Program-made: the position numbers and the translations under genes | DNA from: Thiohalophilus sp. | GTDB lineage: Bacteria; Pseudomonadota; Gammaproteobacteria; UBA6429; Thiohalophilaceae | Direction: 5' to 3' | DNA: 64,000 bases | NCBI RefSeq assembly: GCF_034522235.1 | Contig: NZ_JAXHLN010000003.1 | Location: 2,170,001-2,234,000 of the forward strand | Notes under the pieces: model-generated | The model's input: the letters and a program-made list of their open reading frames with translations, nothing else | Database searches by the model: none | What the model was told of the DNA's origin: nothing | Shown: positions 1-64,000 of the stretch, in pieces | How positions within the stretch are numbered: the stretch's first letter is position 1 | Layout of the letters: each line of letters begins with the position of its first letter

Positions 1-1
1 C

Positions 2-1855
2 CTAAATAGACAGTTTGCGCAGTTTCTTGCCCGCAACCGCCAGATTGACGATGGCCCGGGTCCCCATGATGGCGGTAAACATGGAGGTCAAGATCCCGAT
101 CGACAGGGTAATGGCAAACCCCTTGATCGGACCGGTACCAAAGACAAACAGCACCACAGCGGCGATCAGGGTCGTGATATTGGCATCGGCAATGGTCGAC
201 AGCGCCTTGGCATAGCCGGCACTGATCGAGGCCTGGGGCGAATTGCCATTTTGTAACTCCTCGCGGATACGCTCGAAGATTAACACATTGGCATCGACCG
301 CCATCCCCACGGTCAACACAATCCCGGCGATCCCCGGCAGGGTCAGCGTGGCCTGCAACATGGACAGCACCGCCACGATCAGCACCAGGTTCACCACCAG
401 CGCTACATTGGCGACCAGGCCGAAGCCGCGATACCAGAAGGCCATGAAGGCCAGTACCAGGATCATGCCGATGATGACCGAGCTGGTGCCCTTCTCGATA
501 TTGTCTTTACCCAGGCTGGGACCGATGGTGCGCTCTTCGATGATCCGGATCGGTGCGGCCAACGCCCCGGCGCGCAGCAGCAGGGCCAGATTGCTGGATT
601 CATTCGGCTCAAGACCGGTAATCTGAAAACGCTTGCTGAACACGCCCTGGATGGTCGCCACATTGATCACTTCCTCGACCTTGCGGGTAACGACTTTCTC
701 TTCACCATCCTCAAGGACCGTTTCGGGCTTGTATTCGATGAAGACCACCGCCATCGGCTTACCGATGTTCTGCTTGGTGACGCTGGCCATGCGGCTGGCA
801 CCGGCGCCGTCCAGATTGACAAACACCGCCGGGGAACCGGTCTCCTGATCGAACCCGGAGGTGGCATTGGTGATGCGCTCGCCGGTAATGATCACCCGCT
901 TTTTGAGCAAAACCGGATCGCCGCTACGCTCTTCATAGAGTCGTGAACCAAAGGGAACCCGGCCCCGCTGCGCCGCACGCACGTCATTTTCCACATCGAC
1001 GAGCCGGAACTCCAGTGTTGCGGTAGCACTGATGACAGTCTTGACCTGGGCACTGTCCTGTACCCCCGGCAACTGAATAACGACCCGCTCATCACCCTGA
1101 CGCTGGACAATCGGTTCGGCCACGCCCAGTTCGTTGATACGGTTACGCAGGGTTGTGATGTTCTGCTTGACCGCTGCTTTTTTGATCTCCGTTATCGCAC
1201 TGTCCGTCAGGCTGGCGAGAAGATAAAAAGCACCGCCACGTTCCTCTTCGATCAGCTGCAGGTCGCGCCGTTCGGCACTGATGGCGGCCTCGCCCGCCTC
1301 ACGCTCTTCGGCACCGGGAAAGCGCAGTTCCAGTGCCTCGTCTTTTTGTATTACCGACTGATAGCGAACTTTCGCCTCACGCAGAACAGTGCGCAGCTCA
1401 TTGCTCAGATCCTCGTAAGTCTGCTCCATCACCGTGTCGGTATCCACTTCCATCAGAAAGTGCAAACCGCCGCGCAAGTCCAGTCCCAGATACATCGGCA
1501 ACGCGCCAAGCCCGGTCAGCCAGGACGGCGCCGCCGGTGCCAGGTTCATCGCCGCAACATAATTGTCGCCCAGTCCCGAGCGAAGAATGTCGTTCGCCTT
1601 GAGCTGCTCCTCGACACCACCAAACCGTACCAACAAACCCTGTTCATCCAGTGTAATTCGGCTGTAGGGAATCTCATTGCCTTCCAGCAATTCCCGAACC
1701 CGGTGCTGCGCCGCGCTGTCGATCTGATTTTCGCCGGTGGCGGAGATCTGGATCGACGGGTCGGTGCCATAAACATTGGGCAAGGCGTAAACAAGGCCTG
1801 TCAGCAGAATCAACAGGATCAGAAGGTATTTCCAGAGTGGGTACTGATTGAGCAT
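2..1855 (-). CDS. secD: Protein translocase subunit SecD
   Basis: SecD is an inner-membrane partner of SecYEG that uses the proton motive force to help pull exported proteins into the periplasm. The 617-residue product has an N-terminal membrane segment (about residues 8-26), the conserved LGLDLRGG motif near residue 125, a large periplasmic region, and C-terminal membrane helices with the signature TVGMAVDANVLIFERIREE. Length fits gammaproteobacterial SecD. The stop codon lies at bases 2-4, so secF, which normally follows, would be outside the window. It is the last visible gene of a queA-tgt-yajC-secD run on this strand, 62 bp after yajC. Identification is secure. Confidence 0.97.
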   Translation of the reverse strand: MLNQYPLWKYLLILLILLTGLVYALPNVYGTDPSIQISATGENQIDSAAQHRVRELLEGNEIPYSRITLDEQGLLVRFGGVEEQLKANDILRSGLGDNYVAAMNLAPAAPSWLTGLGALPMYLGLDLRGGLHFLMEVDTDTVMEQTYEDLSNELRTVLREAKVRYQSVIQKDEALELRFPGAEEREAGEAAISAERRDLQLIEEERGGAFYLLASLTDSAITEIKKAAVKQNITTLRNRINELGVAEPIVQRQGDERVVIQLPGVQDSAQVKTVISATATLEFRLVDVENDVRAAQRGRVPFGSRLYEERSGDPVLLKKRVIITGERITNATSGFDQETGSPAVFVNLDGAGASRMASVTKQNIGKPMAVVFIEYKPETVLEDGEEKVVTRKVEEVINVATIQGVFSKRFQITGLEPNESSNLALLLRAGALAAPIRIIEERTIGPSLGKDNIEKGTSSVIIGMILVLAFMAFWYRGFGLVANVALVVNLVLIVAVLSMLQATLTLPGIAGIVLTVGMAVDANVLIFERIREELQNGNSPQASISAGYAKALSTIADANITTLIAAVVLFVFGTGPIKGFAITLSIGILTSMFTAIMGTRAIVNLAVAGKKLRKLSI

Positions 1856-1917
1856 GAAACACGTTCCCGGATTGAGTTCGCGGCCGGCTAAAACGCCGCC
1901 GCGCGCTGTGTTTGTCG

Positions 1918-2259
1918 TTATTCTTTGTTGATGGTCTTCAGGGTACCTTTGGGCAACACGTTGACCACAGATTGCTTTTGCAATTTGACCTCGATGTTAT
2001 CGGCCAGTTCCAGGTTGACATATTCGTCGCCCACTTCGGTCACTTTACCCGCCAGGCCGCCATTGGTCACCACCTCGTCACCCCTGGACAGCGCGGACAC
2101 GAGGTTACGATGTTCCTTGGCGCGTTTTTGCTGCGGGCGGATCAGCAAAAAATAGAAAATCACGAAAATCCCGACAAAGAAGATCAGCTGCGACATGATG
2201 TTGGGTTCCTGGGCTGCCGGCGCCGCCTGGGCCATGGCATCGGAGATGAAAAAGCTCAT
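1918..2259 (-). CDS. yajC: Sec translocon accessory protein YajC
   Basis: YajC is a small inner-membrane protein of the SecDF-YajC subcomplex. The 113-residue product has one membrane helix (about residues 25-43, rich in Ile/Phe/Leu) followed by the typical basic sequence IRPQQKRAKEH and a cytoplasmic domain with GDEVVTNGGLAGKV. Its position between tgt and secD is the standard arrangement. An alternative start at the internal Met of IMSQLIFF would leave almost no N-terminus, so the longer form is preferred. Confidence 0.96.
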   Translation of the reverse strand: MSFFISDAMAQAAPAAQEPNIMSQLIFFVGIFVIFYFLLIRPQQKRAKEHRNLVSALSRGDEVVTNGGLAGKVTEVGDEYVNLELADNIEVKLQKQSVVNVLPKGTLKTINKE

Positions 2260-2297
2260 AATCTGTCCCTTGCGTTTTGGAAGTTAGAGGGCCGCTA

Positions 2298-3416
<1,119 letters not shown>

Positions 3417-3440
3417 TTAGCCTTAATTTTATATTTGATT

Positions 3441-3588
3441 CACCGCAGAGACGCAGAGAACGCGGAGAAAGAAATAATTTTGAATTTTAAATGTTGAATT
3501 GTGAATGGAACCCGGCTCTAAAATTCAACATTCAACATTCAACATTCAACATTGTATCTTTGCGCCCTCTGCGCCTCTGCGGTAAAAA
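3441..3588. repeat. Composite intergenic hairpin repeat (classes A+B)
   Basis: The spacer between queA and tgt is a nested inverted repeat. The outer arms (about 3441-3468 and 3559-3588) are built on CGCAGAG and CTCTGCG units. The inner arms (about 3475-3507 and 3520-3553) are AT-rich, built on TTGAATT/TTGAATG and ATTCAAC, the latter as four tandem heptamers. The right arm ends 4 bp from the queA stop codon. The same architecture recurs at 9688 and 53571, and its parts recur at many other spacers in this window. Confidence 0.9.
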
Positions 3589-3592
3589 TGTT

Positions 3593-4630
3593 CTACTTCC
3601 GGATCAGGTACATCGCATCGCCGTAGCTGAAGAAGCGGTAGCGCTGTTCGACGGCGTGGCGGTAGGCGCGCATGACGTTGTCGTAACCGGCGAAGGCGCA
3701 GACCAGCATCAGCAGGGTCGATTCGGGCAGATGGAAGTTGGTGATCAGCCCGTCGACGATCTGAAACTCGTAGCCCGGATAGATAAAGATGTCAGTATCG
3801 CCAGTAAACGGCCGCAGGTGGCCGTCGCGTGCCGCCGATTCCAGGCAGCGCACGCTGGTCGTGCCCACCGCAATCACCCGCCCGCCTCGCTGGCGGGTCT
3901 GTTCAACCTGCTGGCAAACGGTCTCGTTCACCTCGACCCATTCGGCGTGCATGTGGTGTTCGCGAATTTCCTCCACCCGCACCGGCTGAAAGGTACCGGC
4001 ACCGACATGCAGCGTGACCCAGGCGGTCTCGATCCCCTGCGCCGCCAGCTGGGCCAGCATGGCCTCATCAAAATGGAGTCCGGCGGTGGGCGCGGCCACC
4101 GCGCCGGGGCGGCGGGCAAAGACGGTCTGATAACGCTCCCGGTCTGCCCTGTCATCGGCGCGACGAATATAGGGTGGCAGCGGCATGTGTCCCAGCTCAT
4201 CCAGTATCGTCAGCAAGGGGCGCTGGGGATCGTCGCGATCGGCGAGCCGCAGGCGAAACAGATCCCCCTCACGTCCCAGTACTGTCGCGCTCACGGTATC
4301 GTTCAGGTACAGGGTGGTGCCCGCCTTCGGGCTTTTACTGGCACGCACGTGAGCCAGTAAGGCATGGTCATCGAGCAAGCGTTCCACCAGCACCTCGATC
4401 TGTCCGCCGGTTTCCTTACGCCCGAACAGCCGCGCCGGAATCACCCGGGTATCGTTCATCACCAGCAGATCGCCAGGCTGTAGCAGCTCCGGCAACTGGG
4501 CAAACTGCCGATCCGCTATCTCACCAGTCGCGCCTTCCAGGCACAGCAAACGGCTGTCCCGTCGCTGTGCGGCGGGAACCTGGGCAATCAGCTCCTCGGG
4601 CAGATCAAAATGAAAATCCTGGCGTCGCAT
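3593..4630 (-). CDS. queA: S-adenosylmethionine:tRNA ribosyltransferase-isomerase QueA
   Basis: QueA transfers and rearranges the ribosyl part of SAM onto preQ1 in tRNA to form epoxyqueuosine. The open frame extends to 4750, but the family N-terminus ([17 protein letters not shown]) begins at the ATG at 4628-4630, and the longer version would run through the tRNA-Leu gene, so the 345-residue form is chosen. Typical sequences include [46 protein letters not shown] and [18 protein letters not shown]. It is divergent from tRNA-Leu and upstream of tgt. Confidence 0.96.
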
Positions 4631-4676
4631 GGCGGCGCATAGTAGCAGATTTGCACGCGTTCGACGCCAAACGCCC

Positions 4677-4705
4677 TTACAACCGAGGCCCGATTTGCCT
4701 ATAAT
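4677..4705 (+). promoter_or_regulatory. Sigma70-type promoter of tRNA-Leu
   Basis: A perfect -10 box TATAAT (4700-4705) lies 17 bp after TTACAA (4677-4682), a near-consensus -35. Twelve mostly G/C bases separate the -10 from the tRNA. GC-rich discriminators are known to make stable-RNA promoters growth-rate and ppGpp sensitive; that this one is so is inference. Confidence 0.7.
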
Positions 4706-4717
4706 GGCCGCCGCAAT

Positions 4718-4802
4718 GGCGCTCTGGTGGAATTGGTAGACACGCGGCACTCAAAATGCCGTGGGGCAACCCGTCCCGGTTCGAGTCCGGGGAGCGCTAC
4801 CA
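4718..4802 (+). tRNA. tRNA-Leu (anticodon CAA)
   Basis: The 85-nt sequence folds as a class II tRNA. The acceptor stem is GGCGCTC with GAGCGCT (first pair G-U), followed by A73 and an encoded CCA (4800-4802). The D-arm has AATTGGTAGACA, the anticodon stem is CGGCA/TGCCG with loop CTCAAAA, giving anticodon CAA (reads UUG). A long variable arm and the T-arm GGTTCGAGTCC are present. Its own promoter is just upstream and no other tRNA is adjacent. Confidence 0.95.
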
Positions 4803-4811
4803 ACTTAAACA

Positions 4812-4975
4812 CAGGGACGAGTGACGAGGGCCGAGGGACGAGGAAAAGCCCCCTACCCTGATTTCTTCCTTAATTTTCCGTCAATATAGAATCGCGTAAC
4901 CCGGCTGCAACGGCGCAGAGTCCGGAATTACGTAACCGCCTTTCCTCGTCCCTCGTAACTCGTCCCTCGGCCCTG
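4812..4975. repeat. Intergenic hairpin repeat (class C, GACGAGG units)
   Basis: Inverted arms at about 4812-4843 (GGGACGAG, GACGAGGG, CCGAGGGACGAGG) and 4944-4975 (CCTCGTCCCTCG, AACTCGTCCCTCGG) surround about 100 bp of non-repeated sequence. The locus lies between tRNA-Leu and the 3' end of pgi; the right arm ends 7 bp from the pgi stop. Nearly the same right-arm sequence recurs at 17309-17348, and a fuller copy is at 31175-31341. Confidence 0.85.
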
Positions 4976-4982
4976 TTATTTA

Positions 4983-6647
4983 TTATTTATCCGGACGCAA
5001 CGCCTTGTAGTAGTTGATGAGGCCATTGGTCGAGGTATCGTGGCTGTCGATCGGGTCGTTGTCGGCCAGTTCCGGCAGGATTTTGTCCGCCAGTTGTTTC
5101 CCCAGTTCCACGCCCCATTGATCGAAGGAGTTGATGTCCCAGATCACACCCTGCACGAACACCTTGTGTTCGTAGAGGGCAATCAACCGTCCAAGGGTAC
5201 GGGGATCGAGAGTGCGGAACAAAATGGTGTTGGTCGGTTTGTTACCGGGGAACACGCGATAGGGTAACAACCGTTCGATCTCCGCCGCGTCCAGTCCCTG
5301 GGCCTGCATGTCGGCGCGCGCCTCGGTCTCGGTCTTGCCGCGCATGAAGGCTTCGGTCTGGGCGAAGACGTTGGACATCAGGGTGCGGTGGTGATCGCGA
5401 ATGCAGTGCAGGCTGGTGATCGGGGCGAGGATGTCCGCCGGGATCAGTTTGGTGCCCTGGTGCATCAGTTGATAGAAGGCGTGCTGGCCGGTAATCCCCA
5501 GCTGACCGAACAGTACCGGACCGGTCTCGTAATCGGTGATGGGGTTGCCCTGGCGATCGACGCTCTTGCCGTTGCTCTCCATGTCCATCTGGCGCAGATA
5601 ATCGGGCAGGTATTTGAGGTGCTGATCATAGGGTAATACGGCATAGGTCTGGGTACCGAGAAAATTGTTGTGCCAGATACCGAGCAGGCCCAGGATCACC
5701 GGCATATTCTGTTCCAGCGGCGCACTACGAAAATGGCGATCCATATCGCAGGCGCCCTGCAACATGGCCTCGAAATGATCCATGCCCACCGAAATGGCGA
5801 TACTCAGCCCCACCGCCGACCACATGGAATAGCGACCACCAACCCAGTCCCACATGCGAAAGATGTTGGACTCGGGAATACCGAATTCCACGGCGGCGGG
5901 GACGTTATCACTGACCGCGATAAAATGGCGATCGATGGCGCTCTCGTCCCCGGCGATCTGGCGGAACCATTTGCGCGCGGTTTTGGCGTTGACCAGGGTA
6001 TCCTGCGTGGTAAAGCTCTTGGAGACGATAATAAACAGGGTGGTTTCGGGCTTGATCGCTTCCAGCGTGTCGAGAATGTGGTTCTCGTCCACATTGGAGA
6101 CAAAATGCATGCGCAGATCGTGGATGGCGTACGGCCGCAGGGCCTCGCAGGCCATTACCGGCCCCAGATCCGAACCGCCCACCCCGATGTTCACCACATC
6201 GGTGATCGGCTGGCCGGTATAGCCCCGCCACTGCCGGGAACGGATGGCGTCGCTCAGCTCGCGCATCTGCGCCAGCACCGCCTGAACCTGGGGCAGAACA
6301 TCCTCCCCCTCGACCCGGATCGGCCCCGACTCGGGATCGCGCAGCGCCGTGTGCAGCACGGCACGCTGCTCGGTATGGTTGATCGCCTCGCCGCTGTACA
6401 TGCGCTCAATCCACGCCGGCAATTCGCACTGCCCGGCCAGTTCCAGCAACTGCGCCCGCGTCTCGTCGGTGATCCGGTTCTTGGAATAATCCAGAAGCAG
6501 ATCATCCAGCGTCAGCGAGAAACGGGCAAAGCGGTCCGGTTCGCTGTCGAACAGCTCGCGCATGTGAACCGATTCAATGGTTTTGGCGTGCTGCTGCAGG
6601 GCCTGCCAGGCTGGCAGAGCGGTACGGGATACGGGGGCGGAGTCCAT
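4983..6647 (-). CDS. pgi: Glucose-6-phosphate isomerase
   Basis: Pgi interconverts glucose-6-phosphate and fructose-6-phosphate in the cytoplasm. The 554-residue product carries NIGVGGSDLGPVMACEAL, the phosphate-binding FIIVSKSFTTQDTL, WVGGRYSMWSAVGLSIA (family signature), and FDQWGVELGKQLADKI near the C-terminus. Several in-frame ATGs exist up to 6680. The one at 6645-6647 is preferred because GAGAGG sits 7 bases upstream and the protein then begins MDSAPVSRTALPAWQ. It is divergent from ppc. Confidence 0.95.
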   Translation of the reverse strand: MDSAPVSRTALPAWQALQQHAKTIESVHMRELFDSEPDRFARFSLTLDDLLLDYSKNRITDETRAQLLELAGQCELPAWIERMYSGEAINHTEQRAVLHTALRDPESGPIRVEGEDVLPQVQAVLAQMRELSDAIRSRQWRGYTGQPITDVVNIGVGGSDLGPVMACEALRPYAIHDLRMHFVSNVDENHILDTLEAIKPETTLFIIVSKSFTTQDTLVNAKTARKWFRQIAGDESAIDRHFIAVSDNVPAAVEFGIPESNIFRMWDWVGGRYSMWSAVGLSIAISVGMDHFEAMLQGACDMDRHFRSAPLEQNMPVILGLLGIWHNNFLGTQTYAVLPYDQHLKYLPDYLRQMDMESNGKSVDRQGNPITDYETGPVLFGQLGITGQHAFYQLMHQGTKLIPADILAPITSLHCIRDHHRTLMSNVFAQTEAFMRGKTETEARADMQAQGLDAAEIERLLPYRVFPGNKPTNTILFRTLDPRTLGRLIALYEHKVFVQGVIWDINSFDQWGVELGKQLADKILPELADNDPIDSHDTSTNGLINYYKALRPDK

Positions 6648-6795
6648 TGATATACCTCTCATTAATCCGTCATAATTCATTAACTTACGGTGTTTATAAA
6701 GATACTAACACGCTGCCCCGGCAAGGCAACCATTGTTCCCAGCCTTTTCGGATCATACAGAAAAAATTCCGTCAAGGGACACACTCCTCAGTTTG

Positions 6796-6806
6796 GCGGC
6801 TATAAT
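6796..6806 (+). promoter_or_regulatory. Possible -10 element for ppc
   Basis: The pgi-ppc divergent spacer (6648-6842) contains TATAAT at 6801-6806 on the + strand, 36 bp before the ppc start. No good -35 lies 16-18 bp upstream, so this is a weak call based on the -10 box and location alone. No operator-like palindrome was noticed in this spacer. Confidence 0.35.
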
Positions 6807-6842
6807 GTGCGGTCATTTTGTAACCGATACAGTCAAACCACC

Positions 6843-9677
6843 ATGGCGGCAGAAAAAAAATCCTCGCAAGACGGGTCCCGTCAAACCGGCAGTCGGCCTG
6901 TGCACGACAAACCGTTGCGTTCCCGGGTCAAACTGTTCGGCAACATCCTTGGCGAGATCCTGCGGGAGCACGCCGGGGAGCAGGTGTTCAACGCCGTGGA
7001 GACCTTGCGCAAGGGCCATATCAGCCTGCGCAATACGGACAATCCGCACAAGCGCCACAAGCTGGCCGAGTATACCGCCACACTCGATGCCGAAACCCTC
7101 GTGCATGTGGTGCGCGCCTTCGCCATCTATTTCAGTCTGGTCAATATCGCCGAAGAGTCCTTCCAGCATCGCATGCGCCGTCGTGACGCCGCTAAAACCG
7201 GCCCTACCTGGAAAGGATCCTACCACGCCATATTAAAAGAGCTGGAAGGCGACGGCATCGAACCGGCGCAGATCCAGACCCTGCTGGATCGGCTGGCCTA
7301 CATTCCCGTCTTCACCGCTCATCCGACCGAGGCGAAACGCCGCACCATCCTTGAGGCCCTGCGGCGCATCTTCGTGATCAGCGAAGAGCTGGACATCCCC
7401 GGCCTGACGCTTAATCAGCGTGAGGAAATCCAGGAAAAACTGCGCCGCCATATCCGGATCCTGTACAAAACCAACGAGGTCCGGGTGGACAAACCGCAAG
7501 TGCTGGACGAGGTCAAAAACGGGCTCTATTACTTCAAGGAATCGCTGTTCGACGCGGTGCCGGACACCTACCGCAATCTGGAAAAATCCCTTAACCACAT
7601 CTACGGCCGTGACCATGGGGTGAGCGTACCAAGTTTCATTCGCTTCGGCTCCTGGATCGGCGGCGACCGCGACGGTAATCCGTTCGTCAAACCGCAAACC
7701 ACCGTCAAGGCCGTCAACATGATGGCTCACGCCGCCGTGGAGGAATACGCCGAGCGCGTCCGCCGCCTGAGCCGGACCCTGACCCACTCTTCCCAGCTGT
7801 GTGAACCCAACGCGGCCTTTAACGACAGCCTGCAAGCGGATGAACAGCGCTATCCGCACATCTTTGCCGACCATCCTCACCGTTTTAAACAGGAACCCTA
7901 TCGGCGCAAGCTGTTCCTCATGCACAAGCGACTGCAGGCGACCCTGGACAAGCTGCAGTCACGCATCGCCGATGCCGAGTATGTCGGACTGGGTTGCGGT
8001 TATATCAACGAACATGAGCTGCTCAAGGATCTCTATCTGATCCGCGATTCGCTCATCAGTCACGGCGACAAGGTCATCGCCGACGGTGAATTGCAGAACC
8101 TGACCCGGCTGGTGGAAACCTTCGGGTTCTATCTGGCCCATCTGGATATTCGCCAGGAATCGACCATCCACACCGAAACGGTCAGCGAAATCATTCACCA
8201 GATCGACGGCAGCGACTATAGCGCACTGGATGAAGATGGCCGGCTGCACAAACTGGCCGAACTGATTCGCCAGTCGCCCGCGGAGATCGACACCGAAAAA
8301 CTGAGCGAGATGAGTCGGGAGACCTTCGAGGTGTTCCAGGTCATGACCCGTCTACGCGAAGAAGTCAGCCCGCACACCTTCGGCAGTTACGTTATCTCCA
8401 TGACCCATCAGGCCAGCCATGTGCTGGAAGTGATGTTCCTCGGCTGGCTGGCCGGACTGGCCGGCTACCGTGACGGCAAGCCGTTCTGCCATATTCATAT
8501 TTCGCCGCTGTTCGAGACGGTCAACGATCTGGCACATATCGAACCGGTGATGAACAAACTGCTGGATATCCCGACCTATACCGAACTGCTCAATGCCGCG
8601 GACAACACCCAGGAAGTGATGCTGGGTTATTCCGACTCTTGCAAGGACGGCGGCATTCTCGCCTCCACCTGGAATCTGTATCAGGCCCAGCAGCAGATCA
8701 CCGCCCTGACCCAGCAACGCGGGATCCGCTTGCGCCTGTTCCACGGTCGCGGCGGCACCATGGGCCGCGGCGGCGGTCCGACCCATGATTCGATCCTGTC
8801 GCAACCGACCGGCACCGTGCACGGCGAGATCAAGTTCACCGAACAGGGTGAAGTGCTCTCCTATAAATACAGCAACCAGGAGACCGCCGTTTACGAGCTG
8901 ACCATGGGCATTACCGGACTGCTCAAGGCCAGCCGCAACCTGATCGAACCACCGCCGCCGGATAATCCGGAATACCTGGATATCATGGCGCAACTGGCCA
9001 AAACCGGTGAACAACATTATCGCGAACTGACCGACAACACGCCCGGCTTTCTGGATTACTTCTACGAGGCCACCCCGGTGTCGGAAATCGGCCTGCTCAA
9101 CATCGGCTCGCGTCCCTCGCACCGCAAGAAAACCGATCGCTCCAAGGAGTCAGTGCGCGCCATCGCCTGGGTCTTCGGCTGGGCCCAGTCGCGCCATACG
9201 ATCCCCGCGTGGTACGGCATCGGCATGGCACTGGAAAAATGGGTCGGTCGCAGTCCGGAAAAACTGCAAAAGCTGCAGGAGATGTACCATCAATGGCCCT
9301 TCTTCCGCGCCCTGCTGAGCAATACCCAGATGTCGCTGTTCAAGGCCGACATGCACATCGCCCGCGACTACGCCGATCTGTGCAAGGACCCGAAAACCGC
9401 GGACACCATCTACAAGATGATCAACGCCGAGTACAACCGCACCCGCCTGCGCGTACTCGAGGCCGCCCGGCTGCAGGAGTTGATGGCCGAAACCCCCAAC
9501 CTCGCCCTCTCCCTCACCCGACGCAATCCCTATCTGGATCCCCTCAACCAGATCCAGCGCATCCTCATCGAACGCTTCCGCGACGAGTCGTGCAGCGAGG
9601 AAGAACGCAACCACTGGCTCAATCCGCTGTTGCGCAGCATCAACGCTATCGCCGCGGGAATGCGCAACACTGGTTAA
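6843..9677 (+). CDS. ppc: Phosphoenolpyruvate carboxylase
   Basis: Ppc carboxylates PEP with bicarbonate to oxaloacetate, refilling the TCA cycle; in an autotroph it supplies C4 precursors. The open frame starts at 6690, but the ATG at 6843 (MAAEKKSSQ) is chosen because upstream residues are not family-like and cover the promoter region; the ribosome site is weak. The product is 944 residues. Catalytic sequences are VFTAHPTEAKRRT, GSWIGGDRDGNPFV, FHGRGGTMGRGGGPTHDS, and the C-terminal GMRNTG. Full length and intact. The exact start is less certain than the identity. Confidence 0.96.
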   Translation: MAAEKKSSQDGSRQTGSRPVHDKPLRSRVKLFGNILGEILREHAGEQVFNAVETLRKGHISLRNTDNPHKRHKLAEYTATLDAETLVHVVRAFAIYFSLVNIAEESFQHRMRRRDAAKTGPTWKGSYHAILKELEGDGIEPAQIQTLLDRLAYIPVFTAHPTEAKRRTILEALRRIFVISEELDIPGLTLNQREEIQEKLRRHIRILYKTNEVRVDKPQVLDEVKNGLYYFKESLFDAVPDTYRNLEKSLNHIYGRDHGVSVPSFIRFGSWIGGDRDGNPFVKPQTTVKAVNMMAHAAVEEYAERVRRLSRTLTHSSQLCEPNAAFNDSLQADEQRYPHIFADHPHRFKQEPYRRKLFLMHKRLQATLDKLQSRIADAEYVGLGCGYINEHELLKDLYLIRDSLISHGDKVIADGELQNLTRLVETFGFYLAHLDIRQESTIHTETVSEIIHQIDGSDYSALDEDGRLHKLAELIRQSPAEIDTEKLSEMSRETFEVFQVMTRLREEVSPHTFGSYVISMTHQASHVLEVMFLGWLAGLAGYRDGKPFCHIHISPLFETVNDLAHIEPVMNKLLDIPTYTELLNAADNTQEVMLGYSDSCKDGGILASTWNLYQAQQQITALTQQRGIRLRLFHGRGGTMGRGGGPTHDSILSQPTGTVHGEIKFTEQGEVLSYKYSNQETAVYELTMGITGLLKASRNLIEPPPPDNPEYLDIMAQLAKTGEQHYRELTDNTPGFLDYFYEATPVSEIGLLNIGSRPSHRKKTDRSKESVRAIAWVFGWAQSRHTIPAWYGIGMALEKWVGRSPEKLQKLQEMYHQWPFFRALLSNTQMSLFKADMHIARDYADLCKDPKTADTIYKMINAEYNRTRLRVLEAARLQELMAETPNLALSLTRRNPYLDPLNQIQRILIERFRDESCSEEERNHWLNPLLRSINAIAAGMRNTG

Positions 9678-9687
9678 TAAAAGATCT

Positions 9688-9831
9688 TCACCGCAGAGGC
9701 GCGGAGAAAAAATAATTTTGAATTTTAAATGTTGAATTGTGAATGGAAATCGTTCCTGAAATTCAAAATCTAGAATTCAACATTCAAAATTATATTTTCA
9801 CACACTCTGCGCCTTTGCGCCTCTGCGTTAC
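9688..9831. repeat. Composite intergenic hairpin repeat (classes A+B)
   Basis: It begins 10 bp after the ppc stop codon. Outer arms (9688-9707, CCGCAGAGGCGCGGAGA; and 9803-9831, CTCTGCGCC/CTCTGCG units) enclose inner AT-rich arms (9713-9746 TTGAATT units; 9759-9794 ATTCAA units). The left half is close to identical to the left half of the copy at 3441-3588, including the stretch AATGTTGAATTGTGAATGG, showing recent common origin. Confidence 0.9.
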
Positions 9832-9841
9832 AGAGCTTTTT

Positions 9842-9874
9842 AAAAATAGAAAAGGGCCGGTAAACCGGCCCTTT
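9842..9874 (-). terminator. Rho-independent terminator after the DsrE-like gene
   Basis: On the minus strand AGGGCCGG-TTTA-CCGGCCCT is followed by TTTTCTATTTTTA. It lies 30 bp after the stop of the periplasmic DsrE-like gene at 9904. Confidence 0.85.
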
Positions 9875-9903
9875 GTGCAGTCGAGCTTGTCCGTAAAACA
9901 CGG

Positions 9904-10353
9904 TTACGGACGAATGTAGGTGTAACCCTGTTCCTGCAGCTCGGTGATCCGGGCAACGCCGCCGGGAACCACTTCAACACCTTCGGCCAGGGCCGGCTTT
10001 TTACCTTTTTTGCTCTCGATCTTGGCCATGGTATTGGCGCAGGCATTGAAGTTGATATTCTGCATGGCCATGCTCTCAACGCGCGAGGCATTTGCACCGT
10101 TTTTGGTAAGCAGGCTCAGTCCCGGCCCATAGGCAACAATCTGCACGTCAACATTATCCATGCCGTACGCTTTTTGCAGGTTTGCAGCATTATTCAGGGC
10201 AATCTTCTGGGTGCGGGCATCATCCGTACTGACCTGGATAATCACCTTGTGATCCGGATCCATCGGCCCCGCCAGGGCAGTCTGCCCCAGAAAGACAGTA
10301 GCAAGTACAACCGAAACCAGTCCGCCTTTTACAAAATTCGTTACCGTATGCAT
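9904..10353 (-). CDS. Periplasmic DsrE/DsrF-like protein
   Basis: The 149-residue product has an N-terminal signal peptide (basic residues, then GGLVSVVLATVFLGQTALA; cleavage after ALA) followed by a DsrE-fold domain: HKVIIQVSTDDARTQKIALNN, VQIVAYGPGLSLLTKNG, and a conserved Cys in FNACANTM. Exported DsrE-like proteins are common in sulfur oxidisers, but the substrate and partner are unknown. Start choice: two in-frame ATGs occur; the second (10351-10353) has AAGGAG 7 bases upstream, while the first is too close to it. It is a single-gene unit with its own terminator, converging on ppc. Confidence 0.8.
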   Translation of the reverse strand: MHTVTNFVKGGLVSVVLATVFLGQTALAGPMDPDHKVIIQVSTDDARTQKIALNNAANLQKAYGMDNVDVQIVAYGPGLSLLTKNGANASRVESMAMQNINFNACANTMAKIESKKGKKPALAEGVEVVPGGVARITELQEQGYTYIRP

Positions 10354-10771
10354 ACTCATTCTCCTTACAGCTCTTATGATATTTCGATCTATATCGTTAT
10401 TATCTAATAGACGACACCGGGAAAACCTGCGTCGTTGTTCTGGTGGTAAAACATCCAGCTACCACTTTACAAAAACATTACCTTATAAGCGAATACCGAT
10501 GCAACCCGCCAGCGAACAAATCAACCCGGCGCATTTTGATCAAAGCCTTTTCGGGGCACAACAAATTTATGTATGACAAAAAGATGCAGAAAATATGTAA
10601 GGAAGTTCATGTTATTTCGTCTAAATCGGGTTTTGCGCTGTTGGCGACATCCGAGATTGTCTTTAGCCGATTGCCGGACACCGCGTTGCTATGTCCGGCC
10701 TACCACTCTCTCATAATGGCCTCCTTATAGAACTTGCCGGTTCAAAGGAGGTCATTTTCTAATTAAAGTGA
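10354..10771. other. Gene-poor spacer of about 420 bp
   Basis: Between the DsrE-like gene and the repeat next to panD no convincing protein gene is seen; the two short frames here have no family features. Two structures stand out: an inverted repeat GCCGGACA...TGTCCGGC (10673-10699), and on the minus strand an AAGGAGG ribosome-site-like sequence followed by ATG and a five-codon frame (Met-Arg-Glu-Trp-stop) just before that hairpin. This could be chance, a leader or part of a small RNA. Confidence 0.4.
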
Positions 10772-10882
10772 CAATTTTCAATGTTGAGTTTTGAGTGACG
10801 GTATTCACTAACCAATTCAAAATTCATCATTCAGAATTCAAAATTACTTTACGTCCTCCGCGCCTTTGCGTCCTCTGCGTTA
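10772..10882. repeat. Intergenic hairpin repeat (class B arms plus one class A arm)
   Basis: AT-rich arms at about 10772-10799 (AATTTTCAATGTTGAGTTTTG) and 10813-10846 (AATTCAAAATTC, ATTCAGAATTCAAAATT) form a hairpin. A class A right arm follows (10851-10882, CCTCCGCGCC, GCGTCCTCTGCG) but the matching left CGCAGAG arm is missing. It sits 63 bp downstream of the panD stop. Confidence 0.8.
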
Positions 10883-10945
10883 TTTTCCAGAGCGTCAGGG
10901 GAAAGAGACATTACCCTGAAACTCGCCAACAAACGGGAACGAAGG

Positions 10946-11326
10946 TCAGGCGACCTGGACGGGGATGGTATTGCGGGTGTGGGTGATTTTGTTGTGCTCG
11001 TCGAGATAGACGAGTTTGGGCTTGTAGGTGGCCAGTTCTTTCTGATCCAGGCCGACATAGGCGCAGATGATGATCACATCGCCGGGATTGGCCTTGTGCG
11101 CGGCGGCGCCGTTGACCGAGACGATGCCGGAGCCGTCTTCGGCGCGGATGGCGTAGGTGGTAAACCGCTCACCATTGGTGACGTTGTAGATTTCGATCTG
11201 CTCGTATTCGCGGATACCGGAAACTTCCAGCAGTTTGCCGTCGATGGCGCAGGAACCTTCATACTCCAGCTCCGAGTGGGTTACCCGTGCCCGATGCAGT
11301 TTGGCCTTCAGCATGGTGGTCATCAT
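10946..11326 (-). CDS. panD: Aspartate 1-decarboxylase proenzyme
   Basis: PanD makes beta-alanine from aspartate for pantothenate synthesis. The precursor cleaves itself at Gly-Ser to give a pyruvoyl cofactor; the site is visible as YEGSCAID near residues 22-29. Length (126) and the N-terminal pattern [25 protein letters not shown] match the family. Further conserved sequences are [28 protein letters not shown]. It lies 117 bp downstream of panC on the same strand. Confidence 0.97.
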
Positions 11327-11442
11327 GGTCCTGCGCTTCCTTCTCTGAATACGAGAATCTTTTCCGGACTGTTTATTTTAGCATGCCCGCCCGGGGCTTC
11401 CTACCAGACAAGGTCTTCTTTTATAAGGTGTTTTTAGCGCCA

Positions 11443-12318
11443 TCACTTGACAGCGCCGGCGCCTTGCGGCTGCGAGGCGCCGATCCGCAGGTTGTCGATC
11501 AAGCGGACCTCACCGAGGCGGGCGGCACCCAGCACCACGGCCGGCGCGCCGGCGCGGGGAGGCCGCAGGGTCGTCGCATCGCGCACGCTGACATATTCGG
11601 GGGCGAACCCGGCATCCGCAAGCCGCGCCATCGCCGCCGCTTCCAGCGCACTCAAATCGGTCTCGCCCGCGCGCCACTGCTGGCCAACCCATTGCAGGGT
11701 GGCGTATAACTCGGGTGCCTGCCGGCGTTCGGCCGGTTTGAGCCCGCCGTTACGCGAGCTCATGGCCAGGCCGTCCGCTTCCCGGCAGGTCGGCAGGCCG
11801 GCCACTTCCACGGGCATATTCAGATCGGCCCCCAGTTTACGCACCACCAGCAACTGCTGATAATCCTTCTCGCCGAACAGGGCGATATCCGGCAAGACCG
11901 CCTGAAACAGCTTGGTCACTACCGTGGCGACGCCGGTGAAATGACCGGGGCGATGCGCGCCTTCCAGTTCCGAGGTCAGCTGCGGCACCTCCACCCGGGT
12001 CACAGCCTCCCGCCCTTGGGGATACATGGCCGTCTCGTCCGGGGCGAATACGGCCGCCACACCCAGCGCCGCCAACTGTTGCCGATCCTGGTCAAACGTG
12101 CGGGGATAGTGCCGGTAGTCCGTGGCGTCGTTGAATTGCAGCGGGTTGACAAAAATACTGACCACCACCCTGTCGCCCCGGCGCGCAGCCTCGCGCACCA
12201 GGCTCAGGTGACCTTCATGCAAATTGCCCATGGTCGGCACAAAGGCAATGCGCCAGCCGGCGGCCCGCCACGACAGGCTTTGCAACTGCATGTCGCGTAC
12301 GGCATCGAAAATCCGCAT
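11443..12318 (-). CDS. panC: Pantothenate synthetase
   Basis: PanC joins pantoate and beta-alanine using ATP. The 291-residue protein has the nucleotide-binding MGNLHEGHLSLVREA, VSIFVNPLQFN, GVATVVTKLFQAVLPDIALFGEKDYQQL and GLAMSSRNGGL, all characteristic. It follows a small lipoprotein gene by 6 bp, so it is likely in one operon with panB, and panD follows. Confidence 0.97.
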   Translation of the reverse strand: MRIFDAVRDMQLQSLSWRAAGWRIAFVPTMGNLHEGHLSLVREAARRGDRVVVSIFVNPLQFNDATDYRHYPRTFDQDRQQLAALGVAAVFAPDETAMYPQGREAVTRVEVPQLTSELEGAHRPGHFTGVATVVTKLFQAVLPDIALFGEKDYQQLLVVRKLGADLNMPVEVAGLPTCREADGLAMSSRNGGLKPAERRQAPELYATLQWVGQQWRAGETDLSALEAAAMARLADAGFAPEYVSVRDATTLRPPRAGAPAVVLGAARLGEVRLIDNLRIGASQPQGAGAVK

Positions 12319-12324
12319 GAACGC

Positions 12325-12642
12325 TTAGTCGGCCTGCTTGCACCGATAGACGTTATAGACCCGCTTGCCGTTCTCGATACCGGAGATGGCGACGATGGTA
12401 TCGCCTTTGAGATCCACGGCATGGTTGCGCGCCAGGGTTTCCAACTCGTCCTGCATGGTCGCCTCCTTGCGCTCGACACCGGCCACGGTGGATTTGACCG
12501 AGACAGTGGTCTTGCCCATCAGCTTGCAACCTTCGACATGTTCCGTCTCGACTACCTTAACCTGTTCAGCAGCCGGATCCAGCTTGACCCAGCTACAACC
12601 CTGCAGGGCCACCAGTGCCAATACCACGAGAAGTTTTTTCAT
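12325..12642 (-). CDS. Small DUF4156-type lipoprotein
   Basis: The 105-residue product starts with a lipoprotein signal, MKKLLVVLALVALQGC, with the modified Cys at residue 16. The mature part (KVVETEHVEGCKLMGK, TVSVKSTVAG, ETLARNHAVDLKGDTIV, VYNVYRCK) resembles the DUF4156 family of small envelope lipoproteins, with two cysteines that could form a disulfide. Function unknown. It is inserted between panB and panC, which are more usually adjacent, so expression is probably shared but a role in pantothenate synthesis is not implied. Confidence 0.8.
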   Translation of the reverse strand: MKKLLVVLALVALQGCSWVKLDPAAEQVKVVETEHVEGCKLMGKTTVSVKSTVAGVERKEATMQDELETLARNHAVDLKGDTIVAISGIENGKRVYNVYRCKQAD

Positions 12643-12699
12643 ACTGTTCTCCAGAGAAACGTTGTTTTACTTAGAACCTTTCGTGTTCTCAAGGTTCGC

Positions 12700-13521
12700 T
12701 TATTGATAGGTATGCTCCGCTTGCGGGAACTCGCCGGCTTTGACCTGGCGCACATATTCCGCAATCGCCGCGTAAACGCCCTTGCCCGGGCCCAGTTCGC
12801 CCAGAAAGTCCTTTACGAAACGCAGCCGTTTACCCGGGGTAATACCCAGCAGATCATAGATCACCAGCACCTGGCCGTCGCAGCCGCTGCCCGCGCCGAT
12901 GCCGATGGTGGGAATCGACACCGCAGCGGTAATCTGTGCGGCCAGTTGTTGCGGGATACACTCCAGCACCACCAGTCCCGCTCCGGCCGCTTCCAGGGCC
13001 ACGGCATCCTCGATCATCTGCCGGGCGGCGTCGGCATCGCGCCCCTGAACCTTGTAACCGCCCAGCTCATTCACCGACTGGGGCAACAGCCCGAGATGGC
13101 CGCAGACCGGCACGCCGTTGTCAACCAGATGTTTCACCCGCGGTATCAGTGCACCGCCGCCTTCGAGCTTGACCATGTCGGCCCCGGCTGCCAGCAGAGC
13201 GCGGCCGTTTTCCAGCGCCAACGCGTCCGTGGTATCACTTTGATAGGGCATATCGGCGATCAGCAACGCCCGTTGCCGGGCCCGTGCGACATGACCGGTA
13301 TGATAGATCATATCGGCCATGCTCACTGGCAAGGTCGAATCATGCCCCTGGATCACCATACCCAGCGAGTCGCCCACCAGTAATACGTCCACCCCGGCCT
13401 GTTCGCACTGACTGGCCAGACTCGCGTCATACGCGGTCAGCACCGCGATCTTCTCACCGCGCTGTTTCATCTCGCGCAACGCGCGGGCATCCGGGGGAGG
13501 TGTGGTATCTGTCTGAGTCAT
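12700..13521 (-). CDS. panB: 3-methyl-2-oxobutanoate hydroxymethyltransferase
   Basis: PanB adds a hydroxymethyl group from methylene-THF to ketoisovalerate, the first committed pantothenate step. The 273-residue TIM-barrel protein shows KIAVLTAYDASLA, DVLLVGDSLGMVIQGHDSTLPV, ADMVKLEGG, VCGHLGLLPQSV and PTIGIGAGSGCDGQVLVIYDLLG. Its ATG overlaps the dgk stop by 4 bases (ATGA), suggesting translational coupling. Confidence 0.97.
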   Translation of the reverse strand: MTQTDTTPPPDARALREMKQRGEKIAVLTAYDASLASQCEQAGVDVLLVGDSLGMVIQGHDSTLPVSMADMIYHTGHVARARQRALLIADMPYQSDTTDALALENGRALLAAGADMVKLEGGGALIPRVKHLVDNGVPVCGHLGLLPQSVNELGGYKVQGRDADAARQMIEDAVALEAAGAGLVVLECIPQQLAAQITAAVSIPTIGIGAGSGCDGQVLVIYDLLGITPGKRLRFVKDFLGELGPGKGVYAAIAEYVRQVKAGEFPQAEHTYQ

Positions 13522-14171
13522 AATTCCAGCGGACCGGGATTGAAATAGTGCCTGCCGCTGCGGATTTTACTGATCTGCTCCAGCAGCAGCGCATAATCCT
13601 GCGCCTTGTTGGCAAAGTCAATTTCCGCGGCGTTGACGATCAACAGCGGCGATGCATTATAGTCATGAAAAAACGCCATATAACTTTCACTCAGCCGGTG
13701 CAGATAGTTGGGATCCAGACTGCGTTCATAAACGCGGCCGCGTTCGGCAATGCGCTTGCGCAACACCTCGACCGGCGCTTGCAGATAAACCACCAGATCG
13801 GGACGTGGGCCGCTCACCGCCATATGTTGATAGACCTGATCATAGAGCTTGAATTCCTCGGCATCCAGGGTCAGCTCGGCAAACAACCGATCCTTTTCCA
13901 TCAGAAAATCGGCCACGCGTACCGGGGCGAACATATCGCTCTGTTGCAGGGTTTGGATCTGGCGCACCCGTTGAAACAGGAAAAACAGCTGGGTCTGCAG
14001 GGCGGCGGCACGGGGGTTCTCATAGAAACGTTCCAAAAAGGGGTTTTCGTCGGCACCTTCGAGAATCAGATCCGAGCCGAAAGAGTCGGCCAGGCGCCGG
14101 GCCAGCGTGGTCTTGCCCACCCCGATCGGCCCTTCCACCACAATATAACCGAGAGAACCGCTATCACGCAT
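13518..14171 (-). CDS. Deoxynucleoside kinase (dGK/dCK family)
   Basis: The product (217 residues from the ATG at 14169-14171) has a P-loop VEGPIGVGKTTLARRL near residues 12-27, the ERF/ENP segment and Q(T)QLFFLFQR typical of deoxyadenosine/deoxyguanosine kinases, VADFLMEKDRLFAELTL, and the LID-like RKRIAERGRVYE. It likely phosphorylates a salvaged deoxynucleoside; the exact base is not decidable. The open frame extends further upstream but would cover much of folK. The start overlaps the folK end by 8 bp, giving the tight pcnB-folK-dgk-panB order known from many gammaproteobacteria. Confidence 0.88.
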   Translation of the reverse strand: MRDSGSLGYIVVEGPIGVGKTTLARRLADSFGSDLILEGADENPFLERFYENPRAAALQTQLFFLFQRVRQIQTLQQSDMFAPVRVADFLMEKDRLFAELTLDAEEFKLYDQVYQHMAVSGPRPDLVVYLQAPVEVLRKRIAERGRVYERSLDPNYLHRLSESYMAFFHDYNASPLLIVNAAEIDFANKAQDYALLLEQISKIRSGRHYFNPGPLEL

Positions 14172-14655
14172 CGTGCAGACGCTCCGGCCGATCCGCCGCG
14201 ATCCGGGACAGGAGCGCCTGCAGCGAACCGTGGCCCAAAATGGTGAAATCGGGCGCGACGATCTCCTGCAACGGGAACAACACAAAGGCGCGTTCAGTCA
14301 TGCCCGGGTGCGGAATGGTTAAACGTTGATCGTTGATCGTTTCCTCGCCATAGAGTAACACATCCAGATCCAGGGGACGCGGACCCCAACGTTCTCCCTC
14401 GCGCACCCGTCCATGTGCCTGCTCGATCGCCTGCAAGGCATCCAGCAAGGCATGCGGTGACAATTCGGTCTCCAGGGCGACCACCGCGTTGATATAGTCC
14501 GGCTGATCGGCCGATCCCATCGGCGCCGAACGATACAACGAGGAGGCCGCGCGCAGCCGTGAGGCGCGCAGCTGTGCCAGTTCGTACATTGCCTGTCTCA
14601 CCTGGGCGAGCGGATCATCGAGATTACTGCCCAGGGCAATGTAGCTGTCAATCAT
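14164..14655 (-). CDS. folK: 6-hydroxymethyl-7,8-dihydropterin pyrophosphokinase
   Basis: HPPK transfers pyrophosphate from ATP to hydroxymethyl-dihydropterin in folate synthesis. In the 163-residue product the signatures are YIALGSNLDDPLAQVRQA, DQPDYINAVVALET, and RWGPRPLDLDVLLYGEE, followed by LTIPHPGMTERAFVLFPLQEI. The start overlaps the pcnB stop (ATGA). Confidence 0.97.
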   Translation of the reverse strand: MIDSYIALGSNLDDPLAQVRQAMYELAQLRASRLRAASSLYRSAPMGSADQPDYINAVVALETELSPHALLDALQAIEQAHGRVREGERWGPRPLDLDVLLYGEETINDQRLTIPHPGMTERAFVLFPLQEIVAPDFTILGHGSLQALLSRIAADRPERLHDA

Positions 14656-15926
14656 GTCTGTTTTTTCCGGCGCCGTCGGCCGCGTCGGCTTTTGGTACCC
14701 GGCGACACGGTCTGCAGCATTTCCCGCTGGATTTTTTCATCCGCCTGCTGAAACTCTGTCCACCACTCACATAATTCATCCAGCGGCTCACCGGCCTGTT
14801 TACGCAGCAACAGAAAATCATACCCCGCGCGAAAACGCGACTGCTCCAGCAGCCGGGCCGCCCGCTTGCCCTGACGTCTGACCAGACGCGCCTGCATCTG
14901 CCAGGTTTCCTTCATCGGCAGGGTGAAACGTTTGGGAATGGTGATACGCCGGGTCTGCTGTTGCACCACGTCCCGTCCCGCCTGGTGAAGAGCCTGCAGT
15001 TCGGATTCATCCTGTTCCCGCAACAGGGCCGCCTGCTGCTGAACCGGCGGCCACAACAGTACCCCGAACAAAAAGAACGGGGTCACCGGTTTTTCATCCT
15101 GAATGCGCCGATCGGTATTCGCCAGGCCCGCTTCGATAAAGCGCCGGGTATAGCCACCATCGGTTTGCAGCCGTTCGGCCGTCTGGGGAAACAGAAACTG
15201 GAACAGGCCGTATTTGAGCAACAATTCGAACGTCTGCACCGCATGCCCGGACATGAACAGTTTCAGCATTTCCTCGAACAGGCGCGCCGGCGGCACATCG
15301 AGCAGACGCTCGCCATGGCGGGCAAACATCCCCTCAAGTTCGGGATCGAGGCTGAAGTCCAGCTTGGCCGCAAAGCGCAGGGCGCGCAGCAAGCGTACCG
15401 GATCCTCCTGAATCCGCACATCGGGGTCCCCAATCATGCGCAAGCGCTGTTGTTCCAGATCCGCCATGCCGCCGGTGTAATCGACGATGGAAAAATCCTC
15501 GATGTTGTAATACAGCGCATTGACCGTGAAATCGCGACGAAAGGCATCTTCTTCCAGGGTGCCGAAGACGTTATCCCGCAAAATCATCCCATCGGTCATC
15601 ACCCCGTCCTCGTCGCCGTCCCGATGCTGGGCCCGGAAGGTGGCCACCTCGATGATGTCCCGCCCGAAATGGACATGCGCCAGGCGAAAACGGCGGCCGA
15701 TCAGCCGGCAATTGCGAAACAGTTTTTTGACATCCTCCGGCGTGGCGTCGGTCGCCACATCGAAATCCTTGGGCTGATGACGCAACAATAGATCGCGCAC
15801 GCCGCCACCGACCAGATAGGCGGCAAAACCGGCCTTTTTCAACCGATACAGCACCTTGAGAGCATACTCACTGATATCGGCGCGGGAGACCGCATGGGCA
15901 TTACGTGGGATGATTTCTGGCTGCAA
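14652..15926 (-). CDS. pcnB: Poly(A) polymerase I
   Basis: PcnB adds poly(A) tails to RNA 3' ends, marking them for decay. The 424-residue class II nucleotidyltransferase has AAYLVGGGVRDLLL with catalytic acidic residues in KDFDVATDATPE, the RRFRLAHVHFG segment, RRDFTVNALYYN, and DPVRLLRALRFAAKL. The C-terminus is strongly basic (GTKSRRGRRRRKKQT), which is usual. It heads the tight pcnB-folK-dgk-panB run and is divergent from the TraF-like remnant. Poly(A)-driven decay is relevant to the many 3' hairpins in this window, but that link is only an idea. Confidence 0.95.
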   Translation of the reverse strand: MQPEIIPRNAHAVSRADISEYALKVLYRLKKAGFAAYLVGGGVRDLLLRHQPKDFDVATDATPEDVKKLFRNCRLIGRRFRLAHVHFGRDIIEVATFRAQHRDGDEDGVMTDGMILRDNVFGTLEEDAFRRDFTVNALYYNIEDFSIVDYTGGMADLEQQRLRMIGDPDVRIQEDPVRLLRALRFAAKLDFSLDPELEGMFARHGERLLDVPPARLFEEMLKLFMSGHAVQTFELLLKYGLFQFLFPQTAERLQTDGGYTRRFIEAGLANTDRRIQDEKPVTPFFLFGVLLWPPVQQQAALLREQDESELQALHQAGRDVVQQQTRRITIPKRFTLPMKETWQMQARLVRRQGKRAARLLEQSRFRAGYDFLLLRKQAGEPLDELCEWWTEFQQADEKIQREMLQTVSPGTKSRRGRRRRKKQT

Positions 15927-16076
15927 CGGGTGATAGCTCGTAATATACTAATTATTAAAGCAATTTGATTAGTGTCCGATAATAACAAAAAATCGGCAGA
16001 ATCACGCACTTTTCGCCAACCTGTTCCCGGAACCGGATCGCCGGGACCCCTTGCCAAATAGAATAAAGAGGATGCC

Positions 16077-16637
16077 ATGCGACTGACACGCCCGCTACTC
16101 ACTGCCTCCCTGCTGGGATTCAGCCTGAACGCCGCCGCCCTGCCCTTTGCCACCTACGAGGCCCGCTCGGCCGGGATGGGCACCACCGGCGTGGCCAGCA
16201 GCAACATTGCCTCGGCCCCATTTACCAACCCGGCCATGCTCGCCGCCCAGCGCTTCGAGGATGATTTTTCTCTCACCGCCGGTGTCGGTGTGCAGGCGAT
16301 TGATAACGAAAATCTGCTGGAGGACCTCGAGGACTTCAGCGATGCATACGATTCCGGTGATCTTGCCGGCATGGATGCGGCGGCCAGCCGTGCCGACGGC
16401 AAGCGGCTCGATGTGATCGGCAACGGCGCCCTGAATGTCGGCTTCTCGGCGGAAAAATGGGCCGGGGCGGTCAGTGCCAACCGCTATATCCAGGCCAACA
16501 GCGGTGTCCGATATCTCGGCACCAACGGCATCGATTCGGAGATCGATCTGGTCGGCCTGGAAGTGACCGAAATCGGCATCAGTTTTGCCCGCCAGTCTGG
16601 AAGTCGGACACCAGCGCCTTGCGGGTGTCTTCGCTGA
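16077..16637 (+). pseudogene. Truncated TraF-type outer-membrane protein gene
   Basis: The frame encodes a signal peptide (MRLTRPLLTASLLGFSLN, AAA cleavage region) and then sequence typical of the N-terminus of conjugal-transfer TraF-like outer-membrane proteins: ATYEARSAGMGTTGVASS, APFTNPAMLA. Family members are several hundred residues long. Here recognisable sequence stops at about residue 173 (SFARQ), near base 16600; beyond that the frame reads antisense through the 3' end of the DUF3501 gene. A deletion seems to have joined the 5' part of this gene to the 3' end of its convergent neighbour. A start with MRLTRP preceded by AAAGAGG is clear. The family call is moderate; the truncation is inferred from length. 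Confidence 0.6.
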
Positions 16638-17178
16638 CCGGCGTAACGCTGGTTGTCAGGTTCTCGTGATCGACTCCCATGTTGATGGCGGCGCCGCCCT
16701 TGACCGCTTCGACCATGGCCGGTTCGAACTCAAAACGCATAAAGTGTACCGACGAAGTCTTGGTCTCGTCTTCACGTTCCATGTCCTCGTCGGCAATGGC
16801 ATAAGCCTTGTCGTGGCCTTCGATCTGAACCCACACCTTGTCTTCCACACCGATCAGCTGGGTCAGCGCTTTTTTGCGCTCCTGTTCATCTTCGTATTCG
16901 ATCATGAAGGTGGCTTTGAGGTTGCTGCCATCGGGAATTAACGGATTGTAGGCATCCAGCTCTTCCTGGATCCCTTCCTGTTCAAAAATGCGCTCAACCC
17001 GCAACATCTCCTGAATCTGGTACTGGATAGTCAGCCGATCCTCGAAGTACAGAGTCGCATTCTCCGACAGACGAACCTTGCGATACGTTTTATGCGCCAG
17101 CACCTGATTGCGGAAATCCTTGCGTTGTTTCGCATACTCTTCCAGCGACATCAGATCGTCACGTGTCAACTTATCCAT
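16579..17178 (-). CDS. DUF3501 family protein
   Basis: The 199-residue soluble product (KLTRDDLMSLEEYAKQRKD, YFEDRLTIQYQIQEMLRVE, NLKATFMIEYEDEQER, GVDHENLT) is a recognisable DUF3501 protein. Function is unknown, but the family is repeatedly found next to rubrerythrin and a CCG-type Fe-S protein, exactly as here. GAGAGG lies 7 bases before the ATG. The last few residues (DFQTGGQN) come from DNA shared with the end of the truncated TraF-like gene, so the native C-terminus may have been slightly altered by the rearrangement; the bulk of the domain is complete. Confidence 0.85.
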   Translation of the reverse strand: MDKLTRDDLMSLEEYAKQRKDFRNQVLAHKTYRKVRLSENATLYFEDRLTIQYQIQEMLRVERIFEQEGIQEELDAYNPLIPDGSNLKATFMIEYEDEQERKKALTQLIGVEDKVWVQIEGHDKAYAIADEDMEREDETKTSSVHFMRFEFEPAMVEAVKGGAAINMGVDHENLTTSVTPVSEDTRKALVSDFQTGGQN

Positions 17179-17234
17179 TATCGAACCTCTCGAATCGGCT
17201 TGTGTATTCGGTCAACAACAAAGTAACTAAAATC

Positions 17235-17300
17235 TCACCACCAAGACACAAAGACACCAAGCAAAAAATTAATCTTCGTGTCTTGGCGTCTTGGTGGTGA
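17235..17300. repeat. Intergenic hairpin repeat (class E, AAGACAC units)
   Basis: Inverted arms TCACCACCAAGACACAAAGA... (17235-17261) and ...TCTTGGCGTCTTGGTGGTGA (17274-17300) are separated by about 12 bp. A very similar hairpin overlaps the ribD stop at 29463-29537, and a decayed one follows soxA at 42490. Confidence 0.88.
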
Positions 17301-17308
17301 GTGCTTTT

Positions 17309-17348
17309 CCTCGTCCCTCGTAACTCGTCCCTCGGCCCTCGGCCCTGT
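17309..17348. repeat. Right half of a class C repeat
   Basis: CCTCGTCCCTCGTAACTCG and CTCGGCCCTCGGCCCTGTT match the right arm at 4944-4975 almost exactly with one extra 7-bp unit (CTCGGCC). No left arm is present here. It ends 3 bp before the stop codon of the Fe-S protein gene, and is fused directly to the class E hairpin. Confidence 0.82.
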
Positions 17349-17351
17349 TGC

Positions 17352-18686
17352 TTATATGCCGTAAGCAACCCGTAGCAGGGTCATCGGGTGTTCGGGATGC
17401 GAACCGTCACGCAGGCCGTTTTCGATCTGGTGGCCGGCCATGACGCAGTCGCTGGTATAGTGGTCCGGTTCGGCCTGTTTGACCTTGTTGACCACCGGGC
17501 GGCAGATTTTCATGGAAATCTCGTGATACTCCTGTTTCACCGCGTAGGTACCATCATGACCGGAGCAGCGCTCGATGACTTCAATCTCGGTATCCGGCAC
17601 CAGCTTCAGAGCGTCCCGGGTTTTCAGACCGATGTTCTGTACCCGCTGGTGACAGGCCACGTGATAGGCAACCTTGCCCAGTTTGTTGGGGAACTCGGTC
17701 TTCAGTTTGCCTTCCTTGTGGCGCAGCATCAGGTATTCGAACGGATCGTAAAAGGCCTGCTGGACTTTTTTGACATCCTCGTCATCGGGAAACATTAGCG
17801 GCAGTTCCTGCTTGAACATCAGCGCGCAAGAGGGAATCGGCGCGACCAGGTCATAACCTTCATCCACCAGTTTGGCCAGCACCGGAATATTGGCTTCCTT
17901 GGCCGCGGCAACCGATTCCAGATCGCCCAGTTCCAGCTTGGGCATACCGCAACACTGTTCTTTCTCGGCCAGCACCACCGGGATGCCGTTGTGTTCCAGC
18001 ACGGCGACCATGTCTTCATTCATGCCCGGCTCATTGCGATTGCCGTAGCAGGTCGCAAACATGGCCACCTTGCCCCGGGTGGTCTCGCCGGGATCGGCCT
18101 GCATGTCGCCGCTGCCCTTGAAGCGCTGGCGATACGACTTACTTTCAAACCGCGGCAACGTGGCCTCGGCGTGAATGCCGGTGACAGGCTGCATCAGCTT
18201 GCGCAGCGGCTTGGTATTATTCACGGTATTGACGGTCTGGGCGACCACCGGGATGCCGGCGATCCTGCCGACCGTATCGGTCGAAGAGAGTATCTTGTTG
18301 CGGAAACTCGTACCCTCTTTTTTGAATTTGACGGCCTTGGCGCGCAACATCAGGTGTGGAAAGTCCACATTCCATTCGTGCGGCGGCACATAAGGACATT
18401 TGGTCATGTAACACAGATCGCACAGATAACAGTGCTCCACGACTTTCCAGTAATCTTCCTTGGCGACACCATCGACTTCCATGGTCTCGGATTCGTCCAC
18501 CAGGTCGAACAACGTCGGGAAAGAGTGGCACAGGCTCACACAGCGACGACACCCGTGGCAGATATCGAAGACCCTTTCCAGCTCTTCGTTGAGTGCCTGT
18601 TCGTCATAGAACGACTCACTTTTCCAGTCAAGCGGGTGACGGGTTGGTGCATCGAGACTACCTTCACGAGCGTTTGAACCGGCCAT
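17352..18686 (-). CDS. Fe-S oxidoreductase with CCG domains (HdrD/GlpC-like)
   Basis: The 444-residue protein has two 4Fe-4S ferredoxin motifs, Cys43-x2-Cys46-x2-Cys49-x3-Cys53 (CHGCRRCVSLCH) and Cys86-x2-Cys89-x2-Cys92-x3-Cys97 (CYLCDLCYMTKCP), then two cysteine-rich CCG regions: TCYGNRN...EQCCGMPKLE and ACHQRVQ...RCSGHDG. In the second, Ser replaces one Cys of the usual CCG. This is the layout of GlpC and heterodisulfide-reductase subunit D relatives, which pass electrons. No membrane helices are seen. It lies between rubrerythrin and DUF3501 genes, so it probably acts with the rubrerythrin, for example as its electron donor; this is inference. GGGGAG precedes the ATG. Confidence 0.88.
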   Translation of the reverse strand: MAGSNAREGSLDAPTRHPLDWKSESFYDEQALNEELERVFDICHGCRRCVSLCHSFPTLFDLVDESETMEVDGVAKEDYWKVVEHCYLCDLCYMTKCPYVPPHEWNVDFPHLMLRAKAVKFKKEGTSFRNKILSSTDTVGRIAGIPVVAQTVNTVNNTKPLRKLMQPVTGIHAEATLPRFESKSYRQRFKGSGDMQADPGETTRGKVAMFATCYGNRNEPGMNEDMVAVLEHNGIPVVLAEKEQCCGMPKLELGDLESVAAAKEANIPVLAKLVDEGYDLVAPIPSCALMFKQELPLMFPDDEDVKKVQQAFYDPFEYLMLRHKEGKLKTEFPNKLGKVAYHVACHQRVQNIGLKTRDALKLVPDTEIEVIERCSGHDGTYAVKQEYHEISMKICRPVVNKVKQAEPDHYTSDCVMAGHQIENGLRDGSHPEHPMTLLRVAYGI

Positions 18687-18780
18687 GAGAGCTCCCCGTT
18701 GTTATTAAATTGGGTGAAACGGAATTTGAAAAACCGGGATCAGGGTTCTGATCCCGGCTCTTTTCAAGTGCAACGCCGGA

Positions 18781-19203
18781 TCAGGAATCCAGGTTGTCCA
18801 GGGCCTTCTGGAAACGGTTCGCGTGAGAGCGTTCCGCCTTGGCCAGGGTTTCGAACCAGTCGGCGACTTCATCGAAGCCTTCGTCGCGCGCGGTCTTGGC
18901 CATCCCCGGATACATGTCGGTGTATTCGTGGGTTTCGCCGGCAATCGCGGCTTTCAGGTTGTCCCCGGTACCGCCGATCGGCAGACCGGTCGCCGGGTCG
19001 CCGGAGGCTTCCAGGTATTCCAGATGACCATGGGCGTGGCCGGTTTCACCTTCCGCAGTGGAGCGGAAGACGGCGGAGACATCGTTGTAGCCTTCGACGT
19101 CGGCTTTGGCCGCGAAGTACAGGTAGCGACGGTTAGCCTGGGATTCGCCAGAGAAGGCGTCCTTCAGACTCTGTTCGGTCTTGCTGCCTTTCAGTTCTGC
19201 CAT
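18781..19203 (-). CDS. Rubrerythrin-type diiron protein without rubredoxin domain
   Basis: The 140-residue four-helix product carries the diiron ligands in [39 protein letters not shown] and [10 protein letters not shown]. Rubrerythrins reduce peroxide. Unlike classical ones there is no C-terminal rubredoxin (no CxxC pair), so electrons must come from another protein, plausibly the Fe-S protein encoded next. The start [11 protein letters not shown] (ATG at 19201-19203) is chosen over an upstream ATG because GGAGG sits 8 bases before it. It is first in a three-gene unit with the Fe-S and DUF3501 genes and has a strong promoter with flanking palindromes. Confidence 0.9.
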
Positions 19204-19246
19204 TATCGTTTCCTCCATTTATCAAGAACTTAATGAAAAATCAAAA

Positions 19247-19265
19247 ATTTAGACTCTGTCTAAAT
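19247..19265. promoter_or_regulatory. Palindromic operator candidate, downstream site
   Basis: ATTTAGACTCTGTCTAAAT is an inverted repeat of 8 bp arms around TCT. It lies about 10 bp downstream of the rubrerythrin -10 box, where a bound repressor would block transcription. It shares the core AGAC-tcN-GTCT with the site at 19303-19317. Confidence 0.7.
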
Positions 19266-19274
19266 CGTGATACT

Positions 19275-19303
19275 AAAATAGACCAGCGGGGTCCCCCTGT
19301 CAA
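19275..19303 (-). promoter_or_regulatory. Sigma70 promoter of the rubrerythrin operon
   Basis: On the minus strand a consensus -35 TTGACA (19298-19303) and -10 TATTTT (19275-19280) are separated by exactly 17 bp. The start codon lies about 70 bp further on, with GGAGG correctly placed. The -35 directly abuts one palindrome and the other palindrome lies just past the -10. Confidence 0.75.
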
Positions 19304-19317
19304 GACTCAGTCTAAAT
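19303..19317. promoter_or_regulatory. Palindromic operator candidate, upstream site
   Basis: AGACTCAGTCTAAAT contains the perfect palindrome AGACT-C-AGTCT (19303-19313) and shares the TCTAAAT half of the 19247 site. It touches the -35 box. Two similar sites spaced about 52 bp centre to centre suggest control by one dimeric regulator; which family (for example Fur/PerR or Rrf2 type) is not determined here. Confidence 0.6.
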
Positions 19318-19484
19318 CCTGCGCTGGCGCCTTGCCCTGCTGCATGGGGCCGCACGGCGTCGATTTAAACCGTAGCGGGACAATGTCCTTGTTACGGGGC
19401 TGTTTTCGGCGGATAAATCCCCCTATCATTAGACCCTGCGCCCGAAATGCGCTGCAACTACCCGAACTTCAGAGTATATGTGCC

Positions 19485-19763
19485 GTGAGCCAAAAAGATA
19501 GTAAAAAGAAAACCAGTAAAAAGGCGACGGCCAAAACCGCCTCGCCCGATTTCGAAAAATCCCTGGCGGAACTGGAGGCGCTGGTGGAGCGCATGGAACA
19601 GGGGGATCAGACCCTCGAACAGTCGCTCAAGGATTTCGAACGCGGCGTGGCCCTGACCCGCAACTGCCAACAGGCGCTGAAAACCGCGGAACAGAAAGTC
19701 GAACAGCTGCTCCAGCAAAACGGCCAGGAAGAGCTGGCGCCTTTTGAACCGGACGACCAGTAA
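19485..19763 (+). CDS. xseB: Exodeoxyribonuclease VII small subunit
   Basis: XseB partners XseA in single-strand DNA exonuclease VII. The 92-residue product starts at GTG (19485) giving a lysine-rich tail and then DFEKSLAELEALVERMEQGD, TLEQSLKDFERGVALTRNCQ, the helical hairpin typical of the family. The open frame runs upstream to 19233 but those residues have no family character and overlap the rubrerythrin promoter. ispA follows after 3 bp. Confidence 0.93.
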   Translation: MSQKDSKKKTSKKATAKTASPDFEKSLAELEALVERMEQGDQTLEQSLKDFERGVALTRNCQQALKTAEQKVEQLLQQNGQEELAPFEPDDQ

Positions 19764-19766
19764 ACC

Positions 19767-20654
19767 GTGACCGAGGCACTGATCGAACAGTGGCGCCAGC
19801 GCGCCGACAGCGCGCTGGATCGCTGGCTACCCGCGGCGGAGACCCTGCCGCAAAGCCTGCACCAGGCGATGCGCTATGCCGTGTTCAACGGAGGGAAACG
19901 GATTCGCCCGGTACTCACCTACGCCGCCGGTCGCGCTCTGGGCGTTGAATCCGACCAGCTCGATGCACCGGCAACGGCCGTGGAGCTGATTCATGCCTAT
20001 TCCCTGGTCCACGACGATCTGCCGGCCATGGATGACGACGATCTGCGCCGCGGCCAGCCCACGGTGCACAAGGCCTTCGATGAAGCCACCGCCATTCTCT
20101 GCGGCGATGCCCTGCAATCACTGGCCTTTTACGTCCTGGCCCGGCATCTCGATCCGCACATTCCCGCCGAACAACGCCTGCAGATGCTCGATGATCTGGC
20201 GCTGGCCAGCGGATCGCGCGGCATGGCCGGGGGTCAGGCCATCGATCTGGGCGCCGTTGGCCGGGAGCTGAATGTCGCCGAACTGGAAAACATGCACGTC
20301 CACAAGACCGGGGCCCTGATCCGTGCCAGCGTCAAGCTCGGCGCCCTGTGTCGGCCTGGCATCGATAAACCCACACTCAAACAGCTGGATCACTATGCCA
20401 AGTGCATCGGCCTGGCGTTTCAGATCCAGGATGACGTGCTGGATGTGGAAGGCGATACCGAGACGCTGGGCAAGACCCACGGGGCTGATCTGGCTCGCAA
20501 CAAGCCCACCTACCCCGCCCTGCTCGGCCTGGACGGCGCCAAAGAGCTGGCGGCCGAGCTGGTCGACGACGCCCTGGGCAGCCTGGCCACCTGGAATGAC
20601 CAGGCCGAAGCATTGCGCTGGATTGCCCGTTATATCGTGCAGCGCAAACATTGA
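19767..20654 (+). CDS. ispA: Farnesyl diphosphate synthase (polyprenyl synthetase)
   Basis: IspA condenses isopentenyl units to geranyl and farnesyl diphosphate. The 295-residue all-helical protein has the first aspartate-rich motif HDDLPAMDDDDLRRG near residue 85, GGKRIRPVLTYAAG upstream of it, MAGGQAIDLG, and the second motif QIQDDVLDVEGD. The start is GTG, three bases after the xseB stop. Order xseB-ispA-dxs is the usual isoprenoid cluster. Confidence 0.96.
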   Translation: MTEALIEQWRQRADSALDRWLPAAETLPQSLHQAMRYAVFNGGKRIRPVLTYAAGRALGVESDQLDAPATAVELIHAYSLVHDDLPAMDDDDLRRGQPTVHKAFDEATAILCGDALQSLAFYVLARHLDPHIPAEQRLQMLDDLALASGSRGMAGGQAIDLGAVGRELNVAELENMHVHKTGALIRASVKLGALCRPGIDKPTLKQLDHYAKCIGLAFQIQDDVLDVEGDTETLGKTHGADLARNKPTYPALLGLDGAKELAAELVDDALGSLATWNDQAEALRWIARYIVQRKH

Positions 20655-20685
20655 TCATCACGACCGGCACAAACCCGGCGCAAGT

Positions 20686-20694
20686 TGCTATAAT
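20686..20694 (+). promoter_or_regulatory. Extended -10 promoter candidate for dxs
   Basis: TGCTATAAT is a perfect extended -10 (TGn plus TATAAT), 41 bp before the dxs ATG, in the ispA-dxs spacer. The -35 region is poor, as is common for extended -10 promoters. It may give dxs extra transcription besides read-through from xseB-ispA. Confidence 0.5.
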
Positions 20695-20735
20695 CACCCC
20701 CTTCATTCGCCACCTGTTCTGATGACCTGACCCCG

Positions 20736-22631
20736 ATGTCCGATTCCGCCGTTTATCCGTTGTTGCACCGTATCGATACGCCGGCCGATCTGCGCGAATT
20801 CGAACAGACGGAGCTGCTGCCCCTGGCCGATGAACTGCGCCGGTTTTTGATCGAATCGGTCAGCCGCACCGGCGGGCATCTGGCCGCCAGCCTCGGCACC
20901 ATCGAACTGACCCTGGCCCTGCATTATGTGTACGACACCCCCGAGGACCGGCTGGTCTGGGATGTCGGTCACCAGAGTTATCCGCACAAGATCCTCACCG
21001 GCCGCCGCGAGCGCATGTCGACCCTGCGCCAGAAAGACGGCATCAGCGGATTCCCGCGCCGTGAAGAGAGTGAATACGACACCTTCGGCGTCGGTCACTC
21101 CAGCACCTCGGTGAGCGCGGCGCTGGGCATGGCCCTGGCCGCCCGCCAGCAAAAAAGCGATCGCCGCGCCGTGGCGGTCATCGGCGACGGCGCGCTGACC
21201 GCCGGCATGGCCTTCGAGGCGCTGAACCACGCCGGCGACATGGACGCCAACCTGCTGGTGATCCTCAACGACAACGACATGTCCATCTCGCCCAATGTGG
21301 GCGGGCTGGCCAACCATCTGGCACGGATCCTCTCCGGCCGGCTGTATGCCTCAATGCGCGAGGGCAGTAAAAAAGTGCTCAGCGTCATGCCCTCGGTGTG
21401 GGAGCTGGCGCGTCGTGCCGAAGAGCATATGAAAGGCATGATGATTCCCGGCACCCTGTTCGAGGAGCTGGGTTTCAATTACATCGGCCCCGTCGACGGT
21501 CACGATCTCAATACGCTGATCAAGACCCTGCGCAACCTGCGCCAGCTCAAGGGGCCGCAGTTTTTGCACATTGTCACCAAAAAGGGCAAGGGCTATGCCC
21601 CGGCCGAGGACAACCCCTGCACCTATCACGGGGTACGGCCGTTCGATATCGACAGCGGCAAGCCCCATGCCGGCAGCCCGGCCAGCGGTCCCACCTACAC
21701 CGAGGTCTTCGGCCAATGGTTGTGCGACATGGCGGCCGCCGACGAACGGCTGGTCGGCATCACCCCGGCCATGCGCGAGGGCTCCGGGCTGGTCGCCTTC
21801 TCCGAACAGTACCCGGATCGTTATTTTGACGTGGGCATTGCCGAGCAGCATGCGGTCACCCTCGCCGGCGGCCTGGCCGCCGACGGCATGAAACCGGTGG
21901 TCGCCATTTACTCCACCTTTTTACAGCGCGCCTATGATCAACTGATTCACGACATCGCGATCCAGAACCTCCCGGTGCTGTTCGCCATCGACCGGGCCGG
22001 CATTGTCGGTCCCGACGGCGCCACTCATGCCGGCAGTTTCGACTTGAGTTATCTGCGCGCCATCCCCAACTTGACCATTATGGCCCCTGCTGACGAGAAT
22101 GAGTGTCGCCAGATGCTGAGCACCGGCTTCCAGCTGGAGAGCCCGGCAGCCGTGCGCTATCCGCGTGGTACCGGGATGGGCGTGGCTGTGGAGTCCGACC
22201 TGGCGCCGCTGGAAGTGGGTCGCGGCGAGCTGCGCCGACAGGGCAAGCGCGTCGCAATACTCTCCTTCGGCGCCCTGCTGGGCAACGCCCTGGCCGCCGC
22301 CGAAGCACTGGATGCCACAGTGGCCAATATGCGCTTTATCAAGCCGCTGGACACCGATCTGCTGCAACAACTGGCCACCGACCACGATCTGCTGGTCACC
22401 CTGGAGGACAACGCAGTTAACGGCGGCGCCGGCAGCGCGGTGAGCCAATGGCTGTCCGAACAACCCCACTCCGTACCCGTGTTGCATCTGGGGCTCGCCG
22501 ACGCGTTTCTGGAACATGGCAGCCGGGAGCAGCTGCTGGCAACGGCGGGGCTGGATGAGGAGGGTATAATCCGGGCGATTATCGCGGTACTGGGCGCAGC
22601 GCCCCTTGCCAAACACGCGACACTCGCGTAA
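20736..22631 (+). CDS. dxs: 1-deoxy-D-xylulose-5-phosphate synthase
   Basis: Dxs joins pyruvate and glyceraldehyde-3-phosphate with thiamine diphosphate at the start of the MEP isoprenoid pathway, and also feeds thiamine and pyridoxal synthesis. The 631-residue transketolase-like protein shows [18 protein letters not shown], the TPP site [20 protein letters not shown]...[40 protein letters not shown] and [15 protein letters not shown]. Intact. queD begins 28 bp after its stop. Confidence 0.97.
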
Positions 22632-22659
22632 AGTCCGACTACTTCACTCAGGTACTAAC

Positions 22660-23046
22660 ATGGCGCCACGCTACACCATGACCATTGTCACCGACTTTGC
22701 CGCCGCACATTACCTGCGCGACTACGAAGGTGTCTGTAACCGGCTCCATGGTCATAACTGGAAAGTGGAAGTGCATGTGCAGGCCAGCGCCCTGGATCGG
22801 GTCGGCATGGGCATGGACTTCAAGGACATCAAGGATGCGACCCGCGAGTTGCTGGGCGGACTGGATCACTACAATCTGAACGATATTGCCCCGTTCGATC
22901 GTATTAACCCGACCGCCGAGAACATCGCCGCGTTTTTCCACAGCAAACTGTCGGAATCATTGAATTCCGATGTGGTGAAAGTGAACGCCGTGACGATCTG
23001 GGAAACCGATCGGGCCTGCGTCACCTACACAGAGGACGAGACTTGA
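22660..23046 (+). CDS. queD: 6-carboxy-5,6,7,8-tetrahydropterin synthase QueD
   Basis: QueD converts dihydroneopterin triphosphate to carboxytetrahydropterin, the second queuosine step. The 128-residue product (start ATG at 22660; the open frame extends back into dxs) has the catalytic Cys and zinc His ligands in [32 protein letters not shown] and PTAENIA. Context supports QueD rather than a PTPS of biopterin synthesis: folE2, which makes its substrate, begins 1 bp after its stop. Confidence 0.92.
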
Positions 23047-23047
23047 A

Positions 23048-23845
23048 ATGAATGCCGTAACCGACCCCATCGAAGACGTACAAAGCAGCGCCGACACCCG
23101 CCGGATTCCGATCAACAAGGTCGGCATCAAGGACATTCGTCATCCGGTGCGTATCCGCGATCGCAACGAGGGCGAGCAGCACACCGTGGCCTCGTTCAAC
23201 ATGTACGTCAATCTGCCGCACAACTTCAAGGGCACCCACATGTCCCGGTTCGTGGATATTCTCAATAACCACGAACGCGAAATTTCGGTGCAGTCCTTCA
23301 AGGAAATGCTGGCCGAGATGGCCGAGAAACTGGAAGCCGAGTCAGGCCACATCGAGATGGCCTTCCCCTACTTCATCAACAAGAAGGCGCCCATCTCCGG
23401 TGTGGAAAGCCTGATGGACTATGACGTCAGCTTCATCGGCGAAATTCACGACGGCGAGGTCCAGATGACGCTCAAGGTCATCGTGCCCGTCACCAGCCTC
23501 TGCCCCTGCTCAAAAAATATTTCCGACTACGGCGCGCATAACCAGCGTTCCCATGTCACCGTTGCCGCGCGCATCGAGGAGTTCGTCTGGGTCGAGGAAC
23601 TCATCGAGCTGGTCGAGTCGGAAGCCTCCTGCGAGCTCTATGGCCTGCTCAAGCGCCCGGACGAAAAAGTCGTTACCGAACGGGCCTATGACAATCCCAA
23701 GTTCGTCGAGGATATGGTCCGCGACGTCGCCGCACGCCTGAACGCCGACAAGCGCGTCAGTTACTACGTGGTCGAATCCGAAAACTTCGAATCCATCCAC
23801 AACCACTCCGCCTACGCGCTGATCGAAAAAGACAAAAAAGCCTGA
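23048..23845 (+). CDS. folE2: GTP cyclohydrolase I type 2 (FolE2)
   Basis: FolE2 makes dihydroneopterin triphosphate from GTP for folate and queuosine synthesis and is the metal-flexible alternative to zinc-dependent FolE. The 265-residue product contains the metal-ligand Cys in [20 protein letters not shown], plus [24 protein letters not shown] and [19 protein letters not shown]. It is directly joined to queD (1 bp gap), so a role in queuosine supply is likely. Confidence 0.95.
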
Positions 23846-23867
23846 GCCTCGCCACGCGAGGCAATGC

Positions 23868-23941
23868 TGAATTTTGAATGATGAATTTTAAATTACGACA
23901 AAGACTGCAATTCAGAATTTAAAATTCAACATTCAAAATTA
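23868..23941. repeat. Intergenic hairpin repeat (class B only)
   Basis: Between convergent folE2 and the retropepsin-like gene, arms TGAATTTTGAATGATGAATT (from 23868) and AATTTAAAATTCAACATTC (to 23941) form an AT-rich hairpin with no flanking class A arms. A separate small GC hairpin GCCTCG-ccac-GCGAGGC (23846-23862) directly follows the folE2 stop and lacks a T-run. Confidence 0.82.
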
Positions 23942-23950
23942 TCACTATCC

Positions 23951-24598
23951 TCACCATTTCTTTTTCAGCACCAGCCGCTCGCCGTCGCGTTGCATTTCAA
24001 GCTGGCCGAGGAAGGACATACCCAGCAGGATGATCCGGGGTGAGCCGCCTTCATGGACGATACCGGTGACGTTGTGCAGCTGGATATCGCCGACCTTGAC
24101 CCGGTCCAGATTCACCTTGTAAGCCCGGGCCAGTCCATTGGCGGTGGAGACATGGATGGGATCACCGACCACCCGAAAGTCGATGCCCAGACGCCGGGCC
24201 TGGGCCTCGTTCATGGAGATGGCGCTGGCACCGGTATCCACTATAAAGCTGACTGACTGGTTGTTAATACTACCGCTGCCAAAATACATATCCTGCCGGC
24301 GGTAGATGACCGCCTCGGCCATTTCGGGTCGGGAGTAAGCCGTACTGATCTCGCTGCCAAGCTGATACGTTTCCTGCCGGCCATCGATTTCCAGTACCGC
24401 CTGCTCGCTGTCAGCGCGAATCAGCTTGATCCCCTGCGGCGTGGTATCCCCCGGCCGCAGGGTGTATTGCACCCCGTCGACCTCCAGGATCGCCATATCG
24501 CGAAACAGTCCCTGTATTTGCAAATCGGCGGCGTGGGCCAGCAGGCTCCCCGCCAACATCAGCGTTGTCAGCAACCATTGGCGAGACGAGTAAAACAC
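23951..24598 (-). CDS. Exported retropepsin-like aspartic protease family protein
   Basis: The 215-residue product has a signal peptide (MFYSSRQWLLTTLMLAGSLLAHA) and a C-terminal retropepsin-like domain with the single catalytic motif SFIVDTGASAISMN, followed by ARRLGIDFRV, VSTANGLARAYKV and ILLGMSFLGQLEM. Such single-lobe domains (the clan AA, TIGR02281 type) should dimerise to form the active site. The N-terminal 90 residues contain a small beta domain (ILEVDGVQYTLRPGDTT). Substrate unknown. It is 2 bp from the next gene upstream, so the two are probably co-transcribed. Confidence 0.85.
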   Translation of the reverse strand: MFYSSRQWLLTTLMLAGSLLAHAADLQIQGLFRDMAILEVDGVQYTLRPGDTTPQGIKLIRADSEQAVLEIDGRQETYQLGSEISTAYSRPEMAEAVIYRRQDMYFGSGSINNQSVSFIVDTGASAISMNEAQARRLGIDFRVVGDPIHVSTANGLARAYKVNLDRVKVGDIQLHNVTGIVHEGGSPRIILLGMSFLGQLEMQRDGERLVLKKKW

Positions 24599-24600
24599 CG

Positions 24601-24993
24601 TTAGCGCCGTTCTACCCGATAGCGATCGCCGCTAGCCTGTTGCAGATCGATACGTACCCGATCGGCAGACCAGCCGTGTACCTTGTCGTGCGCTTCCACC
24701 ATCACTTCCGTCATGTCATCCGCAATCGCGATCCCCGACAGGCTCCGGGTAAACGGCTGCTCGTTGACATGCGGATGATGCAGGGTGCGATGACCGAGCT
24801 CTTTACCCTCGGGTGTCACCACCCGCCAGCCGTCGGCATAATGGTCCCAACCGGTGTCCGCATGTTTGAGGGTCACGTGGGCACGCCAGTTCTGTGGCGC
24901 CTGTTCGAGCAGTTCGACCTTGACGATTTCCACCTCCCCCGCCTGCGCCAGGGCACTCAGAAAAAACAGGCTGACTGTTATTATTCCTTTCAT
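24601..24993 (-). CDS. Conserved secreted protein of unknown function
   Basis: The 130-residue product has a signal peptide (MKGIITVSLFFLSALAQA) and a mature domain with HADTGWDHYADGWRVV, LGHRTLHHPHVNEQPFTRSL and VMVEAHDKVHGWSADRVRI, rich in His/Trp/Asp. I recognise this as a conserved proteobacterial envelope protein but cannot assign a role. Its ATG overlaps the pgpA stop (ATGA), so it belongs to the thiL-pgpA transcript. Confidence 0.7.
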   Translation of the reverse strand: MKGIITVSLFFLSALAQAGEVEIVKVELLEQAPQNWRAHVTLKHADTGWDHYADGWRVVTPEGKELGHRTLHHPHVNEQPFTRSLSGIAIADDMTEVMVEAHDKVHGWSADRVRIDLQQASGDRYRVERR

Positions 24994-25481
24994 AAAGTGC
25001 CTCCTGTCAGATAAATGGTCAAATGCAATACGATCGAGGCGTACACCGCCGCCAGCAGATCATCCAGCATGATACCGATCCCGCCCGAGACGCGTCGATC
25101 CAGAAAACCGATGGGCCAGGGCTTCCAGACATCAAACAGGCGAAACAGGGCAAATCCCGCCACAATCCAGACCCAATCGAACGGCGCGGCAACCATGGTC
25201 AACAGATAACCGACAATCTCGTCCCAGACGATAGCCGGGTGATCATGCACACCCAGCCGCTGCGCGGTGGCCTGACAAAGATGAATGCCTATATATAAAA
25301 GGAATAGCGTGACCAGTAAATAGGCGACCGGCGTCAGCCCCGCCATCAACAGATAAACCGGAATCGCCACCAGGGTTCCGGCCGTGCCCGGCGCTTTCGG
25401 TGCCAGGCCGCTGCCAAACCCCAGGCTCAACAGATGAACCGGGTTCATTAACAATCGGGGATCAACCGGGGTTCGCATCAA
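24990..25481 (-). CDS. pgpA: Phosphatidylglycerophosphatase A
   Basis: PgpA removes the phosphate from phosphatidylglycerophosphate in the inner membrane to give phosphatidylglycerol. The 163-residue protein has GFGSGLAPKAPGTAGTLVAIP, HDHPAIVWDEIVGYLLTM, FALFRLFDVWKPWPI and GIGIMLDDLLAAVYASI, with three to four membrane helices. It overlaps thiL by 4 bp, the standard thiL-pgpA pair. Confidence 0.96.
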   Translation of the reverse strand: MMRTPVDPRLLMNPVHLLSLGFGSGLAPKAPGTAGTLVAIPVYLLMAGLTPVAYLLVTLFLLYIGIHLCQATAQRLGVHDHPAIVWDEIVGYLLTMVAAPFDWVWIVAGFALFRLFDVWKPWPIGFLDRRVSGGIGIMLDDLLAAVYASIVLHLTIYLTGGTL

Positions 25482-26458
25482 TTTGACTCGTTAAAATGGC
25501 GATAGCCCTGACCGGTTACAGGCCTCGGTCGGCCATCCTCCTCAAAACAACGTATTCCGGGTTCGGCCTCGATCCGCCCGATACAGGTCAACGGGCAAGC
25601 CAGTTGAGCGGCAAGCGCCTGGATATCCCCATGCCGTTTGGCCGGTGCGGTGAAACAGAGCTCATAATCATCACCGCCGATCAGCGGCAGATCGCCGAGC
25701 GCGGGATCAGCGGCGATCAGGTCATGGGCCGCAGACGACAACGGCAAATCGGCGTATTGCAGACCAGCACCGCAATCGGCCGCCGCGCACAAATGCCCGA
25801 GATCGGCCAGCAAGCCATCAGAGATATCGATACAGCTACTGGCAATACCGCGTAGCGCGATGCCCAGTGGCAGCCGGGGTTGAGGCCGGTTGAGCCGACG
25901 GCATAATGTCGCCTTCACTGAATCATCCGCTTGCAGCTGACCCTGCGCAATCCGCAAACCCAGCGCGGCATCACCGAGCGTGCCGGAAACCCAGATCTCA
26001 TCATCCGGCGCCGCGCCCTCGCGTGTCAGGGCCTGCCCGGACGGCAGATAACCGGCGACCTGCACCGTGACCGTCAACGGACCGCGCGTGGTATCCCCAC
26101 CAACCAGCTGCAGACCGTATTGCCCGGCCAGATCCGCCAGGCCCCGGCTGAACGCCGCCAGCCAATGGTCATCACCTTGTTCGAGCGTCAGCGCCAGCGT
26201 CAGCCAGGCCGACTGGGCCCCCATCGCCGCCAGATCACTGAGATTCACTGCCAGCGCCTTCCAGCCGATGTCATAAGGATCGGTATCAAGCGGAAAATGC
26301 ACCCCCGCCACCAGCGTATCGATCGCCACCACCAGCTGCTGACCCGCGGGCGGATCGATCAACGCCGCATCATCGCCAATCCCCAGCACCACATCCTCAC
26401 GCCCGGGCGTAGCCTGGGCGAAATAACGGGTAATGATGTCAAATTCGGAAAGCGGCAT
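25478..26458 (-). CDS. thiL: Thiamine-monophosphate kinase
   Basis: ThiL phosphorylates thiamine monophosphate to the active diphosphate. The 326-residue product has the metal/ATP site LGIGDDAALID near residue 25, DTLVAGVHFPLDTDPYDIGWKAL, NLSDLAAMGAQ, VGGDTTRGPLTVTVQ, CIDISDGLLADLGHL and GGDDYELCFT. It is downstream of nusB, separated by a class A hairpin. Confidence 0.96.
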   Translation of the reverse strand: MPLSEFDIITRYFAQATPGREDVVLGIGDDAALIDPPAGQQLVVAIDTLVAGVHFPLDTDPYDIGWKALAVNLSDLAAMGAQSAWLTLALTLEQGDDHWLAAFSRGLADLAGQYGLQLVGGDTTRGPLTVTVQVAGYLPSGQALTREGAAPDDEIWVSGTLGDAALGLRIAQGQLQADDSVKATLCRRLNRPQPRLPLGIALRGIASSCIDISDGLLADLGHLCAAADCGAGLQYADLPLSSAAHDLIAADPALGDLPLIGGDDYELCFTAPAKRHGDIQALAAQLACPLTCIGRIEAEPGIRCFEEDGRPRPVTGQGYRHFNESN

Positions 26459-26488
26459 GATTAGACTATTATCAATTCAAATAATTTT

Positions 26489-26691
26489 ACCGCAGAGGCG
26501 CAAAGAACGCGGAGAAAAATACTTTATAACAGTAACATTGATTGTCGTTCCTGAGATTAATCAGGCTGTTCACTTATATCCTAATCCAGTAAATACAGTG
26601 CACCTTTATAAGGTATGATATTTCATTGCTAACACAAAAATCGGAAAAAATTATTATAATTATTCTCTGCGCCCTCCGCGTCTCTGCGGTG
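26489..26691. repeat. Intergenic hairpin repeat (class A arms, unrelated centre)
   Basis: Arms ACCGCAGAGGCGCAAAGAAC... (26489-26515) and CTCTGCGCCCTCCGCGTCT... (26664-26691) flank about 150 bp of AT-rich sequence without TTGAATT units. The right arm ends 8 bp from the nusB stop. The centre has AACATTGATTG and a TATAAGGTATGATA stretch but no gene. Confidence 0.85.
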
Positions 26692-26699
26692 AAACGCTG

Positions 26700-27137
26700 T
26701 TATCTTTTTTTCTGGGCCTGCATTTCTATGCCGCGCAGTTCCGCGGCGAGTTTGTCCATGACGCCGTTGATGAACTTGTGGCTGGCTTCGGCGCCGAAGG
26801 TTTTGGCCAGTTCGACGGCTTCGTTGATGATCACGCGGTAGGGGATTTCCGGCCTGAATTTGAGCTCGTAGGCGCCCAGGCGCAGCACGGCTTTTTCGAC
26901 CGGGTCGATCTCGTCGTAGCTGCGCGTAATATAGGCCATAATGGATTGATCGAGCTGCTCGCTATGCTCGGCCACGCCATTGCTCAGCTCGCGAAAATAG
27001 GCTTCATCCACATTACGTATTTGCTCGCCAACAGCATAGTCGCCAATGATCTTGTCGATCGTGTTCCCGGACATCTGCCATTCATACAGGCTCTGCATGG
27101 CAAGGCGGCGGGCACGGCTACGGGGATTGGGTTTCAT
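26700..27137 (-). CDS. nusB: Transcription antitermination factor NusB
   Basis: NusB with S10/NusE binds boxA RNA and supports rRNA antitermination. The 145-residue helical protein has SRARRLAMQSLYEWQMSG, DEAYFRELSNGVAEH, DPVEKAVLRLGAYEL and IPYRVIINEAVELAKTFG. It is 5 bp after ribH, the usual pair. Confidence 0.97.
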   Translation of the reverse strand: MKPNPRSRARRLAMQSLYEWQMSGNTIDKIIGDYAVGEQIRNVDEAYFRELSNGVAEHSEQLDQSIMAYITRSYDEIDPVEKAVLRLGAYELKFRPEIPYRVIINEAVELAKTFGAEASHKFINGVMDKLAAELRGIEMQAQKKR

Positions 27138-27142
27138 CGAGG

Positions 27143-27610
27143 TTACAGATTCTTCAGCAGGTTGACCATCTCGATGGCCGATATGGCCGCCTCGGCGCCC
27201 TTGTTACCGGCCTTGGTGCCGGCCCGTTCGATGGCCTGTTCGATCGTATCCACGGTCAGCACACCAAAGGCCACCGGCACATCCTGTTGCAGCATCACCG
27301 AGGACATGCCCTTGACGCATTCGCCGGCGACATAATCGAAATGGGGCGTGCCGCCGCGAATCACCGCACCCAGGGCGATGATGGCATCGTACTTTTTGCC
27401 CTGCGCCATGCGCTGTACCACCAGCGGCAATTCATAGGCCCCCGGGACGCGCACGATCTCGATATCGTTCTCGCTGCCGCCATGGCGGATGATAGTGTCC
27501 ACTGCGCCCTGCAGCAGGCTTTCCACCACAAAGCTGTTAAAGCGCGCCACGGCCAGCCCGAAACGCGCGCCTTTGACGACCAGCTCTCCTTCCACGGTTT
27601 TCATTGTCAT
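27143..27610 (-). CDS. ribH: 6,7-dimethyl-8-ribityllumazine synthase
   Basis: RibH condenses the pyrimidine and the four-carbon unit made by RibB to form lumazine, the direct precursor of riboflavin. The 155-residue product has [53 protein letters not shown] and [20 protein letters not shown]. The ATG at 27608-27610 has AGGA 7 bases upstream. Confidence 0.97.
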
Positions 27611-27622
27611 TGTACTTTCCTG

Positions 27623-28735
27623 TTATTCCCCGTAAACGTATTCCACCACTTCCAGGCCAAAGCCGGAAAGGGCATGCATTTTTTTCGGCGCGCTCAGTAC
27701 ACGCATTTTCTTCACGCCGAGTTCCGTCAGAATCTGTGCGCCGATCCCGAAGGTACGCAGATCCTCGCCCGATTCGTAATGTGGCAGATCGTGACCCTGA
27801 TCCTGCTCATTATACTGTGTTATGTGCGATACCAGGGTCTCCGACTCCTCGGCCAGGCGCAGGATAATCACCACACCCTCCCCTTCATCGGCAATGCGCC
27901 GCATGGCATCGCTCAGTGGCCAGCCACAATCGTCGCGCTGGCTGCCGAATATATCGCACAGGGTATCTTCCACATGGACCCGCACCAGCACCGATTTTTT
28001 CGGATCGAGGTCGCCCTTGACCAGCGCCAGGTGGACCTGTCGATCGATGCTGTTTCGATACGCATACAGATGAAAATCACCATAACGGGTCGGCATGTTA
28101 CACGCGGCAGCGCGCACGATGGTCTTCTCGTTGCGCATACGATATTCGATGAGATCCGCGATCGTGCCGATCTTCAGATTGTGCTCGGCGGCGAATTTTT
28201 CCAGATCCGGGCGCCGGGCCATGCTGCCGTCTTCATTGAGGATCTCGACAATGACCGAGGCCGACTCCAGCCCGGCCATGCGCGCCAGATCGCAACCGGC
28301 CTCGGTATGCCCTGCCCGGGTCAATACCCCGCCCGGCTGGGCCATCAGGGGAAACACGTGACCGGGCTGTACCAGATCCGACGGTTTGGCATCGGGGGCC
28401 ACGGCGGTCTGGATCGTCACGGAACGATCCGCAGCGGAAATGCCAGTCGTGACGCCTTCCGCCGCTTCGATGGAGACGGTGAATGCCGTGGCATGGGCTT
28501 CGCGGTTCTCCGTGACCATCGGCGGCAGGCGCAGCCGCTCGCAGCGCTCTTTGCTCAGGGTCAGGCAAATCAGGCCACGGCCGTATTTGGCCATGAAGTT
28601 GATCGCCTCGGGCGTCACCTTTTCCGCGGCAATAATCAGATCACCTTCATTCTCGCGATCCTCGTCATCCATCAGGATCACCATTTTGCCCTGGCGGATG
28701 TCTTCGATAATCTCTTGTGTACTGTTCAGTGCCAT
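27623..28735 (-). CDS. ribB: RibB with degenerate RibA-like C-terminal domain (RibBX type)
   Basis: The N-terminal half (residues 1 to about 205) is 3,4-dihydroxy-2-butanone-4-phosphate synthase: [69 protein letters not shown]. The rest resembles GTP cyclohydrolase II ([20 protein letters not shown]), but the three zinc cysteines of functional RibA (in SEC and RCDCG) are changed so that only the last remains. Such hybrids are known in proteobacteria and supply only the RibB activity; a separate ribA would be needed for GTP cyclohydrolase II. It sits in the ribD-ribE-ribB-ribH-nusB operon, 5 bp after ribE. Confidence 0.92.
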
Positions 28736-28740
28736 AAGTC

Positions 28741-29397
28741 CTACTTGATAAAACCGTGTTCGGCAAGCAACGCCTCGGTCACACCCTGACCTGATTGTGC
28801 CGCTTTGTCACCCAACAGTAAACGTTCCAGATAACGGGCGATCACATCCACTTCGAGATTAACCCGCTGACCTGTTCCAAAATCACCCATGGTGGTTTCC
28901 ACCAGCGTGTGCGGTACGATATTCAGATCAAACACCGCGCCCTCCACCGCATTGACCGTCAGGCTGATGCCATCGACACAGATCGACCCTTTGGTCGCGA
29001 TGTAACGGGCCAGTTCATCCGGCGCCCGGATGCGGAATTTCACCGAGCGCCCGGCATCGGATCGTTCGATCACCTCGCCAATACCGTCCACATGCCCGCT
29101 GACCAGATGACCGCCCAGATGGGTGGTTGGCGTCAACGCTTTTTCCAGATTCACTTTGCTGCCGCTCTGAATATCGGCAAAGGTCGTGCGCGACAACGTC
29201 TCGCCCGAGACATCCGCCCGGAATCCGTCGCCCGGCAATTCCACCGCCGTCAGGCAGACGCCGTTGACCGCAATGCTGTCACCGAGTGCCACATCGCCCA
29301 GCGGCAATTTGCCGGTCTGGATGCACATTTGCGTATCAGAACCTTTCGATTCGATAGCAGCAATCTTGCCCACCGACTGTATGATTCCCGTAAACAT
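28741..29397 (-). CDS. ribE: Riboflavin synthase
   Basis: RibE (alpha subunit) converts two lumazines to riboflavin. The 218-residue product shows the two lumazine-binding repeats: [13 protein letters not shown]...[14 protein letters not shown]...ETLSRTTF, then [16 protein letters not shown]...[17 protein letters not shown]...[13 protein letters not shown]. Complete. It lies downstream of ribD, with a class E hairpin between them. Confidence 0.97.
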
Positions 29398-29462
29398 GGC
29401 CTGTGCATTTTCCCCGGTTTTGCGCTCCCAGACAGTATATCTGCGAGTCCAGATCAGTAAAG

Positions 29463-29537
29463 CTCACCACCAAGACGCGAAGACACGAAGGAAGAAATTA
29501 AATCAATAAACTTTGTGTCTTGGCGTCTTGGTGGTTA
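29463..29537. repeat. Intergenic hairpin repeat (class E) overlapping the ribD stop
   Basis: Arms CTCACCACCAAGACGCGAAG... (29463-29491) and ...GTGTCTTGGCGTCTTGGTGG (ending 29537) pair over about 27 bp with a roughly 20 bp AT-rich centre. The last bases of the right arm are the ribD stop codon itself. The copy at 17235-17300 is very similar. Confidence 0.88.
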
Positions 29538-30635
29538 GTTTTTTCTCACTTCCGCCGTGATTCGCCAGTCTTCTCCAATGGCACGAATATCCTTTATCTG
29601 CAACTGCAACTGATCGGCCATGTTCTCCAACCCCGGCAGGTGAAACAGGCCGCGGGCAGCGTCACCGAGCAGGGTCGGGGCCATGTAGATGATTAACTCA
29701 TCGACCAGGCCTGCTTGCATCAGTGCGCCGGCCAGGGTGGCGCCGGTTTCCACGTGCAGTTCGTTGATTTCCATCTCGCCGAGTTGATCCAGTACCGCCC
29801 CCAGATCGACGTTGTTATGTGCGTCCTCGGGAACCGTGATGACCTCGGCACCCGCGTTGCGAAGGGCGTCGCGGACGGATTCCTCCTCACTGCAGGTCAT
29901 GATCACCGTTTTACCCGGCTGCTGCAAAATCGTCGCATTGGCCGGCGTGCTCAGGTGGGTGTCTACGATAACCCGCAAGGGCTGGCGTTCGGCCTGTTCA
30001 AGGCGCACGGTCATGGACGGATCATCGGCCAGCACGGTGCCCACCCCGGTGAGGATCGCCGAACTGCGCGCCCGCCAGTGTTGCACATCCTGCCGCGCGG
30101 CCGCGCCGGTGATCCACTGGCTCTCGCCCGAGGCCATGGCCGTGCGGCCGTCCAGGCTCATGGCCAGTTTCAACCGCACATAGGGGCGACCGCGCTGCAT
30201 GCGCCGGATAAAACCGGGATTGAGTTGCCGGGCCTGCGCTTCCATCAGACCACTGTCCACGGCAATACCGGCGGCCTGCAACTGGCTAATTCCGCCGCCA
30301 TCGACCTGCGAATGGGGATCGCGCATCGCCACCACCACGCGGCTGACACCGGCCTGGATCAGGGCCTCACTGCAAGGAGGTGTCCGCCCGTGATGACAGC
30401 AGGGCTCCAGGGTGACATAGGCCGTGCTGCCGTTGGCCTGCTCGCCGGCCGCCTGCAGGGCATGCACTTCGGCATGGGCTTCGCCGGCCCGTTCATGCCA
30501 GCCTTCGCCGATGATGGCGTTAGCCCGCACCAGCACGCAACCGACGCGGGGATTGGGATCGGTGGTATACAGACCCCGTTCGGCCAGTTGCAGGGCGCGG
30601 GCCATGTAACGGTGATCATCGGCGCTGAAGCTCAT
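29535..30635 (-). CDS. ribD: Bifunctional pyrimidine deaminase/reductase RibD
   Basis: RibD deaminates and then reduces the pyrimidine intermediate of riboflavin synthesis. The 366-residue protein has the N-terminal zinc deaminase domain (HAEVHALQAAG, TLEPCCHHGRTPPCSEALI) and the C-terminal NADPH reductase domain (RPYVRLKLAMSLDGRTAMASGESQWITG, ILTGVGTVLADDPSMTVR, GATLAGALMQAGLVDEL). It lies 14 bp after nrdR, the common arrangement. Confidence 0.96.
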   Translation of the reverse strand: MSFSADDHRYMARALQLAERGLYTTDPNPRVGCVLVRANAIIGEGWHERAGEAHAEVHALQAAGEQANGSTAYVTLEPCCHHGRTPPCSEALIQAGVSRVVVAMRDPHSQVDGGGISQLQAAGIAVDSGLMEAQARQLNPGFIRRMQRGRPYVRLKLAMSLDGRTAMASGESQWITGAAARQDVQHWRARSSAILTGVGTVLADDPSMTVRLEQAERQPLRVIVDTHLSTPANATILQQPGKTVIMTCSEEESVRDALRNAGAEVITVPEDAHNNVDLGAVLDQLGEMEINELHVETGATLAGALMQAGLVDELIIYMAPTLLGDAARGLFHLPGLENMADQLQLQIKDIRAIGEDWRITAEVRKN

Positions 30636-30649
30636 CGGGGAAGAGTCGC

Positions 30650-31165
30650 TTATTGTTTCTTGTCGTCGTCATCCGGCAACAGGGATTGTTGCTGGCGTTT
30701 CATTTCCGGTGAGGGGACGCTCTGGAGCTTTTCGATCTCTTCCTGGAAGGCACTGACATCCTCGAAACTGCGATACACCGAGGCGAAGCGCACATAGGCG
30801 ACCTGATCCAGATCGCGCAATTCCTGCATGACCAGCTCACCGACCTGCTTGGAGTCGATCTCGCGCTCGCCCAGGGCTCGCAACTGTTTGAGGATACGGT
30901 TCAGAGCGTCTTCGATGGCGTCGGTGTTGACCGGCCGCTTCTCCAGCGCTCGTTGCATCCCGGCACGCAATTTATCCTCATCAAATGGCTCGCGCCGGCC
31001 GTCATTCTTGACCAGCCGGGGCATCACCAGTTCGGGGGTCTCAAAGGTAGTAAAGCGTTCATGGCAACTGAGGCACTCGCGCCGCCGACGCACGGCAGAC
31101 CCCTCGCCCGCCAGGCGCGAGTCGATCACCCTGGTATCCTCGGCGCCACAGAACGGACAATGCAT
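30650..31165 (-). CDS. nrdR: Transcriptional repressor NrdR
   Basis: NrdR senses ATP/dATP and represses ribonucleotide reductase genes. The 171-residue product has the zinc ribbon [20 protein letters not shown]...[15 protein letters not shown] and the ATP-cone domain ([27 protein letters not shown]-like segment, [13 protein letters not shown]). It is normally followed by ribD, as here. Confidence 0.97.
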
Positions 31166-31174
31166 CGCTCAGTG

Positions 31175-31341
31175 CCGAGGGACGAGGGACGAGGGACGAG
31201 GAACAAAATATTTCTGTGTCATATCACTGTTTCCCGGTTCCATGAATCATCAACATCGTCGCAGCAGCCAGAAAAAATGATCAAGTCTGTAAGCACCATT
31301 TTTCCACCTCGTCACTCGTCCCTCGTAACTCGTCCCTGTTA
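31175..31341. repeat. Intergenic hairpin repeat (class C, tandem GACGAGG)
   Basis: The left arm (31175-31202) holds three perfect GACGAGG heptamers and one variant (CCGAGG); the right arm (about 31307-31341) is CCTCGTCACTCGTCCCTCGT plus AACTCGTCCCTGTTA. The right arm ends in the glyA stop codon (31339-31341). The spacer between the arms is not repeated elsewhere in the window. Confidence 0.87.
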
Positions 31342-32589
31342 CTTGTAGACCGGGAACCGCTGGCAGAGATCCAGGGCTTTCTTCTTGGTCTCGGCAATCA
31401 CTTTCTCATCGCCCTTGCTGTCGATGACATCGCACATCCAGCCGGCCAGGTCGCGGCTTTCCTGCTCGCCGAAGCCGCGGGTGGTCGCGGCCGGGGTACC
31501 GATGCGGATACCGCTGGTGACGAAGGGGGATTGCGGATCGTTGGGCACGGCGTTTTTGTTAACGGTGATGTTGGCGCTGTCCAGCCAGGCGTCGACATCC
31601 TTGCCGGTCAGTTCCTGCTTGATGAAGCTGACCAGAAACAGATGGTTTTCGGTCCCGCCGGAGATCACCTCGAAACCACGCTGCTGAAAGACCTCGGCCA
31701 TCACCTTGGCGTTTTTGACCACCTGTTGCTGATAGGTCTTGAACTCGGGCTCCAGGGCTTCCTTGAAGGCCACGGCCTTGGCGGCAATGACATGCATCAG
31801 CGGGCCGCCCTGGGTACCGGGGAACACCAGCGAGTTGAGCTTCTTTTCAACATCCGGGTTGGATTTGGCCAGGATGATCCCGCCGCGTGGCCCGCGCAGG
31901 GTCTTGTGGGTGGTGGAGGTGGTCACATCGGCGATGTTGACCGGACTGGGATAAACGCCGGCGGCGATGAGACCGGCCACGTGGGCCATGTCCACCATCA
32001 GCCAGGCACCGACCATGTCGGCGATCTCGCGAAAACGCTGCCAGTCGACCACCTGGGAATAGGCACTGAAGCCGGCGACGATCATCTTCGGCTTGTGCTC
32101 TTTGGCCAGCTGTTCGACCTCGTCATAATCGATGAAGCCCTGCTCGTCGATGCCGTACTGCACGGCGTTGAAAATCTTGCCGGAGAAATTGACCTTGGCA
32201 CCGTGCGTCAAATGCCCGCCGTGGGCCAGGCTCATACCCAGTATCGTGTCGCCAGGCTGCAGCAGCGCCAGATAGACCGCGGCGTTGGCCTGCGAGCCGG
32301 AATGGGGCTGGACATTGGCGTAATCGGCGCCGAACAGCTCCTTGACCCGATCAATGGCCAGTCGCTCGGCCACGTCGACATATTCACAGCCGCCGTAATA
32401 GCGCTTGCCGGGGTAACCTTCGGCGTATTTGTTAGTCAGTACTGATCCTTGAGCCTCCATGACGCGGGGGCTGGTGTAGTTTTCGGAGGCAATCAGCTCG
32501 ATATGCTCCTCCTGGCGCTGCGCCTCGTTCTGCATCGCCGCCCACAGTTCGTCGTCATAGCCCGCAATGGTCATGTCACGTTTAAACAT
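31339..32589 (-). CDS. glyA: Serine hydroxymethyltransferase
   Basis: GlyA converts serine to glycine and charges tetrahydrofolate with one-carbon units. The 416-residue PLP enzyme has [53 protein letters not shown], the PLP lysine in [14 protein letters not shown], and [23 protein letters not shown] at 32587-32589 is preferred, with GGGAG 6 bases upstream. It precedes nrdR, as in many gammaproteobacteria. No glycine riboswitch was recognised upstream. Confidence 0.96.
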
Positions 32590-33007
32590 CAATTACTCCC
32601 GGTTCAGATAAAATTCAATGAATTCAGAGCATTACAGTCCAGCGCAGGGTGCGCCCGGGGCTGTCACAGCTCGCGCAAAGAAGCCCTATTCTACCCGATC
32701 CGGGGATTTTTTTCATGGCGATCAGGGGTTTTAGTGTAGCGAGAAGCATCACTGCGCTTTCAAGCGGGGATGAATCGCGATGTCTGCTCCCGCACCGGGA
32801 CTGGATGCCGGGTCGAGCCCGGCATGACGAAAAGCGGCCTGCTCCGTGCGTGCTCAGGCCCACCATTTCGTCAAAATGCCTGTCCCGGAACAAAAAAAAA
32901 CCCCGACGAAAAACTCGCCGGGGCTGAGTTGGTACGTGGAGGAGGTACCAAATAAGTACAGAGTTTAGCCGTTTTTCTGCGACCTTGTCAGCATTTTTCC
33001 CTCCCTG
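32590..33007. other. glyA upstream spacer with a GC palindrome
   Basis: No gene is seen in these 418 bp. Contents: a possible -10 for glyA on the minus strand (TAGAAT, 32688-32693) without a clear -35; a palindrome ATGCCGGG-tcgag-CCCGGCAT (32805-32825) of the kind dispersed in many proteobacterial genomes, single-copy here; and an inverted repeat GGTAC...GTACC at 32933-32950 next to the terminator described separately. Confidence 0.5.
32892..32923 (-). terminator. Rho-independent terminator of the 33008 gene
   Basis: On the minus strand CCCCGGCGAG-TTTT-TCGTCGGGG is followed by nine T residues, about 85 bp after the stop of the secreted-protein gene. Confidence 0.88.
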
Positions 33008-33931
33008 TCACCAGTCATCCCCGCCGGTTTTACCGCCGGCCGCCCGGGTCAGGGCCGTTTCGATGGCCGAGGGGGCACACATGATGGAGGCAAAGCTGTT
33101 GCTACCCATCATGGAGAGATCCGGGAAGCTGATGGCAATGCGGAATTCGGCACGTAGCGCATAGGCCTTCTTGCCCTTGACCACGATCTCATACGGCAGA
33201 TGGCCCAGTGATCGGGTCTCCTTGAAGTCGATGCGTTCCATGATGTACTGGTCACCGGCACACTCGGTCTCGTCGCTGTTGCCCAGGATATTGACGCCAA
33301 ACACCGTGGCTTCCTGGCCGGGCAGATCGACACGATAGACCGGTTTTACGCCGCCTTTGCCGGCCGAGATCGCCGCCTCGACACGGTTAACGGCTTCCTG
33401 GTAGGAGTCATAGCTGGCCAGGTTAAGACGATCATAGAAATAGGGCATCAGCCACTTGTACTGATAATCACGCAAATCCTCGCCGCTGAGTCCCTTTTTG
33501 GAACCGTAGGTCTGCTGTTTACCCAGCGCCCCTTCCAGCTGTGCGGCGACCGCCGCCAGATCGCCATCCAGCCGATAGGCATGGGCCAGATAGATCGGGT
33601 TGGTATAGGCCACCTGAACATTATCCCCGGTGTCATAGAAAGTCACCCGCTGCGCGGCACCAAACACACCGTAATCGGTTTTGGCCGCGGTGTTTTTCAG
33701 TGCCCCACTGGTGATGGCAACGATGGTGGCGTTGTCGTAAGGCGAATACTCTCCAACAATCTCAAAACCCGCATCGGTGAGCTTCTGTTTGGCGGTGCTG
33801 AGCGCCGTGGTCATCTCGGCACCCTGGTTGTCGGCCAATACGAAGGGTTTGATCATTGTTTCGGTCTGCGCAACACCTGTTGATAAAAACAGGGCCAGCA
33901 GACCGGTGAAGGCAAGTTTCATCGGTTTCAT
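33008..33931 (-). CDS. Secreted protein, possibly with DUF302-like domain
   Basis: The start at 33931 (MKPMKLAFTGLLALFLSTGVAQ) gives a 307-residue protein with a signal peptide; AGGATGG precedes the ATG. The first domain (TALSTAKQKLTDAGFEIVGE, NATIVAITSGALKNTAAKT, VQVAYTNPIYLAHAYRL) has a pattern loosely like DUF302 proteins, but I am not sure. The C-terminal half includes ATVFGVNILGNSDETECAGD, YIMERIDFKETRSLGHLPYEI and a Cys near the end (SIMCAPSAIET). It stands alone with its own terminator. Role unknown; location beside the FadL porins and sulfur genes may or may not be meaningful. Confidence 0.65.
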   Translation of the reverse strand: MKPMKLAFTGLLALFLSTGVAQTETMIKPFVLADNQGAEMTTALSTAKQKLTDAGFEIVGEYSPYDNATIVAITSGALKNTAAKTDYGVFGAAQRVTFYDTGDNVQVAYTNPIYLAHAYRLDGDLAAVAAQLEGALGKQQTYGSKKGLSGEDLRDYQYKWLMPYFYDRLNLASYDSYQEAVNRVEAAISAGKGGVKPVYRVDLPGQEATVFGVNILGNSDETECAGDQYIMERIDFKETRSLGHLPYEIVVKGKKAYALRAEFRIAISFPDLSMMGSNSFASIMCAPSAIETALTRAAGGKTGGDDW

Positions 33932-34022
33932 AATTATCCATCCTGAATCTGAATTAATTTGGCAAGTTAATGAAAACATGCACGCCGTGCATACTCTCAA
34001 GTAATGTCTGACAAGCTAATGC

Positions 34023-34057
34023 AAAAGAAAGGGCCATGGATTCACACCCATGGCCCT
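34023..34057 (-). terminator. Rho-independent terminator after the first FadL-type gene
   Basis: On the minus strand a 9-bp stem GGGCCATGG / CCATGGCCC is followed by TTTCTTTTGC. It lies about 40 bp after the FadL-type stop codon. Confidence 0.85.
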
Positions 34058-34095
34058 GTTTACATCCTTGTCACATCAGAGCAATTCCTGATGGC

Positions 34096-35412
34096 TTAGA
34101 ACTTCCAGGCCCAGCTGGCTTCCAGTTCCCACTGGGTCATTTCCAGCTCAATGGTCTGGTTAGGCGCTGTTGGCCCCTGGAGCGGGTTGTCACCCTTCAC
34201 AGAGTTGCTGGGTGCGTACATGGCCGCCAGGTTGAACTCGCTGTCGGCACCGGTCTTCTTGGTCATACCGAAGGTGAAGTGATCTTCCATGACACCCGGC
34301 GCCAGGATATTGAACAACACTTCGGAGTCGGGAATCGGCTGATCGCCGTGGTTATACCCCACGCGCCAGGTATAGTCGGCACTGGTGGACCACTGATAAC
34401 CCAGCTTGTAGACCGTGATGTCTTCCCAGCCGAAGCCGGCGCCATCGTCATCACCAAGCTGCGCGGTCTGGAGATTCGGAAGCATCGGATTGCCGATGGA
34501 ATTGATATCGCTGTACATGATCTTCTGCACATCAAAGACCACGGTACCGGAGTCGGCCATGTCGTAGGCCAGTCCCAGAGTCCAGGTGGCCGGGATGTTA
34601 AAGCCCCCCTGTTCGGCAAACAGCCCCGCGTAATCGTCGAACTCGCCCATCTCCATTTCACTCTGATAGGACGCCGCCAGGGTCAGATTCGGCGCAACTT
34701 CGCCCTGATAACCGAGCTTAAAGCCGTAGCCCATGGCTGAGTCAACACCGTTATCGGTCAAGTTATCCGGATCCGAGGAAGCATTGAAACCCGCAGGTCC
34801 AAAGCCTTCCAAGCCAGTGGCTTCGAAGCGCTGATAGGCCAGGATGGCACTGGCGCCCCAGGAGGACTTGTCGTCGATCTTGCGCGAGTAGCTAGTGTTA
34901 ACGAAAAGCTGCTCCAGGTTCACGCCGGCACCGGCCTCACCGCCAAACATGCCACCATAATACGTTCCGGCACCACCGTTTGCGCTATCCGGATAGTCGG
35001 TGTTCATGCCGCCGTTACCGTAGACGCTCACGCCCACCGCGCTGTTGGCATCGAGCATCCAGTTACGGCCGAAATGGGGAATCAGAAAGTATTCCGAGTC
35101 ACTCTCAACGGTTCCCGGCTGTAACTCAAAAGCAGGAAAACCATCATTCGCCGCGCCTTCTACTTTGTACTCACGCTGCGGGCTGAAGATAGCGGCACCC
35201 AGATCCATGCGATCGCCGACCCAGACCATGCCGGCCGGGTTGGTGGCGGCGGCCAGGGAATCCTGCGGCAGGGCCACGCCGGCGCCGCCGAGGCCCTTGT
35301 TCTTGGTCCCGTAGCCGTGGGCGAAGTAGCCGTTGGTCGCGAAGGCCGCCGTCGGCAGGGCAAGTGCAGCGGCAACGGCTGTCGCGAGCAGTCGTTTGTT
35401 GGTTTTCTTCAT
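34096..35412 (-). CDS. FadL/OmpP1/TodX-family outer-membrane transporter
   Basis: FadL-type barrels pass hydrophobic molecules through the outer membrane. The 438-residue product (ATG at 35410-35412, GGGAG 8 bases upstream) has a signal peptide ending in AAFA, the N-terminal hatch region TNGYFAHGYGTKNKGLGGAG and VALPQDSLAAATNPAGM, many amphipathic beta strands and a C-terminal aromatic ending (LEASWAWKF), typical of barrel proteins. Substrate unknown. It is divergent from a second, distinct FadL-type gene. Confidence 0.88.
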   Translation of the reverse strand: MKKTNKRLLATAVAAALALPTAAFATNGYFAHGYGTKNKGLGGAGVALPQDSLAAATNPAGMVWVGDRMDLGAAIFSPQREYKVEGAANDGFPAFELQPGTVESDSEYFLIPHFGRNWMLDANSAVGVSVYGNGGMNTDYPDSANGGAGTYYGGMFGGEAGAGVNLEQLFVNTSYSRKIDDKSSWGASAILAYQRFEATGLEGFGPAGFNASSDPDNLTDNGVDSAMGYGFKLGYQGEVAPNLTLAASYQSEMEMGEFDDYAGLFAEQGGFNIPATWTLGLAYDMADSGTVVFDVQKIMYSDINSIGNPMLPNLQTAQLGDDDGAGFGWEDITVYKLGYQWSTSADYTWRVGYNHGDQPIPDSEVLFNILAPGVMEDHFTFGMTKKTGADSEFNLAAMYAPSNSVKGDNPLQGPTAPNQTIELEMTQWELEASWAWKF

Positions 35413-35723
35413 TGTTTCATCTCCCATGAAAGGTGAAGTGTGGTATTTATAATTTTCTTTAAAGTCACCGGCATGCGGACATGCCTTGATTGTGTTGCGA
35501 AGTGACGTTCGTAGTTATTTTTATGCAACGAAAGGTGTTTGCAACTGGCACCGTATCTTTCATGAGGGCATGAATAGTGTCAAGCAGTTTTTATGACGCT
35601 ATTGATTATGATTATTAGTATATTATTATTTTCTTATTTATAAGCGCTGTATAGTCAGTCCGATAATTCCCCGCTACAGTATTGTGAACAACAAGTAACA
35701 ACCAAACTCATGGGAGGTCCTTC
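35413..35723. other. Divergent promoter region between two FadL-type genes
   Basis: This 311-bp spacer is much more AT-rich than its surroundings, especially 35590-35660 (runs such as TTATGATTATTAGTATATTA). No frame looks coding and no repeat class of this window is present. It presumably carries both promoters, but I could not place convincing -35/-10 pairs. Confidence 0.5.
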
Positions 35724-36968
35724 ATGGGCGCACATTATCATTATTCCCGTCTGTCCCGCGCTGTTCTGCTGGGAACGGGGCTTACGCTGATCGGTTCACA
35801 CGCACTTGCCTCGGGCTTTCGGATTCCGGAAGTCTCGACCGTCGGTACCGCCACCTCCAACGCACTGGTGGCCAACACCCGCGAGACCGGTGCGCTGGCC
35901 TATAACCCGGCGGCCATGTCGTTTCACGACGCCAACGCGATCAATGCCGGCCTGACCCGGATCACCTATGAGCCGAGCGTCGACCCGGACAACGGCACCG
36001 CAACCGGTTCCACCGGCGAGGATGTGTTTTTAATCCCCAACGCCTATTTCATGGTCGATGGTCACGACAACCTCTCCTTCGGGCTTGCCATCAACGTGCC
36101 CTTCGGCCTGGAAACCAAGTGGCCGGCCGGCACGTTTGCGGGTTTCAGTGATATTGGCGCTGGCGCTGCCGAACCGGAACTGAGCCGTATCAAGATGTTC
36201 AACATCAATCCCAATATCGCCTGGAAAATTGATGAGACCAGCAGCTTCGCGGTGGGGCTCGACTATTACGATCTGGATGAACTGGTATTCAACACCCATG
36301 GTGCCGAACTGAAAGGCCGTGGCGGCGACCTGGGCTGGAATATCGCCTACCAGAAGAAGCTGGACAAACTGACCTTCGGAGCCAGCTATCGCAGTGCCGT
36401 GGAAGTCGATGTATCAGGCGTATTCATTGCGCCTCCTGGTTTCGGGTTCCCGCCTATGGCCGCACGAGCCACCCTGGAATTTCCGGATATGTTGCAGGCC
36501 GGTGTCCATTATCAGGTCACTGACAGCTTCGGCGTAGAACTGGACGTGGAGCGTACCGGCTGGAGCAGTTTTGACACCATCAAGGTAGTCAACAGCAACG
36601 GGGATGAGCTGACCTCCAGCACCAACGACTGGGATGACACCTGGGCCTATCGTCTGGGCGCCATCTATCAGATGAACGCCAAGACCAGGCTGATGTTCGG
36701 CTATGCCGCCGACGAGACCCCGCAACCGGACGAGCATTTCTCCGCCCGGGTACCGGATAACGATCGTCAGCTCTACAGCCTGGGTATGACTCACGACTTT
36801 GGCAATTGGAATCTGGAACTGGCTTACATGCTGGTAGACGTGGATGATCGCGAAGTCAATTCCAGCGACCCCTATGCGGGCACGGAAGCTAATGGTACCG
36901 ATGCCTATAACGGCACCTACCAATCCGACTCGGATCTGATCAGCGTCGGGATGAGTATGGAGTTCTAG
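35724..36968 (+). CDS. FadL/OmpP1-family outer-membrane transporter
   Basis: The 414-residue product has a signal peptide (to SHALA), then SGFRIPEVSTVGTATSNALVA and GALAYNPAAMSFHD, the N-terminal hatch and NPA-type motif of FadL relatives, and a barrel ending ISVGMSMEF. Motifs KWPAGTFAGFSDI and NPNIAWKIDETSSFAVGLDY are typical. GGGAGG precedes the ATG. It is clearly different in sequence from the neighbouring divergent FadL-type gene, so this is not a recent duplication. Confidence 0.88.
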   Translation: MGAHYHYSRLSRAVLLGTGLTLIGSHALASGFRIPEVSTVGTATSNALVANTRETGALAYNPAAMSFHDANAINAGLTRITYEPSVDPDNGTATGSTGEDVFLIPNAYFMVDGHDNLSFGLAINVPFGLETKWPAGTFAGFSDIGAGAAEPELSRIKMFNINPNIAWKIDETSSFAVGLDYYDLDELVFNTHGAELKGRGGDLGWNIAYQKKLDKLTFGASYRSAVEVDVSGVFIAPPGFGFPPMAARATLEFPDMLQAGVHYQVTDSFGVELDVERTGWSSFDTIKVVNSNGDELTSSTNDWDDTWAYRLGAIYQMNAKTRLMFGYAADETPQPDEHFSARVPDNDRQLYSLGMTHDFGNWNLELAYMLVDVDDREVNSSDPYAGTEANGTDAYNGTYQSDSDLISVGMSMEF

Positions 36969-36971
36969 GAC

Positions 36972-37058
36972 AAAGTTGACAGTCGGCAGATAGCAGTTGG
37001 CAGAAAGTCGGAATCAGCTGTTTTTACTGCCAACTGCCATCTGAAGACTGCCAACTTC
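36972..37058. repeat. Intergenic hairpin repeat (class D, TTGGCAG units)
   Basis: Arms 36972-37009 (AAAGTTGACAGTCGGCAG, TAGCAGTTGGCAGA) and 37025-37058 (CTGCCAACTGCCATCTG, GACTGCCAACTT) begin 3 bp after the stop of the FadL-type gene. Related arms are at 42712, 44840 and 57159. Confidence 0.85.
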
Positions 37059-37070
37059 TCTTTACAAATA

Positions 37071-37102
37071 AAAAAACCCGAAGCTTATGCTTCGGGTTTT
37101 TT
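37071..37102. terminator. Bidirectional rho-independent terminator
   Basis: CCCGAAGC-TTAT-GCTTCGGG is flanked by A7 on the left and T6 on the right, so it can end transcripts from the FadL-type gene (+) and from dsrE2 (-). Confidence 0.9.
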
Positions 37103-37125
37103 CTCTCCCATGATTTGAATTCGAT

Positions 37126-37602
37126 TCAGACGAACAGCGTAATATCCGCATCGCCGGCGAACTCGAAGAACATGGCCGCACCACCATACTCGATTCCATC
37201 GATGAAATCGGAATGGTTCATGTCGAACAAATCGACGGTCATCTGACAGGCGATGATCTTGACGTCGGCTTCGACGCATAGATCGCGCAAATCTTCCAGA
37301 CTGGCAACGCCTTTGGACTTCATCTTGGCTTTCATCATCTTGGTCATCACCGCCTGCATACCGGGGATGGCCGTGCCGATGATCGGGAACCATTTGTCCA
37401 TACCCATGGGCATCGGCATACCGGGATTGCCCAGCGGGCTGACCTTGACGTTCATTTTCTTCTTCAGCAGTTGCAAGCCGTAGAAGGTAAAGAAGATCTG
37501 AACTTCATAGCCCAGTGCGGCCGCGGTGGAGGCCAGAATAAACGGTGGATAGCCCCAATCCAGCGTGCCCTTCGTCGCAATAATGGCAAGTTTTTTAGAC
37601 AT
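37126..37602 (-). CDS. dsrE2: DsrE2-type sulfur-relay protein
   Basis: The 158-residue product is a DsrE/F/H-fold protein of the membrane-associated DsrE2 type: LAIIATKGTLDWGYPPFILAS, QIFFTFYGLQLLKKKMNVKV, a methionine-rich glycine/proline segment (GNPGMPMPMGMDKWFP), SLEDLRDLCVEADVKIIACQMTVDLF and YGGAAMFFEFA. DsrE2 proteins are encoded with TusA and rhodanese in sulfur oxidisers and take part in cytoplasmic sulfur transfer; Cys in KIIACQMT is the likely sulfur carrier. Here it is last in the rhd-tusA-dsrE2 order. Confidence 0.88.
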   Translation of the reverse strand: MSKKLAIIATKGTLDWGYPPFILASTAAALGYEVQIFFTFYGLQLLKKKMNVKVSPLGNPGMPMPMGMDKWFPIIGTAIPGMQAVMTKMMKAKMKSKGVASLEDLRDLCVEADVKIIACQMTVDLFDMNHSDFIDGIEYGGAAMFFEFAGDADITLFV

Positions 37603-37686
37603 AGTGCACCTCGATTTCTGTCACCTGCCCGTCGGATGTCGGGCACGGTAACAGCTGTATTTATTTATAAATTATTATAGTAATTG

Positions 37687-37920
37687 TTAACCGGCTTTTT
37701 TGATCAGGAAGTAAAACTTACCGCCTTCTTCCTTGGATTCCATCAGCTCATTGCCGGTCTGCTTGGAAAACGCCTCGAAATCCTTCACGGAACCCGGATC
37801 GGTGGCGATGATGTGCAGTACCTGACCATCGGACATACCGGCCAGGGATTTTTTTGCACGCAAGATGGGCAGCGGGCAATTCAGGCCTGATGCATCCAGT
37901 TCTTGATCGAAGTCAGCCAT
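37687..37920 (-). CDS. tusA: TusA-family sulfur carrier
   Basis: TusA proteins carry sulfane sulfur as a persulfide on a conserved Cys. The 77-residue product contains the signature DASGLNCPLPILRAKKSLAGM with the active Cys near residue 16, followed by GQVLHIIATDPGSVKDFEAF. Two ATGs are 6 bp apart; the second (37918-37920) has AGGAG at better spacing. It lies between rhd and dsrE2 on the same strand, the arrangement linked to sulfur oxidation rather than only to tRNA thiolation. Confidence 0.9.
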   Translation of the reverse strand: MADFDQELDASGLNCPLPILRAKKSLAGMSDGQVLHIIATDPGSVKDFEAFSKQTGNELMESKEEGGKFYFLIKKAG

Positions 37921-38060
37921 TTTCATCTCTCCTTCAAGTCATCTGAGTTGGTTTTGGGTTAAAGGTGTTGATTGTATATTAGCAATCAATCTTACACTTA
38001 TATGACAACTGGATTTAGAACACAAGAATTTCGTGGTAATCCTCTATTGCCGATAGGGCT

Positions 38061-38385
38061 TCATGTTACTGCCAGACCACTGGATTTCCAGGCCTGAATT
38101 CCACCACGCAAGTTATGGACATTATCGAGCCCGCTGGCGGACAAATAGGCACAAGCGTGCGCGGAACGCAGGCCCAGCTGGCAATACAGCACCACCAGTT
38201 GCGCCTTGTGTACCTCATCCAATCGTTTGGACAGTTGGGTGCATGGGCGCATTCCGTGCCCCGGGAATGCTTTCCCGCTGCGCCTCGGCCGGATTGCGAA
38301 TATCAATCAGGCTGACGCCGTGGTCCGTATCCTCCAGCATGCTGGCCAGATCCGCAACCTCGATTTCCTTGAAAACCTGCATCAT
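38061..38385 (-). pseudogene. Rhodanese-like sulfurtransferase with apparent +1 frameshift
   Basis: Translation from the ATG at 38383-38385 (GGAGAG upstream) gives MMQVFKEIEVADLASMLED, GVSLIDIRNPAEAQ and IPGARNAPMH, a normal single-domain rhodanese N-terminus. The rest of the domain, TQLSKRLDEVHKA, VVLYCQLGLRSAHACAYL and NVHNLRGGIQAW, is in another frame down to the TGA at 38061. Removing one base near 38240 would restore a protein of about 107 residues. The active-site loop C-Q-L-G-L-R-S is intact. It is the first gene of a rhd-tusA-dsrE2 set. It could be a true mutation or a sequencing or assembly error. Confidence 0.82.
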
Positions 38386-38595
38386 CTCTCTCCCATGAGA
38401 TTTGATTTGGATACGCTATAACCATGAGGCAAGCATGGTTATAACAAAACCGGCATAGTCTACTGAAATATTGAAATGAATACGAGTCGAACCCATTAAG
38501 CAGTAAGCGGTCTGAGTCTCCAGATTCGTCATCCCGGCCAAATCGCCGTATCATGGGCTGTACCCTGCTAAACACGAGATCTGACGGACGATATT

Positions 38596-40047
38596 TTGCA
38601 CCTGTTCAAGACACACCCTGCCTGGTTACTGATCCTCCTGCTGATTGTCTCGCCGGCACGGCTGTCGGCCGCCCCGACGCTGCCCGATATCGGTGACGCG
38701 GCGGCCGGTGTCGCCACCCCGACCGAGGAGAAGCGTGTCGGCGAATCGGTCATGCGCAATATCCAGCGCAGCGGACGGATCATCAACGACCCGCTGATCG
38801 ACAGCTATCTGAATCACCTGGGCTACCGGCTGATCGCCGCCGGCGACAGCGACATGACCGATTTTCATTTTTTTCTGATCGACGCCCCCGACATCAATGC
38901 TTTCGCGCTGCCCGGTGGCTATATTGGTATTCACTACGGCCTGATCCTCTCCACCCGGACCGAGAGCGAGCTGGCCTCGGTCATGGCCCATGAAATCGCG
39001 CATGTCACCCAGCGCCACCATGCCCGCGCCTACGATTTTGGCAGTGGCAGCAGCCTGCCGGTACTGGCCGCGCTGATTGCCGCCATCGTGCTGGGCGGAC
39101 AAAGTGGCGAGATGGGCGAAGCCGCGATCGCCTCCATCACTGCCGGCAGCATTCAGAGCCGGATCAACTTTACCCGCGCCAATGAAAAGGAAGCCGATCA
39201 CCACGGCATCGAACTGCTCGCCAGGGCGGGGTTTGATCCCAACAGCATGGCGAGCTTCTTCGAACAGATGCACAAGGCCAATCGCCTGTACGGCCCGCAA
39301 GGTCCCGAGTTTCTGCGCACCCATCCGGTCACCGATACCCGCATCGCTGATGCCCGGGATCGCGCCCGTCAGTATTCGTCCGAATTGACCGAACAGGCCG
39401 AGACCTTTCACCTGATGCGCAACCGTATCAAGGTCCTGACCAGCCAACAGCCTGCCGAACTGCGAAACCAGTTCGCCGATAACCTGCAATCGGGGCGTTA
39501 TCTCAATCAGACCGCTGAGCGTTATGGCTATGTGCTGAGCCTGATGGAAACCGGTGACTACCCGCGAGCCAAAGCCGTTCTGGACAAGCTGCTCGATGAG
39601 CAGCCACAACGCATCGCGTTTTTACTGGCCCGGGCCCAGCTGGCGTTTGCCCGCGACGAAATTGATGCAGCACTGACGCACTACCGCGCTGCACTCAAAC
39701 TCTATCCACAGAACCCCGCACTGACACTGGGTTATGTGGAAAGCCTGCTCGATGCCGAACAGCCCGGGACAGCCAGAGAGGTACTGCGCGATTTTCTGCG
39801 CGAGCCGGATCGCAAACCGCGCTTTTATCAACTGCTGGCCGAAGCGGAAGAGAAGCTCGGCAACCCGGCCCGGGCCCAGATCGCCCTGGGCGAATACTAT
39901 TACCGTACCGGCCTCTCACATCAGGCCATCACCCAGTTCAACCTGGCGCTCAAAAACGACGCGCTGGATTTTTATGACGCCTCACGGGCCGAAGCCCGCC
40001 TGCAGGAATTGAAAAACGAAATCGCCGCACTGGAAAATCGCCCCTGA
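38596..40047 (+). CDS. BepA-like periplasmic M48 metalloprotease with TPRs
   Basis: The 483-residue product begins at TTG with a signal peptide (HPAWLLILLLIVSPARLSA). The M48 protease domain has LIDAPDINAFALPGGYIGIH, the zinc motif VMAHEIAHVTQRH, and the third ligand in NEKEADHHGIELLARAGFDP. From about residue 300 on there are TPR-like helical pairs (GDYPRAKAVLDKLLDE, EIDAALTHYRAALKLYPQNP, SHQAITQFNLALKND). This is the BepA/YfgC layout, a chaperone-protease for outer-membrane protein assembly. The ribosome site is weak, so the start is less certain. It precedes sox but belongs to general envelope upkeep. Confidence 0.9.
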   Translation: MHLFKTHPAWLLILLLIVSPARLSAAPTLPDIGDAAAGVATPTEEKRVGESVMRNIQRSGRIINDPLIDSYLNHLGYRLIAAGDSDMTDFHFFLIDAPDINAFALPGGYIGIHYGLILSTRTESELASVMAHEIAHVTQRHHARAYDFGSGSSLPVLAALIAAIVLGGQSGEMGEAAIASITAGSIQSRINFTRANEKEADHHGIELLARAGFDPNSMASFFEQMHKANRLYGPQGPEFLRTHPVTDTRIADARDRARQYSSELTEQAETFHLMRNRIKVLTSQQPAELRNQFADNLQSGRYLNQTAERYGYVLSLMETGDYPRAKAVLDKLLDEQPQRIAFLLARAQLAFARDEIDAALTHYRAALKLYPQNPALTLGYVESLLDAEQPGTAREVLRDFLREPDRKPRFYQLLAEAEEKLGNPARAQIALGEYYYRTGLSHQAITQFNLALKNDALDFYDASRAEARLQELKNEIAALENRP

Positions 40048-40144
40048 CAACCACCCCGGTTTTCATCTACACTGTCGTCAGCAAAATCGTTCAGTTTATC
40101 AGTACATTAGCTTTAACTTATTTACTGAAACACACTGAGGGTAC

Positions 40145-40172
40145 TTGCTATTAGGTTCTCAATCTGTATGCT
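40145..40172 (+). promoter_or_regulatory. Candidate sox promoter
   Basis: TTGCTA (40145-40150) and TATGCT (40167-40172) are separated by 16 bp, 108 bp before the soxX start, in the 233-bp bepA-soxX spacer. The match is moderate and no operator is evident. Confidence 0.35.
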
Positions 40173-40280
40173 ATGAACCTTAACGAGGTATAAGTCTTAC
40201 TGGTATGGTAAGCGTCCACAATAATAAGACCGTCAGCCTTAAAAACTGACCCCATCTCTAACTTCAATGAGGAGGAGACC

Positions 40281-40646
40281 ATGCGGAAACCCGCTAAACT
40301 CATAGCTGCCGCCAGTACTGTCGCTATGTTGCTCGGTTCCATGGCTATCGTGGTACCCGGCACAGCAGTCGCTGCCGATGCAGACACTGGCAAGAAGCTT
40401 GCTGAAAATCGTAAGAAAGGCAACTGCTTTGCCTGCCATAGCTACGAAGGCGCCCACCTGCCCGGTAACATCGGTCCGCCGTTGGTTGCCATGAAGGCCC
40501 GCTTCCCCGACAAGGACAGGGTGCGTGAACAGATTGCCAATCCGACCAAGTTCAACCCGAACTCAATGATGCCTCCCTTCGGCAAGCACAACATCCTGAG
40601 CGAAGAGGAAATTGATCACATCACCGAGTGGGTCTATACCCTTTAA
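40281..40646 (+). CDS. soxX: Sulfur oxidation c-type cytochrome SoxX
   Basis: SoxX pairs with SoxA to form the periplasmic cytochrome that attaches thiosulfate to SoxY. The 121-residue product has a signal peptide (cleavage near AVAA, residue 32), a single haem motif C49-F-A-C-H53, and the distal Met ligand in NSMMPPFGKHNILSEEE. A strong GAGGAGGAG ribosome site precedes the ATG. It is the first gene of soxXYZA. Confidence 0.94.
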   Translation: MRKPAKLIAAASTVAMLLGSMAIVVPGTAVAADADTGKKLAENRKKGNCFACHSYEGAHLPGNIGPPLVAMKARFPDKDRVREQIANPTKFNPNSMMPPFGKHNILSEEEIDHITEWVYTL

Positions 40647-40671
40647 TTCCGGCAAGTGGAGGAACCTATCA

Positions 40672-41136
40672 ATGCAACGTAGAACTTTTCTCAAGGGTAG
40701 CCTGGCCGGTAGCAGCGTCGCGGTCGCTGTCGGTGCCGGTCTGCTGACCCCCGGCGCGGTCATGGCCGCGTGGCCCAAGCGTGCCTTCGAAACCGAAAGC
40801 ATGGAAACGGCCATGAATGACCTGTTCGGCAGCGCCCAGGCACAGCCCAGTGATGACATCAGCATCAAGGCCCCGGACATCGCTGAAAACGGCGCCGTGG
40901 TCCCGGTCTCCGTCACCACCGGCATCGCCGGTATCGAGGAAATCGCCATCATCGCCGAGAAGAACGGCTCGCCCCTGGCGGCCAACTTCAAGCTGGCCAG
41001 CAATGCCAAGGGCTTTGTTTCGACCCGTATCAAGATGGCCAAAACCTCCAATGTGATCGCCGTGGTCAAAGCCGGCGGCAAGGCCTACTCGGCTCGCAAA
41101 GAGGTCAAAGTCACTATCGGCGGTTGCGGCGGTTAA
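40672..41136 (+). CDS. soxY: Thiosulfate carrier protein SoxY
   Basis: SoxY holds the sulfur intermediates on a C-terminal Cys in the periplasm. The 154-residue product starts MQRRTFLKGSLAGSS, a twin-arginine signal, and ends VTIGGCGG with the carrier Cys in the required GGCGG-like tail. The ATG at 40672 (GGAGG upstream) is chosen over the longer frame that overlaps soxX. Export folded with SoxZ through Tat is the known route in this family. Confidence 0.95.
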   Translation: MQRRTFLKGSLAGSSVAVAVGAGLLTPGAVMAAWPKRAFETESMETAMNDLFGSAQAQPSDDISIKAPDIAENGAVVPVSVTTGIAGIEEIAIIAEKNGSPLAANFKLASNAKGFVSTRIKMAKTSNVIAVVKAGGKAYSARKEVKVTIGGCGG

Positions 41137-41175
41137 GCCCGACCTCGAAACGAATCGATCAAGAGGAACAATATT

Positions 41176-41490
41176 ATGGCTAAGAGTATCCGCGCCCGGG
41201 CGACCCTCAAGGGGGACACCGTCACGGTCAAGTCGTTGATTACCCATGTAATGGAAACCGGTATGCGTAAAGACGAGAAAACCGGCAAGAAGATCCCGGC
41301 TCACTTCATCCAGGAAGTGACCTGTGCGCACAACGGCAACGAAGTCGTGCTCGCACAGTGGGGGCCGGCTGTCTCCAAGAACCCGTATCTCTCTTACGAG
41401 TTCACAGGCGGCAAGTCCGGTGATGACGTTTCCATCAGCTGGGTGGACAACAAGGGTGAGAAAGATTCCCTGACGGTCCAGATCAAGTAA
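41176..41490 (+). CDS. soxZ: Thiosulfate oxidation carrier complex protein SoxZ
   Basis: SoxZ is the scaffold partner of SoxY. The 104-residue product, without its own signal peptide, has IRARATLKGDTVTVKSLITH, METGMRKDEKTGKKIPAHFI and GPAVSKNPYLSYEFTGGKSGD. It is 39 bp after soxY with AAGAGGAA before its ATG. Confidence 0.95.
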   Translation: MAKSIRARATLKGDTVTVKSLITHVMETGMRKDEKTGKKIPAHFIQEVTCAHNGNEVVLAQWGPAVSKNPYLSYEFTGGKSGDDVSISWVDNKGEKDSLTVQIK

Positions 41491-41529
41491 TCAACGAGTC
41501 AGTCCAACTGGATGACAGGAGTTATAACA

Positions 41530-42420
41530 ATGAGAAAACTGATAATCGCTTTTGCAGCGCTTTCGGTTCTGGGGGGTGCATCTGCTCCGGCAGTCGCCAA
41601 GACAGACCCGGCAAGCGACCTCAACGAGTTCCGCCAGTACTTCTACAAGAAGTTCCCTGGCATCAAACTTCAGGAATTCAGCGATGGCATTTATGCCCTC
41701 GACCAGGGCCGCCGTGCAGAATGGCAGCTTATGGAAGAATTCCCGTCGTATGAAGATGGTGTCAACAAAGGCCGTGCCATGTTTGAAAAATATGGCCTGG
41801 CCAGCTGCTTCAAAAATGGCGGTAAAGGCATCAAACAGCACTACCCCTACTTCGACAAGAAGTCCGGCACCGTGCGTACCCTCGAAGGCGACCTGATGGC
41901 CTGCCTGAAGCGCAAAAACGTGGATCTGAAAGCCGAAGGCCTGCGTTTTGGCAAGGGCAACTTCGCTGCCATCGCCGCGTACATGGCGTACACCTCACGG
42001 GGTGAGAAGCAGAATGTCGTGGTTCCCAACGACGAGCGTGCTCTGGCCATTTATGAGCGTGGTAAGCAGCACTTCTACGCCAAGCGTGGCCAGCTGAACA
42101 TGGCCTGTGCCGATTGCCACATCTACAACTCCGGCATGATGGCCCGTGGTAATCTGCTCAGCCCGGCTCTGGGTCAGACCTCGCACTTCCCGGTCTGGCG
42201 CCGCAAGTGGGCCAAGGGTAATGAGTCCGGCGTGAAAGGCTTTGGTACCATCCAGCGTCGTTACAACGGCTGCAACAAGCAGGTTCGTGCGCTGCCGATG
42301 ATGTGGTACAACAAGAAGAAATACAAGTATGAACAGCATCCTGAGTATGTAGCTCTTGAGTACTTCCATACTTACATGAACAACGGCATCCGCCTGAACG
42401 GTCCGGCTATTCGCCAGTAA
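41530..42420 (+). CDS. soxA: Monohaem SoxA, L-cysteine S-thiosulfotransferase subunit
   Basis: SoxA forms with SoxX the enzyme that joins thiosulfate to the SoxY cysteine. The 296-residue product (ATG at 41530, AGGAG upstream) has a signal peptide ending AVA, one C-terminal haem motif C193-A-D-C-H197, and the catalytic haem-ligand Cys248 in QRRYNGCNKQVRALP. The N-terminal domain keeps the fold, but the first haem motif is absent: only C93 (LASCFKNGG) and C125 (LMACLKRKN) remain, which could form a disulfide, as in known two-haem SoxAX enzymes. A strong terminator follows. Confidence 0.94.
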   Translation: MRKLIIAFAALSVLGGASAPAVAKTDPASDLNEFRQYFYKKFPGIKLQEFSDGIYALDQGRRAEWQLMEEFPSYEDGVNKGRAMFEKYGLASCFKNGGKGIKQHYPYFDKKSGTVRTLEGDLMACLKRKNVDLKAEGLRFGKGNFAAIAAYMAYTSRGEKQNVVVPNDERALAIYERGKQHFYAKRGQLNMACADCHIYNSGMMARGNLLSPALGQTSHFPVWRRKWAKGNESGVKGFGTIQRRYNGCNKQVRALPMMWYNKKKYKYEQHPEYVALEYFHTYMNNGIRLNGPAIRQ

Positions 42421-42449
42421 GCGGCAAGCAACATACCGCTAAAAGAAAA

Positions 42450-42475
42450 GCCCGGCTCTGCCGGGCTTTTTTTTG
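42450..42475 (+). terminator. Rho-independent terminator after soxA
   Basis: GCCCGGC-TCT-GCCGGGC followed by eight T residues, 30 bp past the soxA stop. Confidence 0.93.
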
Positions 42476-42489
42476 TCTGCTTATAAAAT

Positions 42490-42746
42490 CCTCACCACGA
42501 AGGCTCGAAGACACGAAGGGAAAACGAATACAACCTGTGCCTTCGCGAGATCACCGAATACTGAAGCGACCGCTAGCTTGTGTCTTGTCTGCTGGGGGTA
42601 ACCTGGGAACCACCGAGACACCGAACACACTGAACTCACCGATACCGATATTTCGGTCACCCGTTACCCGACTGTTTTCAATCAGGGAACAACCGAACGA
42701 GCAGGATTTTCTGCTGCCGACTGCCATCTGTCATCTGCCAACTATC
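42490..42746. repeat. Decayed mosaic of hairpin-repeat arms (classes E and D)
   Basis: The 42421-42878 spacer holds a partial class E element (CTCACCACGAAGGCTCGAAG... with GTGCCTTCGCG), a related stretch (CACCGAGACACCGAACAC, then CGATATTTCGGTCAC), and a class D right arm (42712-42746, CTGCCGACTGCCATCTG, CATCTGCCAACTATC) without its left arm. Nothing else is recognised here apart from a likely ribosome site before 42879. Confidence 0.65.
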
Positions 42747-42878
42747 TATTCGCTGGCCAACTTTGATGCCCGCCGTGATTCAGGCATAATACCGGCTTTT
42801 CCGGCTGGTCGGCCTGTAACGCCCGCGCCTGTCTGCCAATAACCCATCATCTTACTGCGACAAGAGGTCTAATCCGGC

Positions 42879-44825
42879 ATGTCGACTCTCAGCAAGCGTC
42901 TCGTGGCTCTGTTCCTGTTTTTCGTCGCCGGGGTAGCTCTCGCTTTTACCGTTCCGAGCACCGAGATCGCCTGGGTGATGGCGTTTCTGCTGCTGACCAT
43001 TTACCTGTTTGTTTTCGAAATCGTGCCGGTGGATGTCACTGCCGTATCGATTATGATGCTGCTGGGGCTAACCGGGCTCATCGCCCCCGGACTTGGCCTG
43101 AGCCAGCCGCTGGTGGATCCGAAAAACCTGTTTCTCGGCTTTGGCAGTAACGCGGTGATTTCCATTATTGCCGTCATGATCATCGGCGCCGGCCTCGACA
43201 AGACGGGCCTGATGACCAGCGTGGCAGGCCTTATTCTGAAAATGGGCGGCAGCACCGAAAAACGGATTATTCCCCTGATTTCCGGTACGGTCGGTGTCAT
43301 TTCCAGCTTTATGCAGAACGTGGGTGCCGCCGCCCTGTTCCTGCCGGTGGTCAGCCGCATTTCGGCGCGCACCAACCTGCCCATGTCGCGGCTACTGATG
43401 CCGATGGGTTTCTGTGCGATTCTGGGCGGCACCCTGACCATGGTCGGTTCCAGCCCGGTAATTCTGCTCAATGATCTGCTGTTGACCTCCAATCAGTCAC
43501 TGCCCGCCGATCAACAGATGGAGACTTTCGGTCTGTTTTCCATCACCCCCATCGGACTGGCGCTGATCACCACCGGTATTCTCTATTTCATCATTGCCGG
43601 ACGCTTCGTGCTGCCGGTGCGCGACACTGACGGCGCCGAACCCGCCAATACCATGGACTATTTCAATGAGACTTATGGTCTACACGATTACCGGTTTTAC
43701 GAAGTCAATATCCCGGCTGAAAGCCCGCTGGTGGACACGTCGATCGATGATTTTGAAGTACAATATCATGTTCGCGTGGTGTGCGCGGACATTGGCGATG
43801 GCATCCGTGTCGGAACAGACAGTATCGATAGGGCCATCGGAATTACCGCCGGCACCCGTCTTGGGATTCTGGCGTCGGAGCAACTGATTGATCAGCTCGC
43901 AGAAGCCAGCCGACTGGAGATACAGCCGGATCTGGACACCTTTGCCGACGTTCTCTCCGCCGGAAAATCGGGCATCGCGGAAATCGTTGTTCCCCCCAGC
44001 TCCGAACTGGTGGGAAAAACGGCGCGGGATGTCTGGCTGCGCAAAACCTACGGGTTGTCGCTGCTGGCGATCCACCGTGGCGGGGAGATCGTCAATTACG
44101 AAGCGGGCGGTGTACGTAACACGCCTCTGCACGCCGGCGACACGTTGCTGGTGCACACCACCTGGGCCGATCTGGCCCGGGTGGCCAAGGATCATCGCAA
44201 CTTTGTCGTGGTCACCACCGAATACCCGCATGAAGAGCTGCGCCCGCACAAGCTGGCGCCGGCATTGCTGTTTTTCGGCATCGCCGTGGGGCTGGTGATT
44301 TTTTCCGATTTGCGTCTTTCCATCGCCCTGCTGACCGGCGCGGTCGGCATGATCCTCAGTGGGGTGTTGAGCATGGATGAAGCCTATCATTCAGTGAGCT
44401 GGAAAACCGTGTTCCTGCTTGCCAGCCTGATTCCGCTGGGGGCGGCGGTGGAAAACTCCGGCACGGCCGCCTGGATCGCCGAACAGACCCTGAACGTGAT
44501 GGGTGACGTCCCCACCTGGGTGCTGCAAACCATCATCGCTATTCTGGCGACTTTCTTTACCCTGGTTATGTCGAATGTCGGCGCCACAGTCCTGCTGGTG
44601 CCGCTGGCCGTTAACATCGCCATCGGCGCTGGCGCCGATCCGGCGGTATTCGCCCTGACCGTCGCCATCGCCACCTCCAACTCGTTTTTGATCCCGACCC
44701 ACCAGGTCAACGCCCTGATCATGGGACCGGGCGGCTACCGCGTACCCGACTACATGCGCGCCGGCGGCATCATGACCGTGCTGTTCCTGCTGGTCTCGAT
44801 CCCGATGCTGAACCTGGTGTTCTAA
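42879..44825 (+). CDS. SLC13/DASS-family permease with two RCK_C domains
   Basis: The 648-residue inner-membrane protein has N-terminal helices (residues 1-240) and C-terminal helices (about 460-648) with transporter motifs such as SNAVISIIAVMIIGAGLDKTG, GGTLTMVGSSPVILLND, and MSNVGATVLLVPLAVNIAIG with ATSNSFLIPTHQVN. Between them are two TrkA-C/RCK_C domains (about 250-340 and 350-440; GKTARDVWLRKTYGLSLLAI and HAGDTLLVHTTWADL). Relatives move sulfate, dicarboxylates or other anions. Following soxXYZA directly, it may move a sulfur oxyanion; that is inference. Own transcription is possible, since a terminator and repeats separate it from soxA. Confidence 0.85.
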   Translation: MSTLSKRLVALFLFFVAGVALAFTVPSTEIAWVMAFLLLTIYLFVFEIVPVDVTAVSIMMLLGLTGLIAPGLGLSQPLVDPKNLFLGFGSNAVISIIAVMIIGAGLDKTGLMTSVAGLILKMGGSTEKRIIPLISGTVGVISSFMQNVGAAALFLPVVSRISARTNLPMSRLLMPMGFCAILGGTLTMVGSSPVILLNDLLLTSNQSLPADQQMETFGLFSITPIGLALITTGILYFIIAGRFVLPVRDTDGAEPANTMDYFNETYGLHDYRFYEVNIPAESPLVDTSIDDFEVQYHVRVVCADIGDGIRVGTDSIDRAIGITAGTRLGILASEQLIDQLAEASRLEIQPDLDTFADVLSAGKSGIAEIVVPPSSELVGKTARDVWLRKTYGLSLLAIHRGGEIVNYEAGGVRNTPLHAGDTLLVHTTWADLARVAKDHRNFVVVTTEYPHEELRPHKLAPALLFFGIAVGLVIFSDLRLSIALLTGAVGMILSGVLSMDEAYHSVSWKTVFLLASLIPLGAAVENSGTAAWIAEQTLNVMGDVPTWVLQTIIAILATFFTLVMSNVGATVLLVPLAVNIAIGAGADPAVFALTVAIATSNSFLIPTHQVNALIMGPGGYRVPDYMRAGGIMTVLFLLVSIPMLNLVF

Positions 44826-44839
44826 AGGGCTGAGGTGCA

Positions 44840-45035
44840 AGTAGGCAGTTTGCAGTTGGCAGATAGCCGACTGTTCGAATGTCCTCGTTATGCCGGTAGA
44901 CGTCTGGACCAACGCTAAACCGCAAACAATAAAACCAACGGGGCTGGTTTTCTCTACCTCGTAGCGACTCTGCGAGAGGTAGCTGGCTGCCAACTGCCTA
45001 CTCGTCTCAGCACTCAGCACTCAGCACTCAGCACT
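44840..45035. repeat. Hairpin repeat (class D) plus tandem CTCAGCA heptamers (class F)
   Basis: Arms 44840-44867 (AGTAGGCAGTTTGCAGTTGG...) and 44983-45002 (CTGGCTGCCAACTGCCTACT) pair. Four perfect CTCAGCA heptamers follow at 45006-45033 and then CTAG-rich sequence. An inner inverted repeat (CTACCTC...GAGGTAG, 44953-44983) lies between the D arms. It begins 15 bp after the permease stop. Confidence 0.8.
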
Positions 45036-45102
45036 AGCCTAGTACCTAGAAACTAGCCCCTGTAAATAAATAACGGGAAATTGAGCACTTCGCGAAGACA
45101 AG

Positions 45103-45131
45103 AAAAAAGGGCTACCCGCTGGGATAGCCCT
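45103..45131 (-). terminator. Rho-independent terminator of tRNA-Lys
   Basis: On the minus strand AGGGCTA-TCCCAGCGGG-TAGCCCT is followed by a run of T residues, 4 bp after the tRNA 3' end. Confidence 0.85.
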
Positions 45132-45135
45132 GATA

Positions 45136-45211
45136 TGGTGGGACGTGAAGGACTCGAACCTTCGACCAGCCGGTTAAAAGCCGGATGCTCTACCAACTGA
45201 GCTAACGTCCC
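45136..45211 (-). tRNA. tRNA-Lys (anticodon UUU)
   Basis: The 76-nt minus-strand sequence has acceptor GGGACGT paired with ACGTCCC, A73 and encoded CCA, D-arm TTAGCTCAGTTGGTAGAGC, anticodon stem CCGGC with loop TTTTTAA-type (CTTTTAA, anticodon TTT), and T-arm GGTTCGAGTCC. It closely resembles E. coli tRNA-Lys. Single tRNA with its own terminator. Confidence 0.96.
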
Positions 45212-45325
45212 GGAGAACCTGTCACAGGCCCTGTGAGGGCCGGATGTAACAGGAAGCGCGCATTTTACCGGACTCACCGGGAATGGCAACCCCGTCCCCG
45301 GTGAACCACAGGCCGGCTGTCAGTC

Positions 45326-46588
45326 TCAGACAGCCTCCAGTTTGCGCATGCCCTCGGGCAGCAGCTTGAAGTCCACCAGCGCGGTCACGAACGCCTTGGC
45401 GAAGCTGGCTTCATCCTCGTAGACCATCTTGTAATACTGGATCTTCATGGTCATGGCGCTGCCCAGCACGATGCCGCCGAAGGCCAGGAAGGAACCCAGG
45501 GCCAGAGTGGAGACGCCGGTAATCGCCTGGCCGACGGTGCAGCCCAGGGCCAGTACGCCGCCGATGCCCATCAGGGCCCCGCCGATCACGTGGTTGATAA
45601 AGTCGCGGAAATTGACGAACCATTCAACCCGGAACCCCCGGGAAATGATGGCCCAGAACAGGGAACCCAGGATCACGCCGAATACCGCCATCACCCCGAA
45701 CGTCAGGTAACGGCTGGCAAAGCCCTCGGAGGCATACCCCAGAGTCTGGCCGACAGGATTGATAAAGGTATAGGATTGGGTCCCGACCGAGCGCGGTGGC
45801 TGACCCGACTCCATGAAGCTCCAGTTATTGGGCTCGGCATAGCCCGACCAGGTGAAGGTTTCACCCCCGACATCGATGATCGCGGCGTCAGTCACATACC
45901 AGGCCCCCAGTATGGCCAGGCCGACAACCGCGCCGCCCAGGATATTATCGAAACTCTTGCGAAAATCCGCCGACTTGAACAAAACCCAGGCCAGCAAAGC
46001 GACCAGTAACAACCCGACCACAACACGGGTGACACCGGCTTCGCTGCCAAAGGCACGACCGAGCAGCGTCCCCAGATCCTGCTGGGAAGCCAGCGAGACC
46101 GTAGTCGGGTTGGTCCAGGGGTAGAACAGGAGGGAATAAATGGTCTGGTCGGTGCCCGGGAATGGGTTGAGCATGAAATAGGCACAGACGGCGATAGCCG
46201 CAAACACAATAATCGACTTGATATTGCCGCCGCCGATCCGGATCAGGGTCTTGCTGCCACAGCCGCTGCCATAGGTCATACCGATCCCGAACAGGACACC
46301 GCCCAGGATATATTCCAGCCAGGCAAAGTTGCTACCCCGATACGGCGGCACGGTTTGATCGACGCTGATCAATCCACTACCTTCGATAATAGCCACACCA
46401 AGCATGGCCACGGCAATGGCCAGCAGCCAGGCCCGGAACCGGCCGCTGTCGCCCATGTTGACCATGTCGGAGACCGAGCCCATGGTGCAGAAATTGGTTT
46501 TGTTGACGACCGCGCCCATAATGAAGGCAATGGCAAAGCCCAGCCACAATATCGTCCAGTGCGCGTCGGCAAAGCTTTCAAATGTCAT
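45326..46588 (-). CDS. YeeE/YedE (TsuA-like) sulfur-compound transporter
   Basis: YeeE/YedE proteins import thiosulfate or related sulfur species through conserved cysteines. The 420-residue inner-membrane protein (ATG at 46586-46588 with GAGAGGG upstream; the frame extends further without family features) has about nine or more helices and the three key Cys motifs NKTNFCTMGSVSDMVNMGD, YGSGCGSKTLIRIGGGN and LALGCTVGQAITGVSTLALG. It includes both halves of the fold in one chain. In a sox-bearing genome it may take thiosulfate or a persulfide into the cytoplasm to feed TusA; that link is inference. Confidence 0.87.
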   Translation of the reverse strand: MTFESFADAHWTILWLGFAIAFIMGAVVNKTNFCTMGSVSDMVNMGDSGRFRAWLLAIAVAMLGVAIIEGSGLISVDQTVPPYRGSNFAWLEYILGGVLFGIGMTYGSGCGSKTLIRIGGGNIKSIIVFAAIAVCAYFMLNPFPGTDQTIYSLLFYPWTNPTTVSLASQQDLGTLLGRAFGSEAGVTRVVVGLLLVALLAWVLFKSADFRKSFDNILGGAVVGLAILGAWYVTDAAIIDVGGETFTWSGYAEPNNWSFMESGQPPRSVGTQSYTFINPVGQTLGYASEGFASRYLTFGVMAVFGVILGSLFWAIISRGFRVEWFVNFRDFINHVIGGALMGIGGVLALGCTVGQAITGVSTLALGSFLAFGGIVLGSAMTMKIQYYKMVYEDEASFAKAFVTALVDFKLLPEGMRKLEAV

Positions 46589-46790
46589 GATACAACCCTC
46601 TCGATTTACGCAAGATATTATTTGTCCGCAGTCCGCGGGTGCCCCAGGCCCGACCGGTACCTCCTCCGCACAAGTCCGACCAAATGGCGGCATTGTACGG
46701 ACTTCCCCCAAAAGTGACCAGTTTCACAACCCCGCACTTCACCACCGGTGCATTTTGCACCTTAATATAAGTGAATGATTTATATAAGAT

Positions 46791-47465
46791 TCAGATCTGG
46801 TAGCAGGTCGGATCCGGGATATCGGTGGCCTCAAAGCCGGCCTTGCGCAAACGGCAGGCGTCACAGCGGCCACAGGCGCGGCATTGCGCGTCAGGCGCAT
46901 AGCAAGAGATCGTCAGGCCGTAATCGACTCCGAGGCGCGCTCCTTCGCGGATAATCTCCGACTTGCTCAGGCGAATCAACGGCGCCTCGATCCGAATCGG
47001 CCGGCCCTCGACCCCGCGTCGGGTAGCCAGATCGGCCAGTCGCTGGTAGGCGTCGATATACTCGGGCCGACAATCCGGATAGCCAGAGTAATCGACCGCG
47101 TTGACCCCAATAAAAATGGACTCGGCGTCCAGTACCTCAGCCCAGCCCAACGCCAGGGAGAGAAACACCGTGTTGCGGGCCGGCACATAGGTCACCGGAA
47201 TCCCCTCCCCGACGCCTTCATCCGGCACATCGATATTCTCATCGGTCAGCGCCGAGCCACCCAGATCGTTCATGTTCAGCTGCAGCAACTTGTGCTCGAC
47301 CGCCCCGAGTAACCGGGCCACCTGCTGCGCGGCTTCCAGCTCGCACTTATGGCGCTGGCCGTAATCGAAACTGATCGCATAACAGTCATACCCCTGCTCG
47401 CGGGCCAGCGCCAGCGCCGTCGCCGAATCCAGCCCGCCCGACACCAGCACCACCGCTTTTTTCAT
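46791..47465 (-). CDS. queC: 7-cyano-7-deazaguanine synthase QueC
   Basis: QueC converts carboxydeazaguanine and ammonia to preQ0 using ATP. The 224-residue product has the PP-loop [49 protein letters not shown], and the C-terminal zinc site [24 protein letters not shown]. It follows queE on the same strand, with a repeat between. Confidence 0.96.
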
Positions 47466-47487
47466 AACCTTATCCTCATAATAATTT

Positions 47488-47674
47488 CAACGCAGAGGCG
47501 CGGAGGCATTCAGAAAATTTTGAATTTTGAATGTTGAATGTTGAATTTTCAATTCACATATGTCGGACTCGGAAACGCAAACATATTAAACCGCTTCCAG
47601 AAGCATGTCCTGCTATCTGATACTTTATAATTTATTGCCAATTCAACATTCAACATTCAAAATTCAAAATTTTC
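47488..47674. repeat. Intergenic hairpin repeat (class B arms with one class A arm)
   Basis: A class A left arm (47488-47506, AACGCAGAGGCGCGGAGG) precedes class B arms at 47514-47556 (TTTTGAATTTTGAATGTTG, repeating) and 47640-47674 (ATTCAACATTCAACATTCAA...). The class A right arm is missing. The right B arm ends 2-3 bp from the queE stop. Confidence 0.85.
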
Positions 47675-47676
47675 TT

Positions 47677-48345
47677 TCAACGTCCCGGCTCGTCGCCCCA
47701 CAGGAGTTTGTGCAGTTGCAGTTGAAAGCGCACGGGCAGCTGGTCCTGCAGGATCCAGTCGGCCAGTTGGGCGGGCTTGAGAGTTTCGAACACCGGCGAG
47801 AACAGCACTTCGCAACGCCCGGCCAGGTTGTACTTGCGCAGCATTTCCACCGCCCAGTCGTAATCAGCCCTGTCGCCAATGACGAATTTCACCTGATCCT
47901 GCGGATTCAGGCAGTCGAGATTGGTATACAGGTTCTTGTCATTCTCACCGGAAGAAGGCGTTTTCAGATCCATCACCTTGATCACCCGCGGATCCAGCTG
48001 GCAGACATCCAGGGCGCCGGAGGTTTCCAGACTGACACTGTAACCGTGATCGCACAGTTGGGTGAGCAGGGCCGGACAGTTTTTCTGTGCCAGGGGTTCG
48101 CCGCCGGTCACGGTGATGTGGCGGGTGTTATAACGGCGCACTTCGGCGAGGATATCGGACAGCTCATACCATTGCCCGCCGCTGAAGGCGTAGCTGGTAT
48201 CGCAATAACCGCAGCGCAGGGGACAGCCGGTCAGGCGAATGAATACCGTCGGCAGACCGACCTGGCAGGCCTCGCCCTGCAGGGAATAGAATATCTCGGT
48301 GATTCGCAGGCGATCACCGGCGGCGTTGACCGTGTTCTGTGACAT
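47677..48345 (-). CDS. queE: 7-carboxy-7-deazaguanine synthase QueE
   Basis: QueE is a radical-SAM enzyme contracting carboxytetrahydropterin to the deazaguanine ring. The 222-residue product has ITEIFYSLQGEACQVGLPTV and the cluster motif CPLRCGYCDTSYAF, HITVTGGEPLAQKNCPALL and SLETSGALDV. Its ATG directly follows the cpoB stop, so it is co-transcribed with the tol-pal operon, as in many gammaproteobacteria. Confidence 0.96.
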   Translation of the reverse strand: MSQNTVNAAGDRLRITEIFYSLQGEACQVGLPTVFIRLTGCPLRCGYCDTSYAFSGGQWYELSDILAEVRRYNTRHITVTGGEPLAQKNCPALLTQLCDHGYSVSLETSGALDVCQLDPRVIKVMDLKTPSSGENDKNLYTNLDCLNPQDQVKFVIGDRADYDWAVEMLRKYNLAGRCEVLFSPVFETLKPAQLADWILQDQLPVRFQLQLHKLLWGDEPGR

Positions 48346-49185
48346 TTACCCGTTGCTCAGTTTGGCACGGATTTTCTGCAACAGATTGCGGGCCTGGCTC
48401 GCTTCGGTGGTGCCCGCATAGTCGTCGGCCAGCTGCTCGAGGATATCCCGTGCCGCCTGATACTCCTGCAACTGATTATAGCTGTAACCAATCTTGAGCA
48501 TGGCTTCGGCCACCTTGGGGCTATCGGGATAATGCTCGATCAGACTTTTATAATCACCGATTGCCGCGCGGAAATTGCGCTGCGCGTAGTTGGCCTCGCC
48601 CAACCAGTAGCGGGCGATATGGGCATAACGCCCGTCAGGATAGTTCTGTAAAAATTTGCCAAACGCGGCAATGGCCTTGTCATATTCCAGCTCGCGCAAC
48701 AGGTTAAAGGCTTCCTTATAGGCCTCCTGTTCTGTCTTGTTGACGGAAAGCGGCACTTCCCGGGCGCCCCCGGCAGCCGGCCGGGGCGTCTCCGTCATGC
48801 CGGTGCCAGTGCGCGGGACGGATTTGGGCGTGGAGGCGGATCGACCATCGGAACCGGCTGGCGGAGTCCCGGACTGTTCACGAGCATCGCCGCGCTCAAT
48901 CTGTAACAAGCGACGATCGAGATCGATATACAATTCACGTTGGCGCTTTTTCAGCTGCTCGATAGTATGGGTCTGTTCCTCGTTCTGACCACGCAATTCG
49001 CGAACTTCCTGCTCCAGACTGTTCAGGCGGATGAGAATATCCGCCAGCCCCTGGCTGTCGACCAGCCGTTCCAGCCGCTCCAACCGTTGTTCAGTTGATC
49101 GATTGCCGCTGTCCTGCGCCAGGGCGGGCGTCGATATCACACCGACCAGAAGCAACAACAAGCCACGATAATACAGAGTTTTCAT
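48346..49185 (-). CDS. cpoB: Cell division coordinator CpoB (YbgF)
   Basis: CpoB links peptidoglycan synthesis to outer-membrane constriction with Tol-Pal. The 279-residue product has a signal peptide (to PALA), an N-terminal coiled coil (RLERLERLVDSQGLADILIR, LEQEVRELRGQNEEQTH), a Pro/Ser/Gly linker, and three C-terminal TPR units (YKEAFNLLRELEYDKAIAAF, YPDGRYAHIARYWLGEANY, YPDSPKVAEAMLKIGYSYNQ). It lies 1 bp after pal. Confidence 0.95.
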   Translation of the reverse strand: MKTLYYRGLLLLLVGVISTPALAQDSGNRSTEQRLERLERLVDSQGLADILIRLNSLEQEVRELRGQNEEQTHTIEQLKKRQRELYIDLDRRLLQIERGDAREQSGTPPAGSDGRSASTPKSVPRTGTGMTETPRPAAGGAREVPLSVNKTEQEAYKEAFNLLRELEYDKAIAAFGKFLQNYPDGRYAHIARYWLGEANYAQRNFRAAIGDYKSLIEHYPDSPKVAEAMLKIGYSYNQLQEYQAARDILEQLADDYAGTTEASQARNLLQKIRAKLSNG

Positions 49186-49186
49186 A

Positions 49187-49732
49187 TCAAAACCCGGAGT
49201 AAAGGATCTCGACCCGCCGGTTCAGACGCCAGGCCGATTCATTATGTTCCAATGCCACCGGACGCTCCTCGCCAAAGCTGATCACCTGGATCTGTTCGGA
49301 TGACACACCCTGCACTTGCAACAATTGCTCCACCGCCTGTGCCCGGCGTTCGCCCAGCGCCAGATTGTATTCCCGGGTACCGCGCTCATCGGCATGCCCT
49401 TCCAGAACCACATCGACATCGGGATTACGGCTCAAAAAAGCCGCATGAGCATCGATCACTTCGCGTTGTTCGTCAGTGATCTTGCTGCTGTCAAAATCAA
49501 AATAGAGAACCCGTTTGGAGAGCGGACTGTCCGGATCGTTCAGCTCTTCCATCCGGGCGCCGCGGCCAAGGTCCCCGGCGAACCGCCGATCACCCTCCTC
49601 CTGTGTCGTTTCCGCGTCACGGCTATCGGCTGCCCCCTCGTCGCCGGGGGGTTTGACCGGGCCAAAGCGACATCCACCCAGAGTCAACAGGACTGAAAGC
49701 AATACAAGATAAGTCAGAAACTGGCGCATCAT
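49187..49732 (-). CDS. pal: Peptidoglycan-associated lipoprotein Pal
   Basis: Pal is an outer-membrane lipoprotein that binds peptidoglycan and TolB. The product (181 residues from 49732) has the lipobox LLTLGGC, a disordered acidic linker and an OmpA-like domain: VLYFDFDSSKITDEQREVID, VVLEGHADERGTREYNLALG, RRAQAVEQLLQVQGV. Two adjacent ATGs follow AAGGAG; either could start. The longer frame to 49801 overlaps tolB and is rejected. Confidence 0.95.
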   Translation of the reverse strand: MMRQFLTYLVLLSVLLTLGGCRFGPVKPPGDEGAADSRDAETTQEEGDRRFAGDLGRGARMEELNDPDSPLSKRVLYFDFDSSKITDEQREVIDAHAAFLSRNPDVDVVLEGHADERGTREYNLALGERRAQAVEQLLQVQGVSSEQIQVISFGEERPVALEHNESAWRLNRRVEILYSGF

Positions 49733-49757
49733 ATTCTCCTTGGATGTTTTCCCGTGA

Positions 49758-51077
49758 TTATTCGGGCCGCATTGGCGACCAGGCCGGTTCGCGCACATCA
49801 CCCTGTTGCAAACTCAGTCGCTGCTGAGCACGCCCGTCGACCGACACGGCAGCAAGGATACCGCGATAATTTGCCTCGGTTGCATAGATAATCATACTAC
49901 CATTTGGCGCAAAACTGGGCGACTCATCCAGCCGCGAATCGGTTAATACCCGGAACAGTCCGCTGTCCCGATCCAGAACCCCGATCCGGAAATTGCCCTC
50001 CTCCCGGTGCACCATGGCGATATGCCGCCCGTCCGGCGCGACACTGGCGCGCGCATTATAACGGCCCTGGAAGGTCAGCCGCCCGGGCCGATTGGTCGGA
50101 CGCATCTCGTTGTTCAGCATCACCTCGTACAGCTGTGGTGAGCCGCCGCGATCCGAGGTAAATACCAGTCCCTTGCCATCAGGCAGCCAGGCCGGTTCGG
50201 TATCGATCGCCCTGTTGCGGGTAATCCGCTGCAATGACCGGCTTTCGATATGCATCACATAGATTTCCGGATTGCCGTCGCGCGACAGGGTCATGGCCAG
50301 ATATTTGCCATCCGGCGACCAGGCCGGGGAACTGTTCAGGCCGTTAAACGCCGCAAGCCGCCGATTCTCACCGCTGACAATATTCTGTATATAGATCTCC
50401 GAGCGTCCGCGGGCGAAAGAGACGAAGACCAGCTGCTTGCCATCCGGGGACCAGCCTGGCGAAAGCACCGGCTGACGGGATTGATAGACAATCTGTTCAT
50501 TGTGCCCGTCGGAGTCGGCGATGGCCAGTTGATAAGTCGGTTTATCGGTCCGATCGCCGGTTACGGTGATATAGGCGATAAAGGTATCGAACGCGCCGCG
50601 CTTGCCGGTAATCTTTTGATAGATGATATCGCTGATCTGATGGGCCGTACGCCGCAGTCCCGTCTCCCCGGTGCGCATGCTGTAACCGGCCAGTTGCTGT
50701 CGTCGGTTCACATCCAGCAGTTGGAACTGCACGGTATAACTGCCGTCCTCGCGTGGCAACACTTTGCCGACAACCAGATGATTGACCTTCAATGCCCGCC
50801 AGTCGGTATAGTTGACTTGCGACGCCTGATGCGGACGGGCAATCAGATCACTTTTATCCAGTGGCCGGAAAAAACCGCTGCGCTGCAGATCGGCGGCAAC
50901 AATGCCATCAATCTGCTCGGGTGCCTCACCCTCTCCCCCCCAGGCAAAGGGCACCACGGCGATCGGCATGGCATCGTCCGCCCCCTGGGTGATCTCGATG
51001 GTCAGGACAGCCCGGGCCGGTAAACTGATCAACAGCCACAGTGTCGTGAACAGACAAGCTCGCTTAATCCAGTTCAT
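49758..51077 (-). CDS. tolB: Tol-Pal system beta-propeller protein TolB
   Basis: TolB is the periplasmic propeller of Tol-Pal. The 439-residue product has a signal peptide (to ARAV), an N-terminal domain (IAVVPFAWGGEG, DGIVAADLQRSGFFRPLDKS) and WD/PD40-type repeats (LSPGWSPDGKQLVFVSFARGR, SSPAWSPDGKYLAMTLSRDG, EPAWLPDGKGLVFTSDRGGS). Its ATG overlaps the tolA stop by one base (TGATG). Confidence 0.97.
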   Translation of the reverse strand: MNWIKRACLFTTLWLLISLPARAVLTIEITQGADDAMPIAVVPFAWGGEGEAPEQIDGIVAADLQRSGFFRPLDKSDLIARPHQASQVNYTDWRALKVNHLVVGKVLPREDGSYTVQFQLLDVNRRQQLAGYSMRTGETGLRRTAHQISDIIYQKITGKRGAFDTFIAYITVTGDRTDKPTYQLAIADSDGHNEQIVYQSRQPVLSPGWSPDGKQLVFVSFARGRSEIYIQNIVSGENRRLAAFNGLNSSPAWSPDGKYLAMTLSRDGNPEIYVMHIESRSLQRITRNRAIDTEPAWLPDGKGLVFTSDRGGSPQLYEVMLNNEMRPTNRPGRLTFQGRYNARASVAPDGRHIAMVHREEGNFRIGVLDRDSGLFRVLTDSRLDESPSFAPNGSMIIYATEANYRGILAAVSVDGRAQQRLSLQQGDVREPAWSPMRPE

Positions 51078-51997
51078 CAGCGTTTATCCTCCGGCGCAAA
51101 AACAAATTCGATTTCCCGGAACTCGTCAAACAGTCCCGAATCCACACCGGGAACCGGCAGGGGCGCCGCGCTGTAGACCGCATCTTCCACCGATCGATCA
51201 AACGCGGCATCGCCGCTCCTTTGGGTAATTCTCACGTTGGCCACTTCGCCCCCGGGTAATAATCTCACCACAATTTCACAACGCATGCCACTGCCGGCCG
51301 TGGCGGGTATCCGCCAATGCCGGGTAATACTCTCCTTGATCCGGCTTTTATACCGGTTAATTTCATCACCATGGCGCGCCAGCCACTCACGGCGTGCCTG
51401 GGCCTCGGCTTCCGCTTCCAGTTCCGCCTGCAGTTCCTGCTCACGGCGTTTCTGTTCCTCTGCCTCGCGCGCCTTACGTGCCTCTTCTTCGCGCCGTTCT
51501 TGTTCCTCCGCCTCGCGTCGTTTACGCGCCTCTTCCTCGCGCCGCTTTTGTTCCTCCGCCTCGCGCTGCTTGCGCGCTTCCTCCTCTTTACGACGTTGCT
51601 CTTCTTCCGCCTCACGCTGCTTTTTCAGTTCGGCCTGACGTTGTGCTTCCGCTTCCATGCGTTTCTTCTCCTCCGCCTTCTCGCGTTGCCGCCGCGCCGC
51701 TTCCTCGCGGCGTTTTTTTGCTTCTGCTTCACGCTGTTTTTTCAGTTCGGCCTGACGCCGGCGTTCCTGCTCGGCCTGGCGTTTTTTCTCTTCCGCTTCG
51801 CGCAGTCGTTGTTCCCTGGCTTCAAACTCCCGCTCGTTAACCGCCCTGGCCTCGATGACCTCTATCTCTTCTTGCTTGCCGGAAGCGGCCTCCTCGGTGG
51901 GCCAGTCGATGTTGATCATCAACACCACCACCAGCAACACATGCACCAGCACGGCAGCCAGCACCGCCAGCGGAGAACTTTTGATAATTTGCCACAT
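51077..51997 (-). CDS. tolA: Cell envelope integrity protein TolA
   Basis: TolA spans the periplasm to connect TolQR to Pal. The 306-residue product has one N-terminal membrane helix (SPLAVLAAVLVHVLLVVVLM), a long charged helical domain of repeating EEARKQREAEEQKRR-like blocks (about residues 50-205), and a C-terminal globular domain (GDEINRYKSRIKESITRHWR, GMRCEIVVRLLPGGEVANVR). The repeat DNA near 51440-51640 is internally repetitive and could vary in length between strains. Shorter than E. coli TolA. Confidence 0.94.
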   Translation of the reverse strand: MWQIIKSSPLAVLAAVLVHVLLVVVLMINIDWPTEEAASGKQEEIEVIEARAVNEREFEAREQRLREAEEKKRQAEQERRRQAELKKQREAEAKKRREEAARRQREKAEEKKRMEAEAQRQAELKKQREAEEEQRRKEEEARKQREAEEQKRREEEARKRREAEEQERREEEARKAREAEEQKRREQELQAELEAEAEAQARREWLARHGDEINRYKSRIKESITRHWRIPATAGSGMRCEIVVRLLPGGEVANVRITQRSGDAAFDRSVEDAVYSAAPLPVPGVDSGLFDEFREIEFVFAPEDKR

Positions 51998-51999
51998 AC

Positions 52000-52440
52000 T
52001 CAGTTATCAGACTCATCCGGCGAGCGGGTGACCAGGCCCAGATCCCTGACGCCCGCCTCCTGCAAGGTTGCCATCACCGCCACCACGTGGCCATAACTGG
52101 CATCCCGATCACCCTTGATATAAACCGTCTTGTCGCTGCGCTGGCGCAATACCGCCCTGACGCGTTGTACCAGCGCCTCGGCTGCCAACGGCGTATCGGT
52201 TTGTTCCCCCAGGTTAAGAAAATAATCGCCCTCGCGATTGACCGACACCACCAGAGGTTCTTCCTGCGTCTCTTCCAGCGTTCTGGCCCCGCTTTGGGGC
52301 AGGCTGACCTCGACACCCTGGCTCAGCAGAGGTGCGGTGACCATAAAAATAATCAGCAACACCAGCATGACATCAATGTAGGGCACCACATTGATCTCGG
52401 ACATACGCTTGTGTTTGACGCGTCCTGCGATAACCCTCAT
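52000..52440 (-). CDS. tolR: Tol-Pal system protein TolR
   Basis: TolR is the inner-membrane anchor partner of TolQ. The 146-residue product has the membrane helix with the proton-relevant Asp (INVVPYIDVMLVLLIIFMVT) and a periplasmic ExbD-like domain (EPLVVSVNREGDYFLNLGEQ, VYIKGDRDASYGHVVAVMAT). It overlaps tolQ by 4 bp. Confidence 0.96.
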   Translation of the reverse strand: MRVIAGRVKHKRMSEINVVPYIDVMLVLLIIFMVTAPLLSQGVEVSLPQSGARTLEETQEEPLVVSVNREGDYFLNLGEQTDTPLAAEALVQRVRAVLRQRSDKTVYIKGDRDASYGHVVAVMATLQEAGVRDLGLVTRSPDESDN

Positions 52441-53129
52441 GACTGACCTGTTTCCATGCTGGTATGGGTCTGACGCTGCAGGATGGAGGAGAATTCCTCG
52501 GCGAAAATATCGTAGCGGCTGATCAACCGTTCCACGTCATTGGAATAACGGTTATAGGCCACCACCGCCGGTATGGCGGCAAACAGTCCCATCGCCGTGG
52601 CAATCAATGCTTCGGCGATACCCGGCGCGACCGTGGCAATGGTGGCCTGCCTGACAGCACCCAATCCCATGAAGGCATTCATGATGCCCCAGACCGTGCC
52701 GAACAGTCCGACATAGGGGCTGGTGGAACCCACCGTCGCCAGAAACGACAAATGATGTTCCAGCCGATCGATTTCGCGATTGAGCGCCACCCGCATGGCC
52801 CGTTGCGTGCCCTCGACAACCGCGCTCAGTTCCACGTTACGGCTTTTGCGCAGGTGAGCAAACTCCCGGAAACCGGCTTCGAAAATCAGTTCCATGCCAT
52901 CCAGTTGATTCCGGCGACCGGACAGGCGCTTGTACAACTCACCCAGGTCGACGCCGGACCAGAAGCGTCGCTCGAACTGATCGGCCCCGGCCCGCGCCCG
53001 TTTTATAACGGAATATTTGAAAAAGATCAGGGTCCAGGATAGTACCGATACCACCAGCAGTAACAGCATGACCAGTTGAACGACGAAACTGGCGTCAAGA
53101 ATCAGATGAGTTAATGACATTTCAGGCAA
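52437..53129 (-). CDS. tolQ: Tol-Pal system proton-channel subunit TolQ
   Basis: TolQ with TolR forms the proton-driven motor of Tol-Pal. The 230-residue product has three membrane segments, ASFVVQLVMLLLLVVSVLSW, LSFLATVGSTSPYVGLFGTVWGIMNAF (family signature) and GIAEALIATAMGLFAAIPAVVAYNRY. It lies 18 bp after ybgC. Confidence 0.97.
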   Translation of the reverse strand: MPEMSLTHLILDASFVVQLVMLLLLVVSVLSWTLIFFKYSVIKRARAGADQFERRFWSGVDLGELYKRLSGRRNQLDGMELIFEAGFREFAHLRKSRNVELSAVVEGTQRAMRVALNREIDRLEHHLSFLATVGSTSPYVGLFGTVWGIMNAFMGLGAVRQATIATVAPGIAEALIATAMGLFAAIPAVVAYNRYSNDVERLISRYDIFAEEFSSILQRQTHTSMETGQS

Positions 53130-53147
53130 ACTGTTATCCCCCGGCGG

Positions 53148-53546
53148 TTAAAGTTGTTGTTGCAGCGGAGCCGGAATAGCACGTGGCTTGAAACTGTTCG
53201 CTTCGAGACTGGCGATTTTAACTTCACCGTCACACAACAGGATATTGTCCGACTCACGACGAATGGCTTGTGCAAAGGTCAGGCTGGCCTTACCGGTTTC
53301 CATCACCTTGACGCTGACCACGAGTCTGTCGTTAAACCGCGCCGGCTGCCGGTAATCCACCTGTACCCGACGCACAGCAAATAGGACATTGTGTTGCGCA
53401 ATGAGTTCATCCTGTTCAAAGCCCAGCTTGCGCAACCACTCGGTACGGGCCCGTTCCATGAACCTGAGATAATTGGCGTAATACACCACGCCGCCGGCAT
53501 CCGTATCTTCGTAATAAACCCGCACCGGCCATAGGAACTCGTTCAC
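53148..53546 (-). CDS. ybgC: Tol-Pal system-associated acyl-CoA thioesterase YbgC
   Basis: YbgC is a hotdog-fold thioesterase encoded at the head of tol-pal operons. The 132-residue product has WPVRVYYEDTDAGGVVYYANYLRFMERARTEW, containing the catalytic Asp in YEDTDAGG, then VRRVQVDYRQPARFNDRLVV. Placement directly before tolQ is standard. Confidence 0.95.
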   Translation of the reverse strand: MNEFLWPVRVYYEDTDAGGVVYYANYLRFMERARTEWLRKLGFEQDELIAQHNVLFAVRRVQVDYRQPARFNDRLVVSVKVMETGKASLTFAQAIRRESDNILLCDGEVKIASLEANSFKPRAIPAPLQQQL

Positions 53547-53570
53547 GCTTCAATTACTCCCAGAAATATT

Positions 53571-53710
53571 TCACCGCAGAGAAAGAAATAATTTTGAATT
53601 CTAAATGTTGAATTTTGAATTAAATCTGACTCTGCAATTCAAAATTTAAAATTTAAAATTTAAAATTCAACATTCAACATTCAACATTATATTCTGCCGT
53701 CTCTGCGGTA
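53571..53710. repeat. Composite intergenic hairpin repeat (classes A+B)
   Basis: Short outer arms (TCACCGCAGAGAAAG at 53571 and CCGTCTCTGCGGTAAAA to 53710) enclose inner AT-rich arms: left TTTTGAATTCTAAATGTTG..., right four AAAATTT-type heptamers followed by three ATTCAAC heptamers. The outer arms are reduced to about one CGCAGAG unit. It ends about 15 bp from the ruvB stop. Confidence 0.9.
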
Positions 53711-53724
53711 AAAAAGCTTTTCGC

Positions 53725-54780
53725 TTAATCCTTTTGACTGTCGAACATATCCAGGGAGGCGGCGGCCGCAGGCTCTGTCGTCGGCGCGGGCAGGCCGAAG
53801 TGGAGATAGGCGTGGCGGGTCGCTATGCGCCCGCGCGGGGTGCGCATCATAAAACCCTGTTGAATCAGATAAGGTTCGAGCACATCCTCGATCGTGCCGC
53901 GCTCCTCGCCGATGGCCGACGCCAGATTGTCGATACCCACCGGACCGCCGCCGAATTTCTCGATAATGGTCAGCAACAGTTTGCGATCCATCATGTCAAA
54001 ACCGTGATTGTCCACATCCAGCATATCCAGCGCCTGATGGGCTACAGCGGCGCTGATGCGCCCGTCAGCCTTGACCTGGGCGTAATCGCGGACCCGGCGC
54101 AATAGCCGGTTGGTAATCCGCGGCGTGCCCCGGGAGCGGCGGGCGATCTCCAGCGCCCCCTCGGGTTCGAGCTCCACCTCCAGAATCTGCGCGGAACGGC
54201 GCACGATACGGATCAAATCCTCGGGACTGTAGAATTCCAGCCGCTGCACGATGCCGAAGCGATCCCGTAGCGGCGAGGTGAGCAGGCCGGCACGGGTGGT
54301 GGCACCGACCAGGGTAAATGGCGGCAGATCCAGCTTGATCGAGCGGGCCGCCGGCCCCTCGCCGATCATGATATCGATCTGGTAGTCCTCCATGGCCGGA
54401 TAGAGGATCTCCTCCACCACTGGACTGAGACGGTGAATTTCGTCCACGAACAGCACATCATGGGGCTCCAGATTGGTCAGCAACGCCGCCAGGTCACCGG
54501 GGCGCTCCAGCACCGGGCCGGAGGAGTGCTTCATGCTCACACCCAGCTCGTTGGCGATGATGTGCGACAGGGTGGTCTTGCCCAGCCCGGGCGGGCCGAA
54601 GATCAGCACATGATCCAGCGATTCGCCGCGGCTACGCGCCGCCTCGATGAAAATCCCCATCTGCTCGCACACCGCCGCCTGGCCTACATAATCGGCCAGC
54701 CTGGCCGGCCGGATGGCCCGGTCCAGGGCATCCTCGGTACCCTGCTGCCGGGCGGCGATAAGGCGATCGTTGTCAATCAT
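53725..54780 (-). CDS. ruvB: Holliday junction branch-migration ATPase RuvB
   Basis: RuvB is the AAA+ motor of the RuvAB branch-migration complex. The 351-residue product has [18 protein letters not shown], Walker [18 protein letters not shown], Walker [13 protein letters not shown], sensor [19 protein letters not shown], and the winged-helix ending ([23 protein letters not shown]). It lies 27 bp after ruvA. Confidence 0.97.
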
Positions 54781-54807
54781 GGCTGCGATAAGTCTTTGTT
54801 TATATAA

Positions 54808-55422
54808 TCAACGGCTTACGGCCGCCTTGAGCGCGGCGCGAATGATATCTTCACTGTTTCGCCCCTCGCTGTCCACCGACTGCACCATGCGGCTGGCCTC
54901 CGGGGGTTTATAGCCCAGGGCGATCAGGGCACTGACCGCCTCGCGATCGGCCTCCCGTGAACCGGCCGCCGGCGGCCGCTGCACAGTGCCGTCGGCCGGG
55001 GCCGGGCTGTCGCTCTCCCAGTCGGCCAGCCGGTCCCGCATCTCCATGATCAACCGCTCGGCGGTCTTTTTGCCGACCCCCGGCAACTGCACCAGAGTGC
55101 GGCTGTCGTCATCATGAACACAGCGGGCAAATTCATCGGCGCTCATTCCCGAGAGGATCGCCAGCGCCAGCTTCGCTCCGACCCCGTTGACCCGGATCAG
55201 GCTGCGAAACAGCCGTCGCTCGTGCTCGCTGGCAAAGCCGTACAGCTGCTGGGCATCCTCGCGCACCACCAGATGGGTGTGCAGGATCACCGGCTGCGCC
55301 ACCTCCGGCAGCTGGTAAAAGGTCGACATGGGCGCCTCGATTTCATATCCCACCCCGTGCACATCCACCAGCAGTTGCGGTGGCTGCTTGCTGACCAGAA
55401 TCCCCTGAATACGCCCGATCAC
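54808..55422 (-). CDS. ruvA: Holliday junction DNA-binding protein RuvA
   Basis: RuvA binds four-way junctions and loads RuvB. The 204-residue product begins at GTG (55420-55422), with AGGAG 7 bases upstream and the family N-terminus VIGRIQGILVSKQPPQLLVDV. The OB-fold is followed by helix-hairpin-helix DNA-binding sequences (LIRVNGVGAKLALAILS, LVQLPGVGKKTAERLIMEM) and a C-terminal RuvB-binding domain (AVSALIALGYKPPEASRMV). The longer frame to 55470 starts in unrelated sequence. Confidence 0.95.
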   Translation of the reverse strand: MIGRIQGILVSKQPPQLLVDVHGVGYEIEAPMSTFYQLPEVAQPVILHTHLVVREDAQQLYGFASEHERRLFRSLIRVNGVGAKLALAILSGMSADEFARCVHDDDSRTLVQLPGVGKKTAERLIMEMRDRLADWESDSPAPADGTVQRPPAAGSREADREAVSALIALGYKPPEASRMVQSVDSEGRNSEDIIRAALKAAVSR

Positions 55423-55478
55423 CTGTTCACTCCTGCCTCGATTTTGTCTAACTGTACCACTTATCCACACCGCTGGGA

Positions 55479-55632
55479 TTAACGCAGAGTTCGCGGAGGC
55501 GCAGAGACGCGGAGGAAAAGAATATCTGAATCTGGCACACGGTGAACCGCCTCACAGGCATATTTATCGGGTCAAAACCTGAAACAGGTTCATGTTCCTC
55601 TGCGGCTCCGCGCCTCTGCGTCCTCCGCGTTA
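55479..55632. repeat. Intergenic hairpin repeat (class A only)
   Basis: Arms 55479-55515 (TTAACGCAGAGTTCGCGGAG..., GCGCAGAGACGCGGAGG) and 55596-55632 (TCCTCTGCGGCTCCGCGCC..., TCCTCCGCGTTAA) pair well; the centre is unrelated but holds its own small inverted repeat (AACCTGAAACAGGTT). It lies between ruvA and the ruvC 3' end. Confidence 0.9.
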
Positions 55633-55648
55633 ATTTCCAGAGTTTTTT

Positions 55649-56176
55649 CTAACGCCGCCGCCGCAAACGGCGCATCCCCGACGGCAACCGGGGCGATAAT
55701 TGTTGCATGGTCTGGCGCAAATGGGCATGGCAAAGTGCCGTGGCGAGGGCATCGGCGGCATCCTCCTGGGGCAGTTTGTTGAGACCCAGCAGATGCTGAA
55801 CCATATGCTGGACCTGCGCCTTGGCGGCATTGCCTTTGCCGACGATGGCTTTTTTGATTTCCGTCGGGCTGTATTCGCTCAGCGGTAGCGAGCGCAGGGC
55901 CACGGTACTGATGGCCGCGCCGCGGGCCTGGCCCAGTTTGAGCGCCGAATCGGGATTGCGGTGCATGAACACCTGCTCGATCGCCACTTCCTGCGGCTGA
56001 TGTTCCTCAAGCAGGGCATCCAGCCCCTGACAAATGGTCTTCAGGCGAGTATCCAGCGTGCCCTCCACGGTACGGATGCAGCCGCTGCCGATCCACAGGA
56101 CGCGCGATCCCTGCATCTCGATGATGCCAAAACCGGTCAGCCGGGAACCGGGATCAATGCCCAGAATGCGTGTCAT
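55649..56176 (-). CDS. ruvC: Holliday junction resolvase RuvC
   Basis: RuvC cuts Holliday junctions. The 175-residue RNase H-fold nuclease shows the catalytic acidic residues in ILGIDPGSRLTGFGII (Asp7), QEVAIEQVFMHRNPDSALKL (Glu), and the C-terminal DAADALATALCHAH. It is followed by ruvA and ruvB, with yebC upstream, the classical order; hairpin repeats separate ruvC from both neighbours. Confidence 0.97.
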   Translation of the reverse strand: MTRILGIDPGSRLTGFGIIEMQGSRVLWIGSGCIRTVEGTLDTRLKTICQGLDALLEEHQPQEVAIEQVFMHRNPDSALKLGQARGAAISTVALRSLPLSEYSPTEIKKAIVGKGNAAKAQVQHMVQHLLGLNKLPQEDAADALATALCHAHLRQTMQQLSPRLPSGMRRLRRRR

Positions 56177-56259
56177 AACAAAAAGATACAGGATACCAGC
56201 AGCGGAGAAAACGGTTTTCAGGCTGCTTCGACGTCCGAGGCAGCTCAGAGGTCGGCTTT

Positions 56260-56352
56260 TTAACGCAGAGATATTCGGGCAATTTTGAATTTTTAATGTT
56301 GAATTTTGAATGGAATCTGGGTTTGCAATTTAAAATTCAACATTCAAAATTA
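56260..56352. repeat. Intergenic hairpin repeat (class B with a class A stub)
   Basis: TTTAACGCAGAGA (from about 56260) is a stub of a class A left arm. Class B arms follow: 56281-56313 (AATTTTGAATTTTTAATG...) and 56327-56352 (CAATTTAAAATTCAACATTC...). It ends 5 bp from the yebC stop. Confidence 0.84.
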
Positions 56353-56357
56353 CAAGT

Positions 56358-57107
56358 TCATTGCCCGAGTTGTTCGAGGACTTCGTCGGAGAAGTCGGCG
56401 TTGGTGTAGACGTTCTGCACGTCGTCCTGATCCTCGAGCATGTCCACCAGTTTCATCACCTGCTCGGCTTCTTCCAGCGGCAAATCGACGCTGGTGGCAG
56501 CGCGCATGGTCACTTCCGCCATTTCCGGCTCCAGACCCGCCGCCTGCATGGCGCTTTTGACGTCGAGAAAATCTTCCGGGGCGGTCGTCACTTCAATACC
56601 ACCGTCCTCGTTGGTAACCACGTCCTCGGCGCCCGCCTCCAGCGCCGCCTCCATGATGGTGTCCTCGTCGCTGCCGGCGGGATAGCTCAAGCTGCCGAGC
56701 TTGGAAAACAGATAGGCGACCGAGCCGTCGGTACCGAGGTTGCCGCCGTTTTTGGTAAAGGCATGGCGCACTTCCGAGACCGTCCGGTTACGGTTGTCGG
56801 TCAGACAGTCGGCCATGATCGCCACCCCGCCGGGGCCGTAACCTTCGTAGCGGACCGCTTCATAATTGGCGCCATCCTGGTCACCGCTGCCGCGCTTGAT
56901 GGCCCGCTCAATGGTGTCCTTGGTCATATTGGACGACAGGGCCTTGTCGATGGCCGTACGCAGGCGCGGATTGGTTTCCGGATCGCCACCCCCTTCCCGG
57001 GCCGAAACGGTGATCTCACGAATCAGCTTGGTGAACAGCTTGCCGCGACGGGCGTCCTGCGCGGCCTTGCGATGACGGATATTGGCCCACTTACTGTGTC
57101 CGGCCAT
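56358..57107 (-). CDS. yebC: YebC/PmpR/TACO1-family protein
   Basis: YebC-family proteins have been described as transcriptional regulators and, more recently, as helpers of translation through difficult sequences. The 249-residue product has [75 protein letters not shown], and [18 protein letters not shown]. It is upstream of ruvC. Its 5' flank carries a run of 7-bp tandem repeats about 52 bp before the start codon. Confidence 0.95.
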
Positions 57108-57158
57108 GGGTTACCTCTTGATGTTCCGTTAGCTTTCAATAGCGGGATCTTAACATTA

Positions 57159-57320
57159 AAGTTGGCAGTTGGCAGTTGGCAGTTGGCAGTTGGCAGTTGG
57201 CAGTTGGCAGTTGGCAGTTGGCAGTTGGCAGTTGGCAGTTGGCAGTTGGCAGTTGGCAGTTGGTAGAATTCTAATTCAGTTTTTTGCTGTCAACTGCCAT
57301 CTGATGACTGCAAACTGACG
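57159..57320. repeat. Class D repeat with 14 tandem GTTGGCA heptamers
   Basis: From 57161 to 57258 there are 14 perfect copies of GTTGGCA, then one variant (GTTGGTA). A right arm (about 57288-57320, GTCAACTGCCATCTGATG, CTGCAAACTGACGACTAA) is partly complementary, as in the class D hairpins at 36972 and 44840. The expanded left arm points to replication slippage. It lies between the first FHA gene's stop and the yebC start. Confidence 0.95.
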
Positions 57321-57321
57321 A

Positions 57322-57678
57322 CTAACTATCGGGAAGATAGATCGCGGTCTGTTCGTAATGCTCGTCGGCGCCGCTGTCGAAGGTGAACTCGTGACCGCCG
57401 ATGCGAATAACATCGCCGTGCTTGAGTAGCTGGCGGATGATTTTGCTGTCGTTGACAATGGTGCCGTTGGTACTGCCCAGGTCTTCCAGATACACGTCGT
57501 AATAATTTTCCAGATAGTCATTGGGCTTCAGAACCAGACGCGCATGACGTCCACTGACCGCCGGATCATCGAGTTGAATCTCGTTATCCCCCTGGCGACC
57601 GATATTCAGCACCTTCTTATCAAACTCATAACTGCTGAGGGTCAGTCCCTCGTGCTTGAGTAACAATTTTGCCGGCAT
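57322..57678 (-). CDS. Single FHA-domain protein
   Basis: FHA domains bind phosphothreonine. The 118-residue product is essentially one FHA domain with all key residues: LNIGRQGDNEIQLDD, AVSGRHARLVL and EDLGSTNGTIVNDSKI, and a short C-terminal extension (EQTAIYLPDS). It is the last gene of a four-gene cassette with a kinase and PP2C phosphatase, so it probably reads or tunes their phosphorylation state. Confidence 0.9.
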   Translation of the reverse strand: MPAKLLLKHEGLTLSSYEFDKKVLNIGRQGDNEIQLDDPAVSGRHARLVLKPNDYLENYYDVYLEDLGSTNGTIVNDSKIIRQLLKHGDVIRIGGHEFTFDSGADEHYEQTAIYLPDS

Positions 57679-57698
57679 AATCTCTGCTCGTCCGTCGC

Positions 57699-58343
57699 TC
57701 AGGCTTCCTCGAAACGCATCCGGGTATTGGACACTTCGATGGTATCGCCGGGATTGAGTTGCTGGCTTTCCTTCTTCAGGGCTTCCCCGTTGATGAGCGG
57801 TGGCTGGCTGGCGGTGCCACTGCCGCTCATACGCATCAGAAAATAGTTCTGCCCACGCCGGGCGATGACCGCCATCTGTGAACCCGGCGTCCCCACAGTG
57901 GTATAGGGCTTGGTCAGCGCCAGACTCTCGCCGGCCTTATTGCCTGACAGTACCTTGACCACATAGCTTTGGGGCGATGCAGCGGGTTGTGACGACGCGG
58001 CTCGGGAGCCGGCGGAGGCGTCCGCGGAAATGATCACGGTACTTTCAAAATCCTCGGCATTGTCATCGACATACTTGAATTCATGCCGCCCGATACGTAC
58101 CACATCGCCATGATTCAGCTGCCGTTTGCTGACCTTCTTGCCATTTAACAGCACGCCGTTGGTGCTGTGCAAATCCTCGATATAGGCATGTTGCAACATT
58201 AAAAACGCGGCATGTGTACCACTTACGGTCGGATCATCCAGCTGCACGTCATTACTGGGCTTGCGTCCGACAGTCAGCCTCTCCTTGGTCAGCGGATATT
58301 CCTTAACGACGGTGCCATTATGTGTCAGTATGATTCTTGTCAT
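57699..58343 (-). CDS. Protein with one intact and one degenerate FHA domain
   Basis: The 214-residue product has an N-terminal FHA domain with the binding residues (LTVGRKPSNDVQLDD, TVSGTHAAFLM, EDLHSTNGVLLNGKKV), a Ser/Ala-rich linker with possible threonine targets, and a second FHA-like domain (TTVGTPGSQMAVIARRG, PPLINGEALKKESQQLNPGD) in which the usual Gly-Arg is Gly-Thr and the Ser-x-x-His is missing. The second probably serves structure or protein contact rather than phosphate binding. Confidence 0.87.
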   Translation of the reverse strand: MTRIILTHNGTVVKEYPLTKERLTVGRKPSNDVQLDDPTVSGTHAAFLMLQHAYIEDLHSTNGVLLNGKKVSKRQLNHGDVVRIGRHEFKYVDDNAEDFESTVIISADASAGSRAASSQPAASPQSYVVKVLSGNKAGESLALTKPYTTVGTPGSQMAVIARRGQNYFLMRMSGSGTASQPPLINGEALKKESQQLNPGDTIEVSNTRMRFEEA

Positions 58344-58368
58344 AGTTAACAGAGAACTCCGCTCAGGA

Positions 58369-59175
58369 TTAATCTTCTATACCGCTGGAGTCTGAAAATG
58401 CCTGCTGCAGACAAACCAGCACCACGGAAATATTGTCCTTACCACCCTTGTCGTTTGCAAGTGCAATCAACGCCTCGGTCGCCCCTTCGAGATTGCAGCC
58501 ATTCGTCTCGGAGCGATGGTCCCTGAGCAGGCCCACGATTTCCTCATCACTCACCAGGTCGGTCAGACCATCGGTGCACATGATATATATGTCTCCGTAA
58601 TCGACCTTTGACTCGGTAACATCCACATCGACCGTATCGGCAATCCCCAGCGCCCGGGTAATCAGATTCCGGCTGGCCGACAACTGCGCTTCTTCCTGGC
58701 TCAGGTAACCGTTATCCACCATCTCCTGGACCAGAGAATGGTCAGTGGTGATTTGCTCGAGCTTATCATCCCGCAACCGGTAGCCCCGGGAATCGCCGAC
58801 ATGGGCGGCGATCACGCGATCGTCATAGAAGAGGTTCAGGACAATTGTCGTACCCATGCCATTATAGGCGGGGTTTTCTCTTGCCTGCCGATTGATTTCG
58901 TCATTGGCGTAACAGATTGCCTCGCGCACAGCATCACTGAGAGCGATGCTATGGCTGCCTTGCATGTCGGGATTCAATACATCATGTAGCGCTTCCCGAA
59001 TACTGTTAACGGCGATTTCACTGGCCACCTCACCGGCATTATGCCCGCCCATCCCGTCGGCCACGATTACCAGGCCCATATCCTTATCCCAGGCAATATG
59101 GTCCTCGTTATGTTCGCGCATCCGCCCGACATCCGAGACACCGTAGATGACCAGTTTTGCCGAATCACCCAACAT
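58369..59175 (-). CDS. PP2C-family Ser/Thr protein phosphatase
   Basis: The 268-residue phosphatase shows the metal-binding motifs of PP2C: VGRMREHNEDHIAWD, LVIVADGMGGHNAGEVAS, VIAAHVGDSRGYRLRDDKLE, MCTDGLTDLVSDEEI and KDNISVVLVCL. It should reverse phosphorylation by the adjoining kinase. The ATG at 59173-59175 (MLGDSAKL) is chosen, with TTAGGA 8 bases upstream; the ATG three codons earlier lies too close. It starts within 15 bp of the kinase stop. Confidence 0.93.
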   Translation of the reverse strand: MLGDSAKLVIYGVSDVGRMREHNEDHIAWDKDMGLVIVADGMGGHNAGEVASEIAVNSIREALHDVLNPDMQGSHSIALSDAVREAICYANDEINRQARENPAYNGMGTTIVLNLFYDDRVIAAHVGDSRGYRLRDDKLEQITTDHSLVQEMVDNGYLSQEEAQLSASRNLITRALGIADTVDVDVTESKVDYGDIYIMCTDGLTDLVSDEEIVGLLRDHRSETNGCNLEGATEALIALANDKGGKDNISVVLVCLQQAFSDSSGIED

Positions 59176-59185
59176 TTTTATCATC

Positions 59186-61720
59186 CTAATGCTTCTTGGT
59201 TAACCGTTCCCGACAACGGGTCAGGGCCTTGGCCATCTGTGAACCACTCTGAAAACGACGTTCCAGCTCCTTGTGCAGCGCTTTGTTAACCACCTGACTA
59301 ACACAGGAAGGAATATCCGGACGGAACATACGAATATCCGGATGTTTTTCATTTGCTATTTTATACATCAGGCTGGCCAGTGAATCAGCAATAAATGGTA
59401 ATTCCCCGGTCAACATTTGATAAAGCATGACCCCAAGGGAAAACAAGTCGGAGCGACCATCAACCTTGGCGCCGGCCAGCTGTTCCGGCGACATATAGGA
59501 AGGGCTACCCAGAATCGTCCCGGTCTTGGTTTTGCTGGTGTCGGTCAGGCAGGCCACCCCAAAGTCAGTCACCTTGACAACACCGCCATCTCGATCGTAA
59601 ATCATATTGGCCGGTTTGATGTCACGATGCACGACTTTCTCATTATGTGCGTAATCCAGCGCTTCAGCTATCTGCACAATGACATCGAAAGTTTCCTGCG
59701 CCGGCAGGAGATTGTCGGACTTGGCATAGGCCAGCAGGTTTTCACCCTTAAGATAGTCCATGGCAATATAAGACAGTTCCTGGTCCTCGCCAACATCATA
59801 AATCGTAACGATATTGGGATGGTGCAGACGCCCGGCAGTCTCTGCCTCGCGGAAAAACCGTTCCTTGACATCCGCCAGCTTGTCGCCTTCAAACTCCTGG
59901 GACAGACTCATGGTTTTGATCGCAACACTACGACCAATCTTGGGATCATGACCCAGATAAACCATCCCCATGGCGCCTCGACCCAGCTCACGGTCAATCA
60001 TATAACGGCCAATCATCGGTTTTTGCACGCCGGGATTGCTGATAATCAGTGTACCGTCAGCAGGAGCGTTACTCTTGTTATTGCCAACGACAAACTGTTC
60101 GGATACTTCGCGGTTACGTTGCAGCCTTTCCTGAACATCACTGAAATTGGCGTCATGGGATTCAATATACTTGAAGACGGCTACGGCCTTGTTATATTGC
60201 CGTTTGCGTTCGTAATCGAGGCCCAGGTTATACAGCTGATTGAGCAGGGAGGCATCAACGATACAGTGACGATATTTTTCAAATGCCTGATCCAGTTGCC
60301 CCTGGGTATGATATTGCTGCCCCAGCGCCTGATTGGCCTCGGACAATTCCAGATGCATATGGTGAATTTGACCCTGGAGAAAATGCTTCGCCGAAAGGAC
60401 CAGGTGACCAACCAGCAGCACCGCCAGCGGCGTCATTAACGGTAACCAGCTCGACTTGGCCAGCATGGTGATAAAGTGTGCATTTAGCAGACCGATTAAC
60501 AGCAGCGCAGTCAGGGCCAGCCCGGTACTCATACGAAACCGCGGCAAAACAAACATCAGATACAGACCCATCACGATAATCAGCAACCATTGCGCCCAAT
60601 TGGCCCAGTGCGGTACTTCAAACAGATCATCACTTAACAGGCTGGAAATACTGTGCGCCGAGGCCAATACCGGAGGCATCATCTCACCGATAGGGGTCTC
60701 CAGAAAACGGGTATATTGCGCGGCGGTCAAACCGATCAGAACGGTTTTATTACGAACGAGTTCGCTGTCGATTTGATCTTCCAGCAGATCTAGAACGGAG
60801 ATCACGTTAAACGCCGGCTTCCCTTCCTTGCCGCGATAAAAACGTGGATAAATACGCAAGTCGTTATCGGTGTTGATTCGCTGATCGGCCAGTTCGACGC
60901 CATGGCCCAGATGCACGCTGATTTGTGAGGTGTTCATATCCTGGGTGCGTGCCGCCATCATCAGCGTGAATGAGGGCAGGTAGTGTTCTCCATACCGGAA
61001 TACCATCGGCTCGGCCCGCAACGCCTTCTGTCTGCCGTTACCCAGATTGATAACGCCGGCGCCACTGGCATATTCGGCGAGAGTCTCGATAGGTGGATAG
61101 ATGCGATCGATTACCGGAACCGGTTCGGGCAAAAACCGCTGATACCAGAGCTCTTCATCCGGTATCCCACTCACATCATCCAGTTGGTATTTGAGCAGGT
61201 GATCGGCCAGCATGCGGTTTTTCCGCGCCGCGCCATTGTGCGCATAGGGAATGGCCAGAACGACCCGACCGGCATAACGCAGGGTATTGGCGAAATCCCG
61301 ATCGGTCTGCATGCGATCTTCGGTCTGGTTGGCCAGCTCCAGCAAACGTCGACTGCCGCCCTGTTTCTCCAACTCCGCTTTCAGCGCCTGCAGTGACTCC
61401 AGACCGATCGCCCGTTGCTCGCTTTCAAAGGGCAGAGCAAAACCAATGACGGCGGGTTTCATGGCCGACAGTTGACGGGTCGCCCGGGCCAGCAGATCCC
61501 GTGGCCAGGGCCAGGCCCCGCGCTGTTCAATGGCGTCCTCATTAATGGCGATGACGACCACATCGCGATTAGCGGGCTGAGTGGCGGCAAACCGGGCGCC
61601 AAGGTCATAGCCGGCATTTTCCAGCGGGCGCGTGACATCCGCCAGGCTGGCCAGCAGGAAAAGCCCGGTCACGATCAAACCGAGAAACCAGTCTGTTTTC
61701 CAGTAGGATGTTTGCTTCAC
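59186..61720 (-). CDS. CHASE2-domain membrane Ser/Thr protein kinase
   Basis: The 844-residue product begins with a membrane helix (WFLGLIVTGLFLLASLADV), a large periplasmic CHASE2 sensor domain (NAGYDLGARFAA, RDVVVIAINEDAIEQRGAWPWPRD, LVRNKTVLIGLTAAQ), then about three membrane helices, a TPR-like helical region (QYHTQGQLDQAFEKYRHCIV) and a C-terminal kinase domain from about residue 569: glycine loop LGRGAMGMVYLG, Lys in VAIK, HRDIKPANM, DFG, and SPSYMSPEQL. All catalytic residues are present. GTG at 61718-61720 with GGAG 5 bases upstream is chosen; a GTG 54 bp earlier is possible. The signal sensed is unknown. Confidence 0.92.
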   Translation of the reverse strand: MKQTSYWKTDWFLGLIVTGLFLLASLADVTRPLENAGYDLGARFAATQPANRDVVVIAINEDAIEQRGAWPWPRDLLARATRQLSAMKPAVIGFALPFESEQRAIGLESLQALKAELEKQGGSRRLLELANQTEDRMQTDRDFANTLRYAGRVVLAIPYAHNGAARKNRMLADHLLKYQLDDVSGIPDEELWYQRFLPEPVPVIDRIYPPIETLAEYASGAGVINLGNGRQKALRAEPMVFRYGEHYLPSFTLMMAARTQDMNTSQISVHLGHGVELADQRINTDNDLRIYPRFYRGKEGKPAFNVISVLDLLEDQIDSELVRNKTVLIGLTAAQYTRFLETPIGEMMPPVLASAHSISSLLSDDLFEVPHWANWAQWLLIIVMGLYLMFVLPRFRMSTGLALTALLLIGLLNAHFITMLAKSSWLPLMTPLAVLLVGHLVLSAKHFLQGQIHHMHLELSEANQALGQQYHTQGQLDQAFEKYRHCIVDASLLNQLYNLGLDYERKRQYNKAVAVFKYIESHDANFSDVQERLQRNREVSEQFVVGNNKSNAPADGTLIISNPGVQKPMIGRYMIDRELGRGAMGMVYLGHDPKIGRSVAIKTMSLSQEFEGDKLADVKERFFREAETAGRLHHPNIVTIYDVGEDQELSYIAMDYLKGENLLAYAKSDNLLPAQETFDVIVQIAEALDYAHNEKVVHRDIKPANMIYDRDGGVVKVTDFGVACLTDTSKTKTGTILGSPSYMSPEQLAGAKVDGRSDLFSLGVMLYQMLTGELPFIADSLASLMYKIANEKHPDIRMFRPDIPSCVSQVVNKALHKELERRFQSGSQMAKALTRCRERLTKKH

Positions 61721-61894
61721 TCTCGCTCCGTGTCTCGGGCTTCTAGTTATCTGTTTATGCCCGCCGAACGACACCGTGGCCGCCGGGTCTCGCCTCTACA
61801 GATTATCGGCAGAAAAGAGAATGACATGAGCGCACCCATTAATAAAGGTGGAATTTACCAACTTGAGAGGTGCTGCGCCGGCGATGGCCAGGAA

Positions 61895-63685
61895 TTAACC
61901 GGTTGGCTTGTCCTTCCCGGGCGGATTGCGCAGTTTGATGTGCAATTCGCGCAACTGGGCCTCGCTGACCGCTGACGGGGCCTGGGTCAGCAGGCAGCTG
62001 GCGCTCTGGGTCTTGGGGAAGGCCATCACGTCGCGGATCGACTGGGCACCGACCATCAGCATCACCAGCCGGTCCAGACCAAAGGCCATGCCGCCGTGGG
62101 GCGGACAGCCGTAATGCAGCGCATCCAGCAAAAAGCCGAATTTCTCCTGCGCCTCGGCCTGCCCGATACCCAGAGCAGAGAACACCTTGCGCTGGACTTC
62201 CTCGCGATAGATACGCATGGACCCGCCGCCGATCTCGGTGCCGTTGAGCACCATGTCGAAGGCCCGCGAGCCGCAGTTGCCCGGATCCGATTCGAGCTTG
62301 TCGAGATCGACCTCTGCAGGGGAGGTAAACGGGTGGTGCAGGGAATACCAGCGCCGGGTCCCCTCGTCCCACTCGAACATGGGAAAATCGACCACCCACA
62401 GCGGCTGCCAGCCGTGCTCCAGAAGCCCCTTGTCGTGGCCCAGCTTGACCCGCAGGGCACCGAGCGCCTCGTTGACCACGCTGGCCTTGTCGGCGCCGAA
62501 GAAGATCAGATCGCCGTTCCCGGCACCGGTGCGCTGCAATATGGCCTCGACGGCCTCATCCGGCAGGAATTTGAGGATCGGTGATTGCAGCCCTTCGCGG
62601 CCTTTGTCCATGTCGTTGATCTTGATATAGGCCAGGCCGCGCGCGCCGTAGATGCCGACAAAATCGGTGTAATCGTCGATCTCCTTGCGAGTCAGCTCGC
62701 CGCCTTTGGGCACCCGCAGGGCGACCACCCGGCCGGCCGGATCCTTCGCCGGGCCGCTGAAGACCTTGAACTCCACGCTCTGCATCACATCCGCCACATC
62801 CACCAGCTCCAGCGGGATGCGCAGATCGGGCTTGTCCGAACCGAAACGGCGCATCGCCTCGGCCCAGGTCATGCGCGGGAAAGGATCGTGCAGCGGGATT
62901 TCCAGCACATGGGCGAAGACGTGGCGCAGCATACCCTCCATCATCTGCATGATGGCCTCCTCGTCGAGGAACGAGGTCTCGATATCCAGCTGGGTAAATT
63001 CGGGCTGGCGATCGGCGCGCAGATCCTCATCGCGGAAGCAGCGGACAACCTGGTAATAGCGGTCCATGCCGGCAACCATTAGCAGCTGCTTGAACAGCTG
63101 CGGCGACTGCGGCAGGGCGAAAAAGGCGCCATCGTGGGTGCGACTCGGTACCAGGTAATCACGCGCCCCTTCCGGGGTCGCCCGGGTCAGCATGGGCGTC
63201 TCGATCTCGAGAAAGCCGTTGTCGTTCAGATAATTGCGAAACTCGGTGGTAATCTTCGAGCGCAGCTTCATGCGCTGTAGCATCTCGGGCCGGCGCAGAT
63301 CGACATAGCGATAGCGCAGGCGGTGCTCCTCGGAGACATCCTCATCATCGAGCTGGAATGGCGGAGTTTCCGAGTGATTGAGAATCTCCAGCTCCAGGCC
63401 CAGCAGCTCGATCTGCCCGGTCGGCATGTTGGCGTTCTCGGTCCCCTCGGGACGGCGGCGCACCCGACCGGTAACCCGCAGCACATACTCACTGCGCACC
63501 TTCTCTGCCAGCATGAAGGAGTCGGGCTTGTCGGGATCGTAGACCACCTGCAGCAGCCCTTCGCGGTCGCGCAGATCAATAAAAATCACCCCGCCGTGAT
63601 CGCGACGCCGGTGAACCCAGCCGCAGACGGTGACTTGTTGATCGATATGAGATTCGTTGATCTCGCCGCAGTAATGGCTACGCAT
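61895..63685 (-). CDS. aspS: Aspartyl-tRNA synthetase
   Basis: AspS charges tRNA-Asp. The 596-residue bacterial-type enzyme has the OB-fold ([20 protein letters not shown]), class II motif 2 ([27 protein letters not shown]), the bacterial insertion, and motif 3 ([16 protein letters not shown]). Complete. In gammaproteobacteria aspS is commonly close upstream of yebC-ruvC; here the kinase cassette lies between. Confidence 0.97.
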
Positions 63686-63799
63686 GAGAATTCGGGGCCT
63701 TGTGCTTGGGACAAGGCGGGAATCTTACGGATTGGCGGGGGTCTGTGCAACCGGGGAATCACCCCGGTTGCACGGGTTCGGGGCACAACCGGGCGGGTT

Positions 63800-64000
63800 T
63801 CAGGCGGTTTTCTTGCCTTCGCTGCTGCTTTTGCCACCCTCGCCGGCCAGATTCTTGCGATTGCCCGATTTGAAATCGGTTTCATACCAGCCTTTGCCCT
63901 TGAGCCGGAAACCGGAAGCGGAGATCAGTTTTTTCAGCGCCGGCTTGCCGCAGGCGGGGCACTCACTCAGTGGGGCATCACTCATTTTCTGGATCGCTTC
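63800..64000 (-). CDS. FmdB-family zinc-ribbon protein (partial)
   Basis: The visible part, EAIQKMSDAPLSECPACGKP and LKKLISASGFRLKGKGWYET, is the C-terminal two-thirds of a small FmdB regulator-type zinc ribbon, with the second CxxC pair. The frame stays open through the window edge, so the start (usually MPIYEY...C..CG) is outside. It precedes aspS, a common arrangement, though the DUF502 gene often found between them is absent. Confidence 0.85.
   Translation of the reverse strand, partial: EAIQKMSDAPLSECPACGKPALKKLISASGFRLKGKGWYETDFKSGNRKNLAGEGGKSSSEGKKTA

Follow-up and report, generated by a model that had tools for sequence, protein, structure and literature searches.

The genome of a Thiohalophilus species carries many intergenic inverted arrays made of degenerate 7-8-mers, which are probably miniature, non-autonomous foldback elements that resemble REPs, lie at the 3' ends of genes, nest in one another and exchange parts with one another. 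The window, that is, the whole stretch of DNA analysed here, comprises 64,000 nt (G000:C3:2170001-2234000, genus Thiohalophilus), and its QueA shares 91% identity with that of Thiohalophilus thiocyanatoxydans DSM 16326. Based on the window, on longer stretches of the same genome (G000) and of a congener (G001, the sister species) and on genomes of other genera, we describe the anatomy of these arrays, their location, and the replacement of their occupants at addresses that persist between species.

Array classes and detection

The class names used here (A-G and I) were coined in the present analysis. The unit of class A is the 8-mer NCGCRGAG (9 bp at some joints) and that of class B is the 7-mer NTTGAAT, and the further units are GGGACGA (C), AGTTGGC (D), ACACGAAG (E), AACTCAG (F) and GGGGCTA (G), together with the I-like unit ACCGAAC. 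The arms were located by a cyclic-unit scorer with a cut-off score of 22, the coordinates were also checked by eye, and the genes were called by a simple codon-score script. In the window, 42 arms score at least 22, while four dinucleotide shuffles yield 1, 1, 1 and 0. Positions beyond the window are given as W coordinates (G000:C3 minus 2,100,000), and the window coordinate is the W coordinate minus 70,000.

When folded as RNA, the full composites described below form long hairpins. Five elements gave z of -5.3 to -10.4 versus shuffles: -6.9 to -9.3 for three A-B composites, -5.3 for B alone and -10.4 for E. At the gathering score, the sole Rfam match in the window is a tRNA, and no array matches any RNA family.

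Arrays in the window

The sequence-only reading of the window had placed A arms around B arms, in the same order and orientation, at 3441, 9688 and 53571, and both inspection and scoring agree, with weak A arms at the third site. The composite at 3441-3588 (A+ 3443-3468, B+ 3476-3507, B- 3520-3553, A- 3557-3582; scorer and eye) lies between queA and tgt, 10 bp away from the stop codon of queA as called by codon score, and the one at 9688-9830 (A+ 9691-9707, B+ 9714-9745, B- 9759-9800, A- 9804-9828) lies in a convergent gene gap. At 53571-53710 (B+ 53590-53621, B- 53636-53688; scorer and eye) the A arms are eroded, with one unit on the left and about 1.5 units on the right, the latter scoring 14.3 and thus below the cut-off of 22.

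A single outer arm had been reported at 10772, 47488 and 56260, and was found at each. The A arm is on the right side only at 10773-10880 (B+ 10773-10794, B- 10814-10845, A- 10855-10880) and on the left side only at 47490-47671 (A+ 47490-47507, B+ 47516-47554, B- 47640-47671), and 56264-56352 has a single, weak left A unit followed by B+ 56281-56312 and a weaker right B arm identified by eye. Likewise, the outer arms with unrelated centres noted at 26489 and 55479 are A+ A- pairs whose centres are not B-like (26490-26689, with A+ 26490-26515 and A- 26664-26689; 55482-55630, with A+ 55482-55515 and A- 55597-55630), and the inner part noted at 23868 is a 78-bp B element alone (B+ B-, 23863-23940). 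B alone, A alone, B with one A arm and the full A-B composite all occur; consequently, A and B are separate modules, and this part of the earlier interpretation stands.

Arrays of the other classes are also present. The class C inverted arrays (GGGACGA) at 4813-4974 and 31171-31337, the class E hairpin at 29468-29545 and the class D inverted array (AGTTGGC) at 36974-37056 all keep their positions in the sister species. Another class E hairpin (ACACGAAG) is followed by a right C arm only (17239-17346), and closely spaced D+ D- F+ G- arrays occupy 44840-45061. One-armed E, I-like (ACCGAAC) and D arrays lie behind an intrinsic terminator at 42496-42743, where the occupants differ in the sister. 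At 57160-57323, a class D array, which is a near-perfect AGTTGGC tandem, is accompanied by a right arm, and the sister has G/F arrays and REP-like palindromes there. The near-perfect tandem itself (57160-57266) has about 15 units, and its copy number could vary.

One-way nesting and element B

Successive arms of the same class are ordered + then - in 109 of 118 cases. The nesting runs one way: B lies inside A 36 times (many of these loci having been fetched for matching the composite), A inside C 4 times, E inside C 5 times and E inside A once, and the reverse was never seen; a further tally of one A around F is likely a B arm misread as F. The centres of B are mostly about 14 bp long and those of A and C mostly 70-130 bp, so the one-way nesting is partly due to the little room within B centres.

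Element B, about 78 bp long, is discrete and asymmetric, with two different ends, and has spread in both orientations. A single asymmetric consensus, whose loop is partly conserved, fits 28 elements of 72-86 bp, of which 16 point one way and 12 the opposite way. The two arms of B fail to match within copies (p=0.99, n=39) because the ends of B are two different sequences; arm covariation in B was therefore rejected. For the other classes in Thiohalophilus, within-element arm matching gives p=0.006 for E (n=10), p=0.87 for C (n=15) and, for A, p=0.003 under a looser arm definition (n=41) and p=0.15 under another (n=22). Among the A centres, 42 of 210 pairs score as related, and many centres in this set hold the B element. 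By inspection, certain outer ends recur (TTCACCGC or TAACGC), and the unit core CGCRGAG is kept while the linker bases vary, although the arm definitions partly demand the core.

A hairpin insert of 21 bp, GTTTATGCCCGTTGTTTGGGT, interrupts some A units, mostly at GC^GC, and its orientation is fixed (L185-L214, near position 1501; L203 among them is the W138310 site). With no more than two mismatches, 25 copies occur in the window genome and 46 in the congener (controls 0), and all 30 contexts read among these 71 copies, a few of whose loci overlap, follow an A-type unit. A longer insert of about 55 bp, beginning GCGACGTACAGGGAAGTACTAGTG, also breaks A arms near GCGC, as seen by eye at G000:C3:2136113-2136335 (W36113), at L173 and L180, and at the congener ortholog of window 55466.

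Position relative to genes

The arms are almost exclusively intergenic, namely 110 of 113 in 294 kb of the window genome and 100 of 102 in 270 kb of the congener. In the window genome, gaps of at least 120 bp contain arms in 17 of 25 cases where the flanking genes converge, in 29 of 71 where they are co-directional and in 1 of 33 where they diverge (non-divergent versus divergent, Fisher p=6e-7; p=9e-4 in the congener). The median distance from a cluster is 18 bp to the stop codon and 70 bp to the start codon, for 71 clusters of at least two arms in both genomes, single-arm sites being left out. The arrays are thus located at the 3' ends of genes.

Complete intrinsic terminators adjoin at least two arrays (W68923; window 42450-42475). 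The idea that arrays replace terminators was rejected, since a terminator is present in 11 of 48 gaps with arrays and in 15 of 73 without.

A search for Y1_Tnp gave nine RAYT matches in the two genomes. Within the 3.3 kb examined at each, no A or B arm with a score of at least 20 is present; consequently, RAYT as the mover of A and B was rejected (0/9), and no transposase tied to A or B was found when autonomous relatives were searched as Y1_Tnp. Some of the nine loci have C, D, E, F, G or I arms, and at L223 an E+...E- pair encloses the RAYT gene together with its REP array. In the congener, RAYT genes accompanied by GTAG-like REPs are seen at L223 551-2162 and L222 1235-2188, and the L223 array contains ACCCTTCGGGCATAAAC, a shorter look-alike of GTTTATGCCCGTTGTTTGGGT recognized by eye.

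Elsewhere in the window genome, L225 (G000:C3:1572000-1591999) contains a run of toxin-antitoxin modules, for example at 7051-10126. The three pairs examined all consist of an RHH or Phd/YefM antitoxin and a PIN toxin (Pfam; one antitoxin below the curated cut-off). Between the modules lie one-armed heptad arrays of classes D, B and C, which contain higher-order repeats of 49 bp, and throughout the first 15 kb B runs in one direction.

The same addresses in the sister species

The comparison covered approximately 182 kb of chained synteny and 60 non-divergent gaps that reach 100 bp in at least one of the two species. Arms are present in both species in 28 gaps, in the window species only in 3, in the sister only in none, and in neither in 29, the last count depending on the 100-bp cut-off; a recount with slightly different edges gave 27 shared and 4 unshared. 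One site unshared by threshold, W36113, has A remnants below the threshold in the sister.

The addresses persist and the occupants change. Outside the arms, homology coverage is 0.64-0.98 at 8 C/D/E sites, one of which has A inside C, and 0-0.76 (median 0.27) at 18 A/B sites (p=1e-4); the test omits one D-to-G/F site and the 4 sites with an occupant in a single species. For example, a B/B pair in the window species corresponds to an A/A pair, with a different centre, in the sister at window 23841, and B/B corresponds to A/A at W68923. Similarly, A with a right E arm corresponds to A with a right B arm at W140263, and D arrays correspond to G/F arrays at window 57144. The right A arm at window 47474 is missing in the window species and present in the sister, and the single left A unit at window 56248 corresponds to a longer left A arm. 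A-only and B-only states, for which the sequence-only reading had advised a search in relatives, are both present at orthologous sites of the sister, as is A with E. The empty sites with target duplications that it had also suggested looking for were not found in precise form, either at the one-sided sites of the syntenic stretch or at three sites of genus g3 discussed below.

The centre at window 26490-26689 has no similarity to that of the sister, and the centre at 55482-55630 matches that of the sister in inverted orientation (score 62, z 35) but not directly (score 10, z 2), from which it follows that the segment between the A arms was flipped. Outside itself, the composite in the queA-tgt gap of the sister is most similar to window 9691 (90% over 101 bp), and its positional ortholog, window 3443, is not among its best seven matches. 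Within the window species, the composites at window 3443 and 9691 and at W279524 resemble one another at 81-85% over 130-138 bp (85% over 138 bp for 3443 and W279524). These likenesses suggest that composites or their halves move or convert between loci. While the addresses persist, their A/B occupants have often been replaced, relocated or inverted between the arms.

Distribution and arm matching in other genera

All pattern counts refer to exact matches and include the window genome, and some genomes of the family are incomplete. Of the 40 family genomes, 12 have the exact A pattern, as do 19 of 249 genomes sampled across the phylum; the exact B pattern occurs in 2 of the 40, both Thiohalophilus, the exact C pattern in 9 of 40, and the exact E pattern in 3 of 114 genomes sampled from the class. 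Reversed-pattern controls for B gave 4 matches in the window genome (against 96 real ones) and 1 in the congener, and those for A gave 3 in one genome that lacks a real A match, 2 in G006 and single matches elsewhere. The wider occurrence of A than of B fits the addition of B inside A in Thiohalophilus. When 80 named QueA loci were scanned with strict patterns, 3 of those outside this genus had arrays just 3' of queA (an A pair at L071; a single C arm at L011 and at L013). A distant blastn search for plasmid sequences related to an A element and to an E element, with the low-complexity filter on, gave no match.

Two other genera provide A elements that have no B arm between their arms, 16 from G006 and 4 from G025, picked for close pattern matches on both strands. 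In 10 of these 20 elements both arms are identical, compared with 0.63 expected from mismatched pairs, and arm similarity is 0.935 within elements and 0.764 between them (p 5e-5, the floor for 20,000 permutations). Only 1 of 171 pairs of their centres is related. The arms of one element are thus matched, the elements differ and the centres are unrelated, which suggests copying from arm to arm. In Thiohalophilus, within-element matching is weak or lacking, and the equivalent test on 22 A elements is not significant (p=0.15).

Three G006 sites were compared with genomes of the same genus (g3), and no clean empty site or target duplication was seen at them. At C113, G004 has a partial right arm only and G003 and G005 are without the element, G003 differing over a longer stretch as well. 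At C122, G005 has degenerate A arms with another centre, and G003 has a different palindromic repeat. At C181, G005 has a related centre with the right arm at a contig end, and G003 has an interrupted right arm. One draft contig (L314, the end of G003:C438) terminates in TTTAAC, the bases preceding the A arm at the matching G006 site, so arrays may be undercounted in draft genomes.

Possible origins of the arrays

How could such a series of arrays have arisen? Under the reading that we consider probable, miniature foldbacks would have spread, in the manner of REPs, into the 3' ends of genes just behind the stop codons. A, C and E would be arm pairs around a replaceable centre, which may serve as a tolerated landing place, and later arrivals would insert in the centres, with B entering A, A or E entering C and, in a single case, a RAYT/REP cassette entering E. 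Pairing or recombination of arms, within an element and between copies, could then invert centres, move composite halves and delete or trim arms, and the graded series of composites would result from such recombination and arm deletion. Arm-to-arm copying may keep the arms alike in some lineages, and the enzyme would presumably be supplied in trans.

The sequence-only reading had explained the same series by stepwise insertion or arm loss. The graded states do occur at orthologous sites, but the insertion step itself was not seen. In addition, some composites look like ready-made units, and exchange and inversion between arms have shaped the series too; therefore, simple stepwise insertion is not the whole story.

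A more far-reaching proposal is conceivable, although we regard it as somewhat doubtful. It holds that there is a class of elements defined by the arms only, in which a matched pair of 7-8-mer arrays brackets arbitrary DNA, mutual copying keeps the two arms identical, each element has its own arm code, and the 3'-end address persists across species while the repeat family is swapped.

The chief alternative is that selection maintains a foldback of some kind at these gene ends. The arrays could be regulatory or structural sites, bound by an IHF/HU-like or other protein or acting as 3'-end RNA hairpins, at which any class would serve. Such a role, which was proposed for comparable Geobacter sites by Aklujkar et al. 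(2009; PMC2700814, available portion), would accord with the strong hairpins, with the 28 of 31 addresses common to both species despite the change of content, and with the kept unit core, as far as inspection of arms partly defined by that core can tell. However, it is unlikely, considering that at least two arrays adjoin complete terminators and that there is no overall terminator replacement, that 28 of the 40 family genomes (some incomplete) are without an exact A match, and that arms are interrupted by short inserts.

The arrays would be quite improbable as ordinary MITEs, for which one transposase uses the arms as terminal inverted repeats and nesting arises by chance. The fixed arm orientation, the recurrent outer ends, the many copies and the patchy distribution would all be expected of such elements. 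Nevertheless, the A centres in G006 and G025 are unrelated between copies and the two arms of one element vary together there, and no target duplication was seen in the syntenic stretch or at the g3 sites. Finally, a process without transposition, in which arrays grow where they stand through replication slippage and template switching at hairpins already there, could produce 7-8-bp units in variable number, the near-perfect D array at 57160 and the arm matching in G006 and G025, but it is very improbable, since unrelated loci have in common the B consensus, including some loop bases, and composites 81-85% alike, for which copying between loci is needed.

If foldbacks that nest and exchange are indeed the explanation, the arrays would provide a readable series (A, B, A around B, C around A, inverted centres, lost arms) of repeat nesting, exchange and erosion, and would thus make a good natural archive of the build-up and swapping of small bacterial repeats. 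The comparison of orthologous sites would allow the event of a new tenant at the same address to be counted, and arms that match while the centres they enclose are unrelated would mark arm-to-arm copying in bacterial foldbacks directly in the sequence.

Comparison with known systems

Twelve array unit strings gave no relevant match in PMC full text, and in the literature on foldbacks, MITEs and bacterial intergenic repeats there was no clear counterpart among the matches listed. The comparisons below draw on portions of the papers cited.

The nearest printed description found is that of the paired tandem-octamer sites of Geobacter metallireducens (Aklujkar et al., 2009; PMC2700814). In that account, sites of classes 1-3 have 3-5 tandem 7-8-mers each, classes 1 and 2 form opposite-strand pairs at variable distance, insertion sequences are near some of them, and the sites are predicted to be bound by IHF/HU or a global regulator. 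The present arrays are likewise inverted pairs of tandem 7-8-mer arrays at variable distance and in several classes. However, the Geobacter units are different (GTTGCTYN, TCTCCGTS[Y] and MTYCTGA), class 4 there is a pentamer repeat, and nesting, orthologous replacement and arm matching do not appear in the available portion of that paper. If our interpretation is correct, it would offer an alternative reading of the Geobacter sites that were called regulator sites.

REPs are palindromes of 20-40 bp with a GTAG/CGTC tag, which lie between convergent or co-directional genes and are near stop codons or supply them (PMC3733652, in part). Similar to REP/BIME repeats, the present elements are hairpins of multiple families per genome placed downstream of genes in convergent and co-directional gaps, and GTAG-like REPs with RAYT genes are also present in the sister genome. 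In contrast, classes A-E are 7-8-mer arrays with arms mostly of 25-50 bp and lack the tag described there; inspection found no GTAG/CGTC tag at the ends of the A-B copies or of the B consensus.

Other systems are more distant. The TAACTGA repeats of Beggiatoaceae (MacGregor, 2015; PMC4679880, as excerpted) are also intergenic heptamers of patchy distribution in sulfur bacteria, but they form direct arrays, mostly just upstream of start codons, with one indirect repeat reported. The foldback-like Drosophila transposon Galileo has long inverted arms that change in length and, in some subfamilies, tandem repeats, whereas it is eukaryotic, of kilobase size and equipped with a known transposase (PMC3573991, excerpt); no homology is claimed. 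A reported MITE of Porphyromonas gingivalis with a minisatellite is similar in having a tandem repeat inside a miniature inverted-repeat element (PMC4596501), and the triplex repeats of bacteria have other motifs, according to the portion seen of PMC4666352. Compared with these known relatives, the one-way nesting, the changed tenants at kept addresses and the matched arms around unrelated centres are unusual, and these features merit focused study.
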